A stretch of 64,000 nt of DNA. Origin: Spirochaetales bacterium. GTDB lineage: Bacteria > Spirochaetota > Spirochaetia > UBA9216. Below, piece after piece: positions 1 to 64,000 of this stretch (positions within the stretch are counted from its first letter, which is position 1; the number at the start of each line of letters is the position of its first letter). The position numbers and the translations under genes are program-made. Under the pieces are notes generated by a model. The model was not told the DNA's origin and did not search any database. It saw only the letters and a list, made by a program, of their open reading frames with translations. The DNA is taken from the NCBI GenBank assembly GCA_016839055.1, contig JAEKNX010000008.1, positions 62,001 to 126,000 on the forward strand, in the 5' to 3' direction.

Positions 1-218
1 TTGAAGTCTTATTAACACCTTTTAGTAAATGCTTCCTGCATAGTTAGTTGCCAAAATACTCCATATTGTTGCTTTGCAACAATATACGTCTCAAGTTGGA
101 ATTTCAGAAAGATTGGAGGAATTCCACCCTCCCGCCTGCTAATTAAAATGCATCAGAAATAGTTGACTCAAAACAAGGAGAGACATAAGATACCCCCTCA
201 ACATCAAGGAGATTACAG

Positions 219-1154
219 ATGCCGTCAGTTACCAGCCCACAGATAATAAATAAACTCCACAGCCTGCTGCCCATAGCAGCAATGGTACTTGCCATACTTT
301 TCTGGGGGCTTTCATTTGCAGGCATGCGCATTGTACTGCGCGAGCTAAGCCCGATGGTCGTAATGTGGTGCAGAATGATAAGCGCATTCATATTTATTCT
401 TCCGTTTATCAAAAAGCTGATTCCGGAAAATTACCAGAAGGGAGACTGGAAACTGCTTGTTCCAATGGTACTATTCCAGCCATGTCTTTATTTCTTTTTT
501 GAAACAAAGGCTCTTATGCTGACAACATCCACCCAGGCAGGGGTTATAGCCGCCGCGGTCCCTATTTTTGCGATAATCGGTTCATTGTTTTTCTTTAAAG
601 AAGTATTGAGCAGGGCTGCAATTGCAGGTCTTGCAATCTCAATTCTCGGGGTAGTCCTCCTGACAGTCAGTCAGGGCTCTAGTGAGGCTGCGCCGAATCC
701 GGTTCTGGGCAATCTGTTAGAACTCGCCGCTACAATATTTGCTACCGGCAATATCCTGATTATTAAAAAATTAAGCGGAAGATACCGCCCATTAACCTTA
801 ATAGCTATGCAAATTATTGCCGGAGTAATCTTCTTCACACCGGGATTCTTCCAGCTGATCAAAACAGATCCGGCCATATGGTCGCTTCAGCTGGTACTCA
901 TTCTGCTTTATCTGGGAGTTTTTGTCTCGCTGACAGCCTTTGCTCTGTACTATTGGACGATGACAAAACTGACGATTGCCAAGGCCTCTACATTTATCAA
1001 TCTCATACCGGTAGTTGTAATACTCACCGGCTGGATATTCTTAGGTGAATCACTGACACCCATCCAGCTGCTTGCGGCAACCGGAGTAATAATAGGTGTT
1101 ATGCTGAGCCAGAGGGCAGTCAGACAGAGCAAGATTCCAGAGCATCAAAAATAA
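219..1154 (+). CDS. DMT-superfamily (EamA) transporter
   Basis: Ten hydrophobic segments, EamA-like repeats (ILFWGLSFAGMRIVLRELSP; GVFVSLTAFALYYWTMTKLTIAKAS); AAGGAG upstream of ATG. Confidence 0.9.
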   Translation: MPSVTSPQIINKLHSLLPIAAMVLAILFWGLSFAGMRIVLRELSPMVVMWCRMISAFIFILPFIKKLIPENYQKGDWKLLVPMVLFQPCLYFFFETKALMLTTSTQAGVIAAAVPIFAIIGSLFFFKEVLSRAAIAGLAISILGVVLLTVSQGSSEAAPNPVLGNLLELAATIFATGNILIIKKLSGRYRPLTLIAMQIIAGVIFFTPGFFQLIKTDPAIWSLQLVLILLYLGVFVSLTAFALYYWTMTKLTIAKASTFINLIPVVVILTGWIFLGESLTPIQLLAATGVIIGVMLSQRAVRQSKIPEHQK

Positions 1155-1221
1155 AACCCTATGGACCATCAGCCTCATTAGGGCAATTATTAAGTTTGAC
1201 CTTTTAGTGCTTTAAAAACTC

Positions 1222-2211
1222 CTATAACTGAAAGAACAAGGGAACAAGAACAGGAACAAGAAGCGACAAGCCTGCTCCGCTTGTAATTGAGACGGGAACA
1301 GCCTCTGGCCCGCAGCATTTCTCGATGAGCGGTAGAGTAACATCCATACTAGTAGCGCCGGCGATGCCGATTCCGATGTGCGGAAAGCGGGTCCGGCTGA
1401 TTAGCGGAATTGTCAGCAGAGCGATTGTTTCCCGGAGAATATTCGAGACGAAGGCTGCCGAACCGAGAATCTGGTCGCCCATATCGGTTATAAGCACCCC
1501 CGAAAGCGAGTACCAGCCGAAACCTGAGGCTACAGCTGCGGCTTTTCCGGGTTCGATGCCGAATATCACGGCAGGGATGAGACTGCCGAGAAGAGAACCC
1601 AGAATTACGCCCGCCGGCAGATAAATTGTCTCGGGGCGCGCAAGCGAATCTTTCAGGTTTACGCTGTTTTTAACCATATCAATGCCTATACCGAACAGAA
1701 GAAACCGCAGCATCCAGGTAGAAACAGTTTCCCCGGTGAATCCGGGAATCTTTACAAACCATCCAACGGCAAATCCGCAAAGAACTATAAAAAACAGCTT
1801 GAGAGGCTCCCTGAGGTTGACAAGACTAGACTGGCCAACATTCTGTAATAGATACCCGTCATTCTGCTCCAGGCCGTTGTCTGCGCGGTCATCTTTGTCG
1901 GAGACGAACACGGTCATGGGCTTTCTCATAACCGAAAACCTTTGTGCGGCTGAATAGATAACTATAAGAACCAGGGCAGTACCCGCAGCAGTTGAGATAG
2001 CGAACACCAGCGACATGCTGCCAATTTCAAGAAGACGGTCAGCTCCGGTGCAAGAGGCGATCCGAAAACCCATAAAAAATAATAGAAGATATAGGGTCCA
2101 GGAAGACAACTTTGAAATAAGGGCGTTCTCCCGGATAAATCTGATCTGGCCTAGAGCCATACCTGCCGCGAGAAATATAAAAAGTGTAACTATAGAAAAA
2201 AAAGCTGCCAT
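1222..2211 (-). CDS. lysO: LysO/DUF340-type lysine exporter family membrane protein
   Basis: LysO-like N-terminus (SSWTLYLLLFFMGFRI) and C-terminal ASGFGWYSLSGVLITDMG...ETIALLTIPLI...GATSMDVTLPLIEKCCG. Confidence 0.8.
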   Translation of the reverse strand: MAAFFSIVTLFIFLAAGMALGQIRFIRENALISKLSSWTLYLLLFFMGFRIASCTGADRLLEIGSMSLVFAISTAAGTALVLIVIYSAAQRFSVMRKPMTVFVSDKDDRADNGLEQNDGYLLQNVGQSSLVNLREPLKLFFIVLCGFAVGWFVKIPGFTGETVSTWMLRFLLFGIGIDMVKNSVNLKDSLARPETIYLPAGVILGSLLGSLIPAVIFGIEPGKAAAVASGFGWYSLSGVLITDMGDQILGSAAFVSNILRETIALLTIPLISRTRFPHIGIGIAGATSMDVTLPLIEKCCGPEAVPVSITSGAGLSLLVPVLVPLFFQL

Positions 2212-2248
2212 TACACTTAGCTATACCTGATTCAATAAAAATTTTCAA
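2191..2248 (-). promoter_or_regulatory. Candidate leaderless promoter of lysO-like gene: TTGAAA-N17-TATAGC-N8-ATG
   Basis: -35 at 2248-2243, -10 at 2225-2220, start codon at 2211; no Shine-Dalgarno. Confidence 0.5.
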
Positions 2249-2352
2249 CACACTTCAGGCTATTTGCATTGCGGCCTATGCGCATAAGCAGAGCGGCGAC
2301 GTAACAGGCAGATCAGATAATCAATTTATACAGGGCCAAGATCATTTAAATC

Positions 2353-2390
2353 CTCCATATAAGACTGAAGATAGTCGATTTTATATGGAG
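2353..2390. repeat. Inverted repeat CTCCATATAA...TTATATGGAG with nested GACT/AGTC, just upstream of a TTGACA box
   Basis: Perfect 10-bp arms read directly; TTGACA at 2396-2401. Confidence 0.6.
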
Positions 2391-2465
2391 AATAATTGAC
2401 ATTATTCTTAATCTTGATATTCTTATTACTGACTCTACAAAAAACAACAGTTTAAGGGGAAAAAA

Positions 2466-3230
2466 ATGAAAAAATCATTATTAATTCTGATGGCAGTTCT
2501 GCTGCTTGTGGTAGGCGTATCATGTTCAAAGAAAGACGACACAACGGCAAAAGCCGCTGAAGAAGTTACAAAGCTTATCATCGCTTCAGACTGCACCTGG
2601 CCTCCTATGGAGTTTATAAATACCGACAAGAAAATAGTCGGATATGATATCGACTTCATCAAGGCTGTTGCAAAAGAAGGCGGATTTGAGGTTGAAATCA
2701 GAAACACCGCATGGGACGGAATTTTCGCAAGTCTCGGAAACGGTGAAAGCGACGCTGTCATTTCATCTGTAACAATCACAGAAGACAGAAAAAAAGAAAT
2801 GGATTTCTCACTGCCCTATATTAATGCAGGTCAGGTCCTCATCGTTTCAATAGACAGTTCATACAAGACTCTCGCTGACCTTGCCGGCAAGGAAGTAGGT
2901 GCCCAGATTGGCACAACAGGCGCTATAGAAATTGACAATTCGGACGCTACTCTTAAAACATATGATGAGCTCGGGTTCGCAATCGAAGATCTTGCCAACG
3001 GCAGAATCGAGGGAGTTGTGGCAGACACTCCGATAGCGGCGGACTACGTTCTTCAGAATGATAACTATAAAAGTTCTCTCATGATTGTAGGAGAGCCCTT
3101 TACCGATGAGTACTACGGAATCGCCGTTAAAAAAGGCAATTCAGAAGTTCTTGCCCTGATTAACAAAGGCGTCAAGGCCGTTCAGGACAAGGGTATCGAC
3201 AAAGAGCTGGAAGACAAGTGGCTGAGATAG
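2466..3230 (+). CDS. Amino-acid ABC transporter substrate-binding lipoprotein (SBP family 3)
   Basis: Lipobox-like VVGVSCSKK; VGYDIDFIKAVAKEGGFEVEIRNTAWDGIFASL. Confidence 0.95.
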   Translation: MKKSLLILMAVLLLVVGVSCSKKDDTTAKAAEEVTKLIIASDCTWPPMEFINTDKKIVGYDIDFIKAVAKEGGFEVEIRNTAWDGIFASLGNGESDAVISSVTITEDRKKEMDFSLPYINAGQVLIVSIDSSYKTLADLAGKEVGAQIGTTGAIEIDNSDATLKTYDELGFAIEDLANGRIEGVVADTPIAADYVLQNDNYKSSLMIVGEPFTDEYYGIAVKKGNSEVLALINKGVKAVQDKGIDKELEDKWLR

Positions 3231-4009
3231 ATAAAGTGCCAAGGATTGAAATTACAGACGGTGCTCTGATTCCAGACGATGCCGAGAAGTCAATCTTCTC
3301 GGCCTGGAATATTTCATTTTTCGGCGCACTCCTGATCCTTATTATCCTTCCGATAGCGTCTCCAGATCCATTTCTGGAGATCCTTCTTTTTGTCCCGGAC
3401 GGCGTTGTAACTACTTTTCAGGTCACGATTCTGTCCATTATTTTTTCACTTGTTGTCGGACTGTTCGCGGGCCTCGGAAGACTCTCACGAGTTAAGGTCG
3501 TCAATCGGATAGCCACGATCTATGTCGAGGTTGTACGCGGAATACCTCTGCTTGTGCAGCTTTTTTATATTTATTACGCCCTAGGAAAGGTCGTGCAGCT
3601 GCCGAGGCTTACCTCGGCGATAATTGCTATGACCTTCTGCTACGGCGCATATATGGGAGAAATCTTCCGTGCTGGTATTCAGTCTGTTCCCCAGGGGCAG
3701 ATGGAAGCTGCCCTGGCACTCGGCATGTCAAGAACACAGGCAATTTGGACTGTAATAATACCCCAGACATTCAGGATAATCCTGCCTCCTGTAGGTAACG
3801 AGTTTATTGCTCTTCTCAAGGATTCCTCTCTTGTATCAATTCTCGCCGTATCAGATCTCCTCAGAAGAGGACGGGAGTATGCGTCGACTTCTTTCCTGTA
3901 TTTTGAATCATATACCGTAGTTGCCCTGATATATCTGATAATTACATTATTTCTCTCGAAAATAGTTGCTAACATGGAAAAAAGGTTGAAATTACATGGC
4001 AGAGTATAG
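3218..4009 (+). CDS. Amino-acid ABC transporter permease
   Basis: HisM/GlnP-type permease ([42 protein letters not shown]); GTG start overlapping the SBP gene. Confidence 0.93.
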
Positions 4010-4730
4010 AATACAGATAAAGGATGCCTGCAAAAACTTCGGTGACGTGCAGGCACTCCGAAACGCAAACCTCAATATTGCCAAAGGTGAGGTTGTGCTC
4101 GTAATCGGTCCATCGGGAAGCGGCAAGAGCACAATGCTCAGATGCATAAATAAACTCGAAACCCTCTCATCAGGAAATATCTGGATTGATGACGATTGCG
4201 TGACAGATCCTAAATCAGATATCAGGAAGATTCGGGAGGATGTCGGGATGGTTTTTCAGAACTTCAACCTCTTCGCACATCTGACGGCGCTCAAGAATAT
4301 AACTCTCGCGCTTACCACAGTAAAAAAGACTCCTAAAGAAGAGGCAGAAGCCGCCGCTAAAAAACTTCTTGCCAGAGTCGGTCTTTCGGATAAGGAAAAC
4401 GTCTACCCCGGACAACTTTCAGGCGGCCAGCAGCAGAGGGTGGCAATAGCGCGCGCACTGGCAATGAATCCCCGGGTCATGCTCTTTGATGAACCCACAA
4501 GCGCCCTAGACCCTGAAATGATAAAAGAAGTACTCGATGTTATGCTTGATCTTGCAAAGGAAGGAATGACAATGATGGTCGTCTCTCATGAGATGGGATT
4601 TGCCAAGGCCGCGGCCGATAAGGTAGTCTTCATGGATGAAGGTGAAATAATCGAGACAGGGACTCCTCTTGAAGTCTTCAATTCGCCTAAAGAGGAAAGA
4701 ACAAAAACCTTCCTCCAGCATATTCTGTAG
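3996..4730 (+). CDS. Amino-acid ABC transporter ATP-binding protein
   Basis: Walker [10 protein letters not shown], signature [15 protein letters not shown], Walker [15 protein letters not shown]. Confidence 0.97.
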
Positions 4731-4738
4731 GCTCCGGT

Positions 4739-6382
4739 TTGAGAATAAAGAATCTGATAAAAAAAGCGGCTGCAATTCTGTTTTTATACTCCTTCTTTCT
4801 GCCTGCCGCCTTTGCGGACGATGGGGGGAATACTGGAAGTATTTTAAAAGTAGGCTATACAAACGGAAGGGTGCAGCTTGATCCGGCCCATTCTTTCACG
4901 ACCACCGAAGCCCAGCTATATACCGCAATCTATGAGGGACTGGTAGGCTATCATCCGCTGACCCTCGAGCCGGTTCCGGCCGCAGCCTCCAGGTGGATAA
5001 TCTCTCCGGACGGGAAAACATACAGCTTTTTCCTCCGGCCCGAAGGACGCTACTGGAATGGTGATCATGTAACAGCCGCTCACTTCAGAGACGCCTGGAT
5101 GAGAATCCTTAACCCGGAAGAAAATGCCGAGTACTCCTTCATGTTCGATATAATTGAAGGTGCCCGGGCATTCCGGAGCGGGGAGACGCTCGACCCCGCC
5201 GACGTCGGAATCAGGGTTATTTCACCCCTTATTATCGAAATAAAGCTGAATGAGCCCGCAGATTACTTTCTAAAACTTCTATGTCATCATTCATTTTCGC
5301 CGGTGAATCCTGAAAATCTGAAGAATGGTCACTGGAAAAAGGGGCCTTCAGCCGTCGGAAACGGGCCGTTCTATATAATGGAACGCACAGAACAGCAGCT
5401 GAAACTCAGGCGTAACGTGCTTTACTGGGACAGGGAGCACGTGAGACTTTCGGAGATTCATCTTCTATTTAACGATGACGCCGAGGAGGCTGCTTCGCTT
5501 CTAAACAGCGGAGAAGTACATTGGGCGGCTTCAGGAATCTACCTGTCGATGGTTGATAATCCTGAAAACATCGTAACAAACCCGCTTTTTGGAACAACTT
5601 ATTTCTTCTTTAACACCACAGGAGACGCCGCGCTAAAAATACCTGAGGTCAGGCGGGGTCTAAGCCTCATTCTCCCATGGGAAAATATAAGGACAACCTC
5701 AAATTTCTTTATTCCATCCTCCACCCTCGTTCCCGGAATACCGGGATACCCTGAAATAGAAGGGATTACAAAAAGAGACATGAGACAGGCACTCAGTCTT
5801 CTTCATGAAGCAGGCTACACGAAGGGCCGCGGCCTAGCTCCCATAGTCATCATGATTCCAGAAAGCCGCGACAGCATGTTCATCGCAAGCCTCATGAAAC
5901 AGGAATGGGAGAAATTTCTCGATATCAAGGTTGAAATAGTTACTTCGGACTTTGATAATTATTACAATAAACTCAAAGAACCGGGCTACTCACTTGGAAC
6001 AACTACCTGGATAGGTGATTATGCCGACCCGCTGACCTTTCTTCAGATGTGGACAGCCGACAGTAATCTGAATGATTCAGGACACGATGATCTTATTTAC
6101 GACAAACTGCTTGAGGAAGCAATAAAAGAACAGCCGAAAGAACGATACCGGATAATGGCAGAGGCCGAAAAAAGGCTACTTGACGGAGCGCTCGTCCTTC
6201 CGATTGAAAACTATCCAGCTTTCAATGCGGTGAATATCGCGGTGCTGAAAGGATGGTATCCTAACGTTCTGGATATCCACCCGTTCAAATATTTAAATCT
6301 GCTTGTCCCGAAGCTCCCCGATGGACTGGCCATCTCCGACAGCCCCTCCGCCATGACAGTATTTTGGCCGGATAAACTATAA
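4739..6382 (+). CDS. Oligopeptide ABC transporter substrate-binding protein (OppA-like, SBP family 5)
   Basis: Signal peptide; EPVPAAASRWIISPDGKTYSFFLRPEGRYWNGDHVTAAHFRDAW; TTG start. Confidence 0.92.
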   Translation: MRIKNLIKKAAAILFLYSFFLPAAFADDGGNTGSILKVGYTNGRVQLDPAHSFTTTEAQLYTAIYEGLVGYHPLTLEPVPAAASRWIISPDGKTYSFFLRPEGRYWNGDHVTAAHFRDAWMRILNPEENAEYSFMFDIIEGARAFRSGETLDPADVGIRVISPLIIEIKLNEPADYFLKLLCHHSFSPVNPENLKNGHWKKGPSAVGNGPFYIMERTEQQLKLRRNVLYWDREHVRLSEIHLLFNDDAEEAASLLNSGEVHWAASGIYLSMVDNPENIVTNPLFGTTYFFFNTTGDAALKIPEVRRGLSLILPWENIRTTSNFFIPSSTLVPGIPGYPEIEGITKRDMRQALSLLHEAGYTKGRGLAPIVIMIPESRDSMFIASLMKQEWEKFLDIKVEIVTSDFDNYYNKLKEPGYSLGTTTWIGDYADPLTFLQMWTADSNLNDSGHDDLIYDKLLEEAIKEQPKERYRIMAEAEKRLLDGALVLPIENYPAFNAVNIAVLKGWYPNVLDIHPFKYLNLLVPKLPDGLAISDSPSAMTVFWPDKL

Positions 6383-7489
6383 AAGATCTCCTGAGGGCGT
6401 ATAAGTTATTCCGAATACGTCCGCAACACTTTTGTATACACAGAAACCCTTATAGGTGTTTAGACCCTTTCGTATTGCTTCAGATTCACGCACAGCGCCT
6501 TCAAGCCCTTTGCCGGCAATCTTGAGCCCGTAGGAGAGAGTCGCTCCCGTCAGGGCCAAAGTGGATGTCAGGGAGACTGCCCCCGGCATGTTCGCTACAC
6601 AGTAATGAATAATTCCATCAACCATAAAAATAGGGTCATCATGAGTTGTTGGATGCGTGGTTTCAATGCATCCGCCCTGATCAACCGCAACATCGACGAT
6701 GACGGCTCCCGGTTTCATCAGTTTCAGGTGCTCTCTCTTTATAAGATGAGGCGCACGGGCTCCCGGAATCAGGACTCCGCCGATTACAAGATCACTCTCT
6801 TTCAGTACGAGCTCGATATTCTCCTCATTACTATAGAGTGTCGTTATTCTTGATTCAAATATATCATCTAAATACCCTAGTCGTTTAGCGCTGATATCAA
6901 GGACTGTAACATCGGCGCCAAGTCCTATTGCCATCTTTGCCGCATTGGTTCCGACAACACCGCCGCCGAGAATTGCAACCTTTCCTCTAGGAACTCCCGG
7001 CACTCCGCCGAGAAGGACTCCACGGCCGCCGTACGGCTTCTCTAGGTATTTTGCACCTTCCTGTACCGACAGTCTGCCTGCGATCTCGCTCATCGGAGTA
7101 AGACAAGGAAGAGAGCGATCTGCCTCCTCAATTGTTTCATAGGCAACGGCCTTTACCTTCTTTTCCATCAGCGCCCGCGTAAGCGGTTCTTCGGCAGCAA
7201 GATGAAGGTAGGTGTATAAAATCTGATCTTCATGGAAAAGATCATATTCTTCAGCCTGCGGCTCCTTGACCTTTATAATCATCTCACACTCATCAAACAA
7301 CTTTTTCTTGTCGGCTTCGATTACCGCTCCGGCATTGATATAAGCCTGATCAGTAAAGCCCGCATTAACTCCAGCATCTTTCTCGATAATGATCTGATGG
7401 CCTTCATTAATGTATGCTCTTGCATTAGCTGGTGTCAGACCAACCCTGTATTCATGCTTTTTTATTTCTTTTGCAACTCCAATTTTCAT
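6377..7489 (-). CDS. ald: Alanine dehydrogenase
   Basis: MKIGVAKEIKKHEYRVGLTPANARAYINEGH; GGGVVGTNAAKMAIGLGADVTVLD; SD GGAGG. Confidence 0.97.
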   Translation of the reverse strand: MKIGVAKEIKKHEYRVGLTPANARAYINEGHQIIIEKDAGVNAGFTDQAYINAGAVIEADKKKLFDECEMIIKVKEPQAEEYDLFHEDQILYTYLHLAAEEPLTRALMEKKVKAVAYETIEEADRSLPCLTPMSEIAGRLSVQEGAKYLEKPYGGRGVLLGGVPGVPRGKVAILGGGVVGTNAAKMAIGLGADVTVLDISAKRLGYLDDIFESRITTLYSNEENIELVLKESDLVIGGVLIPGARAPHLIKREHLKLMKPGAVIVDVAVDQGGCIETTHPTTHDDPIFMVDGIIHYCVANMPGAVSLTSTLALTGATLSYGLKIAGKGLEGAVRESEAIRKGLNTYKGFCVYKSVADVFGITYTPSGDLL

Positions 7490-7596
7490 GTTTCCCTCCG
7501 TATTGCGTAGTAATTAACTAATATTAATCCATATTCGTATTATGTCAAGCATTTACTACGTTTTATGCGTTTTAACAACTCTAATCGAGGCATATA

Positions 7597-7633
7597 TTTA
7601 CTATCATTTCCAAATAGTCTATAATAGACGATA
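7597..7633 (+). promoter_or_regulatory. Candidate leaderless carD promoter: TTTACT-N17-TATAAT-N7-ATG
   Basis: -35 7597-7602, -10 7620-7625, ATG 7633; no Shine-Dalgarno. Confidence 0.65.
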
Positions 7634-8145
7634 TGGCCACTAGTAATATCAAATTAACGACCTTCAAGGTCAATCAGGAAATTGTATACCCTCTTCAGGG
7701 TGTAGGAAAAGTTATAACTATTGAGAACAAGGAATTCAAGGGTGAAGAGGTTCTCTACTACATCATCTACCTCGAAGTATCGGATATGACCATCATGGTT
7801 CCTACCGATAAGGCAGAAGGCCTGGGCATCAGGGCAATCGTCAGTAAAGATGAATCAAAAAAAGCCCTCAAACTGATCTCAGAAGATTATGAACCGATAA
7901 CGGCTGACTGGAAAATGCGTTACCAGATGAACCTCGATCTGCTCAAAAGCGGTAGTGTTACCGATATCGCGACAGTTGTACGAACCTTATATCACCGTAG
8001 TAAGGTTAAAGAATTACCCATCCTCGAACGCAAACTTTTTGACAGCGCCCTCAAGCTGCTTGTTGATGAAGTTTCTTTCTCACTTGGGAAAACCAAGGCT
8101 GAGGTGGAACAGCTTATCTTCAGTAGATTAGAAATAGAAGAATGA
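7633..8145 (+). CDS. carD: CarD/CdnL-type RNA polymerase-binding transcription regulator
   Basis: FKVNQEIVYPLQGVGKVITIENKEF...YYIIYLEVSDMTIMVPTDKAEGLGIR. Confidence 0.95.
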   Translation: MATSNIKLTTFKVNQEIVYPLQGVGKVITIENKEFKGEEVLYYIIYLEVSDMTIMVPTDKAEGLGIRAIVSKDESKKALKLISEDYEPITADWKMRYQMNLDLLKSGSVTDIATVVRTLYHRSKVKELPILERKLFDSALKLLVDEVSFSLGKTKAEVEQLIFSRLEIEE

Positions 8146-8879
8146 CCCCTGAAAACTCTTTCACACCTCCTCTCGCTTTTCTTGTTACCGCAGCAGGTTC
8201 CGGGAAAAGGATGGGAGGCGGAGTAAAGAAAGAGTTCAGGAAAATCGGAAACAGATCCGTTCTGGAGACAACCGTATTATCGATGATCGAAGCCTCTGTC
8301 TTTAGCTACGGACTCATCACCTGTCCTTTCGGACAAATCAATCAGACACAACAAATCCTTTCATCCCTTACCGGCAAACTCAACAAGCACAAAATAAAAA
8401 TAGAGTTCTGCCACGGCGGCGGTGAAAGACAGGAATCCGTCTTTCTTGGACTCAAACACATCGAGGAAAACCTACCTTCAATGCTCGAGCGCGGAATTAT
8501 CCTTATTCATGACGGTGCAAGACCCTGGGCAAGCCCCGCGCTCATCCGGAAGGTTGCAGAAGGAAGCATCACCCACCGTGCATGCGCTCCGGTTACCCCA
8601 TCGATCGACGCGATGAAGCAGATTTCCAATGACGGAATTATTACCGCCCATCTTCCTCGAAAAGAAACCGTGGGCGTCCAGACCCCGCAGGGATTCATCT
8701 TCTCTGATATTCTCAGAGCCCACCAGAGTGCCTCCCGTGACGGCAGGCGTTATATCGATGACACTGAAATCTTCAGCCGCTATATCGGCGACGTACATAC
8801 CATTGCAGGCGAAAGCGCAAATAAGAAGATCACTTTCGCTGAGGACATCAATGCGGCAAAACTGGAGATCAGCAGGTGA
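8142..8879 (+). CDS. ispD: 2-C-methyl-D-erythritol 4-phosphate cytidylyltransferase
   Basis: LVTAAGSGKRMGGGVKKEF; LIHDGARPWASPALI; HLPRKETVGVQTPQGF. Confidence 0.96.
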   Translation: MTPENSFTPPLAFLVTAAGSGKRMGGGVKKEFRKIGNRSVLETTVLSMIEASVFSYGLITCPFGQINQTQQILSSLTGKLNKHKIKIEFCHGGGERQESVFLGLKHIEENLPSMLERGIILIHDGARPWASPALIRKVAEGSITHRACAPVTPSIDAMKQISNDGIITAHLPRKETVGVQTPQGFIFSDILRAHQSASRDGRRYIDDTEIFSRYIGDVHTIAGESANKKITFAEDINAAKLEISR

Positions 8880-9358
8880 GGATTGGACAAGGCAGAGATC
8901 TGCACCGGCTCGAGGAAGGCCGAAGGCTAATCCTCGGCGGCATAGAAATTCCGTTTACAAAGGGATGTGTTGCCCATTCAGACGGTGATGTCCTCGTACA
9001 CGCGGTCATAGACGCAATCTTCGGTGCGGCAGCCTTGGGAGATATAGGTTCACATTTCCCCGACACCGATCCCGCATACAGGGGAGCCGACAGTATGGAT
9101 CTTCTCGCTAAGGCTGTCAGGCTTCTAAATGCTGAGGGTTACCGCCTTGTTAATGTTGATTCCACCGTTACCCTCGAAAAGCCTAAGCTCAGAGCATTCA
9201 TTGAACCCATAAGAATAAGTCTTGCCAGAGTACTGAGAATAGAGCCGGGCTCTGTATCGGTAAAGGCCAAGACGAATGAAGGACTCGATGCCGCAGGGCG
9301 CGGAGAAGCCGTAGAAGCCCAGGCTGTAGTCCTGATTAAAAAACACAGAAACAGATAA
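8876..9358 (+). CDS. ispF: 2-C-methyl-D-erythritol 2,4-cyclodiphosphate synthase
   Basis: RIGQGRDLHRLEEGRRLILGGIEIPFTKGCVAHSDGDVLVHAVIDAIFGAAALGDIG. Confidence 0.97.
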   Translation: MRIGQGRDLHRLEEGRRLILGGIEIPFTKGCVAHSDGDVLVHAVIDAIFGAAALGDIGSHFPDTDPAYRGADSMDLLAKAVRLLNAEGYRLVNVDSTVTLEKPKLRAFIEPIRISLARVLRIEPGSVSVKAKTNEGLDAAGRGEAVEAQAVVLIKKHRNR

Positions 9359-10020
9359 TGAACCCCAAAAAAATCAAGTGGGAAGAAATATTTACCGGTC
9401 TTGAAATTTTTATGAAAAACCAAGCCAAACCTTCAATTTCATTAATAGCTGAGATCAATAATGATCCGTACAGAGTTCTGTTTTCAACAATTATTTCACT
9501 TAGAACAAGAGATGAAGTGACAATTACAGCTTCCAGTAGGTTATTTGAAGCAGCACCGAATCTGGAGAGTCTTGCAAAACTCACGGAGGAGAATGTTGCA
9601 CAGCTAATTTACCCGGCCGCCTTCTACCGCAACAAGTCAGCAAGTATATTGAAGTGCGCTGCTATCCTGCAGGCTGAATACAACGGAAAGGTTCCCGGCG
9701 ACAGAGAGCTGCTTCTCAAACTTCCCGGAGTCGGACGCAAGACGGCAAATCTCACTCTGAACCTTGGATTCGGAGTAAATGCAATCTGCGTAGATACTCA
9801 TGTTCACCGGATATCAAACAGAATGGGATGGGTCACCACAGGAGCTCCAGAGGCAACAGAGGCGGCCCTCGAAATCATACTACCTGAGAATTACTGGATC
9901 CCGCTTAACGAAATGCTGGTAAGTTACGGGCAAAAAATATGCACCCCGCTCTCACCCCGCTGTTCTATCTGCGGGGTGACGAAACACTGCCGGCGCATAG
10001 GAGTAGAGCGGAGCCGCTGA
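9358..10020 (+). CDS. nth: Endonuclease III (HhH-GPD, 4Fe-4S)
   Basis: LPGVGRKTANLTLNLGF...VDTHVHRISNRMGW; C-terminal Cys cluster CTPLSPRCSICGVTKHC. Confidence 0.95.
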   Translation: MNPKKIKWEEIFTGLEIFMKNQAKPSISLIAEINNDPYRVLFSTIISLRTRDEVTITASSRLFEAAPNLESLAKLTEENVAQLIYPAAFYRNKSASILKCAAILQAEYNGKVPGDRELLLKLPGVGRKTANLTLNLGFGVNAICVDTHVHRISNRMGWVTTGAPEATEAALEIILPENYWIPLNEMLVSYGQKICTPLSPRCSICGVTKHCRRIGVERSR

Positions 10021-10028
10021 CGGAAAGA

Positions 10029-11996
10029 TCAGCTGAGCTCCTCGTATTCAATACCAGGGGCCTCTTCATCAGCCAGGGTCACGGCAGTGCTCCCTTCTTC
10101 CGAATCTATTATTACCTCATGGTTTGATAAATCAGGGACAGCTTGGGCCGTAATTTCGGCTTCAGCAGTCTTGAATTTCATAGCTTCTTTCTCAAGGTTG
10201 TCGGTAATTGCGCCAAGTTTTCCTGAAAGCTCGGTAACCAGGATCATAGCCCCGCTTACTTCGGTTATACCAATACTTATTTCAGAAGCACTTCCGGATA
10301 CTTCGGCTGTAATTCTCGACACCACGTCGATGGCCTCGGTAACCTTCCCGGACGCTTCATTCATCAATTCACTTCCGCGGCTGACTTTCACCGATACATC
10401 CTGTAGATTGGTCATTGCTTCGAGAATCTGCCGACCGCCGACACTGAGCTCATCCATACTTGAAGATATTTCATCGAGTGATTGAGAAACATCTTTAACT
10501 TCCAGATCTATTGCCCTGAAGGCGTCTTCGGTCTCTTTACTCGATTGCGATGCAATCTCGATTCGGTTGACAACCTCTTTCAGTACTCCGCTTATCTGCT
10601 TTGAATTCATGGATGAGGCCTCGGCGAGTTTCCGTATTTCGTCGGCAACTACCGCAAACCCCCTGCCCGCGTCTCCTGCATGAGCTGCCTCTATAGCCGC
10701 GTTCATTGCCAGCAGGTTTGTCTGACTGGCAATCTGCTGGATAATTGATGCTGTTCCTTTTATCTCATCGAGATTATTAGTAATATCATTTATAACAGCG
10801 GTTGTAGCGCTTAGTTTACTGCCGCCTAATTCTGCTGTCTTTACCAGAGTCTCGGTTGCTTTCCGTTTTTTCATGGTTATATCGGCGACATTATTTATTG
10901 AACTGATCATCTCGGTTACCGATGATGTTGATTCTTCAACCATAGCCATCTGATCCTGAACCCACTCATCAAGGGACTGCAGGCTGCTTTTCATCTGGTT
11001 ATTCGTCTCGGCTGCTCCTGAAACACGTGATGTAAGCGCCGTGAACTGATCCTCTATGGCCCGGCTTGTGGAGGCAATCTGCGTTGCGGCAGCCGAGGTC
11101 TGATTTGCGGAAGCCATCAACTCTTCCTTAAGCTCAACCCCCTCGGTGGAACTATTCTTCATAGATTCAAATACTTTTCTAAGACTCATGATCAGAATAT
11201 TCAGGTTCTGTCCCAGTTGGCCAATTTCATCGTCACTTTTAATCATAATCTCGGAAGAAATATCTCCTGCACTGAGGGTTTCTATCCCTGCTCCGGCAGC
11301 TCTGACATTTCGGACAATTCTATGAGCAACAGCATAGGCGGCAATAAAGGCGGCAATTCCAAGTAAAACAATTGCAATCAGTCCGGTAACGTACGCCCTT
11401 GCCTCTCTCGCGGCAATTATGCTGTCAACAACTTCAAATTTTTCAAGGACAACCATATGCGTAGAGATCAGATTGCTGTCAAGAATGGCGATAGTAGATT
11501 TAAGGTCCCGGACATTATTCTGAACAATACTCTGCTTCTCGGAGCTTTCGAGCATTTTGGAGCTGATAATCTCATCAAGCTTCACCTGGGTTGAGAGAAA
11601 TATTTCTTTGAGATCGATACTCATAAGCTCAATGTCGTGCTCAAGCTTTCCATAATTGGCATCATACAAGCTATAGAGCCGGGCGATAATATCCAGGACA
11701 TCACTGATAGCAGGGTCACGCCTCAGAACTTCAACTTTATCAAGCTGTCCGAATGCATCCTTCATCGTCTGATGCTGCAATTTAATCTCATCAACCTGGC
11801 TTGAAAAGGATGTCGATGCAAGTTTATTGATGTCAGCACGAAGCTCAGAGACAGAGGAATCAAGCCTTAACAGCGAGTCTTTCTCTGTCCGCATACTCAA
11901 CACTGGAATATATATCAATACAAAAACCACAATACCCATAAACATGGATAGAATTACACCAATTATTAGAACATTCATTTTCTTGCCGATTAGCAT
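10029..11996 (-). CDS. Methyl-accepting chemotaxis protein
   Basis: TM, HAMP, MCP hairpin [38 protein letters not shown]; start moved to GGAGG-preceded ATG (MLIGKKMN). Confidence 0.96.
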
Positions 11997-12107
11997 ATGC
12001 TGCCTCCAGAAATATTTTGGGTTGTACTTTAACAAATGAACTTCCAGAACAGTGGAATTTTAAATATTATAAGATTATAGTCTTCTTCCTGTTTTACTGC
12101 AAGTACG

Positions 12108-12145
12108 AAAAAAAACCGGCCGTCCACAATGAACAACCGGCTTTT
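12108..12145 (-). terminator. Rho-independent terminator (stem AAAAGCCGGTTGT/ACGGCCGGTTTT plus T8)
   Basis: Hairpin with G-U pairs on the minus strand followed by a T run, downstream of the 12164-12865 gene. Confidence 0.75.
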
Positions 12146-12163
12146 ATCTGAGGCTTCTTATTG

Positions 12164-12865
12164 CTATTTTTCCGCGATAAGAAGTGTTTTAGGATCTAGT
12201 TTTAGCGACATTTCTTTCGGCGAAAGATCATCGTGATCCTTTACTACTTTGAGATGTACATGATCGCCCTCATACATAAGAGTGATTATCACAGAAAGAA
12301 CATCAAGGTAATCTTTCAGGATGAGCGGAACACCGTTCTCATCATATGGAGCGTCTTTCTGAAGAGATACACTAGTCCATATTTCAAGATTCGTCTCTTC
12401 AGCGAAAGCCTTAAGTGCCGCCAGGTCACCCCTGGATGCTTTTGCATAATCATAACCATCAATAATAATAGAGTCTGCCGCAAAATGACCCTGCTTGATC
12501 ATTGCGGTGATAGAACTGAGAACCTTTTCAGTTTCGATTCCATCCTGGTTGAAGTTCATGATAACCCGATTCTTGATAATCTCGTTATAAACTTCTGTAA
12601 CATCTTCAAGTTCATGTTTCTTTGCAATTTCCTTGAATATATCTTCATACCATACTGCTATATGATCAACCTTCGATGAAAACGATACATGTATTACATG
12701 ACTGCCCCGGAAGAGTTTATCCATTGCAATATGTACGAGGCATGCTGTCTTTCCGACACCCTTCCTTGAAGTAAGGACACCGATATTACCTTTTCCGACA
12801 CCACCGTTTATCGAATTCTCGAATATTCGAAGAGGGCTTCTTTTATTAAGTTCTGATTTAACCAT
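12164..12865 (-). CDS. RecA/KaiC-like P-loop ATPase of unknown function
   Basis: Walker A GVLTSRKGVGKTA, Walker B-like SIIIDGYDYAK; SD GGGAG; 14 nt downstream of the EF-G gene. Confidence 0.75.
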   Translation of the reverse strand: MVKSELNKRSPLRIFENSINGGVGKGNIGVLTSRKGVGKTACLVHIAMDKLFRGSHVIHVSFSSKVDHIAVWYEDIFKEIAKKHELEDVTEVYNEIIKNRVIMNFNQDGIETEKVLSSITAMIKQGHFAADSIIIDGYDYAKASRGDLAALKAFAEETNLEIWTSVSLQKDAPYDENGVPLILKDYLDVLSVIITLMYEGDHVHLKVVKDHDDLSPKEMSLKLDPKTLLIAEK

Positions 12866-12879
12866 ATTTTTACTCTCCC

Positions 12880-14964
12880 TTACTTATTCTGTTCTCTTTT
12901 CTTCTGTTCATATTCCCTGATAAGCTCCTCAGAAATGCTTTGAGGAACCCTTCCATACTTCAGGAACTCCATTGTGTATTCGGCCTTTCCCTGGGTAAGC
13001 GAACGAAGTGTTGTTGAGTAACCGAACATTTCACTTAAAGGAACCTCCGCTTCGACTGTAGAATATGTTCCTTCTTCAGCCGAGCTGACAATAACGCCAC
13101 GGCGCTGGTTAATACTTCCAAAGACATTTCCCTGAAATTCTGTAGGACCTTCAACAGAAACCTTCATGATTGGTTCGAGAATCTGTGGTTTTGCCTTAGA
13201 GTAAGCCTCTCTGAAAGCTCCAATTGCTGCAAGCTGAAATGCCATATCCGAGGAGTCGACCGAGTGGGCCTGTCCATCGTTTATTGTTACCTTTACGCCT
13301 ACAATTGGATGGCCTATAAGTGAACCCTTTGCAAGTGAAGACTGAAAACCCTTGTCACAGGCAGGAATATATTCGGTAGGAATAGATCCACCCTTAATCT
13401 TGTTTTCGAACTCATAATTACCTTCTTCAAGCGGTTCGATAAAACCAGCGACACGTCCGTACTGTCCGGAACCACCTGACTGCTTCTTGTGAGTATAGTT
13501 GAACTCAGCCATTTGACCGATGGCCTCACGGTAGGCAACCTGCGGCTGTCCTGTTACAACTTCAGCCTTATACTCTCTCTTCATTCTCTCGACGTAAACG
13601 TCCAGGTGAAGCTCACCCATTCCTTCAATGATGGTCTGATTTGACTCAGGATCAACATGAGTTCTGAATGTCGGGTCTTCCTTGGTGAATCTGTTAAGAG
13701 CCTTGCCCATGTTATCGCCAGCTTTCTTGTCTACAGGTTCGATTGCGAGCGAAATGACTGCAGCCGGTATGTACATCGATGTCATCGAGTAGTTCAGACT
13801 TGGGGCACAGAAAGTATCACCTGACGCACATTCAATACCGAAGAGAGCTACAATATCTCCGCAGCCTGCTTCTGTAATATCTTCCGTATGGTTTGAGTGC
13901 ATTCTGATAAGCCGTCCAATCTTGAACTTCTTCTGGCTTCTTGTATTGAAAAGTTCTGACCCCTTCCTGACAGATCCCTGATAAACCCTGATGTAAGTCA
14001 GCTGACCATACTGTCCGTCTTCGAGCTTGAAGGCAAGGGCTACAGGCAGTTTATCAGAATCAGAAACAAGAACAACTTCTTTCTCATCATTATCCAGGTC
14101 TAGAGCAATATTTTCTACTTCACTAGGCTCCGGCAGATAGTCCACTACCGCATCCAGGAGTTTCTGAACACCCTTGTTTTTGTAAGCGCTTCCAACAAAA
14201 ACCGGACAGAGTTCATTTGCAATTGTCCCCTTTCTAATAGCCGCCTTAAGCAGCTCTTCTGTTACAGTCTCTTCCATTACCGCTTCCATTAGCTCATCAC
14301 TGAACATCGAAACTGCATCGAGCATTGTAACTCTGTATTCTTCAGCCTCGGCAAGCATGCCGACTGGAATATCTTCGATGATTATATCATCGCCATTCTC
14401 GCCTCTAAAGTAGTAGGCCTTCATTTCCACAAGGTCAATCATTCCCTCATGTTTTTCTTCCAGTCCGATGGGCAGCTGAACCATTACAGAATTCAGCCCT
14501 AGTTTAGACCGGAGCTGACCGCAAACCTTAAGCGGATCCGCACCTGTTCGGTCACATTTGTTTACAAATGCGAGTCTGGGGACTTTATAGCGTTTAAGCT
14601 GTCTGTCTACTGTAATTGACTGGGATTGTACTCCACCAACTGAACAAAGAACAAGAATAGCTCCATCAAGAACACGGAGAGCACGTTCAACTTCAATTGT
14701 AAAGTCAACGTGGCCCGGAGTATCAATAATATTTATCGGATAATCTTTCCATTCAACATTAGTCGCCGCTGAAGCAATCGTGATTCCTCTTTCCTTCTCC
14801 AGCTCCATAGAATCCATTGTTGCACCTACACCGTCTTTACCGCGTACTTCATGAATGGCATGAATTTTGTTACAGTAATACAGAATTCTTTCTGTAAGGG
14901 TTGTTTTTCCAGAATCGATGTGCGCACTGATACCAATGTTTCTCATTTTCTCAAGTGTTGTCAT
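12880..14964 (-). CDS. fusA: Elongation factor G, mitochondrial EFG1-like (spdEFG1-type)
   Basis: [62 protein letters not shown]; start set at GAGAGG-preceded ATG. Confidence 0.95.
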
Positions 14965-14986
14965 TATATATAAACCTCTCAAAGTA

Positions 14987-15025
14987 ATTATACTCGTTAG
15001 AAAATACGAATTCAAATTCGTATTT
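14987..15025 (-). promoter_or_regulatory. EF-G promoter TTGAAT-N17-TATAAT with an inverted repeat (AAATACGAATT-CA-AATTCGTATTT) over the -35
   Basis: -35 15015-15010, -10 14992-14987; palindrome 15002-15025. Confidence 0.65.
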
Positions 15026-15091
15026 ATTTCATTCTTTATCGGACTCGCATTGTATTAAAATATCCATATAATTTCAATAGCCAAAACGTTT

Positions 15092-15958
15092 TCAGATGAT
15101 ACCGGCAGTTTCATCCAAAGCCGTCCAATTCCCCGGCATTCTAAAGGTTAAAACAAGCTTTTTAATGTATTCCAGATAGCCCGCCGGCTGCCCGAGATCA
15201 TAATCCGCTCTGATTAAATCAATCCTGGCTCTATCCTCCTGTGTCCGTTTGAAACGCTCGGCAAGAAGTTCTGCCAGCCTTCCTTTAAGTTCACTCTCCT
15301 CATTATATTCGAGAATATTTGAAATTCTAAGAGCATTCAAGGCTCTGTCGAGTCTCCGGGGGGGTTCTTCCATGCCGGAAAGTCCTTCATACACCTCAGA
15401 AAGTCTTTTAGAAGCTCCTGCCGACCTGTCCCAACCGGCTTCTTCAAGAAGAGAGTACATCACAGGAATAGCACATTCCAGATTCAGAAAGGCCTCAAGT
15501 TCGAAAAAGTTTTTGTTTTCATTGTGAAGCTTATTATATCCTCGAAACCGCAGAGTCCACCGGGCTATCTGCCGGACAACATTGTCCCATTCAATCTTCT
15601 GAGGATTCGCCACCGGATCAAACTCAGCGCCGGGATCAAGGTCTTCCTTCAGCATTTCAGTCATCTCGTCTATTACCGCCTTGCTGTATCCGAGTTCCTC
15701 TATACGTGAATCGTAATAGATCTCCATCGGATCATACCAGATCATGAGCACAGTCCGGCCGGCATTCATAGTAATAACTGATTCAGTAAGAACCCCACCT
15801 CGTATAGGGCTTGTGTTGTCCCGCCTGTTGCCCAACCTTACTTCTATCTTTTTGTCAGTTCTCGTGGCCACAGCCTCATGCCAGAGATCCAGCAATTTAT
15901 CAATTTCACCATCAGCTTCTTCTCTGAGCCGAACCTCATCCAATATTCCGAATTGCAT
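15092..15958 (-). CDS. Conserved hypothetical protein
   Basis: 288-aa ORF with SD GGAGGG and coding-like composition; no family recognised. Confidence 0.75.
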   Translation of the reverse strand: MQFGILDEVRLREEADGEIDKLLDLWHEAVATRTDKKIEVRLGNRRDNTSPIRGGVLTESVITMNAGRTVLMIWYDPMEIYYDSRIEELGYSKAVIDEMTEMLKEDLDPGAEFDPVANPQKIEWDNVVRQIARWTLRFRGYNKLHNENKNFFELEAFLNLECAIPVMYSLLEEAGWDRSAGASKRLSEVYEGLSGMEEPPRRLDRALNALRISNILEYNEESELKGRLAELLAERFKRTQEDRARIDLIRADYDLGQPAGYLEYIKKLVLTFRMPGNWTALDETAGII

Positions 15959-16044
15959 CTTCCCTCCGGGTTAATCGTGTTTATCAATTACGAATATATT
16001 ATTAATCACTTTAGTTATTAATACCAGATAAGCCGAATTTAAGC

Positions 16045-16057
16045 TATAATACCGGCA
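16045..16057 (+). promoter_or_regulatory. Candidate leaderless -10 box TATAAT-N6-ATG of the DUF72 gene
   Basis: TATAAT 16045-16050, ATG 16057, no SD; -35 weak. Confidence 0.5.
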
Positions 16058-16875
16058 TGGCAGAGATTCTGATTGGTACATCCGGATACTACTATCAGGA
16101 CTGGGTCGGTCCGTTTTATCCGGAAACTATAAAAAAAGAAGGATTTTTCGAGTACTACAGCAGAACCTTCCCCTTTTGTGAGCTTAACTTCTCATACTAT
16201 CAGATGCCCAGACGTTCAAGGCTCATCGGCCTTATAAAGCAGAGCCCTAAGAATTTCATGTTTTCAATAAAGGCGCATCAGAGCCTGACCCATGAACGCG
16301 GACCTAAATCACCGGAACACGCATCAGAGTTTCTTCACGCCGTCAGCCCGCTGGTTGATGAGAAAAGGCTAGCCGCGGTCCTGCTTCAGTTTCCTTACAG
16401 CTTCCACTACAGCACAGCAAACCGTAAATACCTGTCTGAGCTGATAGAAAACCTGAAGGGCCTGCCGCTCGCAGTCGAGTTCAGGAACCGTGAGTGGATG
16501 CTTGATAGAGTTTATTCCGGGCTCGAAAGTCGTAATGCCTGTTTCGTTCAGACAGACATGCCGAACCTTGACAACCTGCCGCTTCCCACCTCGACGGTCA
16601 CCTCCGATATCGGATACATTCGCTTTCACGGCAGGAACAGGACAAACTGGTGGAATGGAGACAACACAAGCCGTTTCGACTATCTCTATAACGAACATGA
16701 ACTCCAGTCCTGGCTTTGCCGGACTGAAGAGATTGCGTCGAAGGTGAAAAAGCTCTTCATAGCCTTCAACAACCATCACAAGGGGCAGGCCGTACAGAAC
16801 GCAGTCCAGATCTATAATCTGCTCAAAGAACATACAAGGCTCGAGCCGGCGGAAATAAATATTAAAGCGAGGTAA
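16057..16875 (+). CDS. DUF72 (YecE-like) domain protein
   Basis: EILIGTSGYYYQDWVGPFYPE; FELNFSYYQMP-type; YIRFHGRN...LFIAFNNHHKGQAVQNA. Confidence 0.92.
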   Translation: MAEILIGTSGYYYQDWVGPFYPETIKKEGFFEYYSRTFPFCELNFSYYQMPRRSRLIGLIKQSPKNFMFSIKAHQSLTHERGPKSPEHASEFLHAVSPLVDEKRLAAVLLQFPYSFHYSTANRKYLSELIENLKGLPLAVEFRNREWMLDRVYSGLESRNACFVQTDMPNLDNLPLPTSTVTSDIGYIRFHGRNRTNWWNGDNTSRFDYLYNEHELQSWLCRTEEIASKVKKLFIAFNNHHKGQAVQNAVQIYNLLKEHTRLEPAEINIKAR

Positions 16876-19800
16876 GGAAGTTTTTCTTCTCGGCCCGCTG
16901 CATCTTTCCAATCCGTTCGAGAAAAACTTTTGCCGTTTCGTCATCTGGATCTGAGGCGGCAACCTTATCAAGCAGTTCCGCGGCTTTTTCAAATTCCCGG
17001 CGTGAGAATTTCATTATTGCCTCTTCAAAGTTAGTCTTCGTGCGGTTCTTATTTTCAAGTTTCTCACTGCTGTCAGAATCAAAAATCTCAAAAAGGGCTA
17101 CTGCCTTGTTCTTCCCCTTAACCTTGACCCGGCCGAGGAAGCGGAAGTTGTAGTCCATCGGATTCTCAAGCTTAACGAAGGTTTCCTGACTGATTACGAC
17201 ATTCGCCTTGTAGAGCTTGGTGACATCCTGAATACGGGACGCGAGATTAACCGCATCCGAGATTACTGTGCCCTGCATTCTCTTCTCATCACCTATAATC
17301 CCGAGAATCATGCTGCCGGTATGTATTCCTATTCCAATACCAATGGCCTTATAGCCACAGTTAGCCCTATGCCCGTTGTATACATTCACGTGCTCAATCA
17401 TCTCGGCGGCCGCAGCGAGGGCATCTTCAGGCTTGTAAGGAAAGAGAGCCATGATGGCATCTCCGATATACTTATCAACAAAGCCTCCGTTGTTAGTAAT
17501 CATCGGGCTGAAACGGCTAAGATAAGAGTTGATAAATTTGAAGTTTTCCTCTGGAGTCATGTTCTCGGACAGACTTGTAAAAGCCCGGATATCGACAAAA
17601 AGAATAGTCATCTCCCGCTGCACCTGATCCCCGAGGGCAACATCTACTATATTCTCCTGGCCCAGGGCTTTCAGGAATTCCGTGGGCACAAACCGGCTGT
17701 AAACGGTACTGATGCGTGAAAGCTGGAGGTGAGTATTCACCCTGGTCAAGAATTCCTCCTGAATATAGGGCCGAGTCAGAAAATCATTAGCTCCAGAGGT
17801 CAACCCCTCCATCATATCCGAGACATCTTCTTTATTTATAACAATGATAACCGGCAGTTCATCTTTTGAGAATTTCTCTCTAATTTTGAGGCAGACTTCA
17901 TAACCGCTCATATCTGGCAGCTTCACATCGATTATAACCAGATGAGGGGGATCTTCCTCCACCCTGCCAAGCAGATCCTTTCCGGAAATCATAGGAATAA
18001 CAGTATAGTTCATTGAAGCAAGCTGGGTCTTCAGGATCTGCAGCGCTTCAACATCCTTTCCCGCGACAAGAATCTCAATGTCTCGGTCCGAAGTAACCTC
18101 ATCAAAAACCGGCTGGAGATTAATGAGAGCATCTATCTCCAGAACTTCCTCATCAGTCAGCGGAGCCTCCCCGGTCCATAGAGGAAGTGAAAATGAATAT
18201 ATGAGCACATTCTCCTCAGTATCTATTCCAAGATCTTCGTCATGCAGCTCTATCAGCTTCTTCGCAATTGCCAGGCTGAGATCAGAGACATCCTTATTAT
18301 CAAGACTACTGCTCTGAGACTGTTCATACGCACTAAAAAGTTCGACAACAGTCTCAAGATCCAAATCAGAGCCTGTAACCCTCACGATAATTCTAACTTC
18401 CTCTTCAGAAATATCGGTTCTTATCTGCACATCACCGGAGTCTATATGACGGACGGAATTACTGACTATATTATAGAGAATCTGCTCAATCCGCTGTTCA
18501 TCGGCCGCAACCCTCGGAGTATCACGGGTTACCTCGTTGGACAATGTCTTATCATGCACTGCCACAAGGGCTTCACAGCTGTTCAGAACCTTATGGGTAA
18601 TCTGAAACAAATCGACAGCGGTTATGTTGAGATTCAGGGAATTATCCCGGATACTCGAGAAATCGAGTATATCATTCACCATATTAGAGAGCCTGATGCC
18701 GTTCGACACAATCAAAGAGGAATTGGCAATCTGCTCTGAATTAAGCGGTCCGATAGAGCCCCTAAGCAGGCCTTCGCCCAGTTCGACAATATTCCTGATA
18801 GGCCGGTATAGTTCAATCGAATTTCTTGAGAAAAAGCTTTCTTTCTGATTCGAAAGCGCTGTAAATTTATTATAAGTTTCTTCGGCAAACCGGTTATCCG
18901 CAAGACCATCCATTATTAACCGGTATGTCTGCTGAGCCGCAAAAACAATGAGCCCCGCAAAGACTAAACGCACTGACGCAATCAGTCCGATTGAGAAAAG
19001 AATGTCATTAAGCATGCACAGAGCCATTATAGAAAAACTGATTAAAGTGAGTTTTGACGCATATCTGCCATTCCGAACGGCGAAGATCATGCATATAATA
19101 AGATAAACCGCACAGACCACCCTCAGTCCGGTATAAATGAAAACCATATACCGCATTAAATTCAGCGGCAGAACAAAAACAAGAACGAGGGCCGCGATTG
19201 ATACAATCTCGACAAACTTAATAACTGGTCGATGAACTTCATCAGGAAAAAGCGATTTCATATAATTAAGCATGACAGGAAAGGCAAGAACAAGGAAAAA
19301 CCCCTCCATTCTGAAAATTAAATTCGCGGTGAACATCGGCAGCAGGTATGAAACAACTACTCTGCCGGTAAAAAGAGCGTAGAACGAATAGATTAGCATA
19401 TACACAAAAAAGAACATGCTGTACGGATATTTGCGCTGATAAAAATAATTAAAGAGATGAATCATCGCGAATGAAAATAGAATAAAAATAATTAGAGACT
19501 CAAAAGCTTTCCCCTGATGGGCTCCGAACTCAACATCAGCATACCGGCCGTATGTCAGCCAAGTCATCATGCTTCCGCCATAGAAATGTACGGAATTGGA
19601 AACCTGAATGAGAATGTCGAGCTCATCAGTATCCTGCTCAAACGGGACTACCCGCGCCCTTATGAATGACAGCTCTTCGCAGTCTTCAGACGGTTTGCCG
19701 CAGATCGATATTTTTTCACCATTTATCCAGAGATTATATGCCGAATATATCGGATTGATAAGCAGAGCATTAAAGCCTTTCATCTGGGCGGTATTCAAAC

Positions 19801-20059
19801 TCAGCTGCCAGTAATAATTACCGGTTCCGAATCTCCCGGGTTCGAGATCAACAGGATTTTCGAGTTCTCTATCGGTATACGCCTGCCACCCGCTGTCAAG
19901 TTTTAGAGTAGTTCCATCTGCCGGACTGTAGATCATTTCAGCACCGGTGTCATCTTTCATTGAAACAGAGCTGGTAAGAAAAGAATACCCAAATGTTCCA
20001 ACGAGAAGAACGATAAATAAACTCGCGACTATAAAAATAATTCTTTTATCATTAATCAT
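16862..20059 (-). CDS. 7TMR-DISM sensor / degenerate histidine-kinase-like module / receiver / class III adenylyl cyclase / TPR-like tail
   Basis: Extracellular DISM-like domain, seven TMs, SIEL in place of SHEL, receiver LVIIDVKLPDMSGYE, cyclase TILFVDIRAFTSLSE...KYIGDAIMALF...DAVNLASRIQ. Confidence 0.92.
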   Translation of the reverse strand: MINDKRIIFIVASLFIVLLVGTFGYSFLTSSVSMKDDTGAEMIYSPADGTTLKLDSGWQAYTDRELENPVDLEPGRFGTGNYYWQLSLNTAQMKGFNALLINPIYSAYNLWINGEKISICGKPSEDCEELSFIRARVVPFEQDTDELDILIQVSNSVHFYGGSMMTWLTYGRYADVEFGAHQGKAFESLIIFILFSFAMIHLFNYFYQRKYPYSMFFFVYMLIYSFYALFTGRVVVSYLLPMFTANLIFRMEGFFLVLAFPVMLNYMKSLFPDEVHRPVIKFVEIVSIAALVLVFVLPLNLMRYMVFIYTGLRVVCAVYLIICMIFAVRNGRYASKLTLISFSIMALCMLNDILFSIGLIASVRLVFAGLIVFAAQQTYRLIMDGLADNRFAEETYNKFTALSNQKESFFSRNSIELYRPIRNIVELGEGLLRGSIGPLNSEQIANSSLIVSNGIRLSNMVNDILDFSSIRDNSLNLNITAVDLFQITHKVLNSCEALVAVHDKTLSNEVTRDTPRVAADEQRIEQILYNIVSNSVRHIDSGDVQIRTDISEEEVRIIVRVTGSDLDLETVVELFSAYEQSQSSSLDNKDVSDLSLAIAKKLIELHDEDLGIDTEENVLIYSFSLPLWTGEAPLTDEEVLEIDALINLQPVFDEVTSDRDIEILVAGKDVEALQILKTQLASMNYTVIPMISGKDLLGRVEEDPPHLVIIDVKLPDMSGYEVCLKIREKFSKDELPVIIVINKEDVSDMMEGLTSGANDFLTRPYIQEEFLTRVNTHLQLSRISTVYSRFVPTEFLKALGQENIVDVALGDQVQREMTILFVDIRAFTSLSENMTPEENFKFINSYLSRFSPMITNNGGFVDKYIGDAIMALFPYKPEDALAAAAEMIEHVNVYNGHRANCGYKAIGIGIGIHTGSMILGIIGDEKRMQGTVISDAVNLASRIQDVTKLYKANVVISQETFVKLENPMDYNFRFLGRVKVKGKNKAVALFEIFDSDSSEKLENKNRTKTNFEEAIMKFSRREFEKAAELLDKVAASDPDDETAKVFLERIGKMQRAEKKNFLTSL

Positions 20060-20160
20060 ATCAGTTTTTGATTATATACTTGATAGTAAAGACTTTCCAC
20101 TTGAAAAGATTTTTTCTGTTCATTATTCTGTCGTCAACCTAATCACCCACGGAGCATGTA

Positions 20161-20670
20161 ATGTCGACGGAAGAAAAAATATACTTCACTTACAATCAGA
20201 TTCACAATACCATCCAGAAACTCTCAAAGCAAATAATTGCTTCCGGATACGATCCTGACCTTATAGTTGCCATCGGCACCGGCGGCTTCATCCCGGCGCG
20301 AATAATTAAAACCTATATAAGCAAGCCTATTTTAACAGTCGGGCTCAGACTATACGACGCAAACAACAAACCAAAGGCTGCTCCCGAAAAGATTCAGTGG
20401 ATTGATGAAGTTGAAAAGAAACTGAAAGGGAAAAAGATCCTGCTCGTTGATGAGGTTGATGACTCAAGGGTTACCCTGGAGTACTGCCTGAGAGAACTTC
20501 TAAGTGATGAACCGGCCGAAATTGCGGTAGCGGTCCTTCATAACAAGAATAAAGAAAAACGGGGCACTATTCCCGAAGAAGTTAAACAATACTGGGCCGG
20601 TGAAGAGCTCGAGGACAAATGGATCTGCTACCCCTGGGATGCTGTTGATATAGACAAGCACGGCCTTTAA
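20161..20670 (+). CDS. Phosphoribosyltransferase family protein (xanthine/hypoxanthine type)
   Basis: PRPP motif KILLVDEVDDSRVTLEYCL; DLIVAIGTGGFIPARII. Confidence 0.88.
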   Translation: MSTEEKIYFTYNQIHNTIQKLSKQIIASGYDPDLIVAIGTGGFIPARIIKTYISKPILTVGLRLYDANNKPKAAPEKIQWIDEVEKKLKGKKILLVDEVDDSRVTLEYCLRELLSDEPAEIAVAVLHNKNKEKRGTIPEEVKQYWAGEELEDKWICYPWDAVDIDKHGL

Positions 20671-20770
20671 ACGAAATAAAAGAAATTCTTAAAAATCCAT
20701 ATTTTCTGTAACCATTACCAATTCCCTGACTCTAATGGATAAATATTTATTCCTAAGAGAGGTTAACAAA

Positions 20771-21208
20771 ATGGAACAAAACTTACTAAAAGCATCTGCA
20801 GTACTGCTCAACCAGAAAGCGAAATTTAGATGCAGTGTCAACGGAAAACCACCAATCATATCAGATTATACTCCTCCCCATGGGGACGGAGAAGGCTACA
20901 CATCACTCGAGCTGATGCTGCTGAGTCTTGCATCCTGTTTTGCATCAACTGTAAAATTCATCCTGACAGGACCAATGAAAAAGACAGTCTCTGCAATTAA
21001 TGCAACAGCCAAGGGAGAAAGGCGAAGGGAGCACCCGACCTGCTTTGAGAAAATCGAACTTTTTCTTGATATTAATGCTGACTGCCTGCGAGCAGAGGAG
21101 TTAGAAAATGTGATCAATGCAGCTGAAGAATCAATCTGCCCGGTTTATGCAATGCTCCGGGGAAATGTTGAAATCGTGGTAAAATATAAAATCAAAGAGA
21201 AGGTATAG
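20771..21208 (+). CDS. OsmC-family protein
   Basis: GEGYTSLELMLLSLASCFASTVKFIL...ICPVYAML with two Cys; start at GAGAGG-preceded ATG. Confidence 0.88.
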   Translation: MEQNLLKASAVLLNQKAKFRCSVNGKPPIISDYTPPHGDGEGYTSLELMLLSLASCFASTVKFILTGPMKKTVSAINATAKGERRREHPTCFEKIELFLDINADCLRAEELENVINAAEESICPVYAMLRGNVEIVVKYKIKEKV

Positions 21209-21209
21209 C

Positions 21210-21740
21210 ATGGATAAGTTAAATGAAAATACAATTCAACCGAAACTCAAGACAGCGGCAGTCTGCGGACTATTCTGCCCCTCCTGCAGCCTGTATATTG
21301 CCACTAAGGAAGAACCGGCAAGACTTGAGCTGTTAATACAGAATTTCGGTCGACCAAAAGAAGAACTACAGTGTGAGGGCTGCAGATCGGATAAGCTATC
21401 ATTCTACTGCAGAACATGCGTAATGAAAAAATGCACCGCAGAACGAGGCTTTGAATTCTGCAGCGAATGCGGCGACTATCCCTGTAAAGACATCAAGGCT
21501 TTTCAGGAAGAAATGCCGCACAGGGCTGAATTATGGAACTCGCTTGAGCAGATTAAGGCTGAGGGCTGGAAAAACTGGTTTGCTTATATGACGGCGATGA
21601 CGTCCTGTCATAAATGCGGCACAATCAACTCCGCATACGAACCTGTCTGCCGAAGTTGCGGAGGGCAACCTTCAAGCAACTATGCAGAAAAGCATAAAGA
21701 TCTGATTGCCGCCCATATTAATAAGCTGAAAAAACCTTAA
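21210..21740 (+). CDS. DUF3795-type Cys-rich protein with C-terminal zinc ribbon
   Basis: AVCGLFCPSCSLYIATK...CEGCRSDKLSFYCRTCVMKKCTAERGFEFCSECGDYPC; CHKCGTINSAYEPVCRSCGG. Confidence 0.85.
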   Translation: MDKLNENTIQPKLKTAAVCGLFCPSCSLYIATKEEPARLELLIQNFGRPKEELQCEGCRSDKLSFYCRTCVMKKCTAERGFEFCSECGDYPCKDIKAFQEEMPHRAELWNSLEQIKAEGWKNWFAYMTAMTSCHKCGTINSAYEPVCRSCGGQPSSNYAEKHKDLIAAHINKLKKP

Positions 21741-22540
21741 GCTCCAAGGATACGGAGTTTTCCTTCAGATTTAAACCTTTTAACCCTGGTAATGAAATCA
21801 TCATGGTCGGGAGCTTTTACCTGATTATTATACATATTATCTATCTGCAGGATTACAGACATTTCGGCCGAATAGTCTCTAACAGCGGCCTTTTCACTAT
21901 TCTCAATTACTTCAATATCGTAGAGGATGTCTTTTCGATCATTCGCCACTATGAATCCGGCATATGAACGGCAATCGCAGATGGAACCGGGATGAATCAG
22001 CGAGCATCGGTCATTCATGTGTTCCTGTGCAATTTTGCGGGCCCTGTGAAGATTCACTTTTACCGCACTTTCCCCGATTTCCAGAATTTCAGCGGTTTCC
22101 GAGGTAGAAAAACTCAGCATAACCCGTAGGGTATATACGGCGCGATATTTTGACGGCATACAGTTCATAAACATCTGAAGACAGGTTTCACGCGTCAGCG
22201 CAGTCAGCACTTCATCCTCAACACGTCCGAAACTGTTTATGTGACCATAAAAATCCTGCTGACTGATGCCGTGCTCCTCAGTATACTCTATTACAGGCAG
22301 CTTTCGGCATTCTCTGTAAAAACGTTTAGCCGTATTAAGCACTATCCTATACAGCCAGGTATAAACTGAGCTTTGGTTCCTGAATTTCTCATAAGCCTTA
22401 TAGGCGTTAATGAAAGCTGACTGCATAACATCCTCAGAATCTTCCCTATTCCCGGTCATCCGGAATGCTAGGGTGTAGAGCCTCTGGTAGTGCTGTTTAT
22501 AGATTGAATCAAAATCTGTCATAGTGTAATTTTCTTTCAC
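21737..22540 (-). CDS. ECF-type RNA polymerase sigma factor with Cys-containing C-terminal extension (start may be 22522)
   Basis: Region 2 LAFRMTGNREDSEDVMQSAFINAYKAYEKFR; sigma4 HTH; extension CSLIHPGSICDCRSY. Confidence 0.9.
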   Translation of the reverse strand: MKENYTMTDFDSIYKQHYQRLYTLAFRMTGNREDSEDVMQSAFINAYKAYEKFRNQSSVYTWLYRIVLNTAKRFYRECRKLPVIEYTEEHGISQQDFYGHINSFGRVEDEVLTALTRETCLQMFMNCMPSKYRAVYTLRVMLSFSTSETAEILEIGESAVKVNLHRARKIAQEHMNDRCSLIHPGSICDCRSYAGFIVANDRKDILYDIEVIENSEKAAVRDYSAEMSVILQIDNMYNNQVKAPDHDDFITRVKRFKSEGKLRILGA

Positions 22541-22645
22541 GAGGCAGGATGGTCCATTTTCATATAGAGTCTTCCTTTTTCAAGTCCGGCATCGGATGCT
22601 TGGAACATTTCATATGACCATTTTACACTAATTTTAGAATTTCTG

Positions 22646-22693
22646 TTGACAAAAATATCATCGTGATCAATACTAATTGTAATAATTACAATT
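22646..22693 (+). promoter_or_regulatory. Rubrerythrin promoter (TTGACA-N17-AATACT) with abutting PerR-like palindrome AATTGTAAT-A-ATTACAATT
   Basis: Perfect 9-1-9 palindrome 22675-22693, one mismatch per half relative to the PerR consensus TTATAATnATTATAA. Confidence 0.8.
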
Positions 22694-22724
22694 TTATAAC
22701 CATTATAAACAGGAGAGAAACTCT

Positions 22725-23270
22725 ATGAAGAAATTTGTATGTTCAGTATGTGGATATAGTCATGTGGGCGAAGAAGCACCGGCAAAATGTCCTCAATGCG
22801 GCGCGGCTAGAGAAAAATTCAATGAACAGATAGCGGGAGCCGAACTTGTATGGGCCGACGAGCATAGAATCGGTGTGGCACAGGGCCTGGATGCGGAAAT
22901 CGTTCAGGGTTTAAAAGATAACTTTATGGGAGAATGCACCGAAGTAGGCATGTACCTCGCGATGAGCAGACAGGCTGACAGAGAAGGATTTCCTGAAGTT
23001 GCCGAAGCTTACAAGAGAATTGCCTTCGAAGAAGCCGAACACGCTTCAAAATTCGCCGAACTTCTGGGCGAGGTTGTTTCACCTGACACCAAGAAAAACC
23101 TCGAACTCAGAGTCGCCGCCGAACACGGCGCAACCCAGGGTAAACTCGAGTTGGCTAAAAGAGCAAAAGAACTCGGATACGACGCGATTCATGATACTGT
23201 TCATGAGATGTGTAAAGACGAAGCCCGCCACGGTTCAGCCTTCCAGGGGCTTCTTAAGAGATACTTCTAA
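22725..23270 (+). CDS. Reverse rubrerythrin (N-terminal rubredoxin-like, C-terminal ferritin-like); probable NAD(P)H peroxidase
   Basis: [24 protein letters not shown] then EAEHASKF...DEARHGSAF diiron motifs. Confidence 0.95.
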
Positions 23271-23329
23271 TCAATTCAGATATACCGGCTTCATCACATA
23301 AGATGCGGCCGGGACATTGAGGGCAAATA

Positions 23330-23725
23330 ATGGCAACAGCAGAACTGCTTAGAGAACACGATGTAAAACCGACAATAGTCCGGTTGAAGATATATGATTA
23401 TCTAATTACGCAAAAGAACCATCCGACCGCCGATACTGTATACAAATCACTCCTCGGTGAAATGCCCACCCTTTCTAAAACATCGGTCTATAATACCATG
23501 GATCTTTTTGCTGAAAAAAATCTAATTCAGGCAATTACGATTGAAGAAAACGAAACCAGATTTGACGCGGACACCTCCGACCACGGCCACTTCAAATGCA
23601 TAAACTGCGGAGAGGTATTCGACTTCAATGTTGATTTATCTGAAATGATGCACAGTCTTCCGAAAGATTTCAGCATTAAAGAGCGTCATGTTTATTTCAA
23701 AGGAACATGCCCCGCCTGCAGCTGA
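23330..23725 (+). CDS. perR: Fur-family regulator, PerR type
   Basis: LSKTSVYNTMDLFAEKNLI; HGHFKCINCGEVFDF with Asp at the PerR-type position; CPAC. Confidence 0.9.
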   Translation: MATAELLREHDVKPTIVRLKIYDYLITQKNHPTADTVYKSLLGEMPTLSKTSVYNTMDLFAEKNLIQAITIEENETRFDADTSDHGHFKCINCGEVFDFNVDLSEMMHSLPKDFSIKERHVYFKGTCPACS

Positions 23726-23735
23726 AAGAAACCAG

Positions 23736-24635
23736 TCAGCGGCGCTTTTTCAGCTGTACAAGAACTGCACCCGCCGATGCGACAACCATTCCTGCAATCT
23801 TGAACGCAGTCAGCTCCTCGCCGAGAAAGAACCAGGCAAGGACTGCAATCTGAATCAGCATGGTTCCGTTTATTACACTCGATTCCATCGCGGTCAATGT
23901 CCGGAGGGTCCTGTTCCAGAGAGTAAAAGCAAAGGCAGTGTTTACGGCAGCGAGCCAGATTAAGGCAAGCCAGGACGAAGGAGATAGACGCGGAAATCCG
24001 TCCCGAATTATTCCAGCCGAAGTCAAAATCACCGAGCCTATTCCCATACTGACCACGGTAATGGTGAGAGGACTCAAGGTCTTTCGGCTGTTTAGCCTGC
24101 GTCCGAGAACGGATGAAAACGCATTGGCAAGCACCCCGAGAGCCATAACAGCAATCCCCTTCCCTTGAGCCGAGACTGAAGCTGATGGAAAAAAGAAAAT
24201 TCCTGTTCCCCCAAGAAACAGAAGAATGCCGCCAATTTGCCTGAGTGAAGGTCTCTCCTTCAGAACAACTGCTCCGAGGGCAACCACAACAAGCGGTGTA
24301 AAATTGAGCATCAGGCTGACAGTCGCGGAAGGAAGAAGCGACAGACCGACAAACTGCGCACCCTGGGTTATCACATAGAAGGTCAATCCGAGCAGCAGCA
24401 GATTAAGCCAGGTGGCTCTGTTAATCGATCCCAGCTCTACCCGGTATTTCCTGCCCGACAGAAAGGGAAGCAGGCAGACTGAAGCCATGAGATATCTGAG
24501 ACCCGCAAAGGTGAGCGGAGGGATTTCAATAAGCATCTTTTTTATAATGACAAAGGAGGTCGACCATAAAAATGTAACAAGAAGCGCCTGAAGGACGGCA
24601 AAAGTGTGATGCTTTTCCTCTTGACTCGCCATCAA
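23736..24635 (-). CDS. DMT-superfamily (EamA) transporter
   Basis: Two EamA repeats, ten hydrophobic segments. Confidence 0.9.
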   Translation of the reverse strand: MMASQEEKHHTFAVLQALLVTFLWSTSFVIIKKMLIEIPPLTFAGLRYLMASVCLLPFLSGRKYRVELGSINRATWLNLLLLGLTFYVITQGAQFVGLSLLPSATVSLMLNFTPLVVVALGAVVLKERPSLRQIGGILLFLGGTGIFFFPSASVSAQGKGIAVMALGVLANAFSSVLGRRLNSRKTLSPLTITVVSMGIGSVILTSAGIIRDGFPRLSPSSWLALIWLAAVNTAFAFTLWNRTLRTLTAMESSVINGTMLIQIAVLAWFFLGEELTAFKIAGMVVASAGAVLVQLKKRR

Positions 24636-25544
24636 CTACAAGCCTTGAGAGACCGAATGTCCACGTTCGACCTTCAATTGGAACATATTTTTACGCTTAT
24701 AACGTTTTCTATACTGCCTCGGCGTCTGCTTCGTCTCTATAGAAAACTGTCGGTTAAAATTAGAAAGATTATTAAATCCGACCTGAAAACAAATTGCATT
24801 AATAGGCATATCGGTCTGAATAAGAGATTTACATGCGGCGTTAATCCTGACAGCATTTAGATACTTAATAAATGTAGTATTCATGGTCCTCCTGAATAAC
24901 CTGCACAATGAAGGCACACTTAAATTGGCCACATCAGCTGCATCGCATAGAGAAATATCCTCATAATAATTCTGAAAAACAAGCTGCCTCACCTTCTCTA
25001 TTTCAGTAAGTTCAGCAAGAGGCTGTTCACCGGATTCCGAATCCGCATAAAGGATCTTATCCTCTTCATCCTTGCTCAACAGGTCAATTATCTTAAGAAG
25101 ATCTATAAATCCAGGCAGCCCGAAGTCCTCTTCTAGAGAAGTAATTATTTCCAAAACGGCCGTCGTTGTCTTTAAGGAAAACAAAATGCCGTCCCTGGCC
25201 CTTTTAAAAAGCCGATAAACTGGGGGAAACTCATTCCGGGACAGATGCTCCAGGCCTATCCGGCTCTTTGAAAACTGAATTATCACCGATTCAAAGAAGG
25301 CTCCGCTCTGATCCAGATCAGAAGCAAAAGCATGGGGAACATCAGGACCTATGAGGACCATATGAAGGTTTTCATAATCGACAACATTTCTTCCGACAAA
25401 CAACTGCCCACTACCGCGCATTATCAGGGTAATTTCATACTCATGATGATAATGCCAGTCGAAATACAGCCTTCGCCCAACCCTTTTCTGAAAATAAAAA
25501 GGCAGGCCGGGAGAAGGATAGACTTTTTCAAATTTCGCATCCAT
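24636..25544 (-). CDS. AraC-family transcriptional regulator with N-terminal cupin
   Basis: DWHYHHEYEITLIMRGSGQLFVG; AADVANLSVPSLCRLFRRTMNTTFIKYLNAVRINAACKSLIQTDMPINAICFQVGFNNLSNFNRQF. Confidence 0.93.
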   Translation of the reverse strand: MDAKFEKVYPSPGLPFYFQKRVGRRLYFDWHYHHEYEITLIMRGSGQLFVGRNVVDYENLHMVLIGPDVPHAFASDLDQSGAFFESVIIQFSKSRIGLEHLSRNEFPPVYRLFKRARDGILFSLKTTTAVLEIITSLEEDFGLPGFIDLLKIIDLLSKDEEDKILYADSESGEQPLAELTEIEKVRQLVFQNYYEDISLCDAADVANLSVPSLCRLFRRTMNTTFIKYLNAVRINAACKSLIQTDMPINAICFQVGFNNLSNFNRQFSIETKQTPRQYRKRYKRKNMFQLKVERGHSVSQGL

Positions 25545-25690
25545 CTATTTTTCTAAAATTGTACCATGTTTCAATTACCGGTCAATGAAAATACCCTCAG
25601 AATGATAAAAAAGTATCAGTCAAACCCAAAAATCAATAATTTCCATGAAGTTTCTGCGTCATCCTGTTGTAAAATTATATTAAATAAAAA

Positions 25691-27073
25691 ATGGAGGCTG
25701 TTATGAAAAAAATAATTCTTACATTCATGATTATCCTGCTTGTTTCAATGATTATGATCACCGGATGCGCGAAAGAAGAAAAGGCCGCTGTGGGCCCGGT
25801 GGAAATTGAATTCTGGACAACAGAAACCCAGTCAGATCGAATGTCGACTATTCAGGTTCTGGTCGACTCATTTCAGATAATGTATCCTGAAATCACAATC
25901 AAGCTGATTCCTGTGGATGAAAACGACATGCCTACACAGATCAATGCGGCAGCCGCTGCGGGAACCCTGCCCGCAATAATCGAATGCGCCGCTGAAAATG
26001 CTGTGGCTTTCGGGTCGGAAGGATTCCTTGACTCTGCCGCCGCTACGGCTCTCATCAATGAAATCGGGGCCGACAAGTTTTACGCCGGCACTTTAAAACT
26101 CAATTCAAGCGGAAGCGGTGAATATTACGGTATACCCTATCACGGATGGGTTCAGGGGCTATGGTACAGGGCAGACTGGTTTGAGGAAGCAGGACTGAAT
26201 CCTCCGTCTACCTGGAAAGATATTGAGAAAGCGGCAAAATACTTTTACAAACCTGATGAAAATAAATACGGAATACTCGTCGGAACAAAGGATGAAGCTT
26301 ATGCAGAGCAGTGTTTTACCCAGTTTGCCATGTCCAATAACGCGAGTCTGTTCGATAAAAACGGAAAGCTGATTTTCAACTCTCCGGAGATGAAAGAAAC
26401 CATAGAGTTCTATTCAAAAATCGCTAAATACAATCCTCCAGGCCCCCAGACCTGGAGAGCTCGGGATTATTATTTACAGGGCAAGATGGCCATGTTCTTT
26501 TATTCCACCTACATTATGGACGATCTCGCCCTCCAGGAAGTTGCAGCAGGCTCTCTTACCAGCGAAAACTTTAAAGATCTAGCGGGCTCCGATTTTAATC
26601 CGGAATTAGTTGAACACACCAGGCTCGCGTCGATCATCACCAATAAGAGTCCTGCAGGTTTCGGGGTCGTAGTATCCCTTGCAATGCCGAACCAAGGAGA
26701 TCCGGCAAAGACCGCGGCAGCGAAGAAATTCCTGCGCTATCTCTATACACCTAACGCCTATATTACATGGCTTCACATGGCCCCCGGCGGAATGAACCCT
26801 GTCCTAAAAGAGATAGCGGTCAATGAAAGATTCCAGAATGATCCAAAGGGAATTTTCAAACATTACGGCAAAGAAAAGATGGCCGAAATAATTCAGGGCC
26901 TGGATAAAATAGAGACATTCAGCATCGTCGAAGGCAACCGAATTGCAGCTGCAAGCAAAATCTATTCGCAGCAGATTATCCCTCAGATGCTCTACAAGAT
27001 CACCCAGGAGGGGATGAATGTTGATTCCGCAATGAAATGGGCCGAAGGTGAAATGAATAAACTGGCTGAATAA
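25691..27073 (+). CDS. Carbohydrate ABC transporter substrate-binding lipoprotein (SBP family 1)
   Basis: Lipobox MITGCAKEE; EIEFWTTETQSDR...GIPYHGWVQGLWYRADWFEEAGL. Confidence 0.95.
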   Translation: MEAVMKKIILTFMIILLVSMIMITGCAKEEKAAVGPVEIEFWTTETQSDRMSTIQVLVDSFQIMYPEITIKLIPVDENDMPTQINAAAAAGTLPAIIECAAENAVAFGSEGFLDSAAATALINEIGADKFYAGTLKLNSSGSGEYYGIPYHGWVQGLWYRADWFEEAGLNPPSTWKDIEKAAKYFYKPDENKYGILVGTKDEAYAEQCFTQFAMSNNASLFDKNGKLIFNSPEMKETIEFYSKIAKYNPPGPQTWRARDYYLQGKMAMFFYSTYIMDDLALQEVAAGSLTSENFKDLAGSDFNPELVEHTRLASIITNKSPAGFGVVVSLAMPNQGDPAKTAAAKKFLRYLYTPNAYITWLHMAPGGMNPVLKEIAVNERFQNDPKGIFKHYGKEKMAEIIQGLDKIETFSIVEGNRIAAASKIYSQQIIPQMLYKITQEGMNVDSAMKWAEGEMNKLAE

Positions 27074-27082
27074 TCTATTTGA

Positions 27083-27111
27083 TATTACGGCGGGATTATC
27101 CCGCCGTAATA
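27083..27111 (+). promoter_or_regulatory. Intercistronic hairpin (13-bp perfect stem, TTA loop) between SBP and permease genes
   Basis: TATTACGGCGGGA-TTA-TCCCGCCGTAATA; no T tract. Confidence 0.75.
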
Positions 27112-27124
27112 CACCGGAGAAATT

Positions 27125-28006
27125 ATGAGTATAGCTGTAAAAACCCTGAGCCTGAAGCAGAGAGAAGCCCGGTTTGGAAGAGTATTAATTGCTCCGGCGG
27201 TTATTATCATTGCCGCGCTGATTTTCTATCCGATTTTATATCAGATGTACATGAGTTTCTTCGACGTTAAACTTCTTGACCGAAGCGTTTTTGTCGGATT
27301 TGAAAACTACAGAGAAATTCTCACTGACTCATCCTTCTGGAAGGCGGTTTTCACAACAGCCGTCTATGTGTTCTTCACCGTTGCCGGAACAACCTTGACC
27401 GGACTCGGCGTGGCCCTTTTAATGAACAGGGATTTTCCTCTCCGAGGACTGGTAAGAAGCCTCATACTCCTTCCCTATGTTGCCCCGGTAATCTCGGTTG
27501 TCTATGCCTGGAAACAGATCTTCGATCCGGTAAACGGCATATTCATGCACCTAACCGTAGAAAAACTCCACCTCTTTGATGAACGCTTCAACCTTATCGG
27601 CTCCCCGGACAGCGCGCTGTGGATTGCAATAATCTTCAGTATCTGGAAAAACTTTCCGTTCACTTACCTGATGATCCTCTCGCGATTGCAGGCAGTAGAC
27701 ACCAGCCTCTATGAAGCCGCGGAAATAGACGGAGCCGGCGGCTGGCAGAAGTTCAAAGCCATCACCCTCCCGGAAGTCTATTTCGTGATGGGAGCTCTCA
27801 TCCTGCTCCGGATCATCTGGAACTTTTTCAAGTTCGAGGACATCTACCTGCTGGCCGATAATGTGAAAGTTCTGTCCATCTACACCTACTTCAAAGCCTT
27901 CGTAGGAACAATGGAACTGGGTACAGGTGCCGCCCTGGCCATCCTGCAGTTCAGCCTCCTTGTGCTATTAATCCTGTTCTATGTAAAGAGGGTACTCAAA
28001 TGGTAA
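27125..28006 (+). CDS. Carbohydrate ABC transporter permease (MalF-like)
   Basis: EAAEIDGAGGWQKFKAITLPEV motif, six TMs. Confidence 0.95.
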   Translation: MSIAVKTLSLKQREARFGRVLIAPAVIIIAALIFYPILYQMYMSFFDVKLLDRSVFVGFENYREILTDSSFWKAVFTTAVYVFFTVAGTTLTGLGVALLMNRDFPLRGLVRSLILLPYVAPVISVVYAWKQIFDPVNGIFMHLTVEKLHLFDERFNLIGSPDSALWIAIIFSIWKNFPFTYLMILSRLQAVDTSLYEAAEIDGAGGWQKFKAITLPEVYFVMGALILLRIIWNFFKFEDIYLLADNVKVLSIYTYFKAFVGTMELGTGAALAILQFSLLVLLILFYVKRVLKW

Positions 28007-28962
28007 AGAAAAAAAACATTTTCCGTTCGACCGGCATTTTGCTGCTGATACTGCTCGTAGTCCTTTTTTCAGTATTTCCTTTCATCCAGATGCTCTCTAC
28101 ATCCCTTAAATATCAATGGGATTGGGGGAATCCCTCGCTGATACCTACCAAGATAAACCTCGAAGCCTATAAAGAACTGCTCAATATCGGACAGGCGGAA
28201 AAGAACATTCCCGACTCAATCAAAAACCTTCTCGATGAGAATCCGGAACTGACGACCGAACAGAGAAAACAGATTCTAAGCAAATACGCAAGCACCGGTG
28301 ATGTGTTTCCATTCATGAATTATTTCAGAAACTCCCTTCTATTGTCCTTTTCCGCCGCGTTTCTTTCACTCGTGCTTGCCGTGTTCGGCGCCTATTCCTT
28401 CTCCAGAACCAAATACAGGGGAAGAGGAGTAATCCAGCGGGGTGTATTATTCGTCTATATGTTCGGCGGCATCATCCTGCTCGTACCCTTATTCAAACTA
28501 GCGGTAGCCGTGGGCCTGGCAAGAACACCCTCCGGCAGCTTTCTTGCGCTTCTGATTATTTACATAGTACAGACCCTGCCGGTTTCCCTCTACATGCTCG
28601 GAAATTATTTCAGGACTATTCCTTTATCGATCGAAGAATCAGCCCTAATGGAGGGCTGCTCACGATTCGGCACAATTTGGAGGATAATCATTCCCTTGTC
28701 TATCTCAGCGATTGTTACCGTATTCATCTACTCATTCATGATTGCCTGGAACGAATATTTATATGTGTCGGTGTTCTTAAAATCCTACAAAGACCTCTAT
28801 ACTCTCCCTATCGGACTCCGCGCGCTTTTTGTTTCTAAAAACGCCATCTGGGATCGGATAATGGCGGCATCGATGCTGACGGCTGTGCCTGTAGTCATTC
28901 TCTTCATGACTATCCAGAAGAACCTTATTTCCGGGATGAGCGCCGGAGGGGTCAAAGAATAA
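28000..28962 (+). CDS. Carbohydrate ABC transporter permease (MalG-like) with extended TM1-TM2 loop
   Basis: EESALMEGCSRFGTIWRIIIPLS motif; NIGQAEKNIPDSIKNLLDENPELTTEQRKQILSKYASTGDVF insert. Confidence 0.94.
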   Translation: MVKKKNIFRSTGILLLILLVVLFSVFPFIQMLSTSLKYQWDWGNPSLIPTKINLEAYKELLNIGQAEKNIPDSIKNLLDENPELTTEQRKQILSKYASTGDVFPFMNYFRNSLLLSFSAAFLSLVLAVFGAYSFSRTKYRGRGVIQRGVLFVYMFGGIILLVPLFKLAVAVGLARTPSGSFLALLIIYIVQTLPVSLYMLGNYFRTIPLSIEESALMEGCSRFGTIWRIIIPLSISAIVTVFIYSFMIAWNEYLYVSVFLKSYKDLYTLPIGLRALFVSKNAIWDRIMAASMLTAVPVVILFMTIQKNLISGMSAGGVKE

Positions 28963-28985
28963 AAGCAGGAGGCGCAGGGGGATTT

Positions 28986-29017
28986 TATTTTCTTAACCGC
29001 ATATTTTCTTAACCACA
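28986..29017. repeat. Tandem 16-bp direct repeat TATTTTCTTAACC(G/A)CA
   Basis: Two adjacent copies read directly, upstream of the BMP operon. Confidence 0.6.
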
Positions 29018-29079
29018 CTTGATTTATGTGTCTGCGGAGGGTAAAATATTCTTTAATTTTTCCAAAAGGAGCATTTAAA

Positions 29080-30186
29080 ATGAAGAAAAACAGGGTAGTA
29101 CTCGTACTGGTGGCACTTCTTCTTATCAGCCTGCCAGTTTTCGCCGGCGGATCACAGGAAGAAGCAGTAGCAGAAACTGAAAATTCTGCATTCAAGGTAG
29201 CATTCGTCTACATCGGAATCCCCGGTGATCTCGGATGGACCTTCGAGCATGACAGAGGCAGACTTGCCGCTGTTAAAGCTCTCGGTGACAAGATTGAGAC
29301 GGCCTATGTTGAAAATGTACCTGAAGGACCGGACGCAACCAGAGTAATCAGGCAGTTCGCGCAGAAGGGATTCAACATGATCTTCACAACCTCTTTCGGA
29401 TACATGGATCCGACTCTCGAGGTTGCCGCAGAATATCCCGATGTAGTATTCGAACATTGTTCAGGCTACAAGACATCTGACAACACCGCTAATTACTTTG
29501 GCCGGATTTACCAGTCAAGATACTTGAGCGGCATGGTCGCAGGCTCTGCGACAAAGTCAAACGTTATTGGATATGTAGGAGCCTTCCCTATCCCCGAAGT
29601 CGTCAGAGGAATTAATGCCTTTACAATCGGTGTCCTGAAAACAAATCCTAAAGCCGTAGTCAAGGTTGTCTGGACCAATACCTGGTACGACCCCGTTAAA
29701 GAGCGTGAAGCAGCGGTTGCCCTCCTCGATTCTGGCGCAGACGTAATTGCTCAGCACCAGGATACAACCGAACCCCAGAAGGCGGCCCAGGAACGTGGTC
29801 TCTATTCAATAGGCTACCATTCCGACATGGCGGGCTTTGTAGGCGATTCAGTACTTGTAAGTGCAATGTGGGAATTCGGTCCCTTCTATACCGAAAGAAT
29901 CGAAGCCGCAATGAACGGCAGTTGGAAATCACAGTCATACTGGGGAGGCCTCGCCGACGGTATTGTCAAACTCTCCGACTTCAGCCCGCTTGTTTCAGAG
30001 GATGTGAAAAAACTTGTCCTTGCTGAAAAGAAAAAAATAGAATCAGGAAGCTGGGACGTATTCAACGGTCCAGTGATGAATCAGTCCGGCAAAACCGTCA
30101 TTGCAGCCGGAAGCGTACCCGCCGACGGAGATCTGCTCGGAATGAGCTATTTCGTTAAAGGCGTAGTAGGTACTGTTAATCAGTAA
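29080..30186 (+). CDS. BMP-family ABC transporter substrate-binding protein (nucleoside/purine type)
   Basis: FKVAFVYIGIPGDLGWTFEHDRGR...FAQKGFNMIFTTSFGYMDPTLEVA; start at AAAGGAG-preceded ATG. Confidence 0.93.
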   Translation: MKKNRVVLVLVALLLISLPVFAGGSQEEAVAETENSAFKVAFVYIGIPGDLGWTFEHDRGRLAAVKALGDKIETAYVENVPEGPDATRVIRQFAQKGFNMIFTTSFGYMDPTLEVAAEYPDVVFEHCSGYKTSDNTANYFGRIYQSRYLSGMVAGSATKSNVIGYVGAFPIPEVVRGINAFTIGVLKTNPKAVVKVVWTNTWYDPVKEREAAVALLDSGADVIAQHQDTTEPQKAAQERGLYSIGYHSDMAGFVGDSVLVSAMWEFGPFYTERIEAAMNGSWKSQSYWGGLADGIVKLSDFSPLVSEDVKKLVLAEKKKIESGSWDVFNGPVMNQSGKTVIAAGSVPADGDLLGMSYFVKGVVGTVNQ

Positions 30187-30192
30187 AATATC

Positions 30193-30215
30193 AGCCCGGC
30201 ATTAAAGGCCGGGCT
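30193..30215 (+). terminator. Intercistronic attenuator-like hairpin AGCCCGGC-N7-GCCGGGCT
   Basis: Perfect 8-bp GC-rich stem followed by TCTTC between SBP and ATPase genes. Confidence 0.6.
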
Positions 30216-30237
30216 TCTTCATTACCAAGGATTCCAA

Positions 30238-31806
30238 ATGACAGCAGTAACTAAGGGGGCCGGAAATACAGCGCCCGAACTCATCCTCGAAATGAGAGGG
30301 ATTACCAAATCTTTTCCGGGAGTAACAGCTAACGACAAGGTAGATCTAGAACTCTTTCGCGGTGAAGTCCTGGCTCTTCTGGGTGAAAACGGCGCGGGAA
30401 AAAGCTCTCTGATGAATGTGCTCATCGGTCTGTACAGACCTGATGCAGGACAAATATTTTTGAACGGAAAAAAGGTTCACATACACTCGCCAAAGGACTC
30501 AATGGAACTGGGAATCGGAATGGTCCACCAGAATTTCAAGCTTGTAGACACCATGACTGTAGTTGAAAATGTTATCCTCGGAGAAAAAGATCTCAAACTC
30601 ATACCTAACATGAAAAAGGCCGCAGAGCGGATCAGGAGCATCTCAGACCATTATAATCTTAAAGTAAATCCTGATAAATACATTGGGCAGCTGAGTGTCG
30701 GCGAACAGCAGCGCGTAGAAATTCTCAAACTCATTTATCGGGGTGCGGAAATTCTTATTCTCGATGAACCCACTGCCGTCCTGACTCCCCAGGAGTCGGA
30801 TGAACTCTGCAACATCATCTCGCAGATGACATCGGAAGGAAAGTCCGCCATCTTCATTACCCATAAGATGGAAGAGGTAATAAAGTTTTCAGACTGGGTC
30901 AGAGTCCTTAAAAAAGGGAAACTCGTGGCAGTGAAAAAAACATCCGACACCGACCCCTCGGATCTGGCTAAAATGATGGTTGGACGGGAAGTGCTGTTCA
31001 ATATTGAAAAAATGCCTTTTACTCCCGGAGAGAATGTTCTGAAAATAATCAAACTGAATGCGTCCGATCCTAACGGCATAAAGGTTCTCGATAACATCTC
31101 GGTTACCGTCAGAAAACACGAGATTCTAGGCATAGCTGGTGTTGCCGGCAACGGACAGGTCGAATTGACCGAGGCCGTAACAGGACTCAGAACGTCTCAG
31201 AGCGGTGAGGTTCTGATAAACGGAGAAAACCTGACTAACCGTTCACCGATCGAGATGATTAGATCAGGAGTAAGTCATATTCCGTCTGACAGGGTGGCCA
31301 TGGGAATAGTAGGAGACATGAGTGTTGCCAGCAACCTTGCAATGAAGGGCTACCGAAACAAGCCGATCGTCTCCAGGGGAATCCTCCGGACATCCCTCAT
31401 CCTCGCTTTTGCAAGGAGGATGATCTCGGCTTTTAATATATCAACGCCCGGTCCTCAGACTCATGTTAAGTTTCTCTCTGGCGGCAATATCCAGAAGACG
31501 ATTCTCGCCCGGGAAATTGATGCCTGCGGCGATCTCCTGGTTGCAGCCTATCCGTCGAGAGGGCTGGACGTCGGCGCAACCGAAGCAGTAAGAAAAGAAA
31601 TAGTCCGGCAGCGGGACGAAGGACGGGCAGTTCTTCTTGTCTCTGAGGATCTCGAAGAACTCATTTCCATCTCGGACAGGATTGCTGTAATGTATGGGGG
31701 CCGGATAATAGGAATTGTCGATTCCGAAGGCTGTGACATAGAAAAAATCGGGCTCATGATGGCCGGAATTGAGAACCATCAGCAAGAAAGAGGGAGCAGA
31801 ACTTGA
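30238..31806 (+). CDS. Nucleoside ABC transporter ATP-binding protein (tandem ABC domains)
   Basis: LLGENGAGKSSLM, LSVGEQQRVEILKLI, LDEPTAVLTPQE; second domain FLSGGNIQKTILAREI. Confidence 0.95.
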   Translation: MTAVTKGAGNTAPELILEMRGITKSFPGVTANDKVDLELFRGEVLALLGENGAGKSSLMNVLIGLYRPDAGQIFLNGKKVHIHSPKDSMELGIGMVHQNFKLVDTMTVVENVILGEKDLKLIPNMKKAAERIRSISDHYNLKVNPDKYIGQLSVGEQQRVEILKLIYRGAEILILDEPTAVLTPQESDELCNIISQMTSEGKSAIFITHKMEEVIKFSDWVRVLKKGKLVAVKKTSDTDPSDLAKMMVGREVLFNIEKMPFTPGENVLKIIKLNASDPNGIKVLDNISVTVRKHEILGIAGVAGNGQVELTEAVTGLRTSQSGEVLINGENLTNRSPIEMIRSGVSHIPSDRVAMGIVGDMSVASNLAMKGYRNKPIVSRGILRTSLILAFARRMISAFNISTPGPQTHVKFLSGGNIQKTILAREIDACGDLLVAAYPSRGLDVGATEAVRKEIVRQRDEGRAVLLVSEDLEELISISDRIAVMYGGRIIGIVDSEGCDIEKIGLMMAGIENHQQERGSRT

Positions 31807-32894
31807 GAATCCATTTTAAGAAACGGAAATCCTATTCCGCCGCAGCAGCTGTCCTTACACCGGTGATATCATTTATCATTTCACTGCTTCTGACCGGAAT
31901 CATGCTGGCGGCCTTTGATATTAATCCTTTCAAAACCTATACCAATATGTTCCAGGGCGCATTCGGCACATGGCGGGATTTTACCGAAACCCTCGTGAAA
32001 GCAATTCCGCTGATCCTGACAAGTCTCGGCGTCGCTACAGCCTTCAAGCTGAAGTTCTGGAACATCGGGGCCGAAGGGCAGCTGGTTCTAGGCGGTATTG
32101 CCGCGTCAGGGGTAGCACTTTTCTGGTCATCCTGGTTGCCGCCTTTTCTGCTGCTTCCGGTCTCAATTCTTGTCGGAGCCGCAGCCGGAGGACTGTGGGC
32201 CGGAGTTCCGGCCATCCTTAAGGTAAAACTGAATGTCGATGAGACCCTGACAACCCTCATGCTGAACTATGTCGCAATCCTCGCCTATGACGGCATATAC
32301 TGCGGCCCCTGGCGGGATCCAAACGGCTACGGCTTTCCGGGAACCGCTCAGTTTCCGGCAGCAGCCTGGCTTCCCCGCCTCTCAGGAAGGGCTCATATGG
32401 GGCTGATATTCGCGCTTATTATCGCGGCCCTCCTGTGGTTTGCGTTTTACCGGACAAAATGGGGCTTCGAGCTTCAGATGATTGGGCAGAACAAGAAGGC
32501 TGCCCGGGTTCTCGGCGTAAATATTGGACGGAATGTTATTCTTGCCCTCCTTGTTTCCGGCGCAATCTCCGGCATTGCCGGAGCATGCGAGGTCACAGGC
32601 ATTGCAAGGCGGCTGCAACAGGGACTGTCCCTCGGCTACGGCTACACCGCAATTATCATAGCCTGGATGAGCCGGCTTAACCCCGCAGTCTGTGTTCCGG
32701 TATCAATCCTGATGGCAGGACTCCTTGTCGGAGGCGACAGCGTCCAGATAATGATGGGCGTCCCGTCGGCAATGGGCAAGGTAATGCAGGGAATGATCCT
32801 CTTTCCCATGCTCGCCGGTTCAATATTCACGGAATACCGGCTGGTGGTCTCCAGACGTAACACGGACATAAGTGAAGCGGAGGTGGCAAAATGA
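31803..32894 (+). CDS. Nucleoside ABC transporter permease
   Basis: WNIGAEGQLVLGGIAASGVALF; QMIGQNKKAARVLGVNIGR. Confidence 0.94.
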   Translation: MRIHFKKRKSYSAAAAVLTPVISFIISLLLTGIMLAAFDINPFKTYTNMFQGAFGTWRDFTETLVKAIPLILTSLGVATAFKLKFWNIGAEGQLVLGGIAASGVALFWSSWLPPFLLLPVSILVGAAAGGLWAGVPAILKVKLNVDETLTTLMLNYVAILAYDGIYCGPWRDPNGYGFPGTAQFPAAAWLPRLSGRAHMGLIFALIIAALLWFAFYRTKWGFELQMIGQNKKAARVLGVNIGRNVILALLVSGAISGIAGACEVTGIARRLQQGLSLGYGYTAIIIAWMSRLNPAVCVPVSILMAGLLVGGDSVQIMMGVPSAMGKVMQGMILFPMLAGSIFTEYRLVVSRRNTDISEAEVAK

Positions 32895-33844
32895 TACTGC
32901 TTATATCATCAATAATCGCGATAACACTGAAGGCCGGAACATCGCTGGTTTTTGCGACCATCGGAGAAATTTTCACCGAAAAATCCGGCATTCTGAATCT
33001 GGGAATTGAGGGCATAATGTTGATGAGCGCTGTCATCGCTTTTACCGTTTCATACTATACAGGCAACCTGAGTGCGGCGATCCTTTCAGCCATGCTCACA
33101 GGCGGAGTTCTCTCCCTGATTCATGCCTTCCTGTCAATAACGATGCAGGCCCAGCAGGTTGTAAGCGGCCTGTCTATCACTCTATTCGGTACTGGAATGG
33201 CCAGCTTTCTCGGGCAGACCCTCGGACCAGAGACTAACAGCGGTTACCTGACAGGCCTCTCGGCGGCGAGACTACAAACCTTAACCATACCCGGACTTTC
33301 GAGACTCCCTTTAATCGGACCAGTCTTCAATCAGGATCCGCTGACCTACATAGTACTTCTTCTCATTCCGGTCTCCTGGTTTTTCATGTACAAGACAAAA
33401 CATGGGCTCAACCTCAGAGCCGTAGGCGAAAATCCGCAGACAGCCGATGCTATGGGAATCAACGTTCCGCGCATCCGTTATCTATATACGATTGTCGGAG
33501 GCATGCTTGCCGGGATAGGCGGTGCGCATCTGTCGCTGTCATACACTCCCGGATGGACGGACAATATCACCGGCGGACGAGGTTGGATAGTAATAGCCCT
33601 TGTTATCTTCTCTCTATGGAACCCATCGAGAGCAATCTGGGGAGCATTGCTCTTCGGAGGCATAAACGCGGTGCAGTTCCGCCTGCAGGCATCCGGAGCC
33701 GATATTTCATCTACCCTCCTTAACATGCTGCCGTACCTTGTTACAATCGCTGTTCTTGTAATTATAACGGTCTGGGAAGACCGAAAAAGGACAACAGGAT
33801 CACCTGCTGCCCTCGGTACTCCCTATCAGCGGGAGGAGAAGTAG
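32891..33844 (+). CDS. Nucleoside ABC transporter permease
   Basis: GTSLVFATIGEIFTEKSGILNLGIEGIMLMSA; RAVGENPQTADAMGINV. Confidence 0.94.
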   Translation: MILLISSIIAITLKAGTSLVFATIGEIFTEKSGILNLGIEGIMLMSAVIAFTVSYYTGNLSAAILSAMLTGGVLSLIHAFLSITMQAQQVVSGLSITLFGTGMASFLGQTLGPETNSGYLTGLSAARLQTLTIPGLSRLPLIGPVFNQDPLTYIVLLLIPVSWFFMYKTKHGLNLRAVGENPQTADAMGINVPRIRYLYTIVGGMLAGIGGAHLSLSYTPGWTDNITGGRGWIVIALVIFSLWNPSRAIWGALLFGGINAVQFRLQASGADISSTLLNMLPYLVTIAVLVIITVWEDRKRTTGSPAALGTPYQREEK

Positions 33845-33857
33845 GTCACAATAAAAA

Positions 33858-33884
33858 ACCCGTTCGGTAATTCTTCGAACGGGT
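33858..33884 (+). terminator. Terminator-like hairpin ACCCGTTCG-N9-CGAACGGGT, A6 on the left and short T tract on the right
   Basis: Perfect 9-bp stem immediately after the last permease. Confidence 0.65.
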
Positions 33885-33911
33885 CTTTCCAGTCTTACGA
33901 ATAATACTGAA

Positions 33912-34136
33912 TCAGTTCTGGACCTGATCGAGGACCACGCCCACCGAATAATTCCCCGAGTAGTCTACGGTGAAAATACGGTAGTAATAGTGCGTGTCCG
34001 AGAGCCGTCGACTCCGGCAGATACAGCAACAGTGCTGCCGAATATCCCCACGAGAAAACAGCCGGTCGCGGACATACTCAAAAGCCTCCACTACGCCATT
34101 CCACGGCAATGGCAAAACACCAAATTCCAGCCCCAT
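33912..34136 (-). pseudogene. Probable decayed fragment with Fn3-like C-terminal motif
   Basis: THYYYRIFTVDYSGNYSVGVV in one frame, GIFGSTVAVSAGVDGS in another. Confidence 0.4.
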
Positions 34137-34157
34137 GCTTTTTACTAATCTTTCGCA

Positions 34158-34186
34158 ATCTATGAATATATGGTATATTCATAGAT
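34158..34186. promoter_or_regulatory. 13-bp perfect inverted repeat abutting the cyclase start codon; contains extended -10 TGGTATATT
   Basis: ATCTATGAATATA-TGG-TATATTCATAGAT followed directly by ATG (34187). Confidence 0.7.
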
Positions 34187-35740
34187 ATGGAAAAAGAGCA
34201 TGATATTCTTGATGAAACAGTAAGGCTGTGTACAGCCCTGTCCCGGGAAACGAAACTATCTTCTATGATTTCAATCCTGGTTGAGCAGAGTCTTGACATC
34301 AGCTGCAGCGAACTTGCCGGACTATACCTTTATCCTCCGGCTGGCGGAAGTGCACGCCTTGCGTACAAGAGAGGGCGGTATGAACTGCCCGGCGAGATAA
34401 GGAAAAAATCGGAACTCGTCAGTTTCTTAGATGACTGTCGTGAGGCTATCGTACTGCTTAAAAGACGGCCTTCGCCCTTTTCCGAGCTCCTCCTTGATAA
34501 GAAGATGAACAGCGGCATAATCCTTCCGCTTAATGTACCTTCAGAGAATATCGGCTTCCTCATCCTCAACTCGGACAAGGAAAACTTTTTCAGTGCCGAT
34601 AAATTCAGATTTCTGGAATCAATTTCGAAATTTGCCGGCGGTCTTCTTCACAATTCAGTCCTTTATGATCAGCTGAAAGAATACGTACGTAAGATTGAAG
34701 CCATGGAGCGCTATCAGAAAAACATCTTCTCATCCATGTCAGACTTTCTGATAACCACAAATTCCGACGGCAACATACATTACTTCAACAGAGCCGCGGC
34801 TGAGAAACTCGGCTTAAGCGAAGAACATATTGGGAAAAACATGACAACCTTTTTCAGCGAGAAAATAACCAAAAAAGCGCTGAACGCGATCAATAAGGCC
34901 GACAATGAGGATTCATTAATCCTGGGCCTGGAAGGAATTCTGACAACCGAAGCTGACAGCATCGATTACTCACTGAATGTGACCCCTCTCAAAGGCAAGC
35001 GCGGCAGAAAGGAGGGACTAACCCTTCTGTTCAAGGACCAGAGCGCCGAGATGGAGATGAAAAGCAAGATGAGTATGGCCGTCGAGGAACGAAGAGTAAT
35101 CAAGGACATGTTTTCAAAGTACCTGTCCAACGATATAATAAACCATCTGATGGAAAATCCGAAACTTATCAATCCCGGAGGCTCCTTGAAAATCGCAACC
35201 GTATTCTTCGCGGATATCAGAGGTTATACTTCTTTTTCAGAATCTCAGGAACCCGAGGATATTATTGATATCCTGAATGAATATTTCAAAGAAGCCGTAG
35301 AGATTGTAATTGAATACGGGGGTTATATTGACAAGTTCATTGGTGACTGCATAATGGCCGCCTGGGGTGTCCCGCTGTCAAACGAAAAAGAGGACGCTAT
35401 AAAAGCAGTCCAGTGCGCGGTTGAAATACAGCGCCTTGTCGCATCAAAACAGAGAAAATTCTTTCACGGCCAGGCGGAAACGTTAAAAATCGGTATAGGA
35501 ATGCATTCAGGACCACTTGTGGCGGGTAATCTCGGAAGCTCCCGGAGGATGGATTATTCGATGATCGGCGACACGGTCAACCTCGCCGCCCGGCTCGAGG
35601 GAGTTGCCGAAGCCAACGAGATAATTATTACCGGCGCTACAAAAAACATGCTCGATGACAGCTTCAACCTTGAAAAACGCACCCCAGTAATGGTCAAGGG
35701 AAAAAAAGCCCCGATAGAAATTTACAATGTAGCCGTTTAA
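34187..35740 (+). CDS. GAF-PAS-class III adenylate/guanylate cyclase
   Basis: KIATVFFADIRGYTSFSESQ...DKFIGDCIMAAWGVP...GDTVNLAARLEGVA. Confidence 0.93.
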   Translation: MEKEHDILDETVRLCTALSRETKLSSMISILVEQSLDISCSELAGLYLYPPAGGSARLAYKRGRYELPGEIRKKSELVSFLDDCREAIVLLKRRPSPFSELLLDKKMNSGIILPLNVPSENIGFLILNSDKENFFSADKFRFLESISKFAGGLLHNSVLYDQLKEYVRKIEAMERYQKNIFSSMSDFLITTNSDGNIHYFNRAAAEKLGLSEEHIGKNMTTFFSEKITKKALNAINKADNEDSLILGLEGILTTEADSIDYSLNVTPLKGKRGRKEGLTLLFKDQSAEMEMKSKMSMAVEERRVIKDMFSKYLSNDIINHLMENPKLINPGGSLKIATVFFADIRGYTSFSESQEPEDIIDILNEYFKEAVEIVIEYGGYIDKFIGDCIMAAWGVPLSNEKEDAIKAVQCAVEIQRLVASKQRKFFHGQAETLKIGIGMHSGPLVAGNLGSSRRMDYSMIGDTVNLAARLEGVAEANEIIITGATKNMLDDSFNLEKRTPVMVKGKKAPIEIYNVAV

Positions 35741-35761
35741 CGGCAATGGAGGATTTTATAA

Positions 35762-38338
35762 ATGGAAATCATACCTGGATTTTTTATGCCCCTATGGAGC
35801 ATTATCACCGCAATCTCAGCCGTTTCGGCAATCATCATCCTGATAATACTGCGAATCTTCCTGAATATAAGCTTTCTCAGATTCTGCGACAGGGCCTTCA
35901 ATGACCGGGAGGCGATGGAGATTTTCAAGAAAAAATATTCCGGCAGTAAACTCCTTAAACGTTCCAGATTTATTGAAAAGTCAGCAGAGAAAAACGGTAA
36001 GGGATTTATTGTTGATATCGGCATTGACAAGTTGTGGGAACAGCAGTTTCTAAATTATAAAAAAACCGGATATTTGAAGAAATTCATAAAATACTTTCCA
36101 GAAAAGGGGTTGTTCTTCTGCATCATAGCCGGACAGAACAAATCATCCTATCAGAAGATCTTCCAAAACATGGTATCACAGAACAACGACGCCAACCTTC
36201 TGAAGAAAATAGGCGCAGCCGGGGACGGTACTGATTTTGACGGGAAATACACAGCTTCAATGCTTGAGGACCGATTTCAGGAAATAATTGAATTGACCGG
36301 CGAAGCAGAATGGCCGGTCAGGTTTTTTGCTGTAAAACTTCTTATCTATATAAACAAACCACGGGCCCTCAGATCCGTATGGGAAGCCTTTTCAGATTCT
36401 TCTAAAAAAATAAGAGAAACCGTCGCCGCCGAATTCAACCCGGAAGACAGGAAGAAACTGGGAAGTACACTTAAAGAACTCCTCCTTGATGATCCGTGTT
36501 TTGAAGTTCGCAGGGCGGCAAGACTGAGACTCGATAAAGAGTTCCCAGAGCTGTACCGGATGGACACGGCTTCGCTTGCCAAGCCTCGGCTCATCCATCT
36601 GCTCGGACACCTTCACGACAATTCTGATGAGGATCAGAATACAGCTTTGAAGTTCCTCCTATCAGAAGATCTTGAAGTAAGGCTGCAGGCGGCCCTTTAT
36701 CTGCAGCGACAGAAGGTCCTCAATCGGATATTTACCGAAACCAAAGCCGGCGACAGGACGGAGTTCGAACGCAGTCTGAACCTTCTTACCTGTGCCTGCG
36801 AGGTTAACTGCACATCCTTTCTGAATGAACTCGACCACACCGACAATCCTGCTTCAGTTCAGCTGGCCGCCGAACTGCTCCGGACAAACAGCAGCAAGGA
36901 ATATATAGACAAACTTGCCCTCAAGATTTTCAACCCCTCTACCCGAACCTCGATGAGAGAGCATTTTGATGAAATATACAAAAAAACAATCGAGAGCATT
37001 TCACTACGCGGAACCGACAAGGCCCTGCAGATGCTCAATCAGGAACTACTTAGTAAGGCAGATGACGGTACTACACTGGACATCCTGCTGCCCCTCCTTC
37101 CCGAACGCGGTGAGTACATTTTCATACCAAGCCTCTTATCATTCTTGAAGAGCGATGACTGCCCCCGGCCTGAACTACTCCGTAAGACAATTGAAAGATT
37201 CCCCCCCTGCATGTATATAGAAGAGCTTGTTTCCCTTCTTCGGAACGCCGGAAGTACATCCCATTCGGTCAGAAAAGAAGCGTTCAAAATCCTCGGAGAG
37301 CTGAAGATGGCCTGCTGTCTGCAGATAATCCTCGAGAACCTCAACCTTCTATCACCAGCAGAACGAAAGGATTTTGCCTCTCTCATGTCTGTTTTCGATC
37401 AAGAGGCATTCGAAGATCGGGTCAGCGGGCTGCTGAACTCAGTCGATTCAACTGTCAAGGCCGCCCTGATAAGCGCGCTTCCCTCAACAGGAATAAAGAG
37501 ATTCATCACAGAGATAAAGGACAGCTCCAAGGATCCTGATCCGGATGTAAGGGCCGCAGGAATTTGGGCTCTTGCCGGCTACGGTGAAATAAAATTACTT
37601 AGCCAGATGACCTCTATGCTCAGAGACCCCGTCGAACGCGTGCGCCGTGAAACAGCAGAAGTAATTGCATCATACGGCACTCCGGCAGCTCTCTTGGAGC
37701 TTGAGAAAATCATCGAGGATGAAAACGAAGTAATGCCGGTAAAAGCTGCCGCCATATACGGACTAGGACACTCGCCCCGTGTTGAATCGATAGCAATCCT
37801 CGTGGACATTCTCCAGAATGATGAACTGAGACAAGAAGCGGTACAAGCTCTTTCACTGAAGAAAAGCCTGAATGAGCTCAAAGCGCTTATTGAACTTTTC
37901 AAAGACTCGCCTCCTCAGCTGAGGGAATATATTGCCGAAGTGTTCAAGATGATGGGCAAGTCAATCGAACCTGCAGTAATAACCCTCCTAAGTGAAGACA
38001 TATCTTCACTTAGAGAAATAATCGCGGAGATTCTTCATAAAACCGGCTTCATCGAGACGACAGTCAGAAAGCTTCGACATCGGAACTCTTTAGTCAGAAA
38101 AAATGCTGCTACCGTACTCTCGATGATACAAACCCGCGAAGCCTTCAAGGGCATCGTTCTTGCTGCAAGAGACCCTGATCAGGACGTCCGCGTTGAGGTT
38201 CTAAAGGCGATAGAGAAGCTAAACTCTCCCGATGGTGTCCCTATTCTCAATGAACTCAAAGAGGATCCCGACCGTAGAGTACGAAAATTCACCCTCTGGG
38301 CAATGGAAAGAATAGATGCCAAAAACTTGAATGAATAG
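35762..38338 (+). CDS. Membrane-anchored HEAT-repeat protein
   Basis: N-terminal TM, repeated helical HEAT units (DPDPDVRAAGIWALAGYGEIKLL; DPVERVRRETAEVIASYG); SD GGAGG. Confidence 0.85.
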   Translation: MEIIPGFFMPLWSIITAISAVSAIIILIILRIFLNISFLRFCDRAFNDREAMEIFKKKYSGSKLLKRSRFIEKSAEKNGKGFIVDIGIDKLWEQQFLNYKKTGYLKKFIKYFPEKGLFFCIIAGQNKSSYQKIFQNMVSQNNDANLLKKIGAAGDGTDFDGKYTASMLEDRFQEIIELTGEAEWPVRFFAVKLLIYINKPRALRSVWEAFSDSSKKIRETVAAEFNPEDRKKLGSTLKELLLDDPCFEVRRAARLRLDKEFPELYRMDTASLAKPRLIHLLGHLHDNSDEDQNTALKFLLSEDLEVRLQAALYLQRQKVLNRIFTETKAGDRTEFERSLNLLTCACEVNCTSFLNELDHTDNPASVQLAAELLRTNSSKEYIDKLALKIFNPSTRTSMREHFDEIYKKTIESISLRGTDKALQMLNQELLSKADDGTTLDILLPLLPERGEYIFIPSLLSFLKSDDCPRPELLRKTIERFPPCMYIEELVSLLRNAGSTSHSVRKEAFKILGELKMACCLQIILENLNLLSPAERKDFASLMSVFDQEAFEDRVSGLLNSVDSTVKAALISALPSTGIKRFITEIKDSSKDPDPDVRAAGIWALAGYGEIKLLSQMTSMLRDPVERVRRETAEVIASYGTPAALLELEKIIEDENEVMPVKAAAIYGLGHSPRVESIAILVDILQNDELRQEAVQALSLKKSLNELKALIELFKDSPPQLREYIAEVFKMMGKSIEPAVITLLSEDISSLREIIAEILHKTGFIETTVRKLRHRNSLVRKNAATVLSMIQTREAFKGIVLAARDPDQDVRVEVLKAIEKLNSPDGVPILNELKEDPDRRVRKFTLWAMERIDAKNLNE

Positions 38339-40028
38339 AACCAGCGGACAGGAGAATACAGGCACTTGGTGGCGTGAGACAACCGTATACCAGATCTATC
38401 CTCGATCATTCATGGATTCCAACGGAGATGGAATAGGGGATATAAAGGGAATAATTTCAAAACTTGATTATATAAAAGATACCGGTTTTGAGACCATATG
38501 GGTTTCTCCGTTTTTCGCGAGTCCTCAACGGGATTTCGGATACGACATCTCTGATTACCTCCAAACGGCAGCAGAGTACGGAACAGAGAAAGATGTCGAG
38601 GATCTCATCAGCGAGGTTCATTCCCGCGGGATGTACATAATCTTTGACATGGTCCTGAACCATACAAGCGACAGACACCCCTGGTTCCTGGAATCCCGCT
38701 CTTCCCTTGATAATCCCAAACGCGGCTGGTATGTCTGGAAAGACGGAAAGAAAGCCGACGGCCAAAAACCTCCGAACAACTGGAGGTCTCAGGTATCAGG
38801 CTCGGGCTGGCATTGGGACGAGAAAACACAGCAATGGTACTGGGCGGCCTTTCTGCCGTTTCAGCCAGATTTAAATTACCGTAATCCGGAAGTCAGGGCC
38901 GAAATATTCAAGATGCTGGAATTCTGGCTCAATAAGGGAGTTGACGGTTTCCGCCTGGATATTATTGGTTCAATCTTTGAGGATGAGAACTTCCGCGACA
39001 GCCCTTTCATCTTAAAACTCTTCCCGGACGAACTGAACGACGGAATGTTTTTCCGCTCGACTTGCATGACTCAAAACCTTCCTGAGAGCGAGAATTTCGT
39101 AAAAGACCTGAGAAAACTCCTTGACCGATTCGACAGCCCTGAGCGGTTCATGGTGGGAGAAACATTCGGAACGTCCGAGGTCATAAGCAGGTTCTGCAAA
39201 GACGGAGGGCTGCATTCGGCTTTTGCCTTTGAGTGCACCGCCGTGCCCTTCAACGCACCTGCATTCCGCAGGATGATAACCGAATATGAAAGATGTTTCC
39301 CCTTCCCCCTCCTGCCGGTTTGGGCTTTTTCAAACCATGACCGCTCAAGAAGATTCTCCGCCCTCGGGCGAGACAGGCTGAAGGCTAAACTGAATACCGC
39401 CTTCCAGCTGACAATCCGGGGCCTTCCGTTCTTCTATTTCGGTGAGGAAATAGGAATGTCAGACGCAATACTCAATCATCATGACTCGCTCGATCCGGTC
39501 TCATTTCCCTTTAAAAAACTCCCCCGACCGCTTTTTAATCTAGCCGACCGCAAAGTTTTCGGCGCTCTCAACCGCGATAAGGAGCGTACTCCGATGCAGT
39601 GGAACGACAGGGCAAATGCAGGCTTCACGACCGGGGACGCCCTGCCCTGGCTTCCTGTTTCGCCGGATTATCAACTGGTAAATGTGGAGAATGAGGCCAA
39701 AAACCCGGATTCGCTGTATAATTGTTTTAAAAGGTTTCTCGATTTCAGGAAGGGATCCCCGGCGCTCCGCAGAGGAAGCCTAAGGATAATGGACGAGAAG
39801 ACCCTTCCGCACGGAATACTCGGCTACATCCGCGAAGACATCGATTCGGGACAACAGCTGATAATCCTTCTGAATTTCAAAAACAGTGAGGTTATCATCC
39901 CCGCCACCGCCATGTTGCTCCAGACCGGAACAGAGGTTTTGCTTTCGACCGAAACCGAACATCCGGCAGCACCTGAAGCTGCCGGAGAAATAACACTCTC
40001 AGCCTTCGAGGCCATTATTCTCGGGTGA
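38331..40028 (+). CDS. Glycoside hydrolase family 13 alpha-glucosidase (oligo-1,6-glucosidase-like)
   Basis: WWRETTVYQIYPRSFMDSNGDGIGDIKGI; DGFRLDIIG; VGETFG; FSNHDRSR. Confidence 0.95.
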   Translation: MNRTSGQENTGTWWRETTVYQIYPRSFMDSNGDGIGDIKGIISKLDYIKDTGFETIWVSPFFASPQRDFGYDISDYLQTAAEYGTEKDVEDLISEVHSRGMYIIFDMVLNHTSDRHPWFLESRSSLDNPKRGWYVWKDGKKADGQKPPNNWRSQVSGSGWHWDEKTQQWYWAAFLPFQPDLNYRNPEVRAEIFKMLEFWLNKGVDGFRLDIIGSIFEDENFRDSPFILKLFPDELNDGMFFRSTCMTQNLPESENFVKDLRKLLDRFDSPERFMVGETFGTSEVISRFCKDGGLHSAFAFECTAVPFNAPAFRRMITEYERCFPFPLLPVWAFSNHDRSRRFSALGRDRLKAKLNTAFQLTIRGLPFFYFGEEIGMSDAILNHHDSLDPVSFPFKKLPRPLFNLADRKVFGALNRDKERTPMQWNDRANAGFTTGDALPWLPVSPDYQLVNVENEAKNPDSLYNCFKRFLDFRKGSPALRRGSLRIMDEKTLPHGILGYIREDIDSGQQLIILLNFKNSEVIIPATAMLLQTGTEVLLSTETEHPAAPEAAGEITLSAFEAIILG

Positions 40029-41636
40029 CGAAAACATTCCCCTGAGCATTTCAGCTCCCATCATATCGGGACTCTTCATCCCTTCAAGCCCTCCGAGAAA
40101 ATCCTTAAGTACAAGAATCTCCTCGAGCATGAGAAGTCTTACAAACTGCTCATGCTCGGGTTGAGTATTTACCGTAAGCGTCGTGTCATCAAGAATTACA
40201 GTTATTGTAAGGTTGTCCTTTCGGACATGGTAGATATCCCTATCCAAATCCATCTGCTGAACAAAAAACTCTTCGTTACGGAAGGAATCGAGAACAAGCT
40301 CCAGAATAAATCTAGACATCCGCGGACTAGGAAACGACAATTCGATAGACTGTACATTATGCTGACCGCCTGCAGCCGCGAATTTCTTCCGGTAACCCGA
40401 ACCTCCGTCAAAGCTTTTTATAAGCAGCGGTGGCGCGACAACACTCGCCACCAGAAGGGTCATTATAGACACTCCAAAAAGATCATGACCGATTGCGCCG
40501 GAGGAAAGACCTATTCCCGCGACTATCAATGTTACCTCACCGCGCGGAAGCATTCCGCAGCCTATCCTTAAAACTCCACGCAGGTTGAATCCCGAGAAAA
40601 AAGCAGGGATACCACAGCCGATAAGCTTGCCGAGAATTGCTACAAGGCTGAACACCAGGCCGAAGGCCCAGATTCCCTTCATAGCCTCAAAGTTTACCAT
40701 CATCCCCATTACCGAGAAGAAAACAGGGACGAAGAACTCATACACGCCGTGCATCTTCTTCTGAATCTCGTGGGAAATATCAGTCTGAGACAGGGCAAGA
40801 CCTATTACATAGGCACCGATTATCATGGCAAGGCCAGCCAGTTCGGCGAGCCCGGAAAGAAGAAGAGCTATTCCAAACGAGATAGACGCAATCATGTCCA
40901 TAGACTTAAATCGCTTAAGTCCCCTGGTGAGTTTCGGCGCGACGATTATACCAATTACCGTTGATGCTATCCAGAATCCGAACGCTTTAAGTGCAATCCA
41001 GCCAATATGAGCCCAGGGAATCGGTCCGTGTGTGGTGGAAACTTTTGATATTCCGACAACAACCGCTAGAAGGACAATCCCGAGAACATCATCAAGAACA
41101 GCAGCGGCAAGAATTGTAACTCCCTCAGGAGAAGACATCTTCCGTTTCTCACTTAGAATTCTCGCCGTTATCCCGACCGAGGTCGCGGTAGAGAGTGTGC
41201 CGAGAAAAAGCGCAGCAGGATCCATTACCGAATGAACCTGCGGCATCAGAAGAACAGTCAAGAGATCTCCGAAGACAAATGAGACAATGACACCACCGAG
41301 GCCGACAACCGAACCCTTCCCCGAAAACTTCAGAAAAGTCGGTAGATCAGTCTCAAGACCCGAGAAAAACAGCAGAACTATTGATGCTACTACCGCAAAG
41401 CCGTAGAGCTCTGGAGTTATGGCAAGTTCTGCTCCGGGCGGCATATGAAAAATCGGACCATGGAGAATTTCAAGACTTATTCCGCCCAGTGCGTAGGGGC
41501 CGATGATCATACCGGAAACAAGCTCTCCGAGAACCTTTGGAAGCTTCAGATATTTAGGGAAAAACCACCCCAGGAGCCTTGCTACTATGATTACTAAAGC
41601 GAGCTGTAGAACCAGCTTTGTCATTAAATGTGTCAT
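39999..41636 (-). CDS. Kef/CPA2-type cation:proton antiporter
   Basis: LGELVSGMIIGPYALGG; GTLSTATSVGITARILSE; VLDDVLGIVLLAVVVG; no TrkA-N domain in the C-terminal tail. Confidence 0.93.
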   Translation of the reverse strand: MTHLMTKLVLQLALVIIVARLLGWFFPKYLKLPKVLGELVSGMIIGPYALGGISLEILHGPIFHMPPGAELAITPELYGFAVVASIVLLFFSGLETDLPTFLKFSGKGSVVGLGGVIVSFVFGDLLTVLLMPQVHSVMDPAALFLGTLSTATSVGITARILSEKRKMSSPEGVTILAAAVLDDVLGIVLLAVVVGISKVSTTHGPIPWAHIGWIALKAFGFWIASTVIGIIVAPKLTRGLKRFKSMDMIASISFGIALLLSGLAELAGLAMIIGAYVIGLALSQTDISHEIQKKMHGVYEFFVPVFFSVMGMMVNFEAMKGIWAFGLVFSLVAILGKLIGCGIPAFFSGFNLRGVLRIGCGMLPRGEVTLIVAGIGLSSGAIGHDLFGVSIMTLLVASVVAPPLLIKSFDGGSGYRKKFAAAGGQHNVQSIELSFPSPRMSRFILELVLDSFRNEEFFVQQMDLDRDIYHVRKDNLTITVILDDTTLTVNTQPEHEQFVRLLMLEEILVLKDFLGGLEGMKSPDMMGAEMLRGMFSSPENNGLEG

Positions 41637-41638
41637 AC

Positions 41639-42085
41639 TTATCCGCAGAATATGGAAAAGATTTCTTCGGAAGATTCGGCCTCAAGCAATCTGGCGCGCT
41701 GGGACTCTTCTCTGAGAAGACGGCTTATTTCAGCAAGAAACTGTACGTGGGGTCCGGTCTTATTGAGCGGAGAAACAGTCATTACAAAAATATTACTGGG
41801 TTTCCCGTCAAGGGCTTTAAAATCAACTCCGCCCTTCTTAATCCCGATACAGCCTACAAGCTCATCGACAGCGTCAGTCTTGCCGTGGGGAATCGCAATT
41901 CCGGCTTCCATGCCGGTTGTCATCTTTGACTCCCTCTCGAGGATGCACTGCTTCACCTTGGCGGCGTCCTTCACCTTTCCTGCATTGAACAAAAGTGCAA
42001 CAAGGGAATCAATTATTTCTTCTTTCGTTTCGCCCTTAAGGTCAGCGGAAATAACTTCTTTATTAAGTACTCTTTTAAGATTCAT
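41639..42085 (-). CDS. PTS EIIA type-2 / PtsN-like protein
   Basis: MEAGIAIPHGKTDAVDELVGCIGI; start reassigned to ATG 42085 from promoter position. Confidence 0.88.
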   Translation of the reverse strand: MNLKRVLNKEVISADLKGETKEEIIDSLVALLFNAGKVKDAAKVKQCILERESKMTTGMEAGIAIPHGKTDAVDELVGCIGIKKGGVDFKALDGKPSNIFVMTVSPLNKTGPHVQFLAEISRLLREESQRARLLEAESSEEIFSIFCG

Positions 42086-42121
42086 AAAAAATAGAATAAT
42101 TGGACATTTATTTAATGTCAA
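42083..42121 (-). promoter_or_regulatory. Leaderless promoter of EIIA-antiporter unit: TTGACA-N17-TATTCT-N7-ATG
   Basis: -35 42121-42116, -10 42098-42093, ATG 42085; no SD. Confidence 0.75.
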
Positions 42122-42123
42122 GC

Positions 42124-43854
42124 TCAATCGCCGTCGCCGTATTGTGTTATTTTAAAGAATTCTTCGCTGCAGGCCGTGAATGCGTCAACAATATCAGGAT
42201 CAAAATGTATGCCGCGTTCATCAAGAATCATTTTTTCGGCTTCCTCATGGCTAAATGCATGCTTATAGGGTCGTTCACTTATAAGTGCGTCATACACATC
42301 AGCAAGAGCCACTATCCGGGCCGAGAGAGGAATATTCCTGCCTATCAGCCCCTCCGGATAGCCAGAGCCGTCCCATTTCTCGTGATGATAGGAGGCGACT
42401 TCCTTACCAATTGTCAGGAAGGATTTATGGCCGACATCATCATCAATAACACTCAGCGCGTGACCGCCCATTATCGAGTGGTTTTTCATTATCTCGAATT
42501 CTTTCTCAGAAAGTTTTCCAGCCTTAAGAAGGATTGAATCCTCAATACCTACCTTTCCGATATCATGAAGTATTGACGACATTGACAGGTCTTCAATATA
42601 TTCATCAGTTATATAGGAGGAATATTCCGGAAGCTTTTTCAGCGCGGTTGCCAGTACTTTTGTATAGAGTTTAATCCGGTCAAGATGCTCTCCGGTGCAG
42701 TGATCCCGGAATTCGGTGAGTTTTGCAAAGCCCATTATCGCCGCGGCCTGGGTTTCCTTTAGCTGAAAGAATGAATCCTCGAGCTGTTTCTCCAGCCTAA
42801 TTCTGGTAGTAAGATCCTTCTCAAGGACAAAGAGGGCGAACATTCCCTCACCGCTGAGCTCAACCATGTAGTAGGTAACATAGGTATAGAGCTGCTCTCC
42901 GTTCTGCTTAGTACGGGGCACCCCAATTTCAATGTATTTACCGCCGTTCTTTCGAGTAAGCTCTATAAGTTCAAGAATTGTCGGACGATCCGCGCCGGTT
43001 GAAAAATATTTATCATATTTTTCACCCAGAACTTCCACCCTCGAATACTCATACAGACCCTCCGCGGCTGAATTCATGTTAACAATACCTCCGAGTTCAT
43101 CAACAATGACGATTGAAGAGGTGAAATTCTCAAATAACCTGTTATAATTTGTCTGGCTGACTTCCAGCTGGGCTTTCAGGAGATCTTCTCTGGACAGATC
43201 ATTATAATGGGCGGTAAATCCGGAAAGTTCATATTTTTCATTAAAATGAGGCCATATTGTTTCATAAAATTTCCGGGTTCCGCCGCCAAGAGTCTTCAGA
43301 GATGTAACCTGGGACAGACACCCCTTCGATGAGACCAGCTCCCTGACCCTGAAAATAAAGGAGCCTTTATCACTATACAGCTCTCCGGAGGTCTTAATAC
43401 TATTTCTTGTCCAGCCAAGGAGCTTCGTTACCGCCGGATTAGCCGTTATAATATTACCTTTGATATCAAAAGACACGACCGGATCAGGAAGATTATAATA
43501 AAGATGCTTATAAACACTTCCGGTCCAGGCCGCCAGCTCCCGCTCTTTATGTTTCTGAATCTTTACCAGCAGATATTCGTTGTCTTTACCCTGCCGAACA
43601 TAAGAATATTTTAGTTTACGTTCTGCAGCGTCTCTGTCTTTGATATGGAAGGTGTGTTCCAGGGCTCCCCCGTTATCAAACTTGAAAGATGAAAGAAAGT
43701 CTTCCTGATTATTTAAGATGTCGGAGATATCCCGGCCAACCAGTTCGGTACAGCGTTCATTGACGAAATTTATTCTTCCATCGTCATTTATCAGAAACAG
43801 TCCATCGGCTGAGTTCTCAAATATTCTGATGTAAAACTCAAGGTTATTCAACAT
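42124..43854 (-). CDS. PAS-HD-GYP protein (predicted c-di-GMP phosphodiesterase)
   Basis: SSILHDIGKVGIEDSILLKAGKL; SYHHEKWDGSGYPEGL. Confidence 0.93.
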   Translation of the reverse strand: MLNNLEFYIRIFENSADGLFLINDDGRINFVNERCTELVGRDISDILNNQEDFLSSFKFDNGGALEHTFHIKDRDAAERKLKYSYVRQGKDNEYLLVKIQKHKERELAAWTGSVYKHLYYNLPDPVVSFDIKGNIITANPAVTKLLGWTRNSIKTSGELYSDKGSFIFRVRELVSSKGCLSQVTSLKTLGGGTRKFYETIWPHFNEKYELSGFTAHYNDLSREDLLKAQLEVSQTNYNRLFENFTSSIVIVDELGGIVNMNSAAEGLYEYSRVEVLGEKYDKYFSTGADRPTILELIELTRKNGGKYIEIGVPRTKQNGEQLYTYVTYYMVELSGEGMFALFVLEKDLTTRIRLEKQLEDSFFQLKETQAAAIMGFAKLTEFRDHCTGEHLDRIKLYTKVLATALKKLPEYSSYITDEYIEDLSMSSILHDIGKVGIEDSILLKAGKLSEKEFEIMKNHSIMGGHALSVIDDDVGHKSFLTIGKEVASYHHEKWDGSGYPEGLIGRNIPLSARIVALADVYDALISERPYKHAFSHEEAEKMILDERGIHFDPDIVDAFTACSEEFFKITQYGDGD

Positions 43855-43891
43855 ATGCTATTTTTCCTGCCCCATCCGGTTTATTCTTTCT

Positions 43892-45211
43892 TTAGTTATT
43901 CCCTAATTTTTTTATTTTATCAGTCAACTGCGCGTTCTGCTCATTAGATCTGGCAAGTCTCCGGGCAAGCAACCTCGAGAGAAAAATCCCGTAATAAGGA
44001 TAATCCCGTACAAGAGTCACAAATGCCTTCCTGGATATTTTGATGAGCTTGCCGTTATCAGCAGCTTTTATAGTTCCGTTTCTCTTGTTGCTGAGGAGAA
44101 ATGACATTTCGCCCATGAAGATATCATTCTGATTAAGCTGCCCGACCCTCTTTCTCCTGTGGTACACATAGTATTTTCCAGAGATGATGTAATAAAGATA
44201 GTCGCTCTCCTCTCCTTCACGGAAGATAATCTCGCCGCGTTTCACCTCAACAATCTCTTCCTTCCTGAACCGGAGAGGAAAAGGCTGCTGATCCTGCTCT
44301 TCATTTTCAATAACAAGGGTGACCTGATTTCCTTTTTTATTATAGTAGATCTCTTTTGAAAGATGACGTGCCATCCTTATGCCGCGGCCGTGCAGCGAAA
44401 ACTCATCCTGCATCTTTAAGGTCTCATTTAATTCAGCTACATCGAAACCGGACCCTTCGTCCCTGATGATGTATTTTGTAAAGTCGTTATGAATCTCCCA
44501 CTCCATGTGGACCTGCTTTGCGGATATTTTCCTATTCTTACACTTCTCGGCCACAAGCTCAACAACACTCCCGCCGTTTTCCATGAACTCGGTTTTCTCA
44601 TCATAGCTTACTTCGCAGTTGCCGTGCTCAATTCCATTTACAATAAGCTCCGCAAGTGCGAGCTGGAGATGCATTTTCTTATCCGGACTTATCTTTCCCG
44701 ATTGGGACAGACTCGTGGCCGCAATACCTGCATAAATAGGCACAGCAAGGATATCATTTGAAATAGAAAACGAACCTGATGAGCTTTCCATAATTTTTGA
44801 CGCGAATCCGCGCTGAAATATTATCTGATAATTATCACGAATAATCTCGATACTCTTCATAAGGTGCGATCTTATCCGGTAAGCATTAAGAAGAGTAAGC
44901 ACATTAACTTCCTTAAGCTTCAAAAGGAGATCATCTTCATCGATGTCATCCTGATCATAAAGACCGATAACTCCAAAATAATGAAGCCAGGCGTCATCCT
45001 CGAGTCTTGTTATCAGGGATTCTATAGGTATTTCAGGATCCGAAAAATTGATCACGACAATCTCAGGCAGTTCATAGTTGATGAATTCATATATTTCATC
45101 TTCATGGGTAATAAATACCAGCTTGTACGCCTTCTCATCCCAATGCTCATAGGCCTGTTCGATTGTCCTGTTCAGCTTTTTATCTGAACTGATGATTCCT
45201 AAAACTTTCAT
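43892..45211 (-). CDS. Pseudo-receiver / HATPase (RsbW-like) / cyclic nucleotide-binding domain protein
   Basis: N-box LALAELIVNGIEHGN, G boxes IRDEGSGFD and GRGIRMA; CNB FREGEESDYLYYIISGKYYVY...GEMSFLLSNKRNGTIKA. Confidence 0.87.
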   Translation of the reverse strand: MKVLGIISSDKKLNRTIEQAYEHWDEKAYKLVFITHEDEIYEFINYELPEIVVINFSDPEIPIESLITRLEDDAWLHYFGVIGLYDQDDIDEDDLLLKLKEVNVLTLLNAYRIRSHLMKSIEIIRDNYQIIFQRGFASKIMESSSGSFSISNDILAVPIYAGIAATSLSQSGKISPDKKMHLQLALAELIVNGIEHGNCEVSYDEKTEFMENGGSVVELVAEKCKNRKISAKQVHMEWEIHNDFTKYIIRDEGSGFDVAELNETLKMQDEFSLHGRGIRMARHLSKEIYYNKKGNQVTLVIENEEQDQQPFPLRFRKEEIVEVKRGEIIFREGEESDYLYYIISGKYYVYHRRKRVGQLNQNDIFMGEMSFLLSNKRNGTIKAADNGKLIKISRKAFVTLVRDYPYYGIFLSRLLARRLARSNEQNAQLTDKIKKLGNN

Positions 45212-45224
45212 ATTGCTTCAACCT

Positions 45225-47093
45225 TTAAATTTCCTGATTTTCCGTGCCGGTTTCATATATCCGACTCTTTATAAAAATGTCAACTATATCTCCATCAAGA
45301 TGATTAGCCTCGGCTTCTTCCCTTATAATTTCAAGGGCTATGTCGGAGGATAGCGCTTTTTTGTACGGCCTGTCATTTGCAGTCAGCGCATCATAAATAT
45401 CGGCTACAGCCATTATCCTTGACTGGAGGCTCAAGTCACGGGCTCCGATTCCATCAGGGTATCCGGTTCCATCGAGCCGTTCATGATGTCCCCTTGCAAT
45501 CCCCGGGAGCCCTTTCAAACTGCTTGTCCATGGAATGTTCTGAAGAAAATCTTGCGAATGAACAACATGAGACTCTATCTCTTCTCGCTCAGATGCTGTA
45601 AGGCTTCCCTTATTGATACTGAGAAGCTCTAACTCATAGTCTGTAAGCCAGGTGCCAATACTGCCGTCAGGAGCAGTATAGATTCTCCCATGGTACTCTT
45701 CCAGGCTTGAGGCAGGATTCTCGATATTCATACTAGGTTCATCTGAGGCGCTTATTATGGAAAGGGCTTCATCAATTTCCCTTATCTCATCCTGGTACTT
45801 CTGTTCATCCTGGTTGAGAGCATATTCGAGTTCGGCGCATTTTCTAATATAGGCAAACCTCATCTTCAGCAGTTCAAGCTGTCCCGGATACAGTTTTTTA
45901 GCCTTGACAAGAACCGCCTCCCTGACCCCTACCTTGCCGAAATCATGCAGGAGGCCGGCATAGCGAAACTCCTTGAGTTGGTCATCGGTAAACATTATCC
46001 CGCCGAAGGGTCCGTCATTTTTATCATTGATCGCACGGGCAACCGCCACACTATATCCGGCGACCCTGCTTGAATGACCGCTGGTTGTCGGATCCCGTGA
46101 TTCAATAGCCTTAACCGAAGCGGCGACAAAACCTTCGAAGAGGGTTTCAATTTCATTGTAGAGGATATTATTCTCAAGGGAGACCGCCGCCTGCGAGGCA
46201 AGGGAAAGAACTATATTTTCGTCTTCCCTATCAAAGGGCTCAACATATTTCACAACATCTTCCATAGTCTCCAGAATAGTTGAAAAACTTTTTTTTCGGT
46301 TTATAAGCTGGATAACCCCAATGATGTTTTCGAGATGATCAACCATCGGAACAGTCAGCATGCTGCGGCTGCTGTATTCTGTTGCTACATCATAGCTCTT
46401 ATTGAAATTATAAGGCTCCGATTCCGCAATTTGATAAACATCAGGAATATTGAGAATCTTGGAAGTTACCGCGACATATCCGGCAATTGATTTTGTATTC
46501 AGCGACATCCGAAACTCGGTGAAGTCACTCGGATTCGAATCGTTATGAGCTATCTTAAAAAGAAGGTTCTGCTCACCGGTACCGTCGATCTTTTCTATGA
46601 GATACAGACTCCCGGCATCAGCCCTTGTTATCTGACGTATCTTATACAGGATGTCATTCAAGAGCTTATTATTGTCCCGTTCAGCCGACAAGGCTATTCC
46701 GATAGACAGCAGTTCATTATTCAGATTGTTTGCTTTAAGATACTCTCTTTGCAGTCTGAGAGTCTTTTCAAGACATTTGACTGAGCGAAGCAGGATGTCG
46801 GGATCATCGCCGCATAGACTATTAAACACCAGCGGATCATTCAGTATTTCAGTAGGACAATTATCATCGACAATAATGAGAACCGAGCCTTCAACAACCT
46901 TGAGTTTTCTAAACAGCTCTCTCTGTTCTCTGAAAAAAAACCATCCGCATAGATACCCGCTGAAGGCAGAGAGTTCTCTATCCGAAGAACCGGAAACAGG
47001 ATCAAGCAGTCTTATTTCAAAGTACTCCTGTATCGCGGAATCAGGTAGAATTTCGGGGACATCCGGAGCTTTATAAAGGACCAACCTCGTCAT
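45225..47093 (-). CDS. GAF-HD-GYP protein with long insertion in the HD domain
   Basis: GAF region; GLLHDFGKVGVREAVLVKAKKLY; GHHERLDGTGYPDGI. Confidence 0.93.
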   Translation of the reverse strand: MTRLVLYKAPDVPEILPDSAIQEYFEIRLLDPVSGSSDRELSAFSGYLCGWFFFREQRELFRKLKVVEGSVLIIVDDNCPTEILNDPLVFNSLCGDDPDILLRSVKCLEKTLRLQREYLKANNLNNELLSIGIALSAERDNNKLLNDILYKIRQITRADAGSLYLIEKIDGTGEQNLLFKIAHNDSNPSDFTEFRMSLNTKSIAGYVAVTSKILNIPDVYQIAESEPYNFNKSYDVATEYSSRSMLTVPMVDHLENIIGVIQLINRKKSFSTILETMEDVVKYVEPFDREDENIVLSLASQAAVSLENNILYNEIETLFEGFVAASVKAIESRDPTTSGHSSRVAGYSVAVARAINDKNDGPFGGIMFTDDQLKEFRYAGLLHDFGKVGVREAVLVKAKKLYPGQLELLKMRFAYIRKCAELEYALNQDEQKYQDEIREIDEALSIISASDEPSMNIENPASSLEEYHGRIYTAPDGSIGTWLTDYELELLSINKGSLTASEREEIESHVVHSQDFLQNIPWTSSLKGLPGIARGHHERLDGTGYPDGIGARDLSLQSRIMAVADIYDALTANDRPYKKALSSDIALEIIREEAEANHLDGDIVDIFIKSRIYETGTENQEI

Positions 47094-50000
47094 CAGTTAT
47101 ATTAAACAACCTCTTTTTTAATTCAGCAGTAAACGCTGAAGCTTTTTGAGGAGAATTCAGTCTGCCGGCAACCGGGACAGAAATAAGAACCTCACCAGTT
47201 TCAAGATCCTGAACAGAATACAGAATAACCTCTTCCTGATTATCGGCAGCTGCAAGCTTATATCTGTAACTAATATCCTGATTATTTGGTAAAATATCGA
47301 ATCCTCCGCGCCTAAGCGCGAACCTGAGAAAAAAGCCGCAACCGTCATCAATGGCTATTGGAAACTCAATTCCCTCTCTGATAAATACTCCTGGATTTAT
47401 GCGGTAAAGAGCCTCAGACGCCTGGCGGGCAGCCGCATCTGCTCCTGCCTTCCGGTACAGAAGCGCAAGCTCGGTCAGAGCTTCGGAGGTAAACCGCCTC
47501 TCCCATTCAGGATCAAGCAGTTCCACGGCTTCAGACAAGAGAAGGATATCGCCCGACAGCCGGCCTTCTTCAAGCAGATACGCGCCCTTGGCCGAGGGGG
47601 CGGCCGCGACTTCAATTTCTTTAGCACGGGATAGATATTTAACTGCCGGTTCCGGATAATCCTCATTCGCAACATAAAACGCCCAGGCCGAATCAAGGCT
47701 GTTTCCTTCCTCGGCATTGGACAGTCCAACATCAAACGAGGCCCTTCGATACCTTCGGTTATGATACCACTCGAGACATCGGTACTTAAGCGAGGCGGCA
47801 AGGACCGCTGCCCGCCTAAACCCAAAAACCGGCTCCTTCATCTCTCTCACGGCAAGCCCCGAATATATCTCCGAAAGCAGCCGGTCCACTTCCATCCCGT
47901 GCCGCCCCGGATCAACACCGAAATAATACATCCAGGAATCATCATCCCGCTTCTGAACGTTCCTGATATGGGCGAGAGCATTGTCGAGCATCCCGAAGTT
48001 CAAATAGAGATCGGCCAACCCCATCAGGGCCAGCGGCGTTGAATCCATAATATAAGCCTGCTGATAGTTCGTAAACGCCGAATCAAAATCAAGCCTGCCA
48101 AGGTAGAGTTCAGCCCTGGCAATATAGCCGGGAGCCCGTTCTCCAGCTTCAATTGATTTGTTTGTATAGTCGAGAGCTTTCTCATAATTATAAAAACCAT
48201 GCTCAAGAAGCGACAGATTATAGTATGAAACCGAAGCGAAGTAATCCCATCCCTTTTCAAGCGCGAATTCTATAGAATCGAGATAGTACTTTTCGGCATT
48301 CTGATAATCATATTTTCCCGAGTATACGGTGCCCAGAGTCATGCTGAAAATAGGCGAATTCTTAAAATTGCCTAGAGCATCAAGAAGAAGCTCTTCTGCC
48401 TCATCAAGCCGGTAAGTCTTGAAATACATCCACCCCAGATCTGCAATTGCCTCGAAATTATCGGGCTCCAGCTCCAGAAGCCTTTCGAGGGAAGAAATGG
48501 AGTCTTCATCGAGATTGAGGAGCCCCTCAGAGACCGATTTGCTATAAAGAACCTCGCAATCTTCGGCGTTCAAGGCGAGAGCCCTTCCATACTGCTCTAC
48601 TGCCAGATTATAGAGTTCACGGTCAGCATAGAGATCTCCCGCGGCTTTTTTCAGTTCCCAGTTCTCGGGAAAAGAAGCAATTCCCTCATTTAGAAGCCGC
48701 AGCGCCTCTGAATGATTTTCCGAATCCTGCTCACGTGAAGCGGCTTCAAGATACCATGCAGCATCAGGCTCGGGAGTCTCGGCTTCGAGCGCAATCGAAC
48801 CACAGAAAAAAAGAATTGAAACAAAAAGAAAGAGCCCCGCCCCTCTGCCGAGGACAGGCTTAAAACCGAAGGCAGCCAGCGGAAAAATAAAGATCAGCAG
48901 CCTCTTTGCCGGGGGCAGCTTCGAATAATTCCCCCGAAGAGCCTTCCAGGCCCCTTCAGCCCTCTCGAGAAGGGAGGCGGAACAATCGCGAGAAAAAACT
49001 GATTCAAGATAGCATTCCGCAATTTCTCTCATCCCCCGGAGAAAATCGGCGTCAACCCTTGTTCCATGCTCGAGAATACTCTCGCCCTTCCGTCTTTTAA
49101 ATCCGAATCCGGCGGCCAGACGGAGGGATCGATGATACAGTTTCTTGATCTTTCCGGAACTTCCCACAGCCGGACGCGTCATCCAGCCCGATAGATGATA
49201 AATAATCAGAAATAATAAATAACCGGCAGGAAGAATCAGATACCAGTTTCGAAGAATAACTTCTCCGGCCTTCTTCACCCGCGACATCATGGAAACATTC
49301 TCCTGAAGGACTCCACCATCACCTGCTGACGGCTCTATCGAATAATCATTGGAGATTATCTCCTCGACGAGATCGGCATATTCACTACTGTCAAGCGGGG
49401 CAAATTCCAAATCTTCGCCCGGCGCGACCCTCTCCGATGTAGGGTCGAATTCCACCCATCCAAAACCTTCAAACGGAACCTCCACCCAGGCATGGGCCAT
49501 ATCCTCTCTCACGGGGTAGACTCCGAGAATTCCACTCTCAGGATCGATGAAGAATCCGGCGGCTACCCTTGCGGGAATCCCCAGACTCCGGCACATCAAA
49601 GTCATTGAAAAAGCAAAGTAGGAACAGTAGCCCTTCTTACTCTCAAATAGAAAATAATCAAGCTGATTTCCGTCCCGGGCAACCCCCGGCTTGAGTGAAT
49701 AGAAATACTTATCCTTGAGGTAGAACATTATTGCTATCACCTTGTCATAATAATTATCAAGCCCCAGGGTGATTTCCTCCGCGAGGGTCTTCAGCCGTCC
49801 GGCTTCCCCGTAATCGGTGTAATAATCATAGAGATCAGGTGCTAACTTTGGCATCTTCGCATCGGAGAGTTCCCAAGAAGGAAGCTCAACTGATTCAGAG
49901 ATGACCCTGTAGTTTCTGATGAAGGAAGATTCATTCCAGTTAGTCAGTGGAACAATCTCAACCGGATAATTCATGGCAATCAATGCCGAAGGATCAAAGT

Positions 50001-50973
50001 TCTTTATGAAATATTCCTGCTCAGATGCGACCCGGTTAGGATAGCGCACCGCTCCGGTTTTAACCGGCCGTTCCGGAACGGTCAGTAACTGAGGCGCCTC
50101 TCCGGGCCCCTCTTCTATAAAAAAACCCCTCTCCCGGCGGTAACCGGAGAGATAAAAACGCCGCAGATAGACCGAATTCAGATAGCCTTGATTCCTGAGC
50201 AGCAGAACGAGGTCATTGTTCATCGAAATTTCACTCTCAAGTTTCACATAATCCGAGAAGTCGAACCGCAGCAGCGTAGGCTTCATCAGACCGCCCCCCT
50301 CTTTTGAGGCACCTTCAGAATATCTACCGAAAAAAAGAAAAAGAATCAGCAGAAGAACAGAGATTATAATCCCGGCAAAAAGAGCTATGCTCCGTCTTTG
50401 CCCAGGCATTTTCCCAAGGCAGGCCCCGCCGGTGATTAAAACAAAAAGCTCGAGGATCACAAACAGGAAACAAAACAGGGCAAAATAACCCGGATGGGGG
50501 AAAAGACTGATATCATAGCCGCCCTGCTTCCACAGGAGAAGTCCAAAAACAACAGCGTTTATCAGAACTTCAACTGAAGATGCTCCGGGCCTTCGAACAG
50601 CTATAAAATTCATCATTACAACTAATACAAGCGGCAGCAGCAGCGGAAAGAATCCGGAATCAAATAGAAAATACTGAAAATCGAGAAGCGGAAAATTCAT
50701 CGAGGATGAAAACAACCGGAACACAAGAAATGCCAGGCCGCGGACAAGCGCCGCCCCTCCTATTGCCGCGGCAGCGGCCCATATCATCTTGAGACCGCTT
50801 CGGGCAAGAATAAAACCTGCCGCGGCGGCCGCGGCAAAACCCACGGCCGCGTAGAGCATCGTAAATGTATCAGATAAGTATCTATAAATAATAAACAGGA
50901 TTACACCTTCGGCGGCCAGTCTCAGAAGGGAATGGACCGCCCCCACCCTAGGTGATAAACGCATTAGAAACAC
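47071..50973 (-). CDS. TgpA-like membrane transglutaminase fused to C-terminal TPR region
   Basis: N-terminal TMs; KKGYCSYFAFSMTLMCRSLGIPARVAAGF...DMAHAWVEVPFEGFGWVEFDPT; downstream TPR units. Confidence 0.9.
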   Translation of the reverse strand: MFLMRLSPRVGAVHSLLRLAAEGVILFIIYRYLSDTFTMLYAAVGFAAAAAAGFILARSGLKMIWAAAAAIGGAALVRGLAFLVFRLFSSSMNFPLLDFQYFLFDSGFFPLLLPLVLVVMMNFIAVRRPGASSVEVLINAVVFGLLLWKQGGYDISLFPHPGYFALFCFLFVILELFVLITGGACLGKMPGQRRSIALFAGIIISVLLLILFLFFGRYSEGASKEGGGLMKPTLLRFDFSDYVKLESEISMNNDLVLLLRNQGYLNSVYLRRFYLSGYRRERGFFIEEGPGEAPQLLTVPERPVKTGAVRYPNRVASEQEYFIKNFDPSALIAMNYPVEIVPLTNWNESSFIRNYRVISESVELPSWELSDAKMPKLAPDLYDYYTDYGEAGRLKTLAEEITLGLDNYYDKVIAIMFYLKDKYFYSLKPGVARDGNQLDYFLFESKKGYCSYFAFSMTLMCRSLGIPARVAAGFFIDPESGILGVYPVREDMAHAWVEVPFEGFGWVEFDPTSERVAPGEDLEFAPLDSSEYADLVEEIISNDYSIEPSAGDGGVLQENVSMMSRVKKAGEVILRNWYLILPAGYLLFLIIYHLSGWMTRPAVGSSGKIKKLYHRSLRLAAGFGFKRRKGESILEHGTRVDADFLRGMREIAECYLESVFSRDCSASLLERAEGAWKALRGNYSKLPPAKRLLIFIFPLAAFGFKPVLGRGAGLFLFVSILFFCGSIALEAETPEPDAAWYLEAASREQDSENHSEALRLLNEGIASFPENWELKKAAGDLYADRELYNLAVEQYGRALALNAEDCEVLYSKSVSEGLLNLDEDSISSLERLLELEPDNFEAIADLGWMYFKTYRLDEAEELLLDALGNFKNSPIFSMTLGTVYSGKYDYQNAEKYYLDSIEFALEKGWDYFASVSYYNLSLLEHGFYNYEKALDYTNKSIEAGERAPGYIARAELYLGRLDFDSAFTNYQQAYIMDSTPLALMGLADLYLNFGMLDNALAHIRNVQKRDDDSWMYYFGVDPGRHGMEVDRLLSEIYSGLAVREMKEPVFGFRRAAVLAASLKYRCLEWYHNRRYRRASFDVGLSNAEEGNSLDSAWAFYVANEDYPEPAVKYLSRAKEIEVAAAPSAKGAYLLEEGRLSGDILLLSEAVELLDPEWERRFTSEALTELALLYRKAGADAAARQASEALYRINPGVFIREGIEFPIAIDDGCGFFLRFALRRGGFDILPNNQDISYRYKLAAADNQEEVILYSVQDLETGEVLISVPVAGRLNSPQKASAFTAELKKRLFNITDDEVGPL

Positions 50974-51994
50974 CTCCTGAGGTTTTAAGCACGCGGCAGC
51001 TCTTTAATGCTTCATCACGGATAATGGCAGAGGTTTTCTCATCAATCACCCGCTGCTCTCCGGAGATTTCCCGGGAGAAGAATAAATCTCTTAGTTTCAA
51101 TCCAGTATCCCCGGACACGAGGCCTTCCGGAACAGGCATGGCCGCGGTGACGGACATACCCAAGGCATTCAGTCGGCGGCAGAGTGCAGCCGAGTTCTGC
51201 GAAAACGGCTGCGTAAGGAGCAGACAATTGTTTCCGCCCGGACTTCGGCCGAGGGGCCGGCCCTTTATATCCGCCGGCTGCCCGTCATCATCCCGCCAAA
51301 ACAAACCGGTAAGACAGCCTGAATCTGATACTTTTTTAAACGGCAAAGGAGGAACAGAAAGCTCGACGGTTATTCCAGCTGAGCTTAGTTTTTCAATTAT
51401 GCCGGAGAGGCGCGAGATTATGTAATCAAGATAAATACTGCTGTTTTTTTCACCAATGAAGGAGGAAGGATCGGAAAGATCCAGCATAATCATCAGCTTC
51501 GATTCGGGCAGAGGCTTTTCTTCTCCCACCCTGATAAAAAGCTCTCCGGAATGCGCAAACGCCTTCCAGTTTATCCGCCTTATATCATCACCCGGGTAGT
51601 ACTGCCGAATCTCAATCATCTCATCACTCCGTATCTTCCTGCTGCGCCTGCTGATCTCCTCCCCGCCTGGGGTGAGCGAATCAAGCTCCCTGCCGGATTC
51701 GGTCTTCTCAGGCAGTACGGATAGATGCTCTTCCTGTCCAGCCTGCAACTTCATGGCGAAAAAACCGGCAAAATCCTGCAGACAAAAAGCTGCACCGGGG
51801 CAAAAATAATCGCCCCGCCTTTCGGCATAAACAGAGATCGTCCCTTCACTTCTTCCGCCGCCGCCCCGAGAAAGGCTGCTGATGGTTCGGTCTTTCCAGA
51901 TGAAGTCCGCGCCTATTTCAATAATCACTCCGGGCAGATGAGCAAAGGGTTTTGAAATTTCATAATGAAGATTATGCCTGCTTCCCGCCTCCAC
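50948..51994 (-). CDS. DUF58 protein, N-terminally truncated in this assembly (coding signal extends to ATG 52203 across a T9 run)
   Basis: MIEIRQYYPGDDIRRINWKAFAHSGELFIR...LMIMLDLSDPSS; open TM-encoding frame to 52186 without a standard start. Confidence 0.88.
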   Translation of the reverse strand: MEAGSRHNLHYEISKPFAHLPGVIIEIGADFIWKDRTISSLSRGGGGRSEGTISVYAERRGDYFCPGAAFCLQDFAGFFAMKLQAGQEEHLSVLPEKTESGRELDSLTPGGEEISRRSRKIRSDEMIEIRQYYPGDDIRRINWKAFAHSGELFIRVGEEKPLPESKLMIMLDLSDPSSFIGEKNSSIYLDYIISRLSGIIEKLSSAGITVELSVPPLPFKKVSDSGCLTGLFWRDDDGQPADIKGRPLGRSPGGNNCLLLTQPFSQNSAALCRRLNALGMSVTAAMPVPEGLVSGDTGLKLRDLFFSREISGEQRVIDEKTSAIIRDEALKSCRVLKTSGGVSNAFIT

Positions 51995-52186
51995 TGCCTC
52001 TGGCGGAAGACGGAGCCTGATAGAGGCCCCTTTCCGTCTGATTATCAGAACCTGAAGAAGACAAACCGAGAAGTCATATAGAAACAGGGAAATAAATCCG
52101 GCGCCCCAGAACAGGGTTCCGAGCTCACTCCGGACTATTCCTGCAAATAGAAAAATTACGGAAACAAAAAAAAAGCAGCGCCGGTT

Positions 52187-53167
52187 TTAGTAATCGATTT
52201 CATCAAGGCTTTCAAGCATCAACTCCCTGATTATTTCGGAGCCCGGATTCCCCATATTATTAAGAATCAGCCGGTGCGAGAGAACCGGCCCAGACAGATC
52301 GAGCAGGTCCTGATCGATGACCCATCCGCGTCCACGCAGAAGAGCCAAAGCTCGGGCCGATTTCACCAGCATTAGCGGTCCGCGGGGCGAGATACCGACA
52401 TCTATGCCGTCCATCTTCCTGGTTGCCGCCGCAACCGAAATAACGGCTTTTATGAGTCTTTCATCACAATGAATCTGCTCAGCCGTCTCCCGTGCGCGCA
52501 GGATATCGGCGACCGAGCATACAGGCGACAGATGTGGAATGGTTTTAACCGATGGATCTTCGGTAACAATCAGATATTCGGCTTCCGCATCAGGGTAGCC
52601 GATCGATAACCGCATCAGAAAGCGATCAAGCTGAGCAATGGGGAGGGTATAGGTTCCTTCAATTTCCACAGGATTCTGAGTAGCGATGACGAAGAAAAAA
52701 TTACCGAGAGCATGCGACCTCCCTCCGATGGTAACCTGATTTTCAGCCATTACTTCCAGAAGTGCCGATTGCACCTTAGGAGTTGTTCTGTTTATTTCAT
52801 CAGCAAGGACAATAGAGGCAAAAATCGGCCCGGGCGCAAATTTAAAACCCCCGCTTTCCGGATGGTAGACATCAACCCCGGTAATATCATAGGGAAGGAG
52901 ATCCGGAGTAAACTGAATTCTACTGAAGCCATGCACATCATCCTCTTCAGTATCTATCAGCGCCGCGAGTGTCCTCGCCGCTGTTGTCTTTCCAAGACCG
53001 GGCATGTCCTCAAGCAGCACATGCCCGCCGGCGGCGATAGCCGTCACCAGGAGTTCCAGAAAATCCCGCTTTCCCTTGATAACACCGGAGACTGCGCAGA
53101 CAAGGTTCTGAAGCATCTTGGAGGCCGTTTCAATATCGGTTACAGTTTCAATTCTTTCATTAGCCAT
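52187..53167 (-). CDS. MoxR-family AAA+ ATPase
   Basis: GHVLLEDMPGLGKTTAARTLA; RIQFTPDLLPYDITG; FVIATQNPVEIEGTYTLPIAQLDRFLMR. Confidence 0.96.
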   Translation of the reverse strand: MANERIETVTDIETASKMLQNLVCAVSGVIKGKRDFLELLVTAIAAGGHVLLEDMPGLGKTTAARTLAALIDTEEDDVHGFSRIQFTPDLLPYDITGVDVYHPESGGFKFAPGPIFASIVLADEINRTTPKVQSALLEVMAENQVTIGGRSHALGNFFFVIATQNPVEIEGTYTLPIAQLDRFLMRLSIGYPDAEAEYLIVTEDPSVKTIPHLSPVCSVADILRARETAEQIHCDERLIKAVISVAAATRKMDGIDVGISPRGPLMLVKSARALALLRGRGWVIDQDLLDLSGPVLSHRLILNNMGNPGSEIIRELMLESLDEIDY

Positions 53168-53183
53168 TGCTGTGATTCTATCA
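53165..53183 (-). promoter_or_regulatory. Candidate leaderless extended -10 (TGATAGAAT-N7-ATG) of moxR
   Basis: -10 53180-53175, start 53167; no SD. Confidence 0.5.
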
Positions 53184-53203
53184 TAAATACCCCAGTCATG
53201 AAA

Positions 53204-54187
53204 CTAATTATCTGCGTCCGGATAACAAGCTGCTACTGTCTCTTTTAGGGCAGCCTCAAAATCATCCGGCTCTACTCCCAGCTCTTCCCGTGCAATAAGC
53301 GGATCAATAAAGGTATTCTTATAATAGATATCGGCCATCCGGACGTGATTTGCTCCAGACTCCAGGCCTGATGCAGCTTCCTTCCTGGACATTTTCCGGA
53401 AAATAATTTTAATCAGCCATTTAGGTACTATTGTGAGCTTCTTATCCTTGAGGTTCATAATATCGGCAAGTTTTCGATAAAGTTCGGTAAAAACCATGTT
53501 CACGCCACCCACCGGATACCTTTTTCCACCCTGACCCTTCTCAACAGCTCCTACTATTACCTGACCAACCTGCCGGGCTGTAACAGCAGCAGTACCGCCT
53601 CCCATACAGGCTATGGATTTCCTTTCCAGAAAACCGTCCAGCAGCACATCCTTCCATAGCGGAGTCCGGCCCGGGATACTGCCAAAGATGTAGGGCAGCT
53701 CAAGAATCATCACATCCATCTGCTCTCCACCGGCCTTGATTGCCTCTTCGGCCTGCATCACTCTTGAGCGGATGTAGGGATGATGCTTTGAAAGCTCATA
53801 CTCCGGCCAAATTCTGTCAAAGTAAGCAAAATATGAGTTGAGAACTACTCCACGGCTGCATCCGGCCATAGCTGCCAATTTAATTACCCTGCTGCAGCTG
53901 TCAACATTATGCTTTTTAAAAAAGTCCCAGGCAGGGGCTTCCGGAATAGTACGTTCGTCCCTTCCCGCAGCAAAGACAACAGCGTCAAAACCCTTAAAAA
54001 GATCAGAGATCTGCTGATCGGTCATATCGTTAATATCGCAAAGAGTACATTCCACCTGCTCAGGCAGAAGATCCGCGGCGGGTTTTGGAGGAAGCGAAAC
54101 AGTTGCCACCTGGTGTCCCCGCTGCAGAGCTATTTTTGTCGCGTGATATCCAAGAAATCCTGTTGCCCCAATTATAAAAATCTTCAT
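53204..54187 (-). CDS. NAD(P)-dependent epimerase/dehydratase (atypical SDR)
   Basis: MKIFIIGATGFLGYHATKIALQRGHQVATVS; SD AGGAG. Confidence 0.9.
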   Translation of the reverse strand: MKIFIIGATGFLGYHATKIALQRGHQVATVSLPPKPAADLLPEQVECTLCDINDMTDQQISDLFKGFDAVVFAAGRDERTIPEAPAWDFFKKHNVDSCSRVIKLAAMAGCSRGVVLNSYFAYFDRIWPEYELSKHHPYIRSRVMQAEEAIKAGGEQMDVMILELPYIFGSIPGRTPLWKDVLLDGFLERKSIACMGGGTAAVTARQVGQVIVGAVEKGQGGKRYPVGGVNMVFTELYRKLADIMNLKDKKLTIVPKWLIKIIFRKMSRKEAASGLESGANHVRMADIYYKNTFIDPLIAREELGVEPDDFEAALKETVAACYPDADN

Positions 54188-54207
54188 GTTTTTCTCCTGT
54201 TATCATT

Positions 54208-54227
54208 CTGTAGTCGCATAACTACAG
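54208..54227. promoter_or_regulatory. TetR-type operator CTGTAGT-CGCATA-ACTACAG (site 1)
   Basis: Perfect 7-6-7 inverted repeat in the divergent intergenic region. Confidence 0.75.
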
Positions 54228-54245
54228 TTGTCAAGGATTTTTTCA

Positions 54246-54280
54246 CTGACAGGCAGTCCATTTATGCTACAATGACCATA
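54246..54280 (+). promoter_or_regulatory. Candidate leaderless tetR promoter CTGACA-N16-TACAAT-N6-ATG
   Basis: -35 54246-54251, -10 54268-54273, ATG 54280. Confidence 0.55.
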
Positions 54281-54843
54281 TGCAGAATAAAATCATCGGA
54301 AGAGAAGCCGTAATGAGGGCAGTAATAGACGCAGCCTGCGACCTGTTCTCTGAAAAATCACCGAGCAGGGTAAGCATCCGCGAAATTGCCGAAAAGGCCG
54401 GAGTCAACCATGGACTAATTCACCGGCATTTCGGATCGAAGCGAAACCTCATTCAAGCCGTCCTTACGGATATTGACAAACAGATTAGAGATGCCTCCGG
54501 ATCAGGAAAGAGTTTTGAAGAAATATTCAGGCTTGCCTCCCGGGCCGCCCTCAACGATTCAAGAATCTGGAGAATTCCGGCACGGCTGATAATGGACGGA
54601 GACGCAGATCTCCTTCAGGAAAACCAGACATCATTCCTTCGTGAACTTAAGGATATGGCGGCAAAAGACTTCATAAAGGGCGGTTTTCAGGGACTCTCTA
54701 GCGATGACTCTATCTATCTCCTGATAGCCCTCGGCCTCGGCATGGAAATGTTCGGTGACTATATAAGCCGTTCCATGAAAATAGAGGCTCCGAGCATGAG
54801 TACTATCCTGCCCTTTATTTCAACAATAATTTCCGAACAGTAA
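54280..54843 (+). CDS. TetR-family transcriptional regulator
   Basis: AVIDAACDLFSEKSPSRVSIREIAEKAGVNHGLIHRHFGSKRNLI. Confidence 0.93.
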   Translation: MQNKIIGREAVMRAVIDAACDLFSEKSPSRVSIREIAEKAGVNHGLIHRHFGSKRNLIQAVLTDIDKQIRDASGSGKSFEEIFRLASRAALNDSRIWRIPARLIMDGDADLLQENQTSFLRELKDMAAKDFIKGGFQGLSSDDSIYLLIALGLGMEMFGDYISRSMKIEAPSMSTILPFISTIISEQ

Positions 54844-54878
54844 ACGGCCATTGACAGTATGAGTGTTCAGGGCTTAAA

Positions 54879-54898
54879 CTGTAGTCACGCAACTACGG
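54879..54898. promoter_or_regulatory. TetR-type operator CTGTAGT-CACGCA-ACTACGG (site 2)
   Basis: Near-identical to site 1; TTGACA at 54851-54856 upstream. Confidence 0.72.
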
Positions 54899-54931
54899 TT
54901 TACTGACAACTACAGAAACAAGGAGAAATTT

Positions 54932-56476
54932 GTGAAGAAAATTACTCTCTTCGGAGGATCCGGAACAATGGGGTTTGAGACCTTCAAACACCTGTGGAGG
55001 CGCCGTCAGGACTGCGAAATAACCCTGCTCCTTCGACCGTCGAAAAAGAACAGGAAATTATTCCGGCCCTATATAGGAAAATCAAAGAAGGACAGCCTCA
55101 GAATAATCTGGGGAGACGGGACAAATTATGAAGATGTTAAAACCGCCGTCAAGGGTACGGATTACGTTCTCGACGCTATGGCTTTTATTTCACCGCAGGC
55201 AGACTATTATCCTGAAAGAGCAAAGGCTGTAAATATCGACTGCATTTCAAATCTCATTAAAGCAATCGGAGAGGAACCCGACGGGAACTCGAGGATCAAA
55301 CTTGCATACACAGGAACTGTTGCGGAAACAGGGGACAGACTTCCGCCGATACACTGGGGGCGAACAGGAGACCCGCTCAAACCCTCTATTTTTGATTTTT
55401 ACGCAGTTACAAAAATCGCAGGAGAGAGACTTGTCCTGGAATCAGACATCAAACATTGGGCCAGCCTAAGACTCACCTATATTATGCCTGTCAGCTATAA
55501 AGGTCTCAGAGCTCTAACCGATCCGATTATGTTTCACATGCCGCTCAATTCCTGTATGGAAAATATTTCAAGCAGGGATGCAGGTCTTGGTATGGCGAAT
55601 GTAATTGATGTTCCGGATAATTCCGGGTTCTGGCGGAAGATCTACAATATGGGCGGAGGGCCCGGCATGCGAATAACCGCTCATGATTTTTCCAACAGGA
55701 TGGTGAAGCTCTTCGGCGGCTCAGGGCTGAAAGCCGTTTCTGATCGCAGATGGTTTGCGACAGGAAACTTCCACATGCAGTATTACGCGGATAGTTTTGA
55801 ATTAAACAAGTATCTGAATTACTGGCACGACTCGTTTGAAAGCTGGATCAATTTGATAAAAAAAGATATGCCGGGAGCCCTGAAAATAATCAGTAGAGTG
55901 GCAGGAGTCAGTAAAAACCTAAGCCGGAGAATTGATGCCGAAACACGTAAAAGCTATGAGGCTCTCGCAAAAAAACATAAAAACGGAACTTTTTTCTGGC
56001 GAAAAACAGGCAATACAAAACGTCTCGATGCTTTTTACGGAGGAAAGGACGCCTGGGACGCGCTTCCCGGCTGGGATGCGCCCTTACCCGAGATGCACCA
56101 GGGGGATAGTCCGTCAAACCTCCTTAATCATGGTTACGATGAGTCCAAGCCCTCTCTTGGAACCGACGATCTGCGGCAGGCTGCTGACTTCAGGGGAGGA
56201 CGTTGTTTAACGGAAAACTGGAGCGGGGACATGTTCGAAAAAATCGAGTGGAAGTGCGCATTCGGTCACACCTTCATGGCAAAACCCAATACAGTCCTCA
56301 AAGGCGGACACTGGTGCCCTGAATGCGAAGCTCCGGATTGGGATTTTAAAAAAATTGCCGGAAAAAATCCGTTTTTCAATCAGGTTATTGAGCCCTTCAT
56401 CGACGCGATTCCAGCTTACCCTATAAAAGAGTCGGATCTGAGCGATATCACCCCCGAGGAGACCGCTAAGAACTGA
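54932..56476 (+). CDS. Extended SDR-family NAD(P)-binding protein with C-terminal zinc-ribbon-like module
   Basis: MKKITLFGGSGTMGFETFKHLWRR; C-terminal WKCAFGHTFMAKPNTVLKGGHWCPEC; GTG start with SD AAGGAG. Confidence 0.88.
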   Translation: MKKITLFGGSGTMGFETFKHLWRRRQDCEITLLLRPSKKNRKLFRPYIGKSKKDSLRIIWGDGTNYEDVKTAVKGTDYVLDAMAFISPQADYYPERAKAVNIDCISNLIKAIGEEPDGNSRIKLAYTGTVAETGDRLPPIHWGRTGDPLKPSIFDFYAVTKIAGERLVLESDIKHWASLRLTYIMPVSYKGLRALTDPIMFHMPLNSCMENISSRDAGLGMANVIDVPDNSGFWRKIYNMGGGPGMRITAHDFSNRMVKLFGGSGLKAVSDRRWFATGNFHMQYYADSFELNKYLNYWHDSFESWINLIKKDMPGALKIISRVAGVSKNLSRRIDAETRKSYEALAKKHKNGTFFWRKTGNTKRLDAFYGGKDAWDALPGWDAPLPEMHQGDSPSNLLNHGYDESKPSLGTDDLRQAADFRGGRCLTENWSGDMFEKIEWKCAFGHTFMAKPNTVLKGGHWCPECEAPDWDFKKIAGKNPFFNQVIEPFIDAIPAYPIKESDLSDITPEETAKN

Positions 56477-57352
56477 TCAGCGAAAGTCTTCCATAACTTG
56501 CTTGGCCGACATACCGACAGACAGCCCGTGACGACTTTTACGGGCTGTCTCGGTAATGATCTCCAGCCTGTCCTCGAGTGTCGGTTTCATCACTTTGTAG
56601 AAAACCCCGGTATAAAGCGGATCTTTAGAATACGCCGGCACGAGGGCCTTCATCTTGTCATCCACAGGGAAGTCCGCCGGCAGTTCTTTTGTCTGCTCTC
56701 GGAGCTTATCCCAGGACAATGCCTGATAATTCACACAGGGCGAATGAATATAAACGATAGACATTCCGCGGTGTTTGATTGCCGCGGTAATTAGGGCAGT
56801 CATCTGCTTAACATCAAAACTATGGGCTCTTGCAATAAATGAAATTCCGTAGGTTATAAATATCGGTATGGGGTCCATCGGATCTTCAGAGACTCCATAA
56901 GGAGCAGTCTTGCTTTGATACCCGGTGGGAGTGGTTGGAGAGGTTTGCCCCTTTGTCAGCCCGTAAATATTGTTATCAAGCAGAAGGTAGGTGATATCCG
57001 GATTCTTTCTCGCGGCATGACTGATATGCCCGCCGCCTATACTTAGCCCGTCACCGTCCCCGCCGACGGCAAGAACAGTCAAATCCGGACGGGCGGCTTT
57101 CGCTCCGAGGGCAGTGGGAATAGCTCTACCGTGCGTGCCGTGAAGCGCATAGGTATTAAAGTAATGGCTGAATCTTCCGGAACAGCCTATTCCGGATACC
57201 ATGATTATTTCTTCGGGTTTGAGAGATAATGCCGAAAAAGATTTCTGAAGTGCGCTTAAAACAGCATAATCACCGCAACCCGGACACCAGATAGGCTTTA
57301 CAGCCTCTTTTCTATAAGCTTGTGGAGTTATCTTCATCATCAATCCTCGCAA
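56477..57352 (-). CDS. 2-oxoacid:ferredoxin oxidoreductase beta subunit (start may be 57337)
   Basis: KPIWCPGCGDYAVLSALQK; VGGDGDGLSIGGGHISHAARKNPDITYLLLDNNIYGLTKGQTSPTT. Confidence 0.95.
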   Translation of the reverse strand: MRGLMMKITPQAYRKEAVKPIWCPGCGDYAVLSALQKSFSALSLKPEEIIMVSGIGCSGRFSHYFNTYALHGTHGRAIPTALGAKAARPDLTVLAVGGDGDGLSIGGGHISHAARKNPDITYLLLDNNIYGLTKGQTSPTTPTGYQSKTAPYGVSEDPMDPIPIFITYGISFIARAHSFDVKQMTALITAAIKHRGMSIVYIHSPCVNYQALSWDKLREQTKELPADFPVDDKMKALVPAYSKDPLYTGVFYKVMKPTLEDRLEIITETARKSRHGLSVGMSAKQVMEDFR

Positions 57353-59156
57353 CCTTTATTATCACCCTGAGAATCTCCTCGGGAGTTATCGGCATTCCTT
57401 CACATTTCCGGATTCCTATAGGACGAATATTGAACTTCGCCTTCAGATAATGGGCAAACTGTCCGGTCAGGTTTTCTTCGACTATGAGCAGATACTTAAG
57501 CCTGAGAAGAAACAGAGAAATCTGGCGGGAAGGAAGGGGGGAAATTGTGTGGGGATGCAGATGCCGAATCATTACCCCCTCCTCTTCTGCAAGATATCTT
57601 GCTTCTCTGATTGCACCTTCGGTTGAGCCCCAGCCGATTACACCGATTACGGCCTCCGGGGCTCCGTAGAACTCAATCGGATTTTTATCAAACTGCTTGG
57701 AAATGTATTCAAGTTTCCGAAACCGTTTCTTACTCATCTTGAGATGATTCTTCGGAGTCTGGTCGGCAAGTCCGCGTTCATCGTGTTCAAGCCCTGTTGC
57801 AAGATACTGTCCTCCGGCCGTCCCCGGACGAGACATGGGGGACGTCCCATCCTCGGTATCCTGATATCGGAAAAAATCCTCAAGCTCATGTTCATCAGGT
57901 TCCATTCTGTTGATTATTGGTATTAAATCGGATTTGGGAATTGAAACAGACTTCCTATGTTCGGTTTTATCAACCAACGAAAGTTTATCAAAATCAGGCA
58001 TTTTTACGGTTGCCTTGCGGTATCCTATAGACTGATCAAGCAGCATAAGGACGGGAACCTGATAGCGCTCAGCCAGATTAAAAGCTCGGATGGTCTGATA
58101 GAAGGCATCCTCGACACCTGTCGGAGCGAGGATAATACGGGGAGAGTCTCCTGCCGCGCCATATACCGCATATTTAAGGTCCGACTGCTCAGTCTTAGTC
58201 GGAAGCCCGGTACTCGGCCCGGCCCGCTGAACATCAACGATAACAACCGGAACCTCTATCATTGAAGCAAGGCTGAGTTGTTCGGTCATCAGTTGAAGCC
58301 CCGGACCCGAGGTAGGGGTAATAACCTTCTCACCGGCGAAGGACGCGCCGATTATCGCCGAAATCGCAGCAATCTCATCCTCCATCTGGATGGCACGCCC
58401 GCCTACAAGCGGAAGCAGCCTTATGAGGGTCTCAAAAATCGAAGTTGACGGGGTTATGGGATAACCAGCGCAAAATCGGCATCCTGCGGCAATTGCTCCG
58501 AGGGCCACTGCCTGATTACCGGAAAGCAGCATATAGTTTTCACCGGAGGCCTTAAGATCCGCAAGACGGAATTTTGCTTCAATATTGATATTCGCCGCGG
58601 CTCGGTATCCGGCATCGAGAGCGCGGCTGTTCTTGTTAATTGCATCCTCACCCTTCGCGCCGTATCTTTCCCGGACCAGACCTTCGAGCAGCTCCATATC
58701 GGCGCCGAAAATATGGCTCAACGCACCGAGGGCTACCATATTTTTTCCGAGAATGCCGCCAGTCGCCTCCTTTGCCATCATGGTCAGGGGAATGGGCTCA
58801 AGCGTAAACTCGGAATCAAGTTTTCCGATATCCACAGTTGCCGGATCATAGAGCAGGATTCCGCCAGGCTTTAAAACCTCGATTGAATTGTCAAATGCCT
58901 CCTGATTAAATACAACAAGGCAATCAACCATACTTCCCATCGAATAGATTGTCATATCGCGCAGACGAATCTGAATCATGGAATAGCCGCCGCGCATTTC
59001 AGCAGGATAGGTGATAAAGGTAAATACATGAAATTCAGTCCGGGCGGCCATCTTGGCAAAGAGCTCACCACAGCTGATTACCCCCTCACCGCCTTCTCCG
59101 GCTATCCTGATAATGAAATCAAGTTTTGAGGTCTTTACAGGACGATTTTTCTTCAT
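57312..59156 (-). CDS. 2-oxoacid:ferredoxin oxidoreductase alpha subunit (fused gamma-alpha)
   Basis: IRIAGEGGEGVISCGELFA; FCAGYPITPSTSIFETL; TPTSGPGLQLMTEQLSLA. Confidence 0.95.
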   Translation of the reverse strand: MKKNRPVKTSKLDFIIRIAGEGGEGVISCGELFAKMAARTEFHVFTFITYPAEMRGGYSMIQIRLRDMTIYSMGSMVDCLVVFNQEAFDNSIEVLKPGGILLYDPATVDIGKLDSEFTLEPIPLTMMAKEATGGILGKNMVALGALSHIFGADMELLEGLVRERYGAKGEDAINKNSRALDAGYRAAANINIEAKFRLADLKASGENYMLLSGNQAVALGAIAAGCRFCAGYPITPSTSIFETLIRLLPLVGGRAIQMEDEIAAISAIIGASFAGEKVITPTSGPGLQLMTEQLSLASMIEVPVVIVDVQRAGPSTGLPTKTEQSDLKYAVYGAAGDSPRIILAPTGVEDAFYQTIRAFNLAERYQVPVLMLLDQSIGYRKATVKMPDFDKLSLVDKTEHRKSVSIPKSDLIPIINRMEPDEHELEDFFRYQDTEDGTSPMSRPGTAGGQYLATGLEHDERGLADQTPKNHLKMSKKRFRKLEYISKQFDKNPIEFYGAPEAVIGVIGWGSTEGAIREARYLAEEEGVMIRHLHPHTISPLPSRQISLFLLRLKYLLIVEENLTGQFAHYLKAKFNIRPIGIRKCEGMPITPEEILRVIIKVARIDDEDNSTSL

Positions 59157-59227
59157 TGAACAATGTCCTCCTATTAATGGTCTAACATTGTTTTAATTAT
59201 CCGTCCAACAGTTTCTTAAAAATGTTT

Positions 59228-62200
59228 TTAAATCACAACGTCAAGACCTTCCCGAAGATAAAATAAACTGCATACAGCCGGCTTTGAATAGATGGCTGAC
59301 GCTGCATCAACATAGATTCTCATCTGCGTATTATATTCTCCCGGTATAAGCCTTCGATCAGTCTTGAAGTCGACGATATGCACTTCATCCGGAGTCTCAA
59401 AGAGCAGATCTATCACGCCTTTGACATAGACCCCATCGCCCTCATACTCTGTTAGGGCAGTAAACGGAAGCTCCGACTCGAAAGAAACGGCACCGCGAGC
59501 GTTCTCCCACAGCTTCGATCCAAAAAACCCGGAGGATAGCCTGCCGGCTTCTTCGAACATCACAGGCCAATCCTCACTTGATATTCGCCTGAAGGAAGGT
59601 CTGAGAATTGCGGACGCATCGGACTGATTCAGAAAATTTCCACCGTTTTTAATCTGCAGCTCGATCAGCCGGTGACATAGGGTTCCAAAATCAGCCTCGA
59701 GAGCCTTCTCGCTCATCAGCTCCTCAAGCCGCGGGGCAAGGGAGGACAGCTCTCGCACCTTCGAGTTCTCCTTACGTCCATGCTTCTCAAGCATCAGGCT
59801 ATTCATCCCGGAGGCCGAAAACTCATTCGGCCTTATATCATAAAGAAGGGGTTCGCAGCCCCGGTAAATCCCGGTTATCCTTTCAATATCAACACGGCCG
59901 GATCCGGATTCTGTAGAGTCCTGCCATCTCCTGTTCGTGATAATCTTGAGAAACGGCTGAAGTGCCGAACATTCGGCAGGCTCCATTCCCTCGACCCATC
60001 CAAATGAAGAAAGGAACATATTCAACATGGAGCGCTCACCACTCCGGTTCATTCTTCCGTGACAACCGGAAATCAGTAGGTGGCTCTCGGCCCGGGTAAG
60101 GGCTACATACAACAGCCTCCGGAGTTCTGCCTCTTCCCTGGCTTTATTCTCTTCCTTGCCGCGACTGTAGAAAAAGTTACGCCGCTGCGAAATACCGGAA
60201 TCCTCATCGACAAGGTTAAAGGTAAGCCCGTCGACAGCGGAGATGTATGCCGGAGCAGAACCGCTCCTGTCATTCACGCCGGTATTCCCCGCATTCGCGA
60301 TGATTACAACAGGAAACTCAAGCCCTTTTGACTGATGGACCGGCATCATCTGCACTCCGCCGGCGGAGTATCCGAGAATTTTCAGGTCATTCACCTTTTT
60401 ATATTCACCCAGATTCTCCCTCACATAATCGAGAAACTCGGCCGTTGTCTGCTTCTCGCTGTCAGCTCTTACGGCAAGCTGCTTCAGATAATCAAAGTAT
60501 TCAAGATAACCATGAAGGGAGCGATCTCTCAGGATCAGGTAGCGATATCCGCTGCCGTACCATATATCACTGATGATATCTTGGAGAGGTTCCCGATCGA
60601 GCCGCCGGTTAACGTCGTAGTAGAGCTCTCCGGCCCTTCGATACTTAGCGAGATCTTCGGCGGTTCTGCAGCAGATCTCCTGCCCCTCATCGAAGACAGG
60701 TTTCTTTGACAGCAGAAAACTGACTACCGAAAGATCCGAAAGACTCATAATAGGTGATCTAAGAAGGGCGGTTGAAGCGGCCCTGTCCTCAGGATAGAGA
60801 CAGATCTGAAGCAGGTTATAGACATCATTCACCGGCGACTCCTGAAAAAGGCTCCGGATGCTGTGGACGGTGTATGGAATACTGTTTGCCCGAAAAACCT
60901 TCTCGTAGCTCTTCTGATTTGTCCCCGACCTGAACAGGACTGCAAAGTCAGAGAAGTCGGCCTTTCGGACTGCTCCATTCTCACTCACATCGATCCGTCC
61001 AACGGCTGAAGTAATATATTCAGATATTTCCCAGGCCTCTGATTCTTCCGCCGGAATAGAATCATCCTGAGGCTCCTTGTCATAGGGTTTATAGAGAAGC
61101 CGAATCTCCGGAGCGGAGGACAGCAAGGCCTGCCTTGATTCAAGCGGCTTAAAGGCGGCCTGGTAGGCCATGCTGCAGTCGCTCATTACATGCTCGAAGA
61201 TTTCGTTGAAGAAATCAATCAGACCCGGTTCTGACCGGTAGTTTCTCTTCAGCGAGAGGGCCTCCCCGCCGCTTCCGGACAGCTCACTGCTGAGCTGCTT
61301 GAACACACTGACATCTGCTCCGCGAAACATATAGATTGACTGCTTCTCGTCGCCTACAAAAAAGAGTTTTTCCGGATTAAGTCCCCCGGCATCGGGAACG
61401 CCCCTGCCCTCAACTCCGTCCCGTTCAGCGAGAAGGTAGAGTAATTCCTTCTGCAGACTGTTATTATCCTGAAATTCGTCAATCATTATATACCGGAACA
61501 TGCTCTTGTAGTATTTTCGAAGCACAGGGTCGCGTTTCAACCCTTCAACGGCAATGGTTAGTACATCCTGGAATCCTAAAAGCCCGGCTGTCCGCTTCTT
61601 GCTGAAAAGTTCATCCTGAAAGTCGGAAGTAAGGCTAAACAGGCCCTCAATAAGAGCGCGCCCTTCGAGCGTTCCTATAAGGTCCCGCATTGACTCAGCC
61701 GCGGGGCGAAGCTCATCGATAATTTCCTTACACCGGATAAACTCATCGGCAGCTGACCGTCCCCGGGGCTTACCTACATCAAGAACCGTAAGATCTTTTT
61801 TCAGCTCTTCATAATTGCCGTCAGACGGAAGCCCGGAAGCAGAATAGGCGGCAAGCTGTTCCTGAACAGTCTTGACGCCCTTCAAGTCGGATTCAAGCAA
61901 AAGGAGCTCAGCAACGAGCTCATTCACAAGGAGGCTGCGCCTTGCCAGTTCATTCCCGGCGGTCTCCATCTGGCGCTCATACATTTCAGTAAAATCAAGC
62001 GGGCTGCCGATGGAGAGATAGTTCATCGAGATGAATAGGAAAAAATTCTTCCAGACATTCTCAAACCCGTTAAGATAGATGAACTCCCGGAGGAAATCAT
62101 TATCCTTGTTATTCAGGATGAAGTCGAGCGAGGTCTCAAGCGCAAGTTTCGAGACGGCATCCTCATCAGTCCTGAATGCCGACGGAAGGCCGAAGAGAGT

Positions 62201-62527
62201 GCTGCAGTCACGGGCGATTCGGGAACAAAAGCTGTCCAGGGTCGAGATATTGGCCTTCTCGAACTCCGCTACTGCCTTTGAAACATTCGGCCTGTCTCGA
62301 TTAGCAAGAAGGATACCGTAGATTCTCTCATACATCTCCGCCGAAGCTTTTCTTGTGAATGTCAGAGTAAGAATCTCGGATACATCGGCTCGACCTTCAT
62401 CGACAAGCCTCAAAAACCTTGCCGCGAGTACTGTTGTCTTCCCTGAGCCGGCGCCGGCCGAAACAACAGCGTTTTTATTGCAGTCTACTACTGATTGCTG
62501 ATATTCATCGAGTCTCATCCTCTCCAC
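59228..62527 (-). CDS. addA: UvrD/AddA-like ATP-dependent helicase with C-terminal nuclease domain
   Basis: VSAGAGSGKTTVLAARFLRLV; YIMIDEFQDNN; VGDEKQSIYMFRGADVSVF; C-terminal EVHIVDFKTDR. Confidence 0.88.
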   Translation of the reverse strand: MERMRLDEYQQSVVDCNKNAVVSAGAGSGKTTVLAARFLRLVDEGRADVSEILTLTFTRKASAEMYERIYGILLANRDRPNVSKAVAEFEKANISTLDSFCSRIARDCSTLFGLPSAFRTDEDAVSKLALETSLDFILNNKDNDFLREFIYLNGFENVWKNFFLFISMNYLSIGSPLDFTEMYERQMETAGNELARRSLLVNELVAELLLLESDLKGVKTVQEQLAAYSASGLPSDGNYEELKKDLTVLDVGKPRGRSAADEFIRCKEIIDELRPAAESMRDLIGTLEGRALIEGLFSLTSDFQDELFSKKRTAGLLGFQDVLTIAVEGLKRDPVLRKYYKSMFRYIMIDEFQDNNSLQKELLYLLAERDGVEGRGVPDAGGLNPEKLFFVGDEKQSIYMFRGADVSVFKQLSSELSGSGGEALSLKRNYRSEPGLIDFFNEIFEHVMSDCSMAYQAAFKPLESRQALLSSAPEIRLLYKPYDKEPQDDSIPAEESEAWEISEYITSAVGRIDVSENGAVRKADFSDFAVLFRSGTNQKSYEKVFRANSIPYTVHSIRSLFQESPVNDVYNLLQICLYPEDRAASTALLRSPIMSLSDLSVVSFLLSKKPVFDEGQEICCRTAEDLAKYRRAGELYYDVNRRLDREPLQDIISDIWYGSGYRYLILRDRSLHGYLEYFDYLKQLAVRADSEKQTTAEFLDYVRENLGEYKKVNDLKILGYSAGGVQMMPVHQSKGLEFPVVIIANAGNTGVNDRSGSAPAYISAVDGLTFNLVDEDSGISQRRNFFYSRGKEENKAREEAELRRLLYVALTRAESHLLISGCHGRMNRSGERSMLNMFLSSFGWVEGMEPAECSALQPFLKIITNRRWQDSTESGSGRVDIERITGIYRGCEPLLYDIRPNEFSASGMNSLMLEKHGRKENSKVRELSSLAPRLEELMSEKALEADFGTLCHRLIELQIKNGGNFLNQSDASAILRPSFRRISSEDWPVMFEEAGRLSSGFFGSKLWENARGAVSFESELPFTALTEYEGDGVYVKGVIDLLFETPDEVHIVDFKTDRRLIPGEYNTQMRIYVDAASAIYSKPAVCSLFYLREGLDVVI

Positions 62528-64000
62528 CTGATATTAAATCTTTTCCTGCATACTCCCCTGAGTCCGCAGCCTCCGCAGCGCTCGGCTGCCTGAAACAGCC
62601 CGCTCCGGACAGCCTCCGCCATCTTCTTAATCTCCGATACCGTCAGGTTTTTCAGGAGTTCGACATCCTCATCACTAAGGACTCCGAAAGCTCCGGATAC
62701 GGGATAATGCCGCCCGGCTGTAATACTGTAATAGGACGCAGCGACCTCGGTAAGGCCTTCGGCTTCGGCAAGCAGGAGATAAAACGGAAGCTGGTAGCCG
62801 GAAACCGGCCTCATGAGAACACCCTCTTCATCGCTCTGGATAAATTTCGCCCTCGTAGTCTTTAACCAGTTCTTCTTGTAATCTATTATTACCGAGCCCT
62901 CATTTCCGGTTGAAATCCGGTCAATGAATCCTCCCGCCTTTATCCTCTGCTCATCAAATATCAGCTCAAGCCACTGTTCAAGATGGGTAGGCAGAAGTCC
63001 GTCATAAAGCTCAGCTTCGGCTGAGGGAAACAGCAGGAGAGACTTCACCGCGCGGCGCTTTTGAGCATCCCAGGCGGGCCCGTAAAAATAATTCTCCTCC
63101 TTCTCCCACCTCTGGAAGACCTGTTCCGACTTCAGCTCTATTTCAGCCTCATACTGCTCAACCTTTGAGGATGAAAACTTCTCTCCCCGGGCCTTGAGCT
63201 CCTCAAAAAACTCAAAAAGGATCTCGTGCATAATTGTGCCGGCTGTCATTGGGTCTTCGGGTTTAAGAATGTACTCATCCTCACGAACCTTAAGGACATC
63301 ACTCAGCAGATACAGAAAGGGGCAGTCCGACCAGCGGTTGAGCGCCGATGCCGAAACCCTCAACAGGCCTTCATCATCACTCATTGTGGTAATCAAAGCT
63401 TCAAGCAGATCGCCCGGAGGAAGGGAAGAAGCGGACGCGTCAAAGCCTCCTTCACCCAAATAGGTATCAAGAGCATAGAGAAAACCTTCTTTCTGTATCG
63501 GGGTCAGAACCAGCCCGGATGTAAACGGAAGACGCCGCTCGGCAGCCTGTTCCCACCACAGCGTCTCCGAATAAAACGGATCATTATAATACTCGGCCAG
63601 CCCGACTGTGATCTTATCTACCGAAGAATCCTCAATAAATCTACCCGGAGGCAGGGAGACTCCTCCAGGAGTCTCCGTTGATCCGGAAATCCAGATTTCA
63701 CGGCCCGAAACCGCATAGACATCGATGAAGTCCTCAGTCATATTCAGCTCATCGGCATCTATTTGTTTACGCTGCTGATCGGTCAGAAAGGCGAAAGATT
63801 TTGAAACTATATTTGAGCTGTCATGCGATAATCCTATCAGGAAATGGTAAGCGGGCCTGATTCCGGCAGAAACCCGGTAAGGGTACAGGGCAACCCCCGG
63901 AACGGAACTCTGCTGTACATATACTTTCTCCTTCAGAACCTCAATCCAGAGTCCAAGAGGATCGGAGACAGCGGTATCGATCAATCCGGCTTCAATTTCC
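62515..64000 (-). CDS. AddB-like PD-(D/E)XK nuclease, partial (5' end outside window)
   Basis: ALNRWSDCPFLYLL; SVIIDYKKN; CGGCGLRGVCRKRF Fe-S-type cysteines. Confidence 0.82.
   Translation of the reverse strand, partial: EIEAGLIDTAVSDPLGLWIEVLKEKVYVQQSSVPGVALYPYRVSAGIRPAYHFLIGLSHDSSNIVSKSFAFLTDQQRKQIDADELNMTEDFIDVYAVSGREIWISGSTETPGGVSLPPGRFIEDSSVDKITVGLAEYYNDPFYSETLWWEQAAERRLPFTSGLVLTPIQKEGFLYALDTYLGEGGFDASASSLPPGDLLEALITTMSDDEGLLRVSASALNRWSDCPFLYLLSDVLKVREDEYILKPEDPMTAGTIMHEILFEFFEELKARGEKFSSSKVEQYEAEIELKSEQVFQRWEKEENYFYGPAWDAQKRRAVKSLLLFPSAEAELYDGLLPTHLEQWLELIFDEQRIKAGGFIDRISTGNEGSVIIDYKKNWLKTTRAKFIQSDEEGVLMRPVSGYQLPFYLLLAEAEGLTEVAASYYSITAGRHYPVSGAFGVLSDEDVELLKNLTVSEIKKMAEAVRSGLFQAAERCGGCGLRGVCRKRFNIRWRG

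Follow-up and report, generated by a model that had tools for sequence, protein, structure and literature searches.

A spirochaete 7TM receptor joined to a class III adenylyl cyclase through a two-component cassette predicted to be inactive in phosphotransfer

The window (the whole 64,000-nucleotide stretch of spirochaete DNA analyzed here) encodes on its reverse strand a protein in which a 7TM receptor, a pseudo-histidine kinase, a pseudo-receiver and a class III adenylyl cyclase are joined in one polypeptide (16862..20059). ORF calling confirmed the coordinates and strand and gave an uninterrupted frame of 1065 amino acids, and with Pfam it bears out the first-pass description of a DISM-7TM sensor, histidine-kinase-like module, receiver and class III cyclase. 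The sequence and its orthologues give good support to a two-component cassette that has lost phosphotransfer and to a cyclase that remains active. On balance, we favor a homodimeric receptor adenylyl cyclase in which the two-component fold would couple the sensor to the cyclase dimer without phosphotransfer. The host genome measures 5.0 Mb (G000, contig 35), and its nearest named relative is the Spirochaetales metagenome assembly SZUA-414.

Pfam matches in the protein run in the order 7TMR-DISM_7TM (residues 187-365), HisKA (406-471), HATPase_c (520-616), Response_reg (663-774) and Guanylate_cyc (814-987). The model and Foldseek place a periplasmic beta-sandwich sensor resembling the glycoside hydrolase family 2 (GH2) jelly roll at residues 50-172 (19544..19912, reverse strand, as for all features below). 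Its best Foldseek matches were all GH2 beta-glucuronidases or galacturonidases (E 2e-4, low TM), a likeness at the level of fold only. The 7TMR-DISM membrane domain follows (residues 173-389; 18893..19543), identified by PF07695 (44.2 bits against a cut-off of 29, E 2.7e-11) and by a model with seven helices and the beta-sandwich, as in 7TMR-DISM receptors. At the C-terminus, residues 1000-1055 (16895..17062) are predicted to form TPR-like helices, from the model and a TPR_16 match in orthologue L079. Promoter and terminator scans returned nothing usable.

The register of all motifs was set by alignment to intact orthologues, and codon positions were checked. The DHp (HisKA-like) helical hairpin (residues 390-471; 18647..18892), recognized by Pfam, alignment and model, carries Ile415 (codon 18815..18817) at the phospho-acceptor His position, and residues 390-471 contain no His at all, including any alternative His near the H box. 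Its HisKA match is below threshold (19 bits versus the Pfam cut-off of 26.9). The HATPase-like domain (residues 472-635; 18155..18646), also present in the model, scores 44.5 bits for HATPase_c versus 90-104 in intact relatives, and its ATP site is degraded. The G1 box DxGxG (residues 561-565; 18365..18379) reads VTGSD, with Val561 for the Asp and Asp565 for the second Gly, and the G2 box GxGLG (residues 591-595; 18275..18289) reads VSDLS, with V591, D593 and S595 replacing Gly. Both Asn of the N box, N530 and N534, are retained. With Ile415 and these two boxes, the protein departs from active hybrid histidine kinases. His is kept in 42 of the 44 HisKA domains of the host genome, the exceptions being the window protein and a contig 33 protein with Asn; in a published survey, His was missing from 0.9% of HisKA domains and Asp from 2.0% of receivers (PMC12632262).

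The receiver (residues 660-780; 17720..18082; Response_reg 65.6 bits, alignment and model) keeps one of the five canonical residues (DD, D, T/S, K) of active receivers, the phospho-acceptor Asp711 (17927..17929). The Asp-Asp metal site is replaced by Gly667-Lys668 (18056..18061), the Thr/Ser by Ile741 (17837..17839) and the Lys by Arg763 (17771..17773). Pfam, alignment and model thus agree on folds that lack the phosphotransfer residues, as in pseudo-histidine kinases and pseudo-receivers. Every motif quoted in the first-pass annotation was present in the alignment (His to Ile, the altered G1 box, the kept Asp, the altered acidic pocket and Lys to Arg); it had missed the loss of the G2 box, the Thr replacement, the retained N-box Asn residues and the complete absence of His from the DHp region. 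Four species of the window genus share V561, V591, D593, S595, K668, I741 and R763. The losses are fixed across the genus with conserved new motifs in their place, which we count in favor of a phosphotransfer-free relay.

The cyclase domain (residues 813-990; 17090..17623) retains all six catalytic residues in the alignment, D823, D867, K863, T931, N938 and R942, which include the metal Asp residues and catalytic motif previously reported as kept. These residues, the Guanylate_cyc match (76.9 bits) and the cyclase fold assign it to the class III cyclases of the adenylyl Lys/Thr type, and from this purine-specificity pair its product is predicted to be cAMP. The residue set is complete in the window protein and all 19 relatives, not counting G191, and cyclase Pfam scores are 72-79 bits throughout the relatives. 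The host genome has 15 cNMP-binding matches, which we count toward a receptor-cyclase function.

A model of residues 386-1065 kept the DHp, ATPase, receiver and cyclase folds with a mean pLDDT of 77 and a pTM of 0.47, so that the domain folds are more trustworthy than their arrangement. Matches in the PDB included ShkA, GacS, RetS and HK853 for the kinase part and CyaB/CyaC for the cyclase. In the models, TM7 (366-389) runs straight into the DHp helix (387-432), and a helical stalk (residues 781-812; 17624..17719) leads from receiver alpha-5 to the cyclase.

Full or partial relatives were found in 23 of the 395 genomes of the class that were searched; G191 (E 3.6e-93) was excluded as a doubtful member because of its long branch and altered cyclase residues. 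Searching contigs with the protein gave a single close relative, L060, which is the same contig as G001. By motif, G040, G140, G207, G163 and G055 are fully intact and G058 is near-intact, with N replacing the second receiver acid. The ATP site is broken in G071, G011 and G036, which have an intact His and receiver; G010 retains the His, has no G2 box and has Arg for the receiver Lys. His is replaced by Glu in G022, in which the kinase is invisible to Pfam and the receiver is fully intact. Within the window family (f1), G006 has Asp for His and no receiver acids, and the window genus has Ile (G000, G003, G004), Val (G001) or Glu (G002) at this position. In three other genomes of the genus, the protein (61-64% identical) has lost the same residues and its reading frame is likewise unbroken. 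In G005, a single genome of the window family, the sensor and 7TM domain are kept and the whole kinase is replaced by a disordered acidic Pro/Glu-rich linker; in G044 and G019 the sensor and kinase are deleted, the receiver Asp is Ala and the cyclase set is kept. Pfam scores fall in the same gradient across the family (HisKA 68, 67, 66, 19, none; HATPase 104, 90, 74, 44.5, none). The first-pass annotation had looked to orthologues for loss of His and Lys and for an intact His and ATP site nearby: the losses extend through the whole genus, and intact versions do occur in relatives. These lie only outside the window family, and they show the deadness of kinase and receiver to be derived, and not absent here.

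Differing combinations of an EF-G-like gene, its 233-aa neighbor and a DUF72 gene adjoin the cyclase gene in G002, G006, G011, G036, G071, G022, G044 and G019; none of these neighbors occurs in the fetched stretches of G040, G207, G058 and G055. The neighbors shared by eight genomes indicate that a single locus underwent the erosion. In the cyclase tree, the backbone of which is unresolved, the ATP-dead trio has the intact G055 as its sister (support 96/94), and a single clade of all kinase-dead members was disfavored (AU p = 0.027, with groups named from the trait but after the first tree had been seen). The kinase was therefore probably lost at least twice, judging from these trees. A single loss of His, with all His-less members in one clade, was not rejected (AU p = 0.16), and repeated loss of His is accordingly not claimed.

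Constraint is distributed unevenly among the domains. Identity within the genus is 92-95% for the cyclase, 81-97% for the stalk, 79-87% for the receiver, 74-89% for DHp and 44-66% for the ATPase. Relative to the cyclase, distances are 1.8 (DHp), 1.9 (HATPase) and 3.1 (receiver) in the intact clade versus 3.6, 11.2 and 2.7 in the window genus; as the clades differ in depth and the cyclase is very slow in the window genus, only the contrast between domains is used. The ATPase thus now evolves at a sensor-like rate in the window genus, but DHp, receiver and stalk do not. Despite the low ATPase identity, the histidine kinase region has no indels among the four species, and pN (0.21-0.38) is well below pS (0.64-0.86), which indicates that the kinase fold is still selected; dS is saturated in most comparisons, so per-domain dN/dS was set aside and only pN and pS were compared. 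Across the window family and G010, the DHp hairpin GSIGPLNSEQ (434-443) hardly varies.

Under the receptor cyclase that we favor, the GH2-like periplasmic domain and the 7TMR-DISM bundle would sense a ligand that is probably carbohydrate-like. The resulting conformational change would travel along the continuous TM7-DHp helix into the DHp hairpin, on through the pseudo-receiver and along the stalk helix, and would thereby control the dimer geometry of the cyclase. Phosphoryl transfer would play no part, because the kinase is predicted to be unable to bind ATP normally and has no His, and the receiver has no metal site, Thr or Lys. The module would descend from a working 7TM-HK-REC-cyclase phosphorelay, lost more than once. 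The first-pass annotation had likewise proposed a conformational relay without phosphotransfer. Its premise of a dead cassette and live cyclase holds in the sequence and its orthologues, and the relay itself is plausible given the conserved hairpin, receiver and stalk, the lack of indels and the junction of TM7 with the DHp helix. Against it are the linker of G005, where a rigid helical relay is evidently not needed, the deletions in G044 and G019, the strong relaxation of the ATPase and the poor inter-domain geometry of the model.

Some of these observations feed the strongest rival to a phosphotransfer-free relay, in which kinase and receiver transmit nothing and tether the cyclase near the membrane, the cyclase being controlled by other means (bicarbonate, partner proteins or expression) or solely through dimerization driven by the sensor. 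The rise of the HATPase rate from about 1.9 to about 11 times that of the cyclase, near that of the sensor and TM region, would suit such a spacer, as would the linker standing in for the kinase in G005 and the absence of sensor and kinase from G044 and G019. We judge it unlikely, however: hairpin, receiver and stalk are conserved, indels are absent from the kinase region, and the sensor and 7TM domain are still maintained in the window genus and in G005. Another kinase or a small phosphodonor might instead phosphorylate Asp711 slowly in trans, leaving the receiver as a weak switch. This would accord with the invariance of Asp711 in all aligned members that bear the kinase, with reports that DD, T or K substitutions do not always abolish phosphorylation (PMC12632262), and with G022, whose dead kinase and fully intact receiver suit trans input in that species. 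Yet the window protein has lost both acidic residues, Thr and Lys, and has a Lys in the metal site, and G044 and G019 keep the cyclase with Ala for this Asp; for the window protein we regard trans phosphorylation as quite improbable. It is more plausible in G071, G011, G036 and G022, which makes these useful intermediates. The assembly is a draft of 43 contigs with an estimated contamination of 3.8%, and a misassembly, frameshift or decaying gene was considered. This has practically no chance of being correct, since the 1065-codon frame is uninterrupted in four genomes with the same class of substitution, the neighbors are conserved and the cyclase is under strong selection; the orthologues across the genus, which share these losses, rule out chance, misassembly and a pseudogene.

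Taken together, these data allow a wider but tentative reading that we consider possible, though doubtful. A working phosphorelay cyclase may have been converted in place, more than once, to a phosphotransfer-free receptor cyclase, the ATP site going before His, receiver chemistry last and the cyclase never. In the window genus, the dead receiver may then be a fixed mechanical element, perhaps with a Lys668-Asp711 salt-bridge lock, and the DHp hairpin a new contact surface. The switching of pseudo-receivers has been called a mystery (PMC12632262). The single orthologous family studied here spans versions that are intact, ATP-dead, His-less with an intact receiver, fully dead, kinase-deleted, and deleted for sensor plus kinase. 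Every version is joined to a directly assayable cyclase, which makes it testable whether a two-component fold signals without phosphorylation, and also in which order the parts of a phosphorelay become dispensable.

In CyaC of Spirulina (Arthrospira) platensis, a class III cyclase is preceded by a histidine kinase and a receiver; this enzyme is the active counterpart of the window protein. The cyclase fold matches CyaC structures 1wc0-1wc5 (TM 0.76-0.78 by target). Work by Kasahara and Ohmori (1999; cited in PMC1183210) is reported to assign the activation of CyaC to autophosphorylation and phosphotransfer. In contrast, the window protein has a 7TMR-DISM sensor and, by alignment, lacks the His, ATP site and receiver chemistry on which a CyaC-type phosphorelay would depend. 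Among proteins without kinase activity, RetS of Pseudomonas aeruginosa also has a 7TMR-DISM sensor. Its kinase region (6dk8) is a structural match to the window protein, but RetS, which carries no cyclase, exerts its effect in trans, on the kinase GacS. This hybrid kinase still signals without kinase activity (PMC5992135). Pseudo-histidine kinases, among which DivL has been named (PMC9430884), and bacterial pseudo-receivers retain their fold and a signaling role with acceptor or ATP residues missing (PMC12632262); the window protein differs in having both halves dead in one polypeptide with a cyclase output in cis.

A close precedent in architecture is amoebozoan ACR/AcrA, with 6-7 TM helices, HATPase_c, two receivers and a class III cyclase, in which HisKA is missing and the phosphorelay incomplete (PMC4399386), and the activity of which requires neither response-regulator domain (PMC5055082). 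It is eukaryotic, with two receivers and with HisKA absent rather than mutated, and the likeness is one of architecture only. A literature search linking the kinase-homology domains of receptor guanylyl cyclases with histidine kinases found nothing. These animal enzymes combine a receptor, an inactive kinase-homology domain, a helical linker and a class III cyclase (PMC1592074), but their dead domain folds like a Ser/Thr/Tyr kinase and has no relation to histidine kinases. The signaling design, called unusual in the first-pass annotation, is thus only partly so, having precedents in pseudo-histidine kinases, pseudo-receivers and ACR/AcrA. We conclude that it is a bacterial variant of a design already known in kind, and that its value lies in its matched orthologue series.

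The eroded kinase regions of two relatives of the dead-cassette cyclase, one from the same family (L077, genome G006) and one from another family (L083, G022), gave no Pfam match. Both regions can nevertheless be aligned to the window protein, at approximately 28-30% identity, so that such cases would escape domain annotation. Surveys of pseudo-kinases may therefore give counts that are too low. In another family member, from G005 (L076:1-2820), the kinase is replaced by a Pro/Glu-rich repeat linker lying between the sensor and 7TM portion and the pseudo-receiver and cyclase.

The window organism encodes a paralogue (L093:2966-5026; contig 35, near 33-35 kb) in which DISM-7TM is fused straight to a cyclase, with neither kinase nor receiver; the short design is thus also in use in this genome. 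Another hybrid-kinase-like protein of the same genome (L102, C33:160846-161049; ~988 aa) has its acceptor His replaced by Asn, the motif reading SNELRTP. Alignment of a distant HK-REC-cyclase protein from G191 (L089:5019-8072), a doubtful match, placed Ala at the acceptor His, Ser at the receiver Asp and Leu/Glu/Lys at the cyclase Lys/Asn/Arg. Judged from these residues, it is perhaps a member in which all catalysis is dead.

The window contains another class III cyclase, a 517-aa GAF-PAS-cyclase followed by an 858-aa HEAT-repeat protein (34187-38338, + strand). Orthologues of both directly adjoin the dead-cassette cyclase in G010 (L078). A candidate effector within the same window is a 439-aa protein (43892-45211, - strand) in which an RsbW-type HATPase_c_2 domain is fused with one that binds cyclic nucleotides; it is possibly a cAMP-gated anti-sigma-type kinase.
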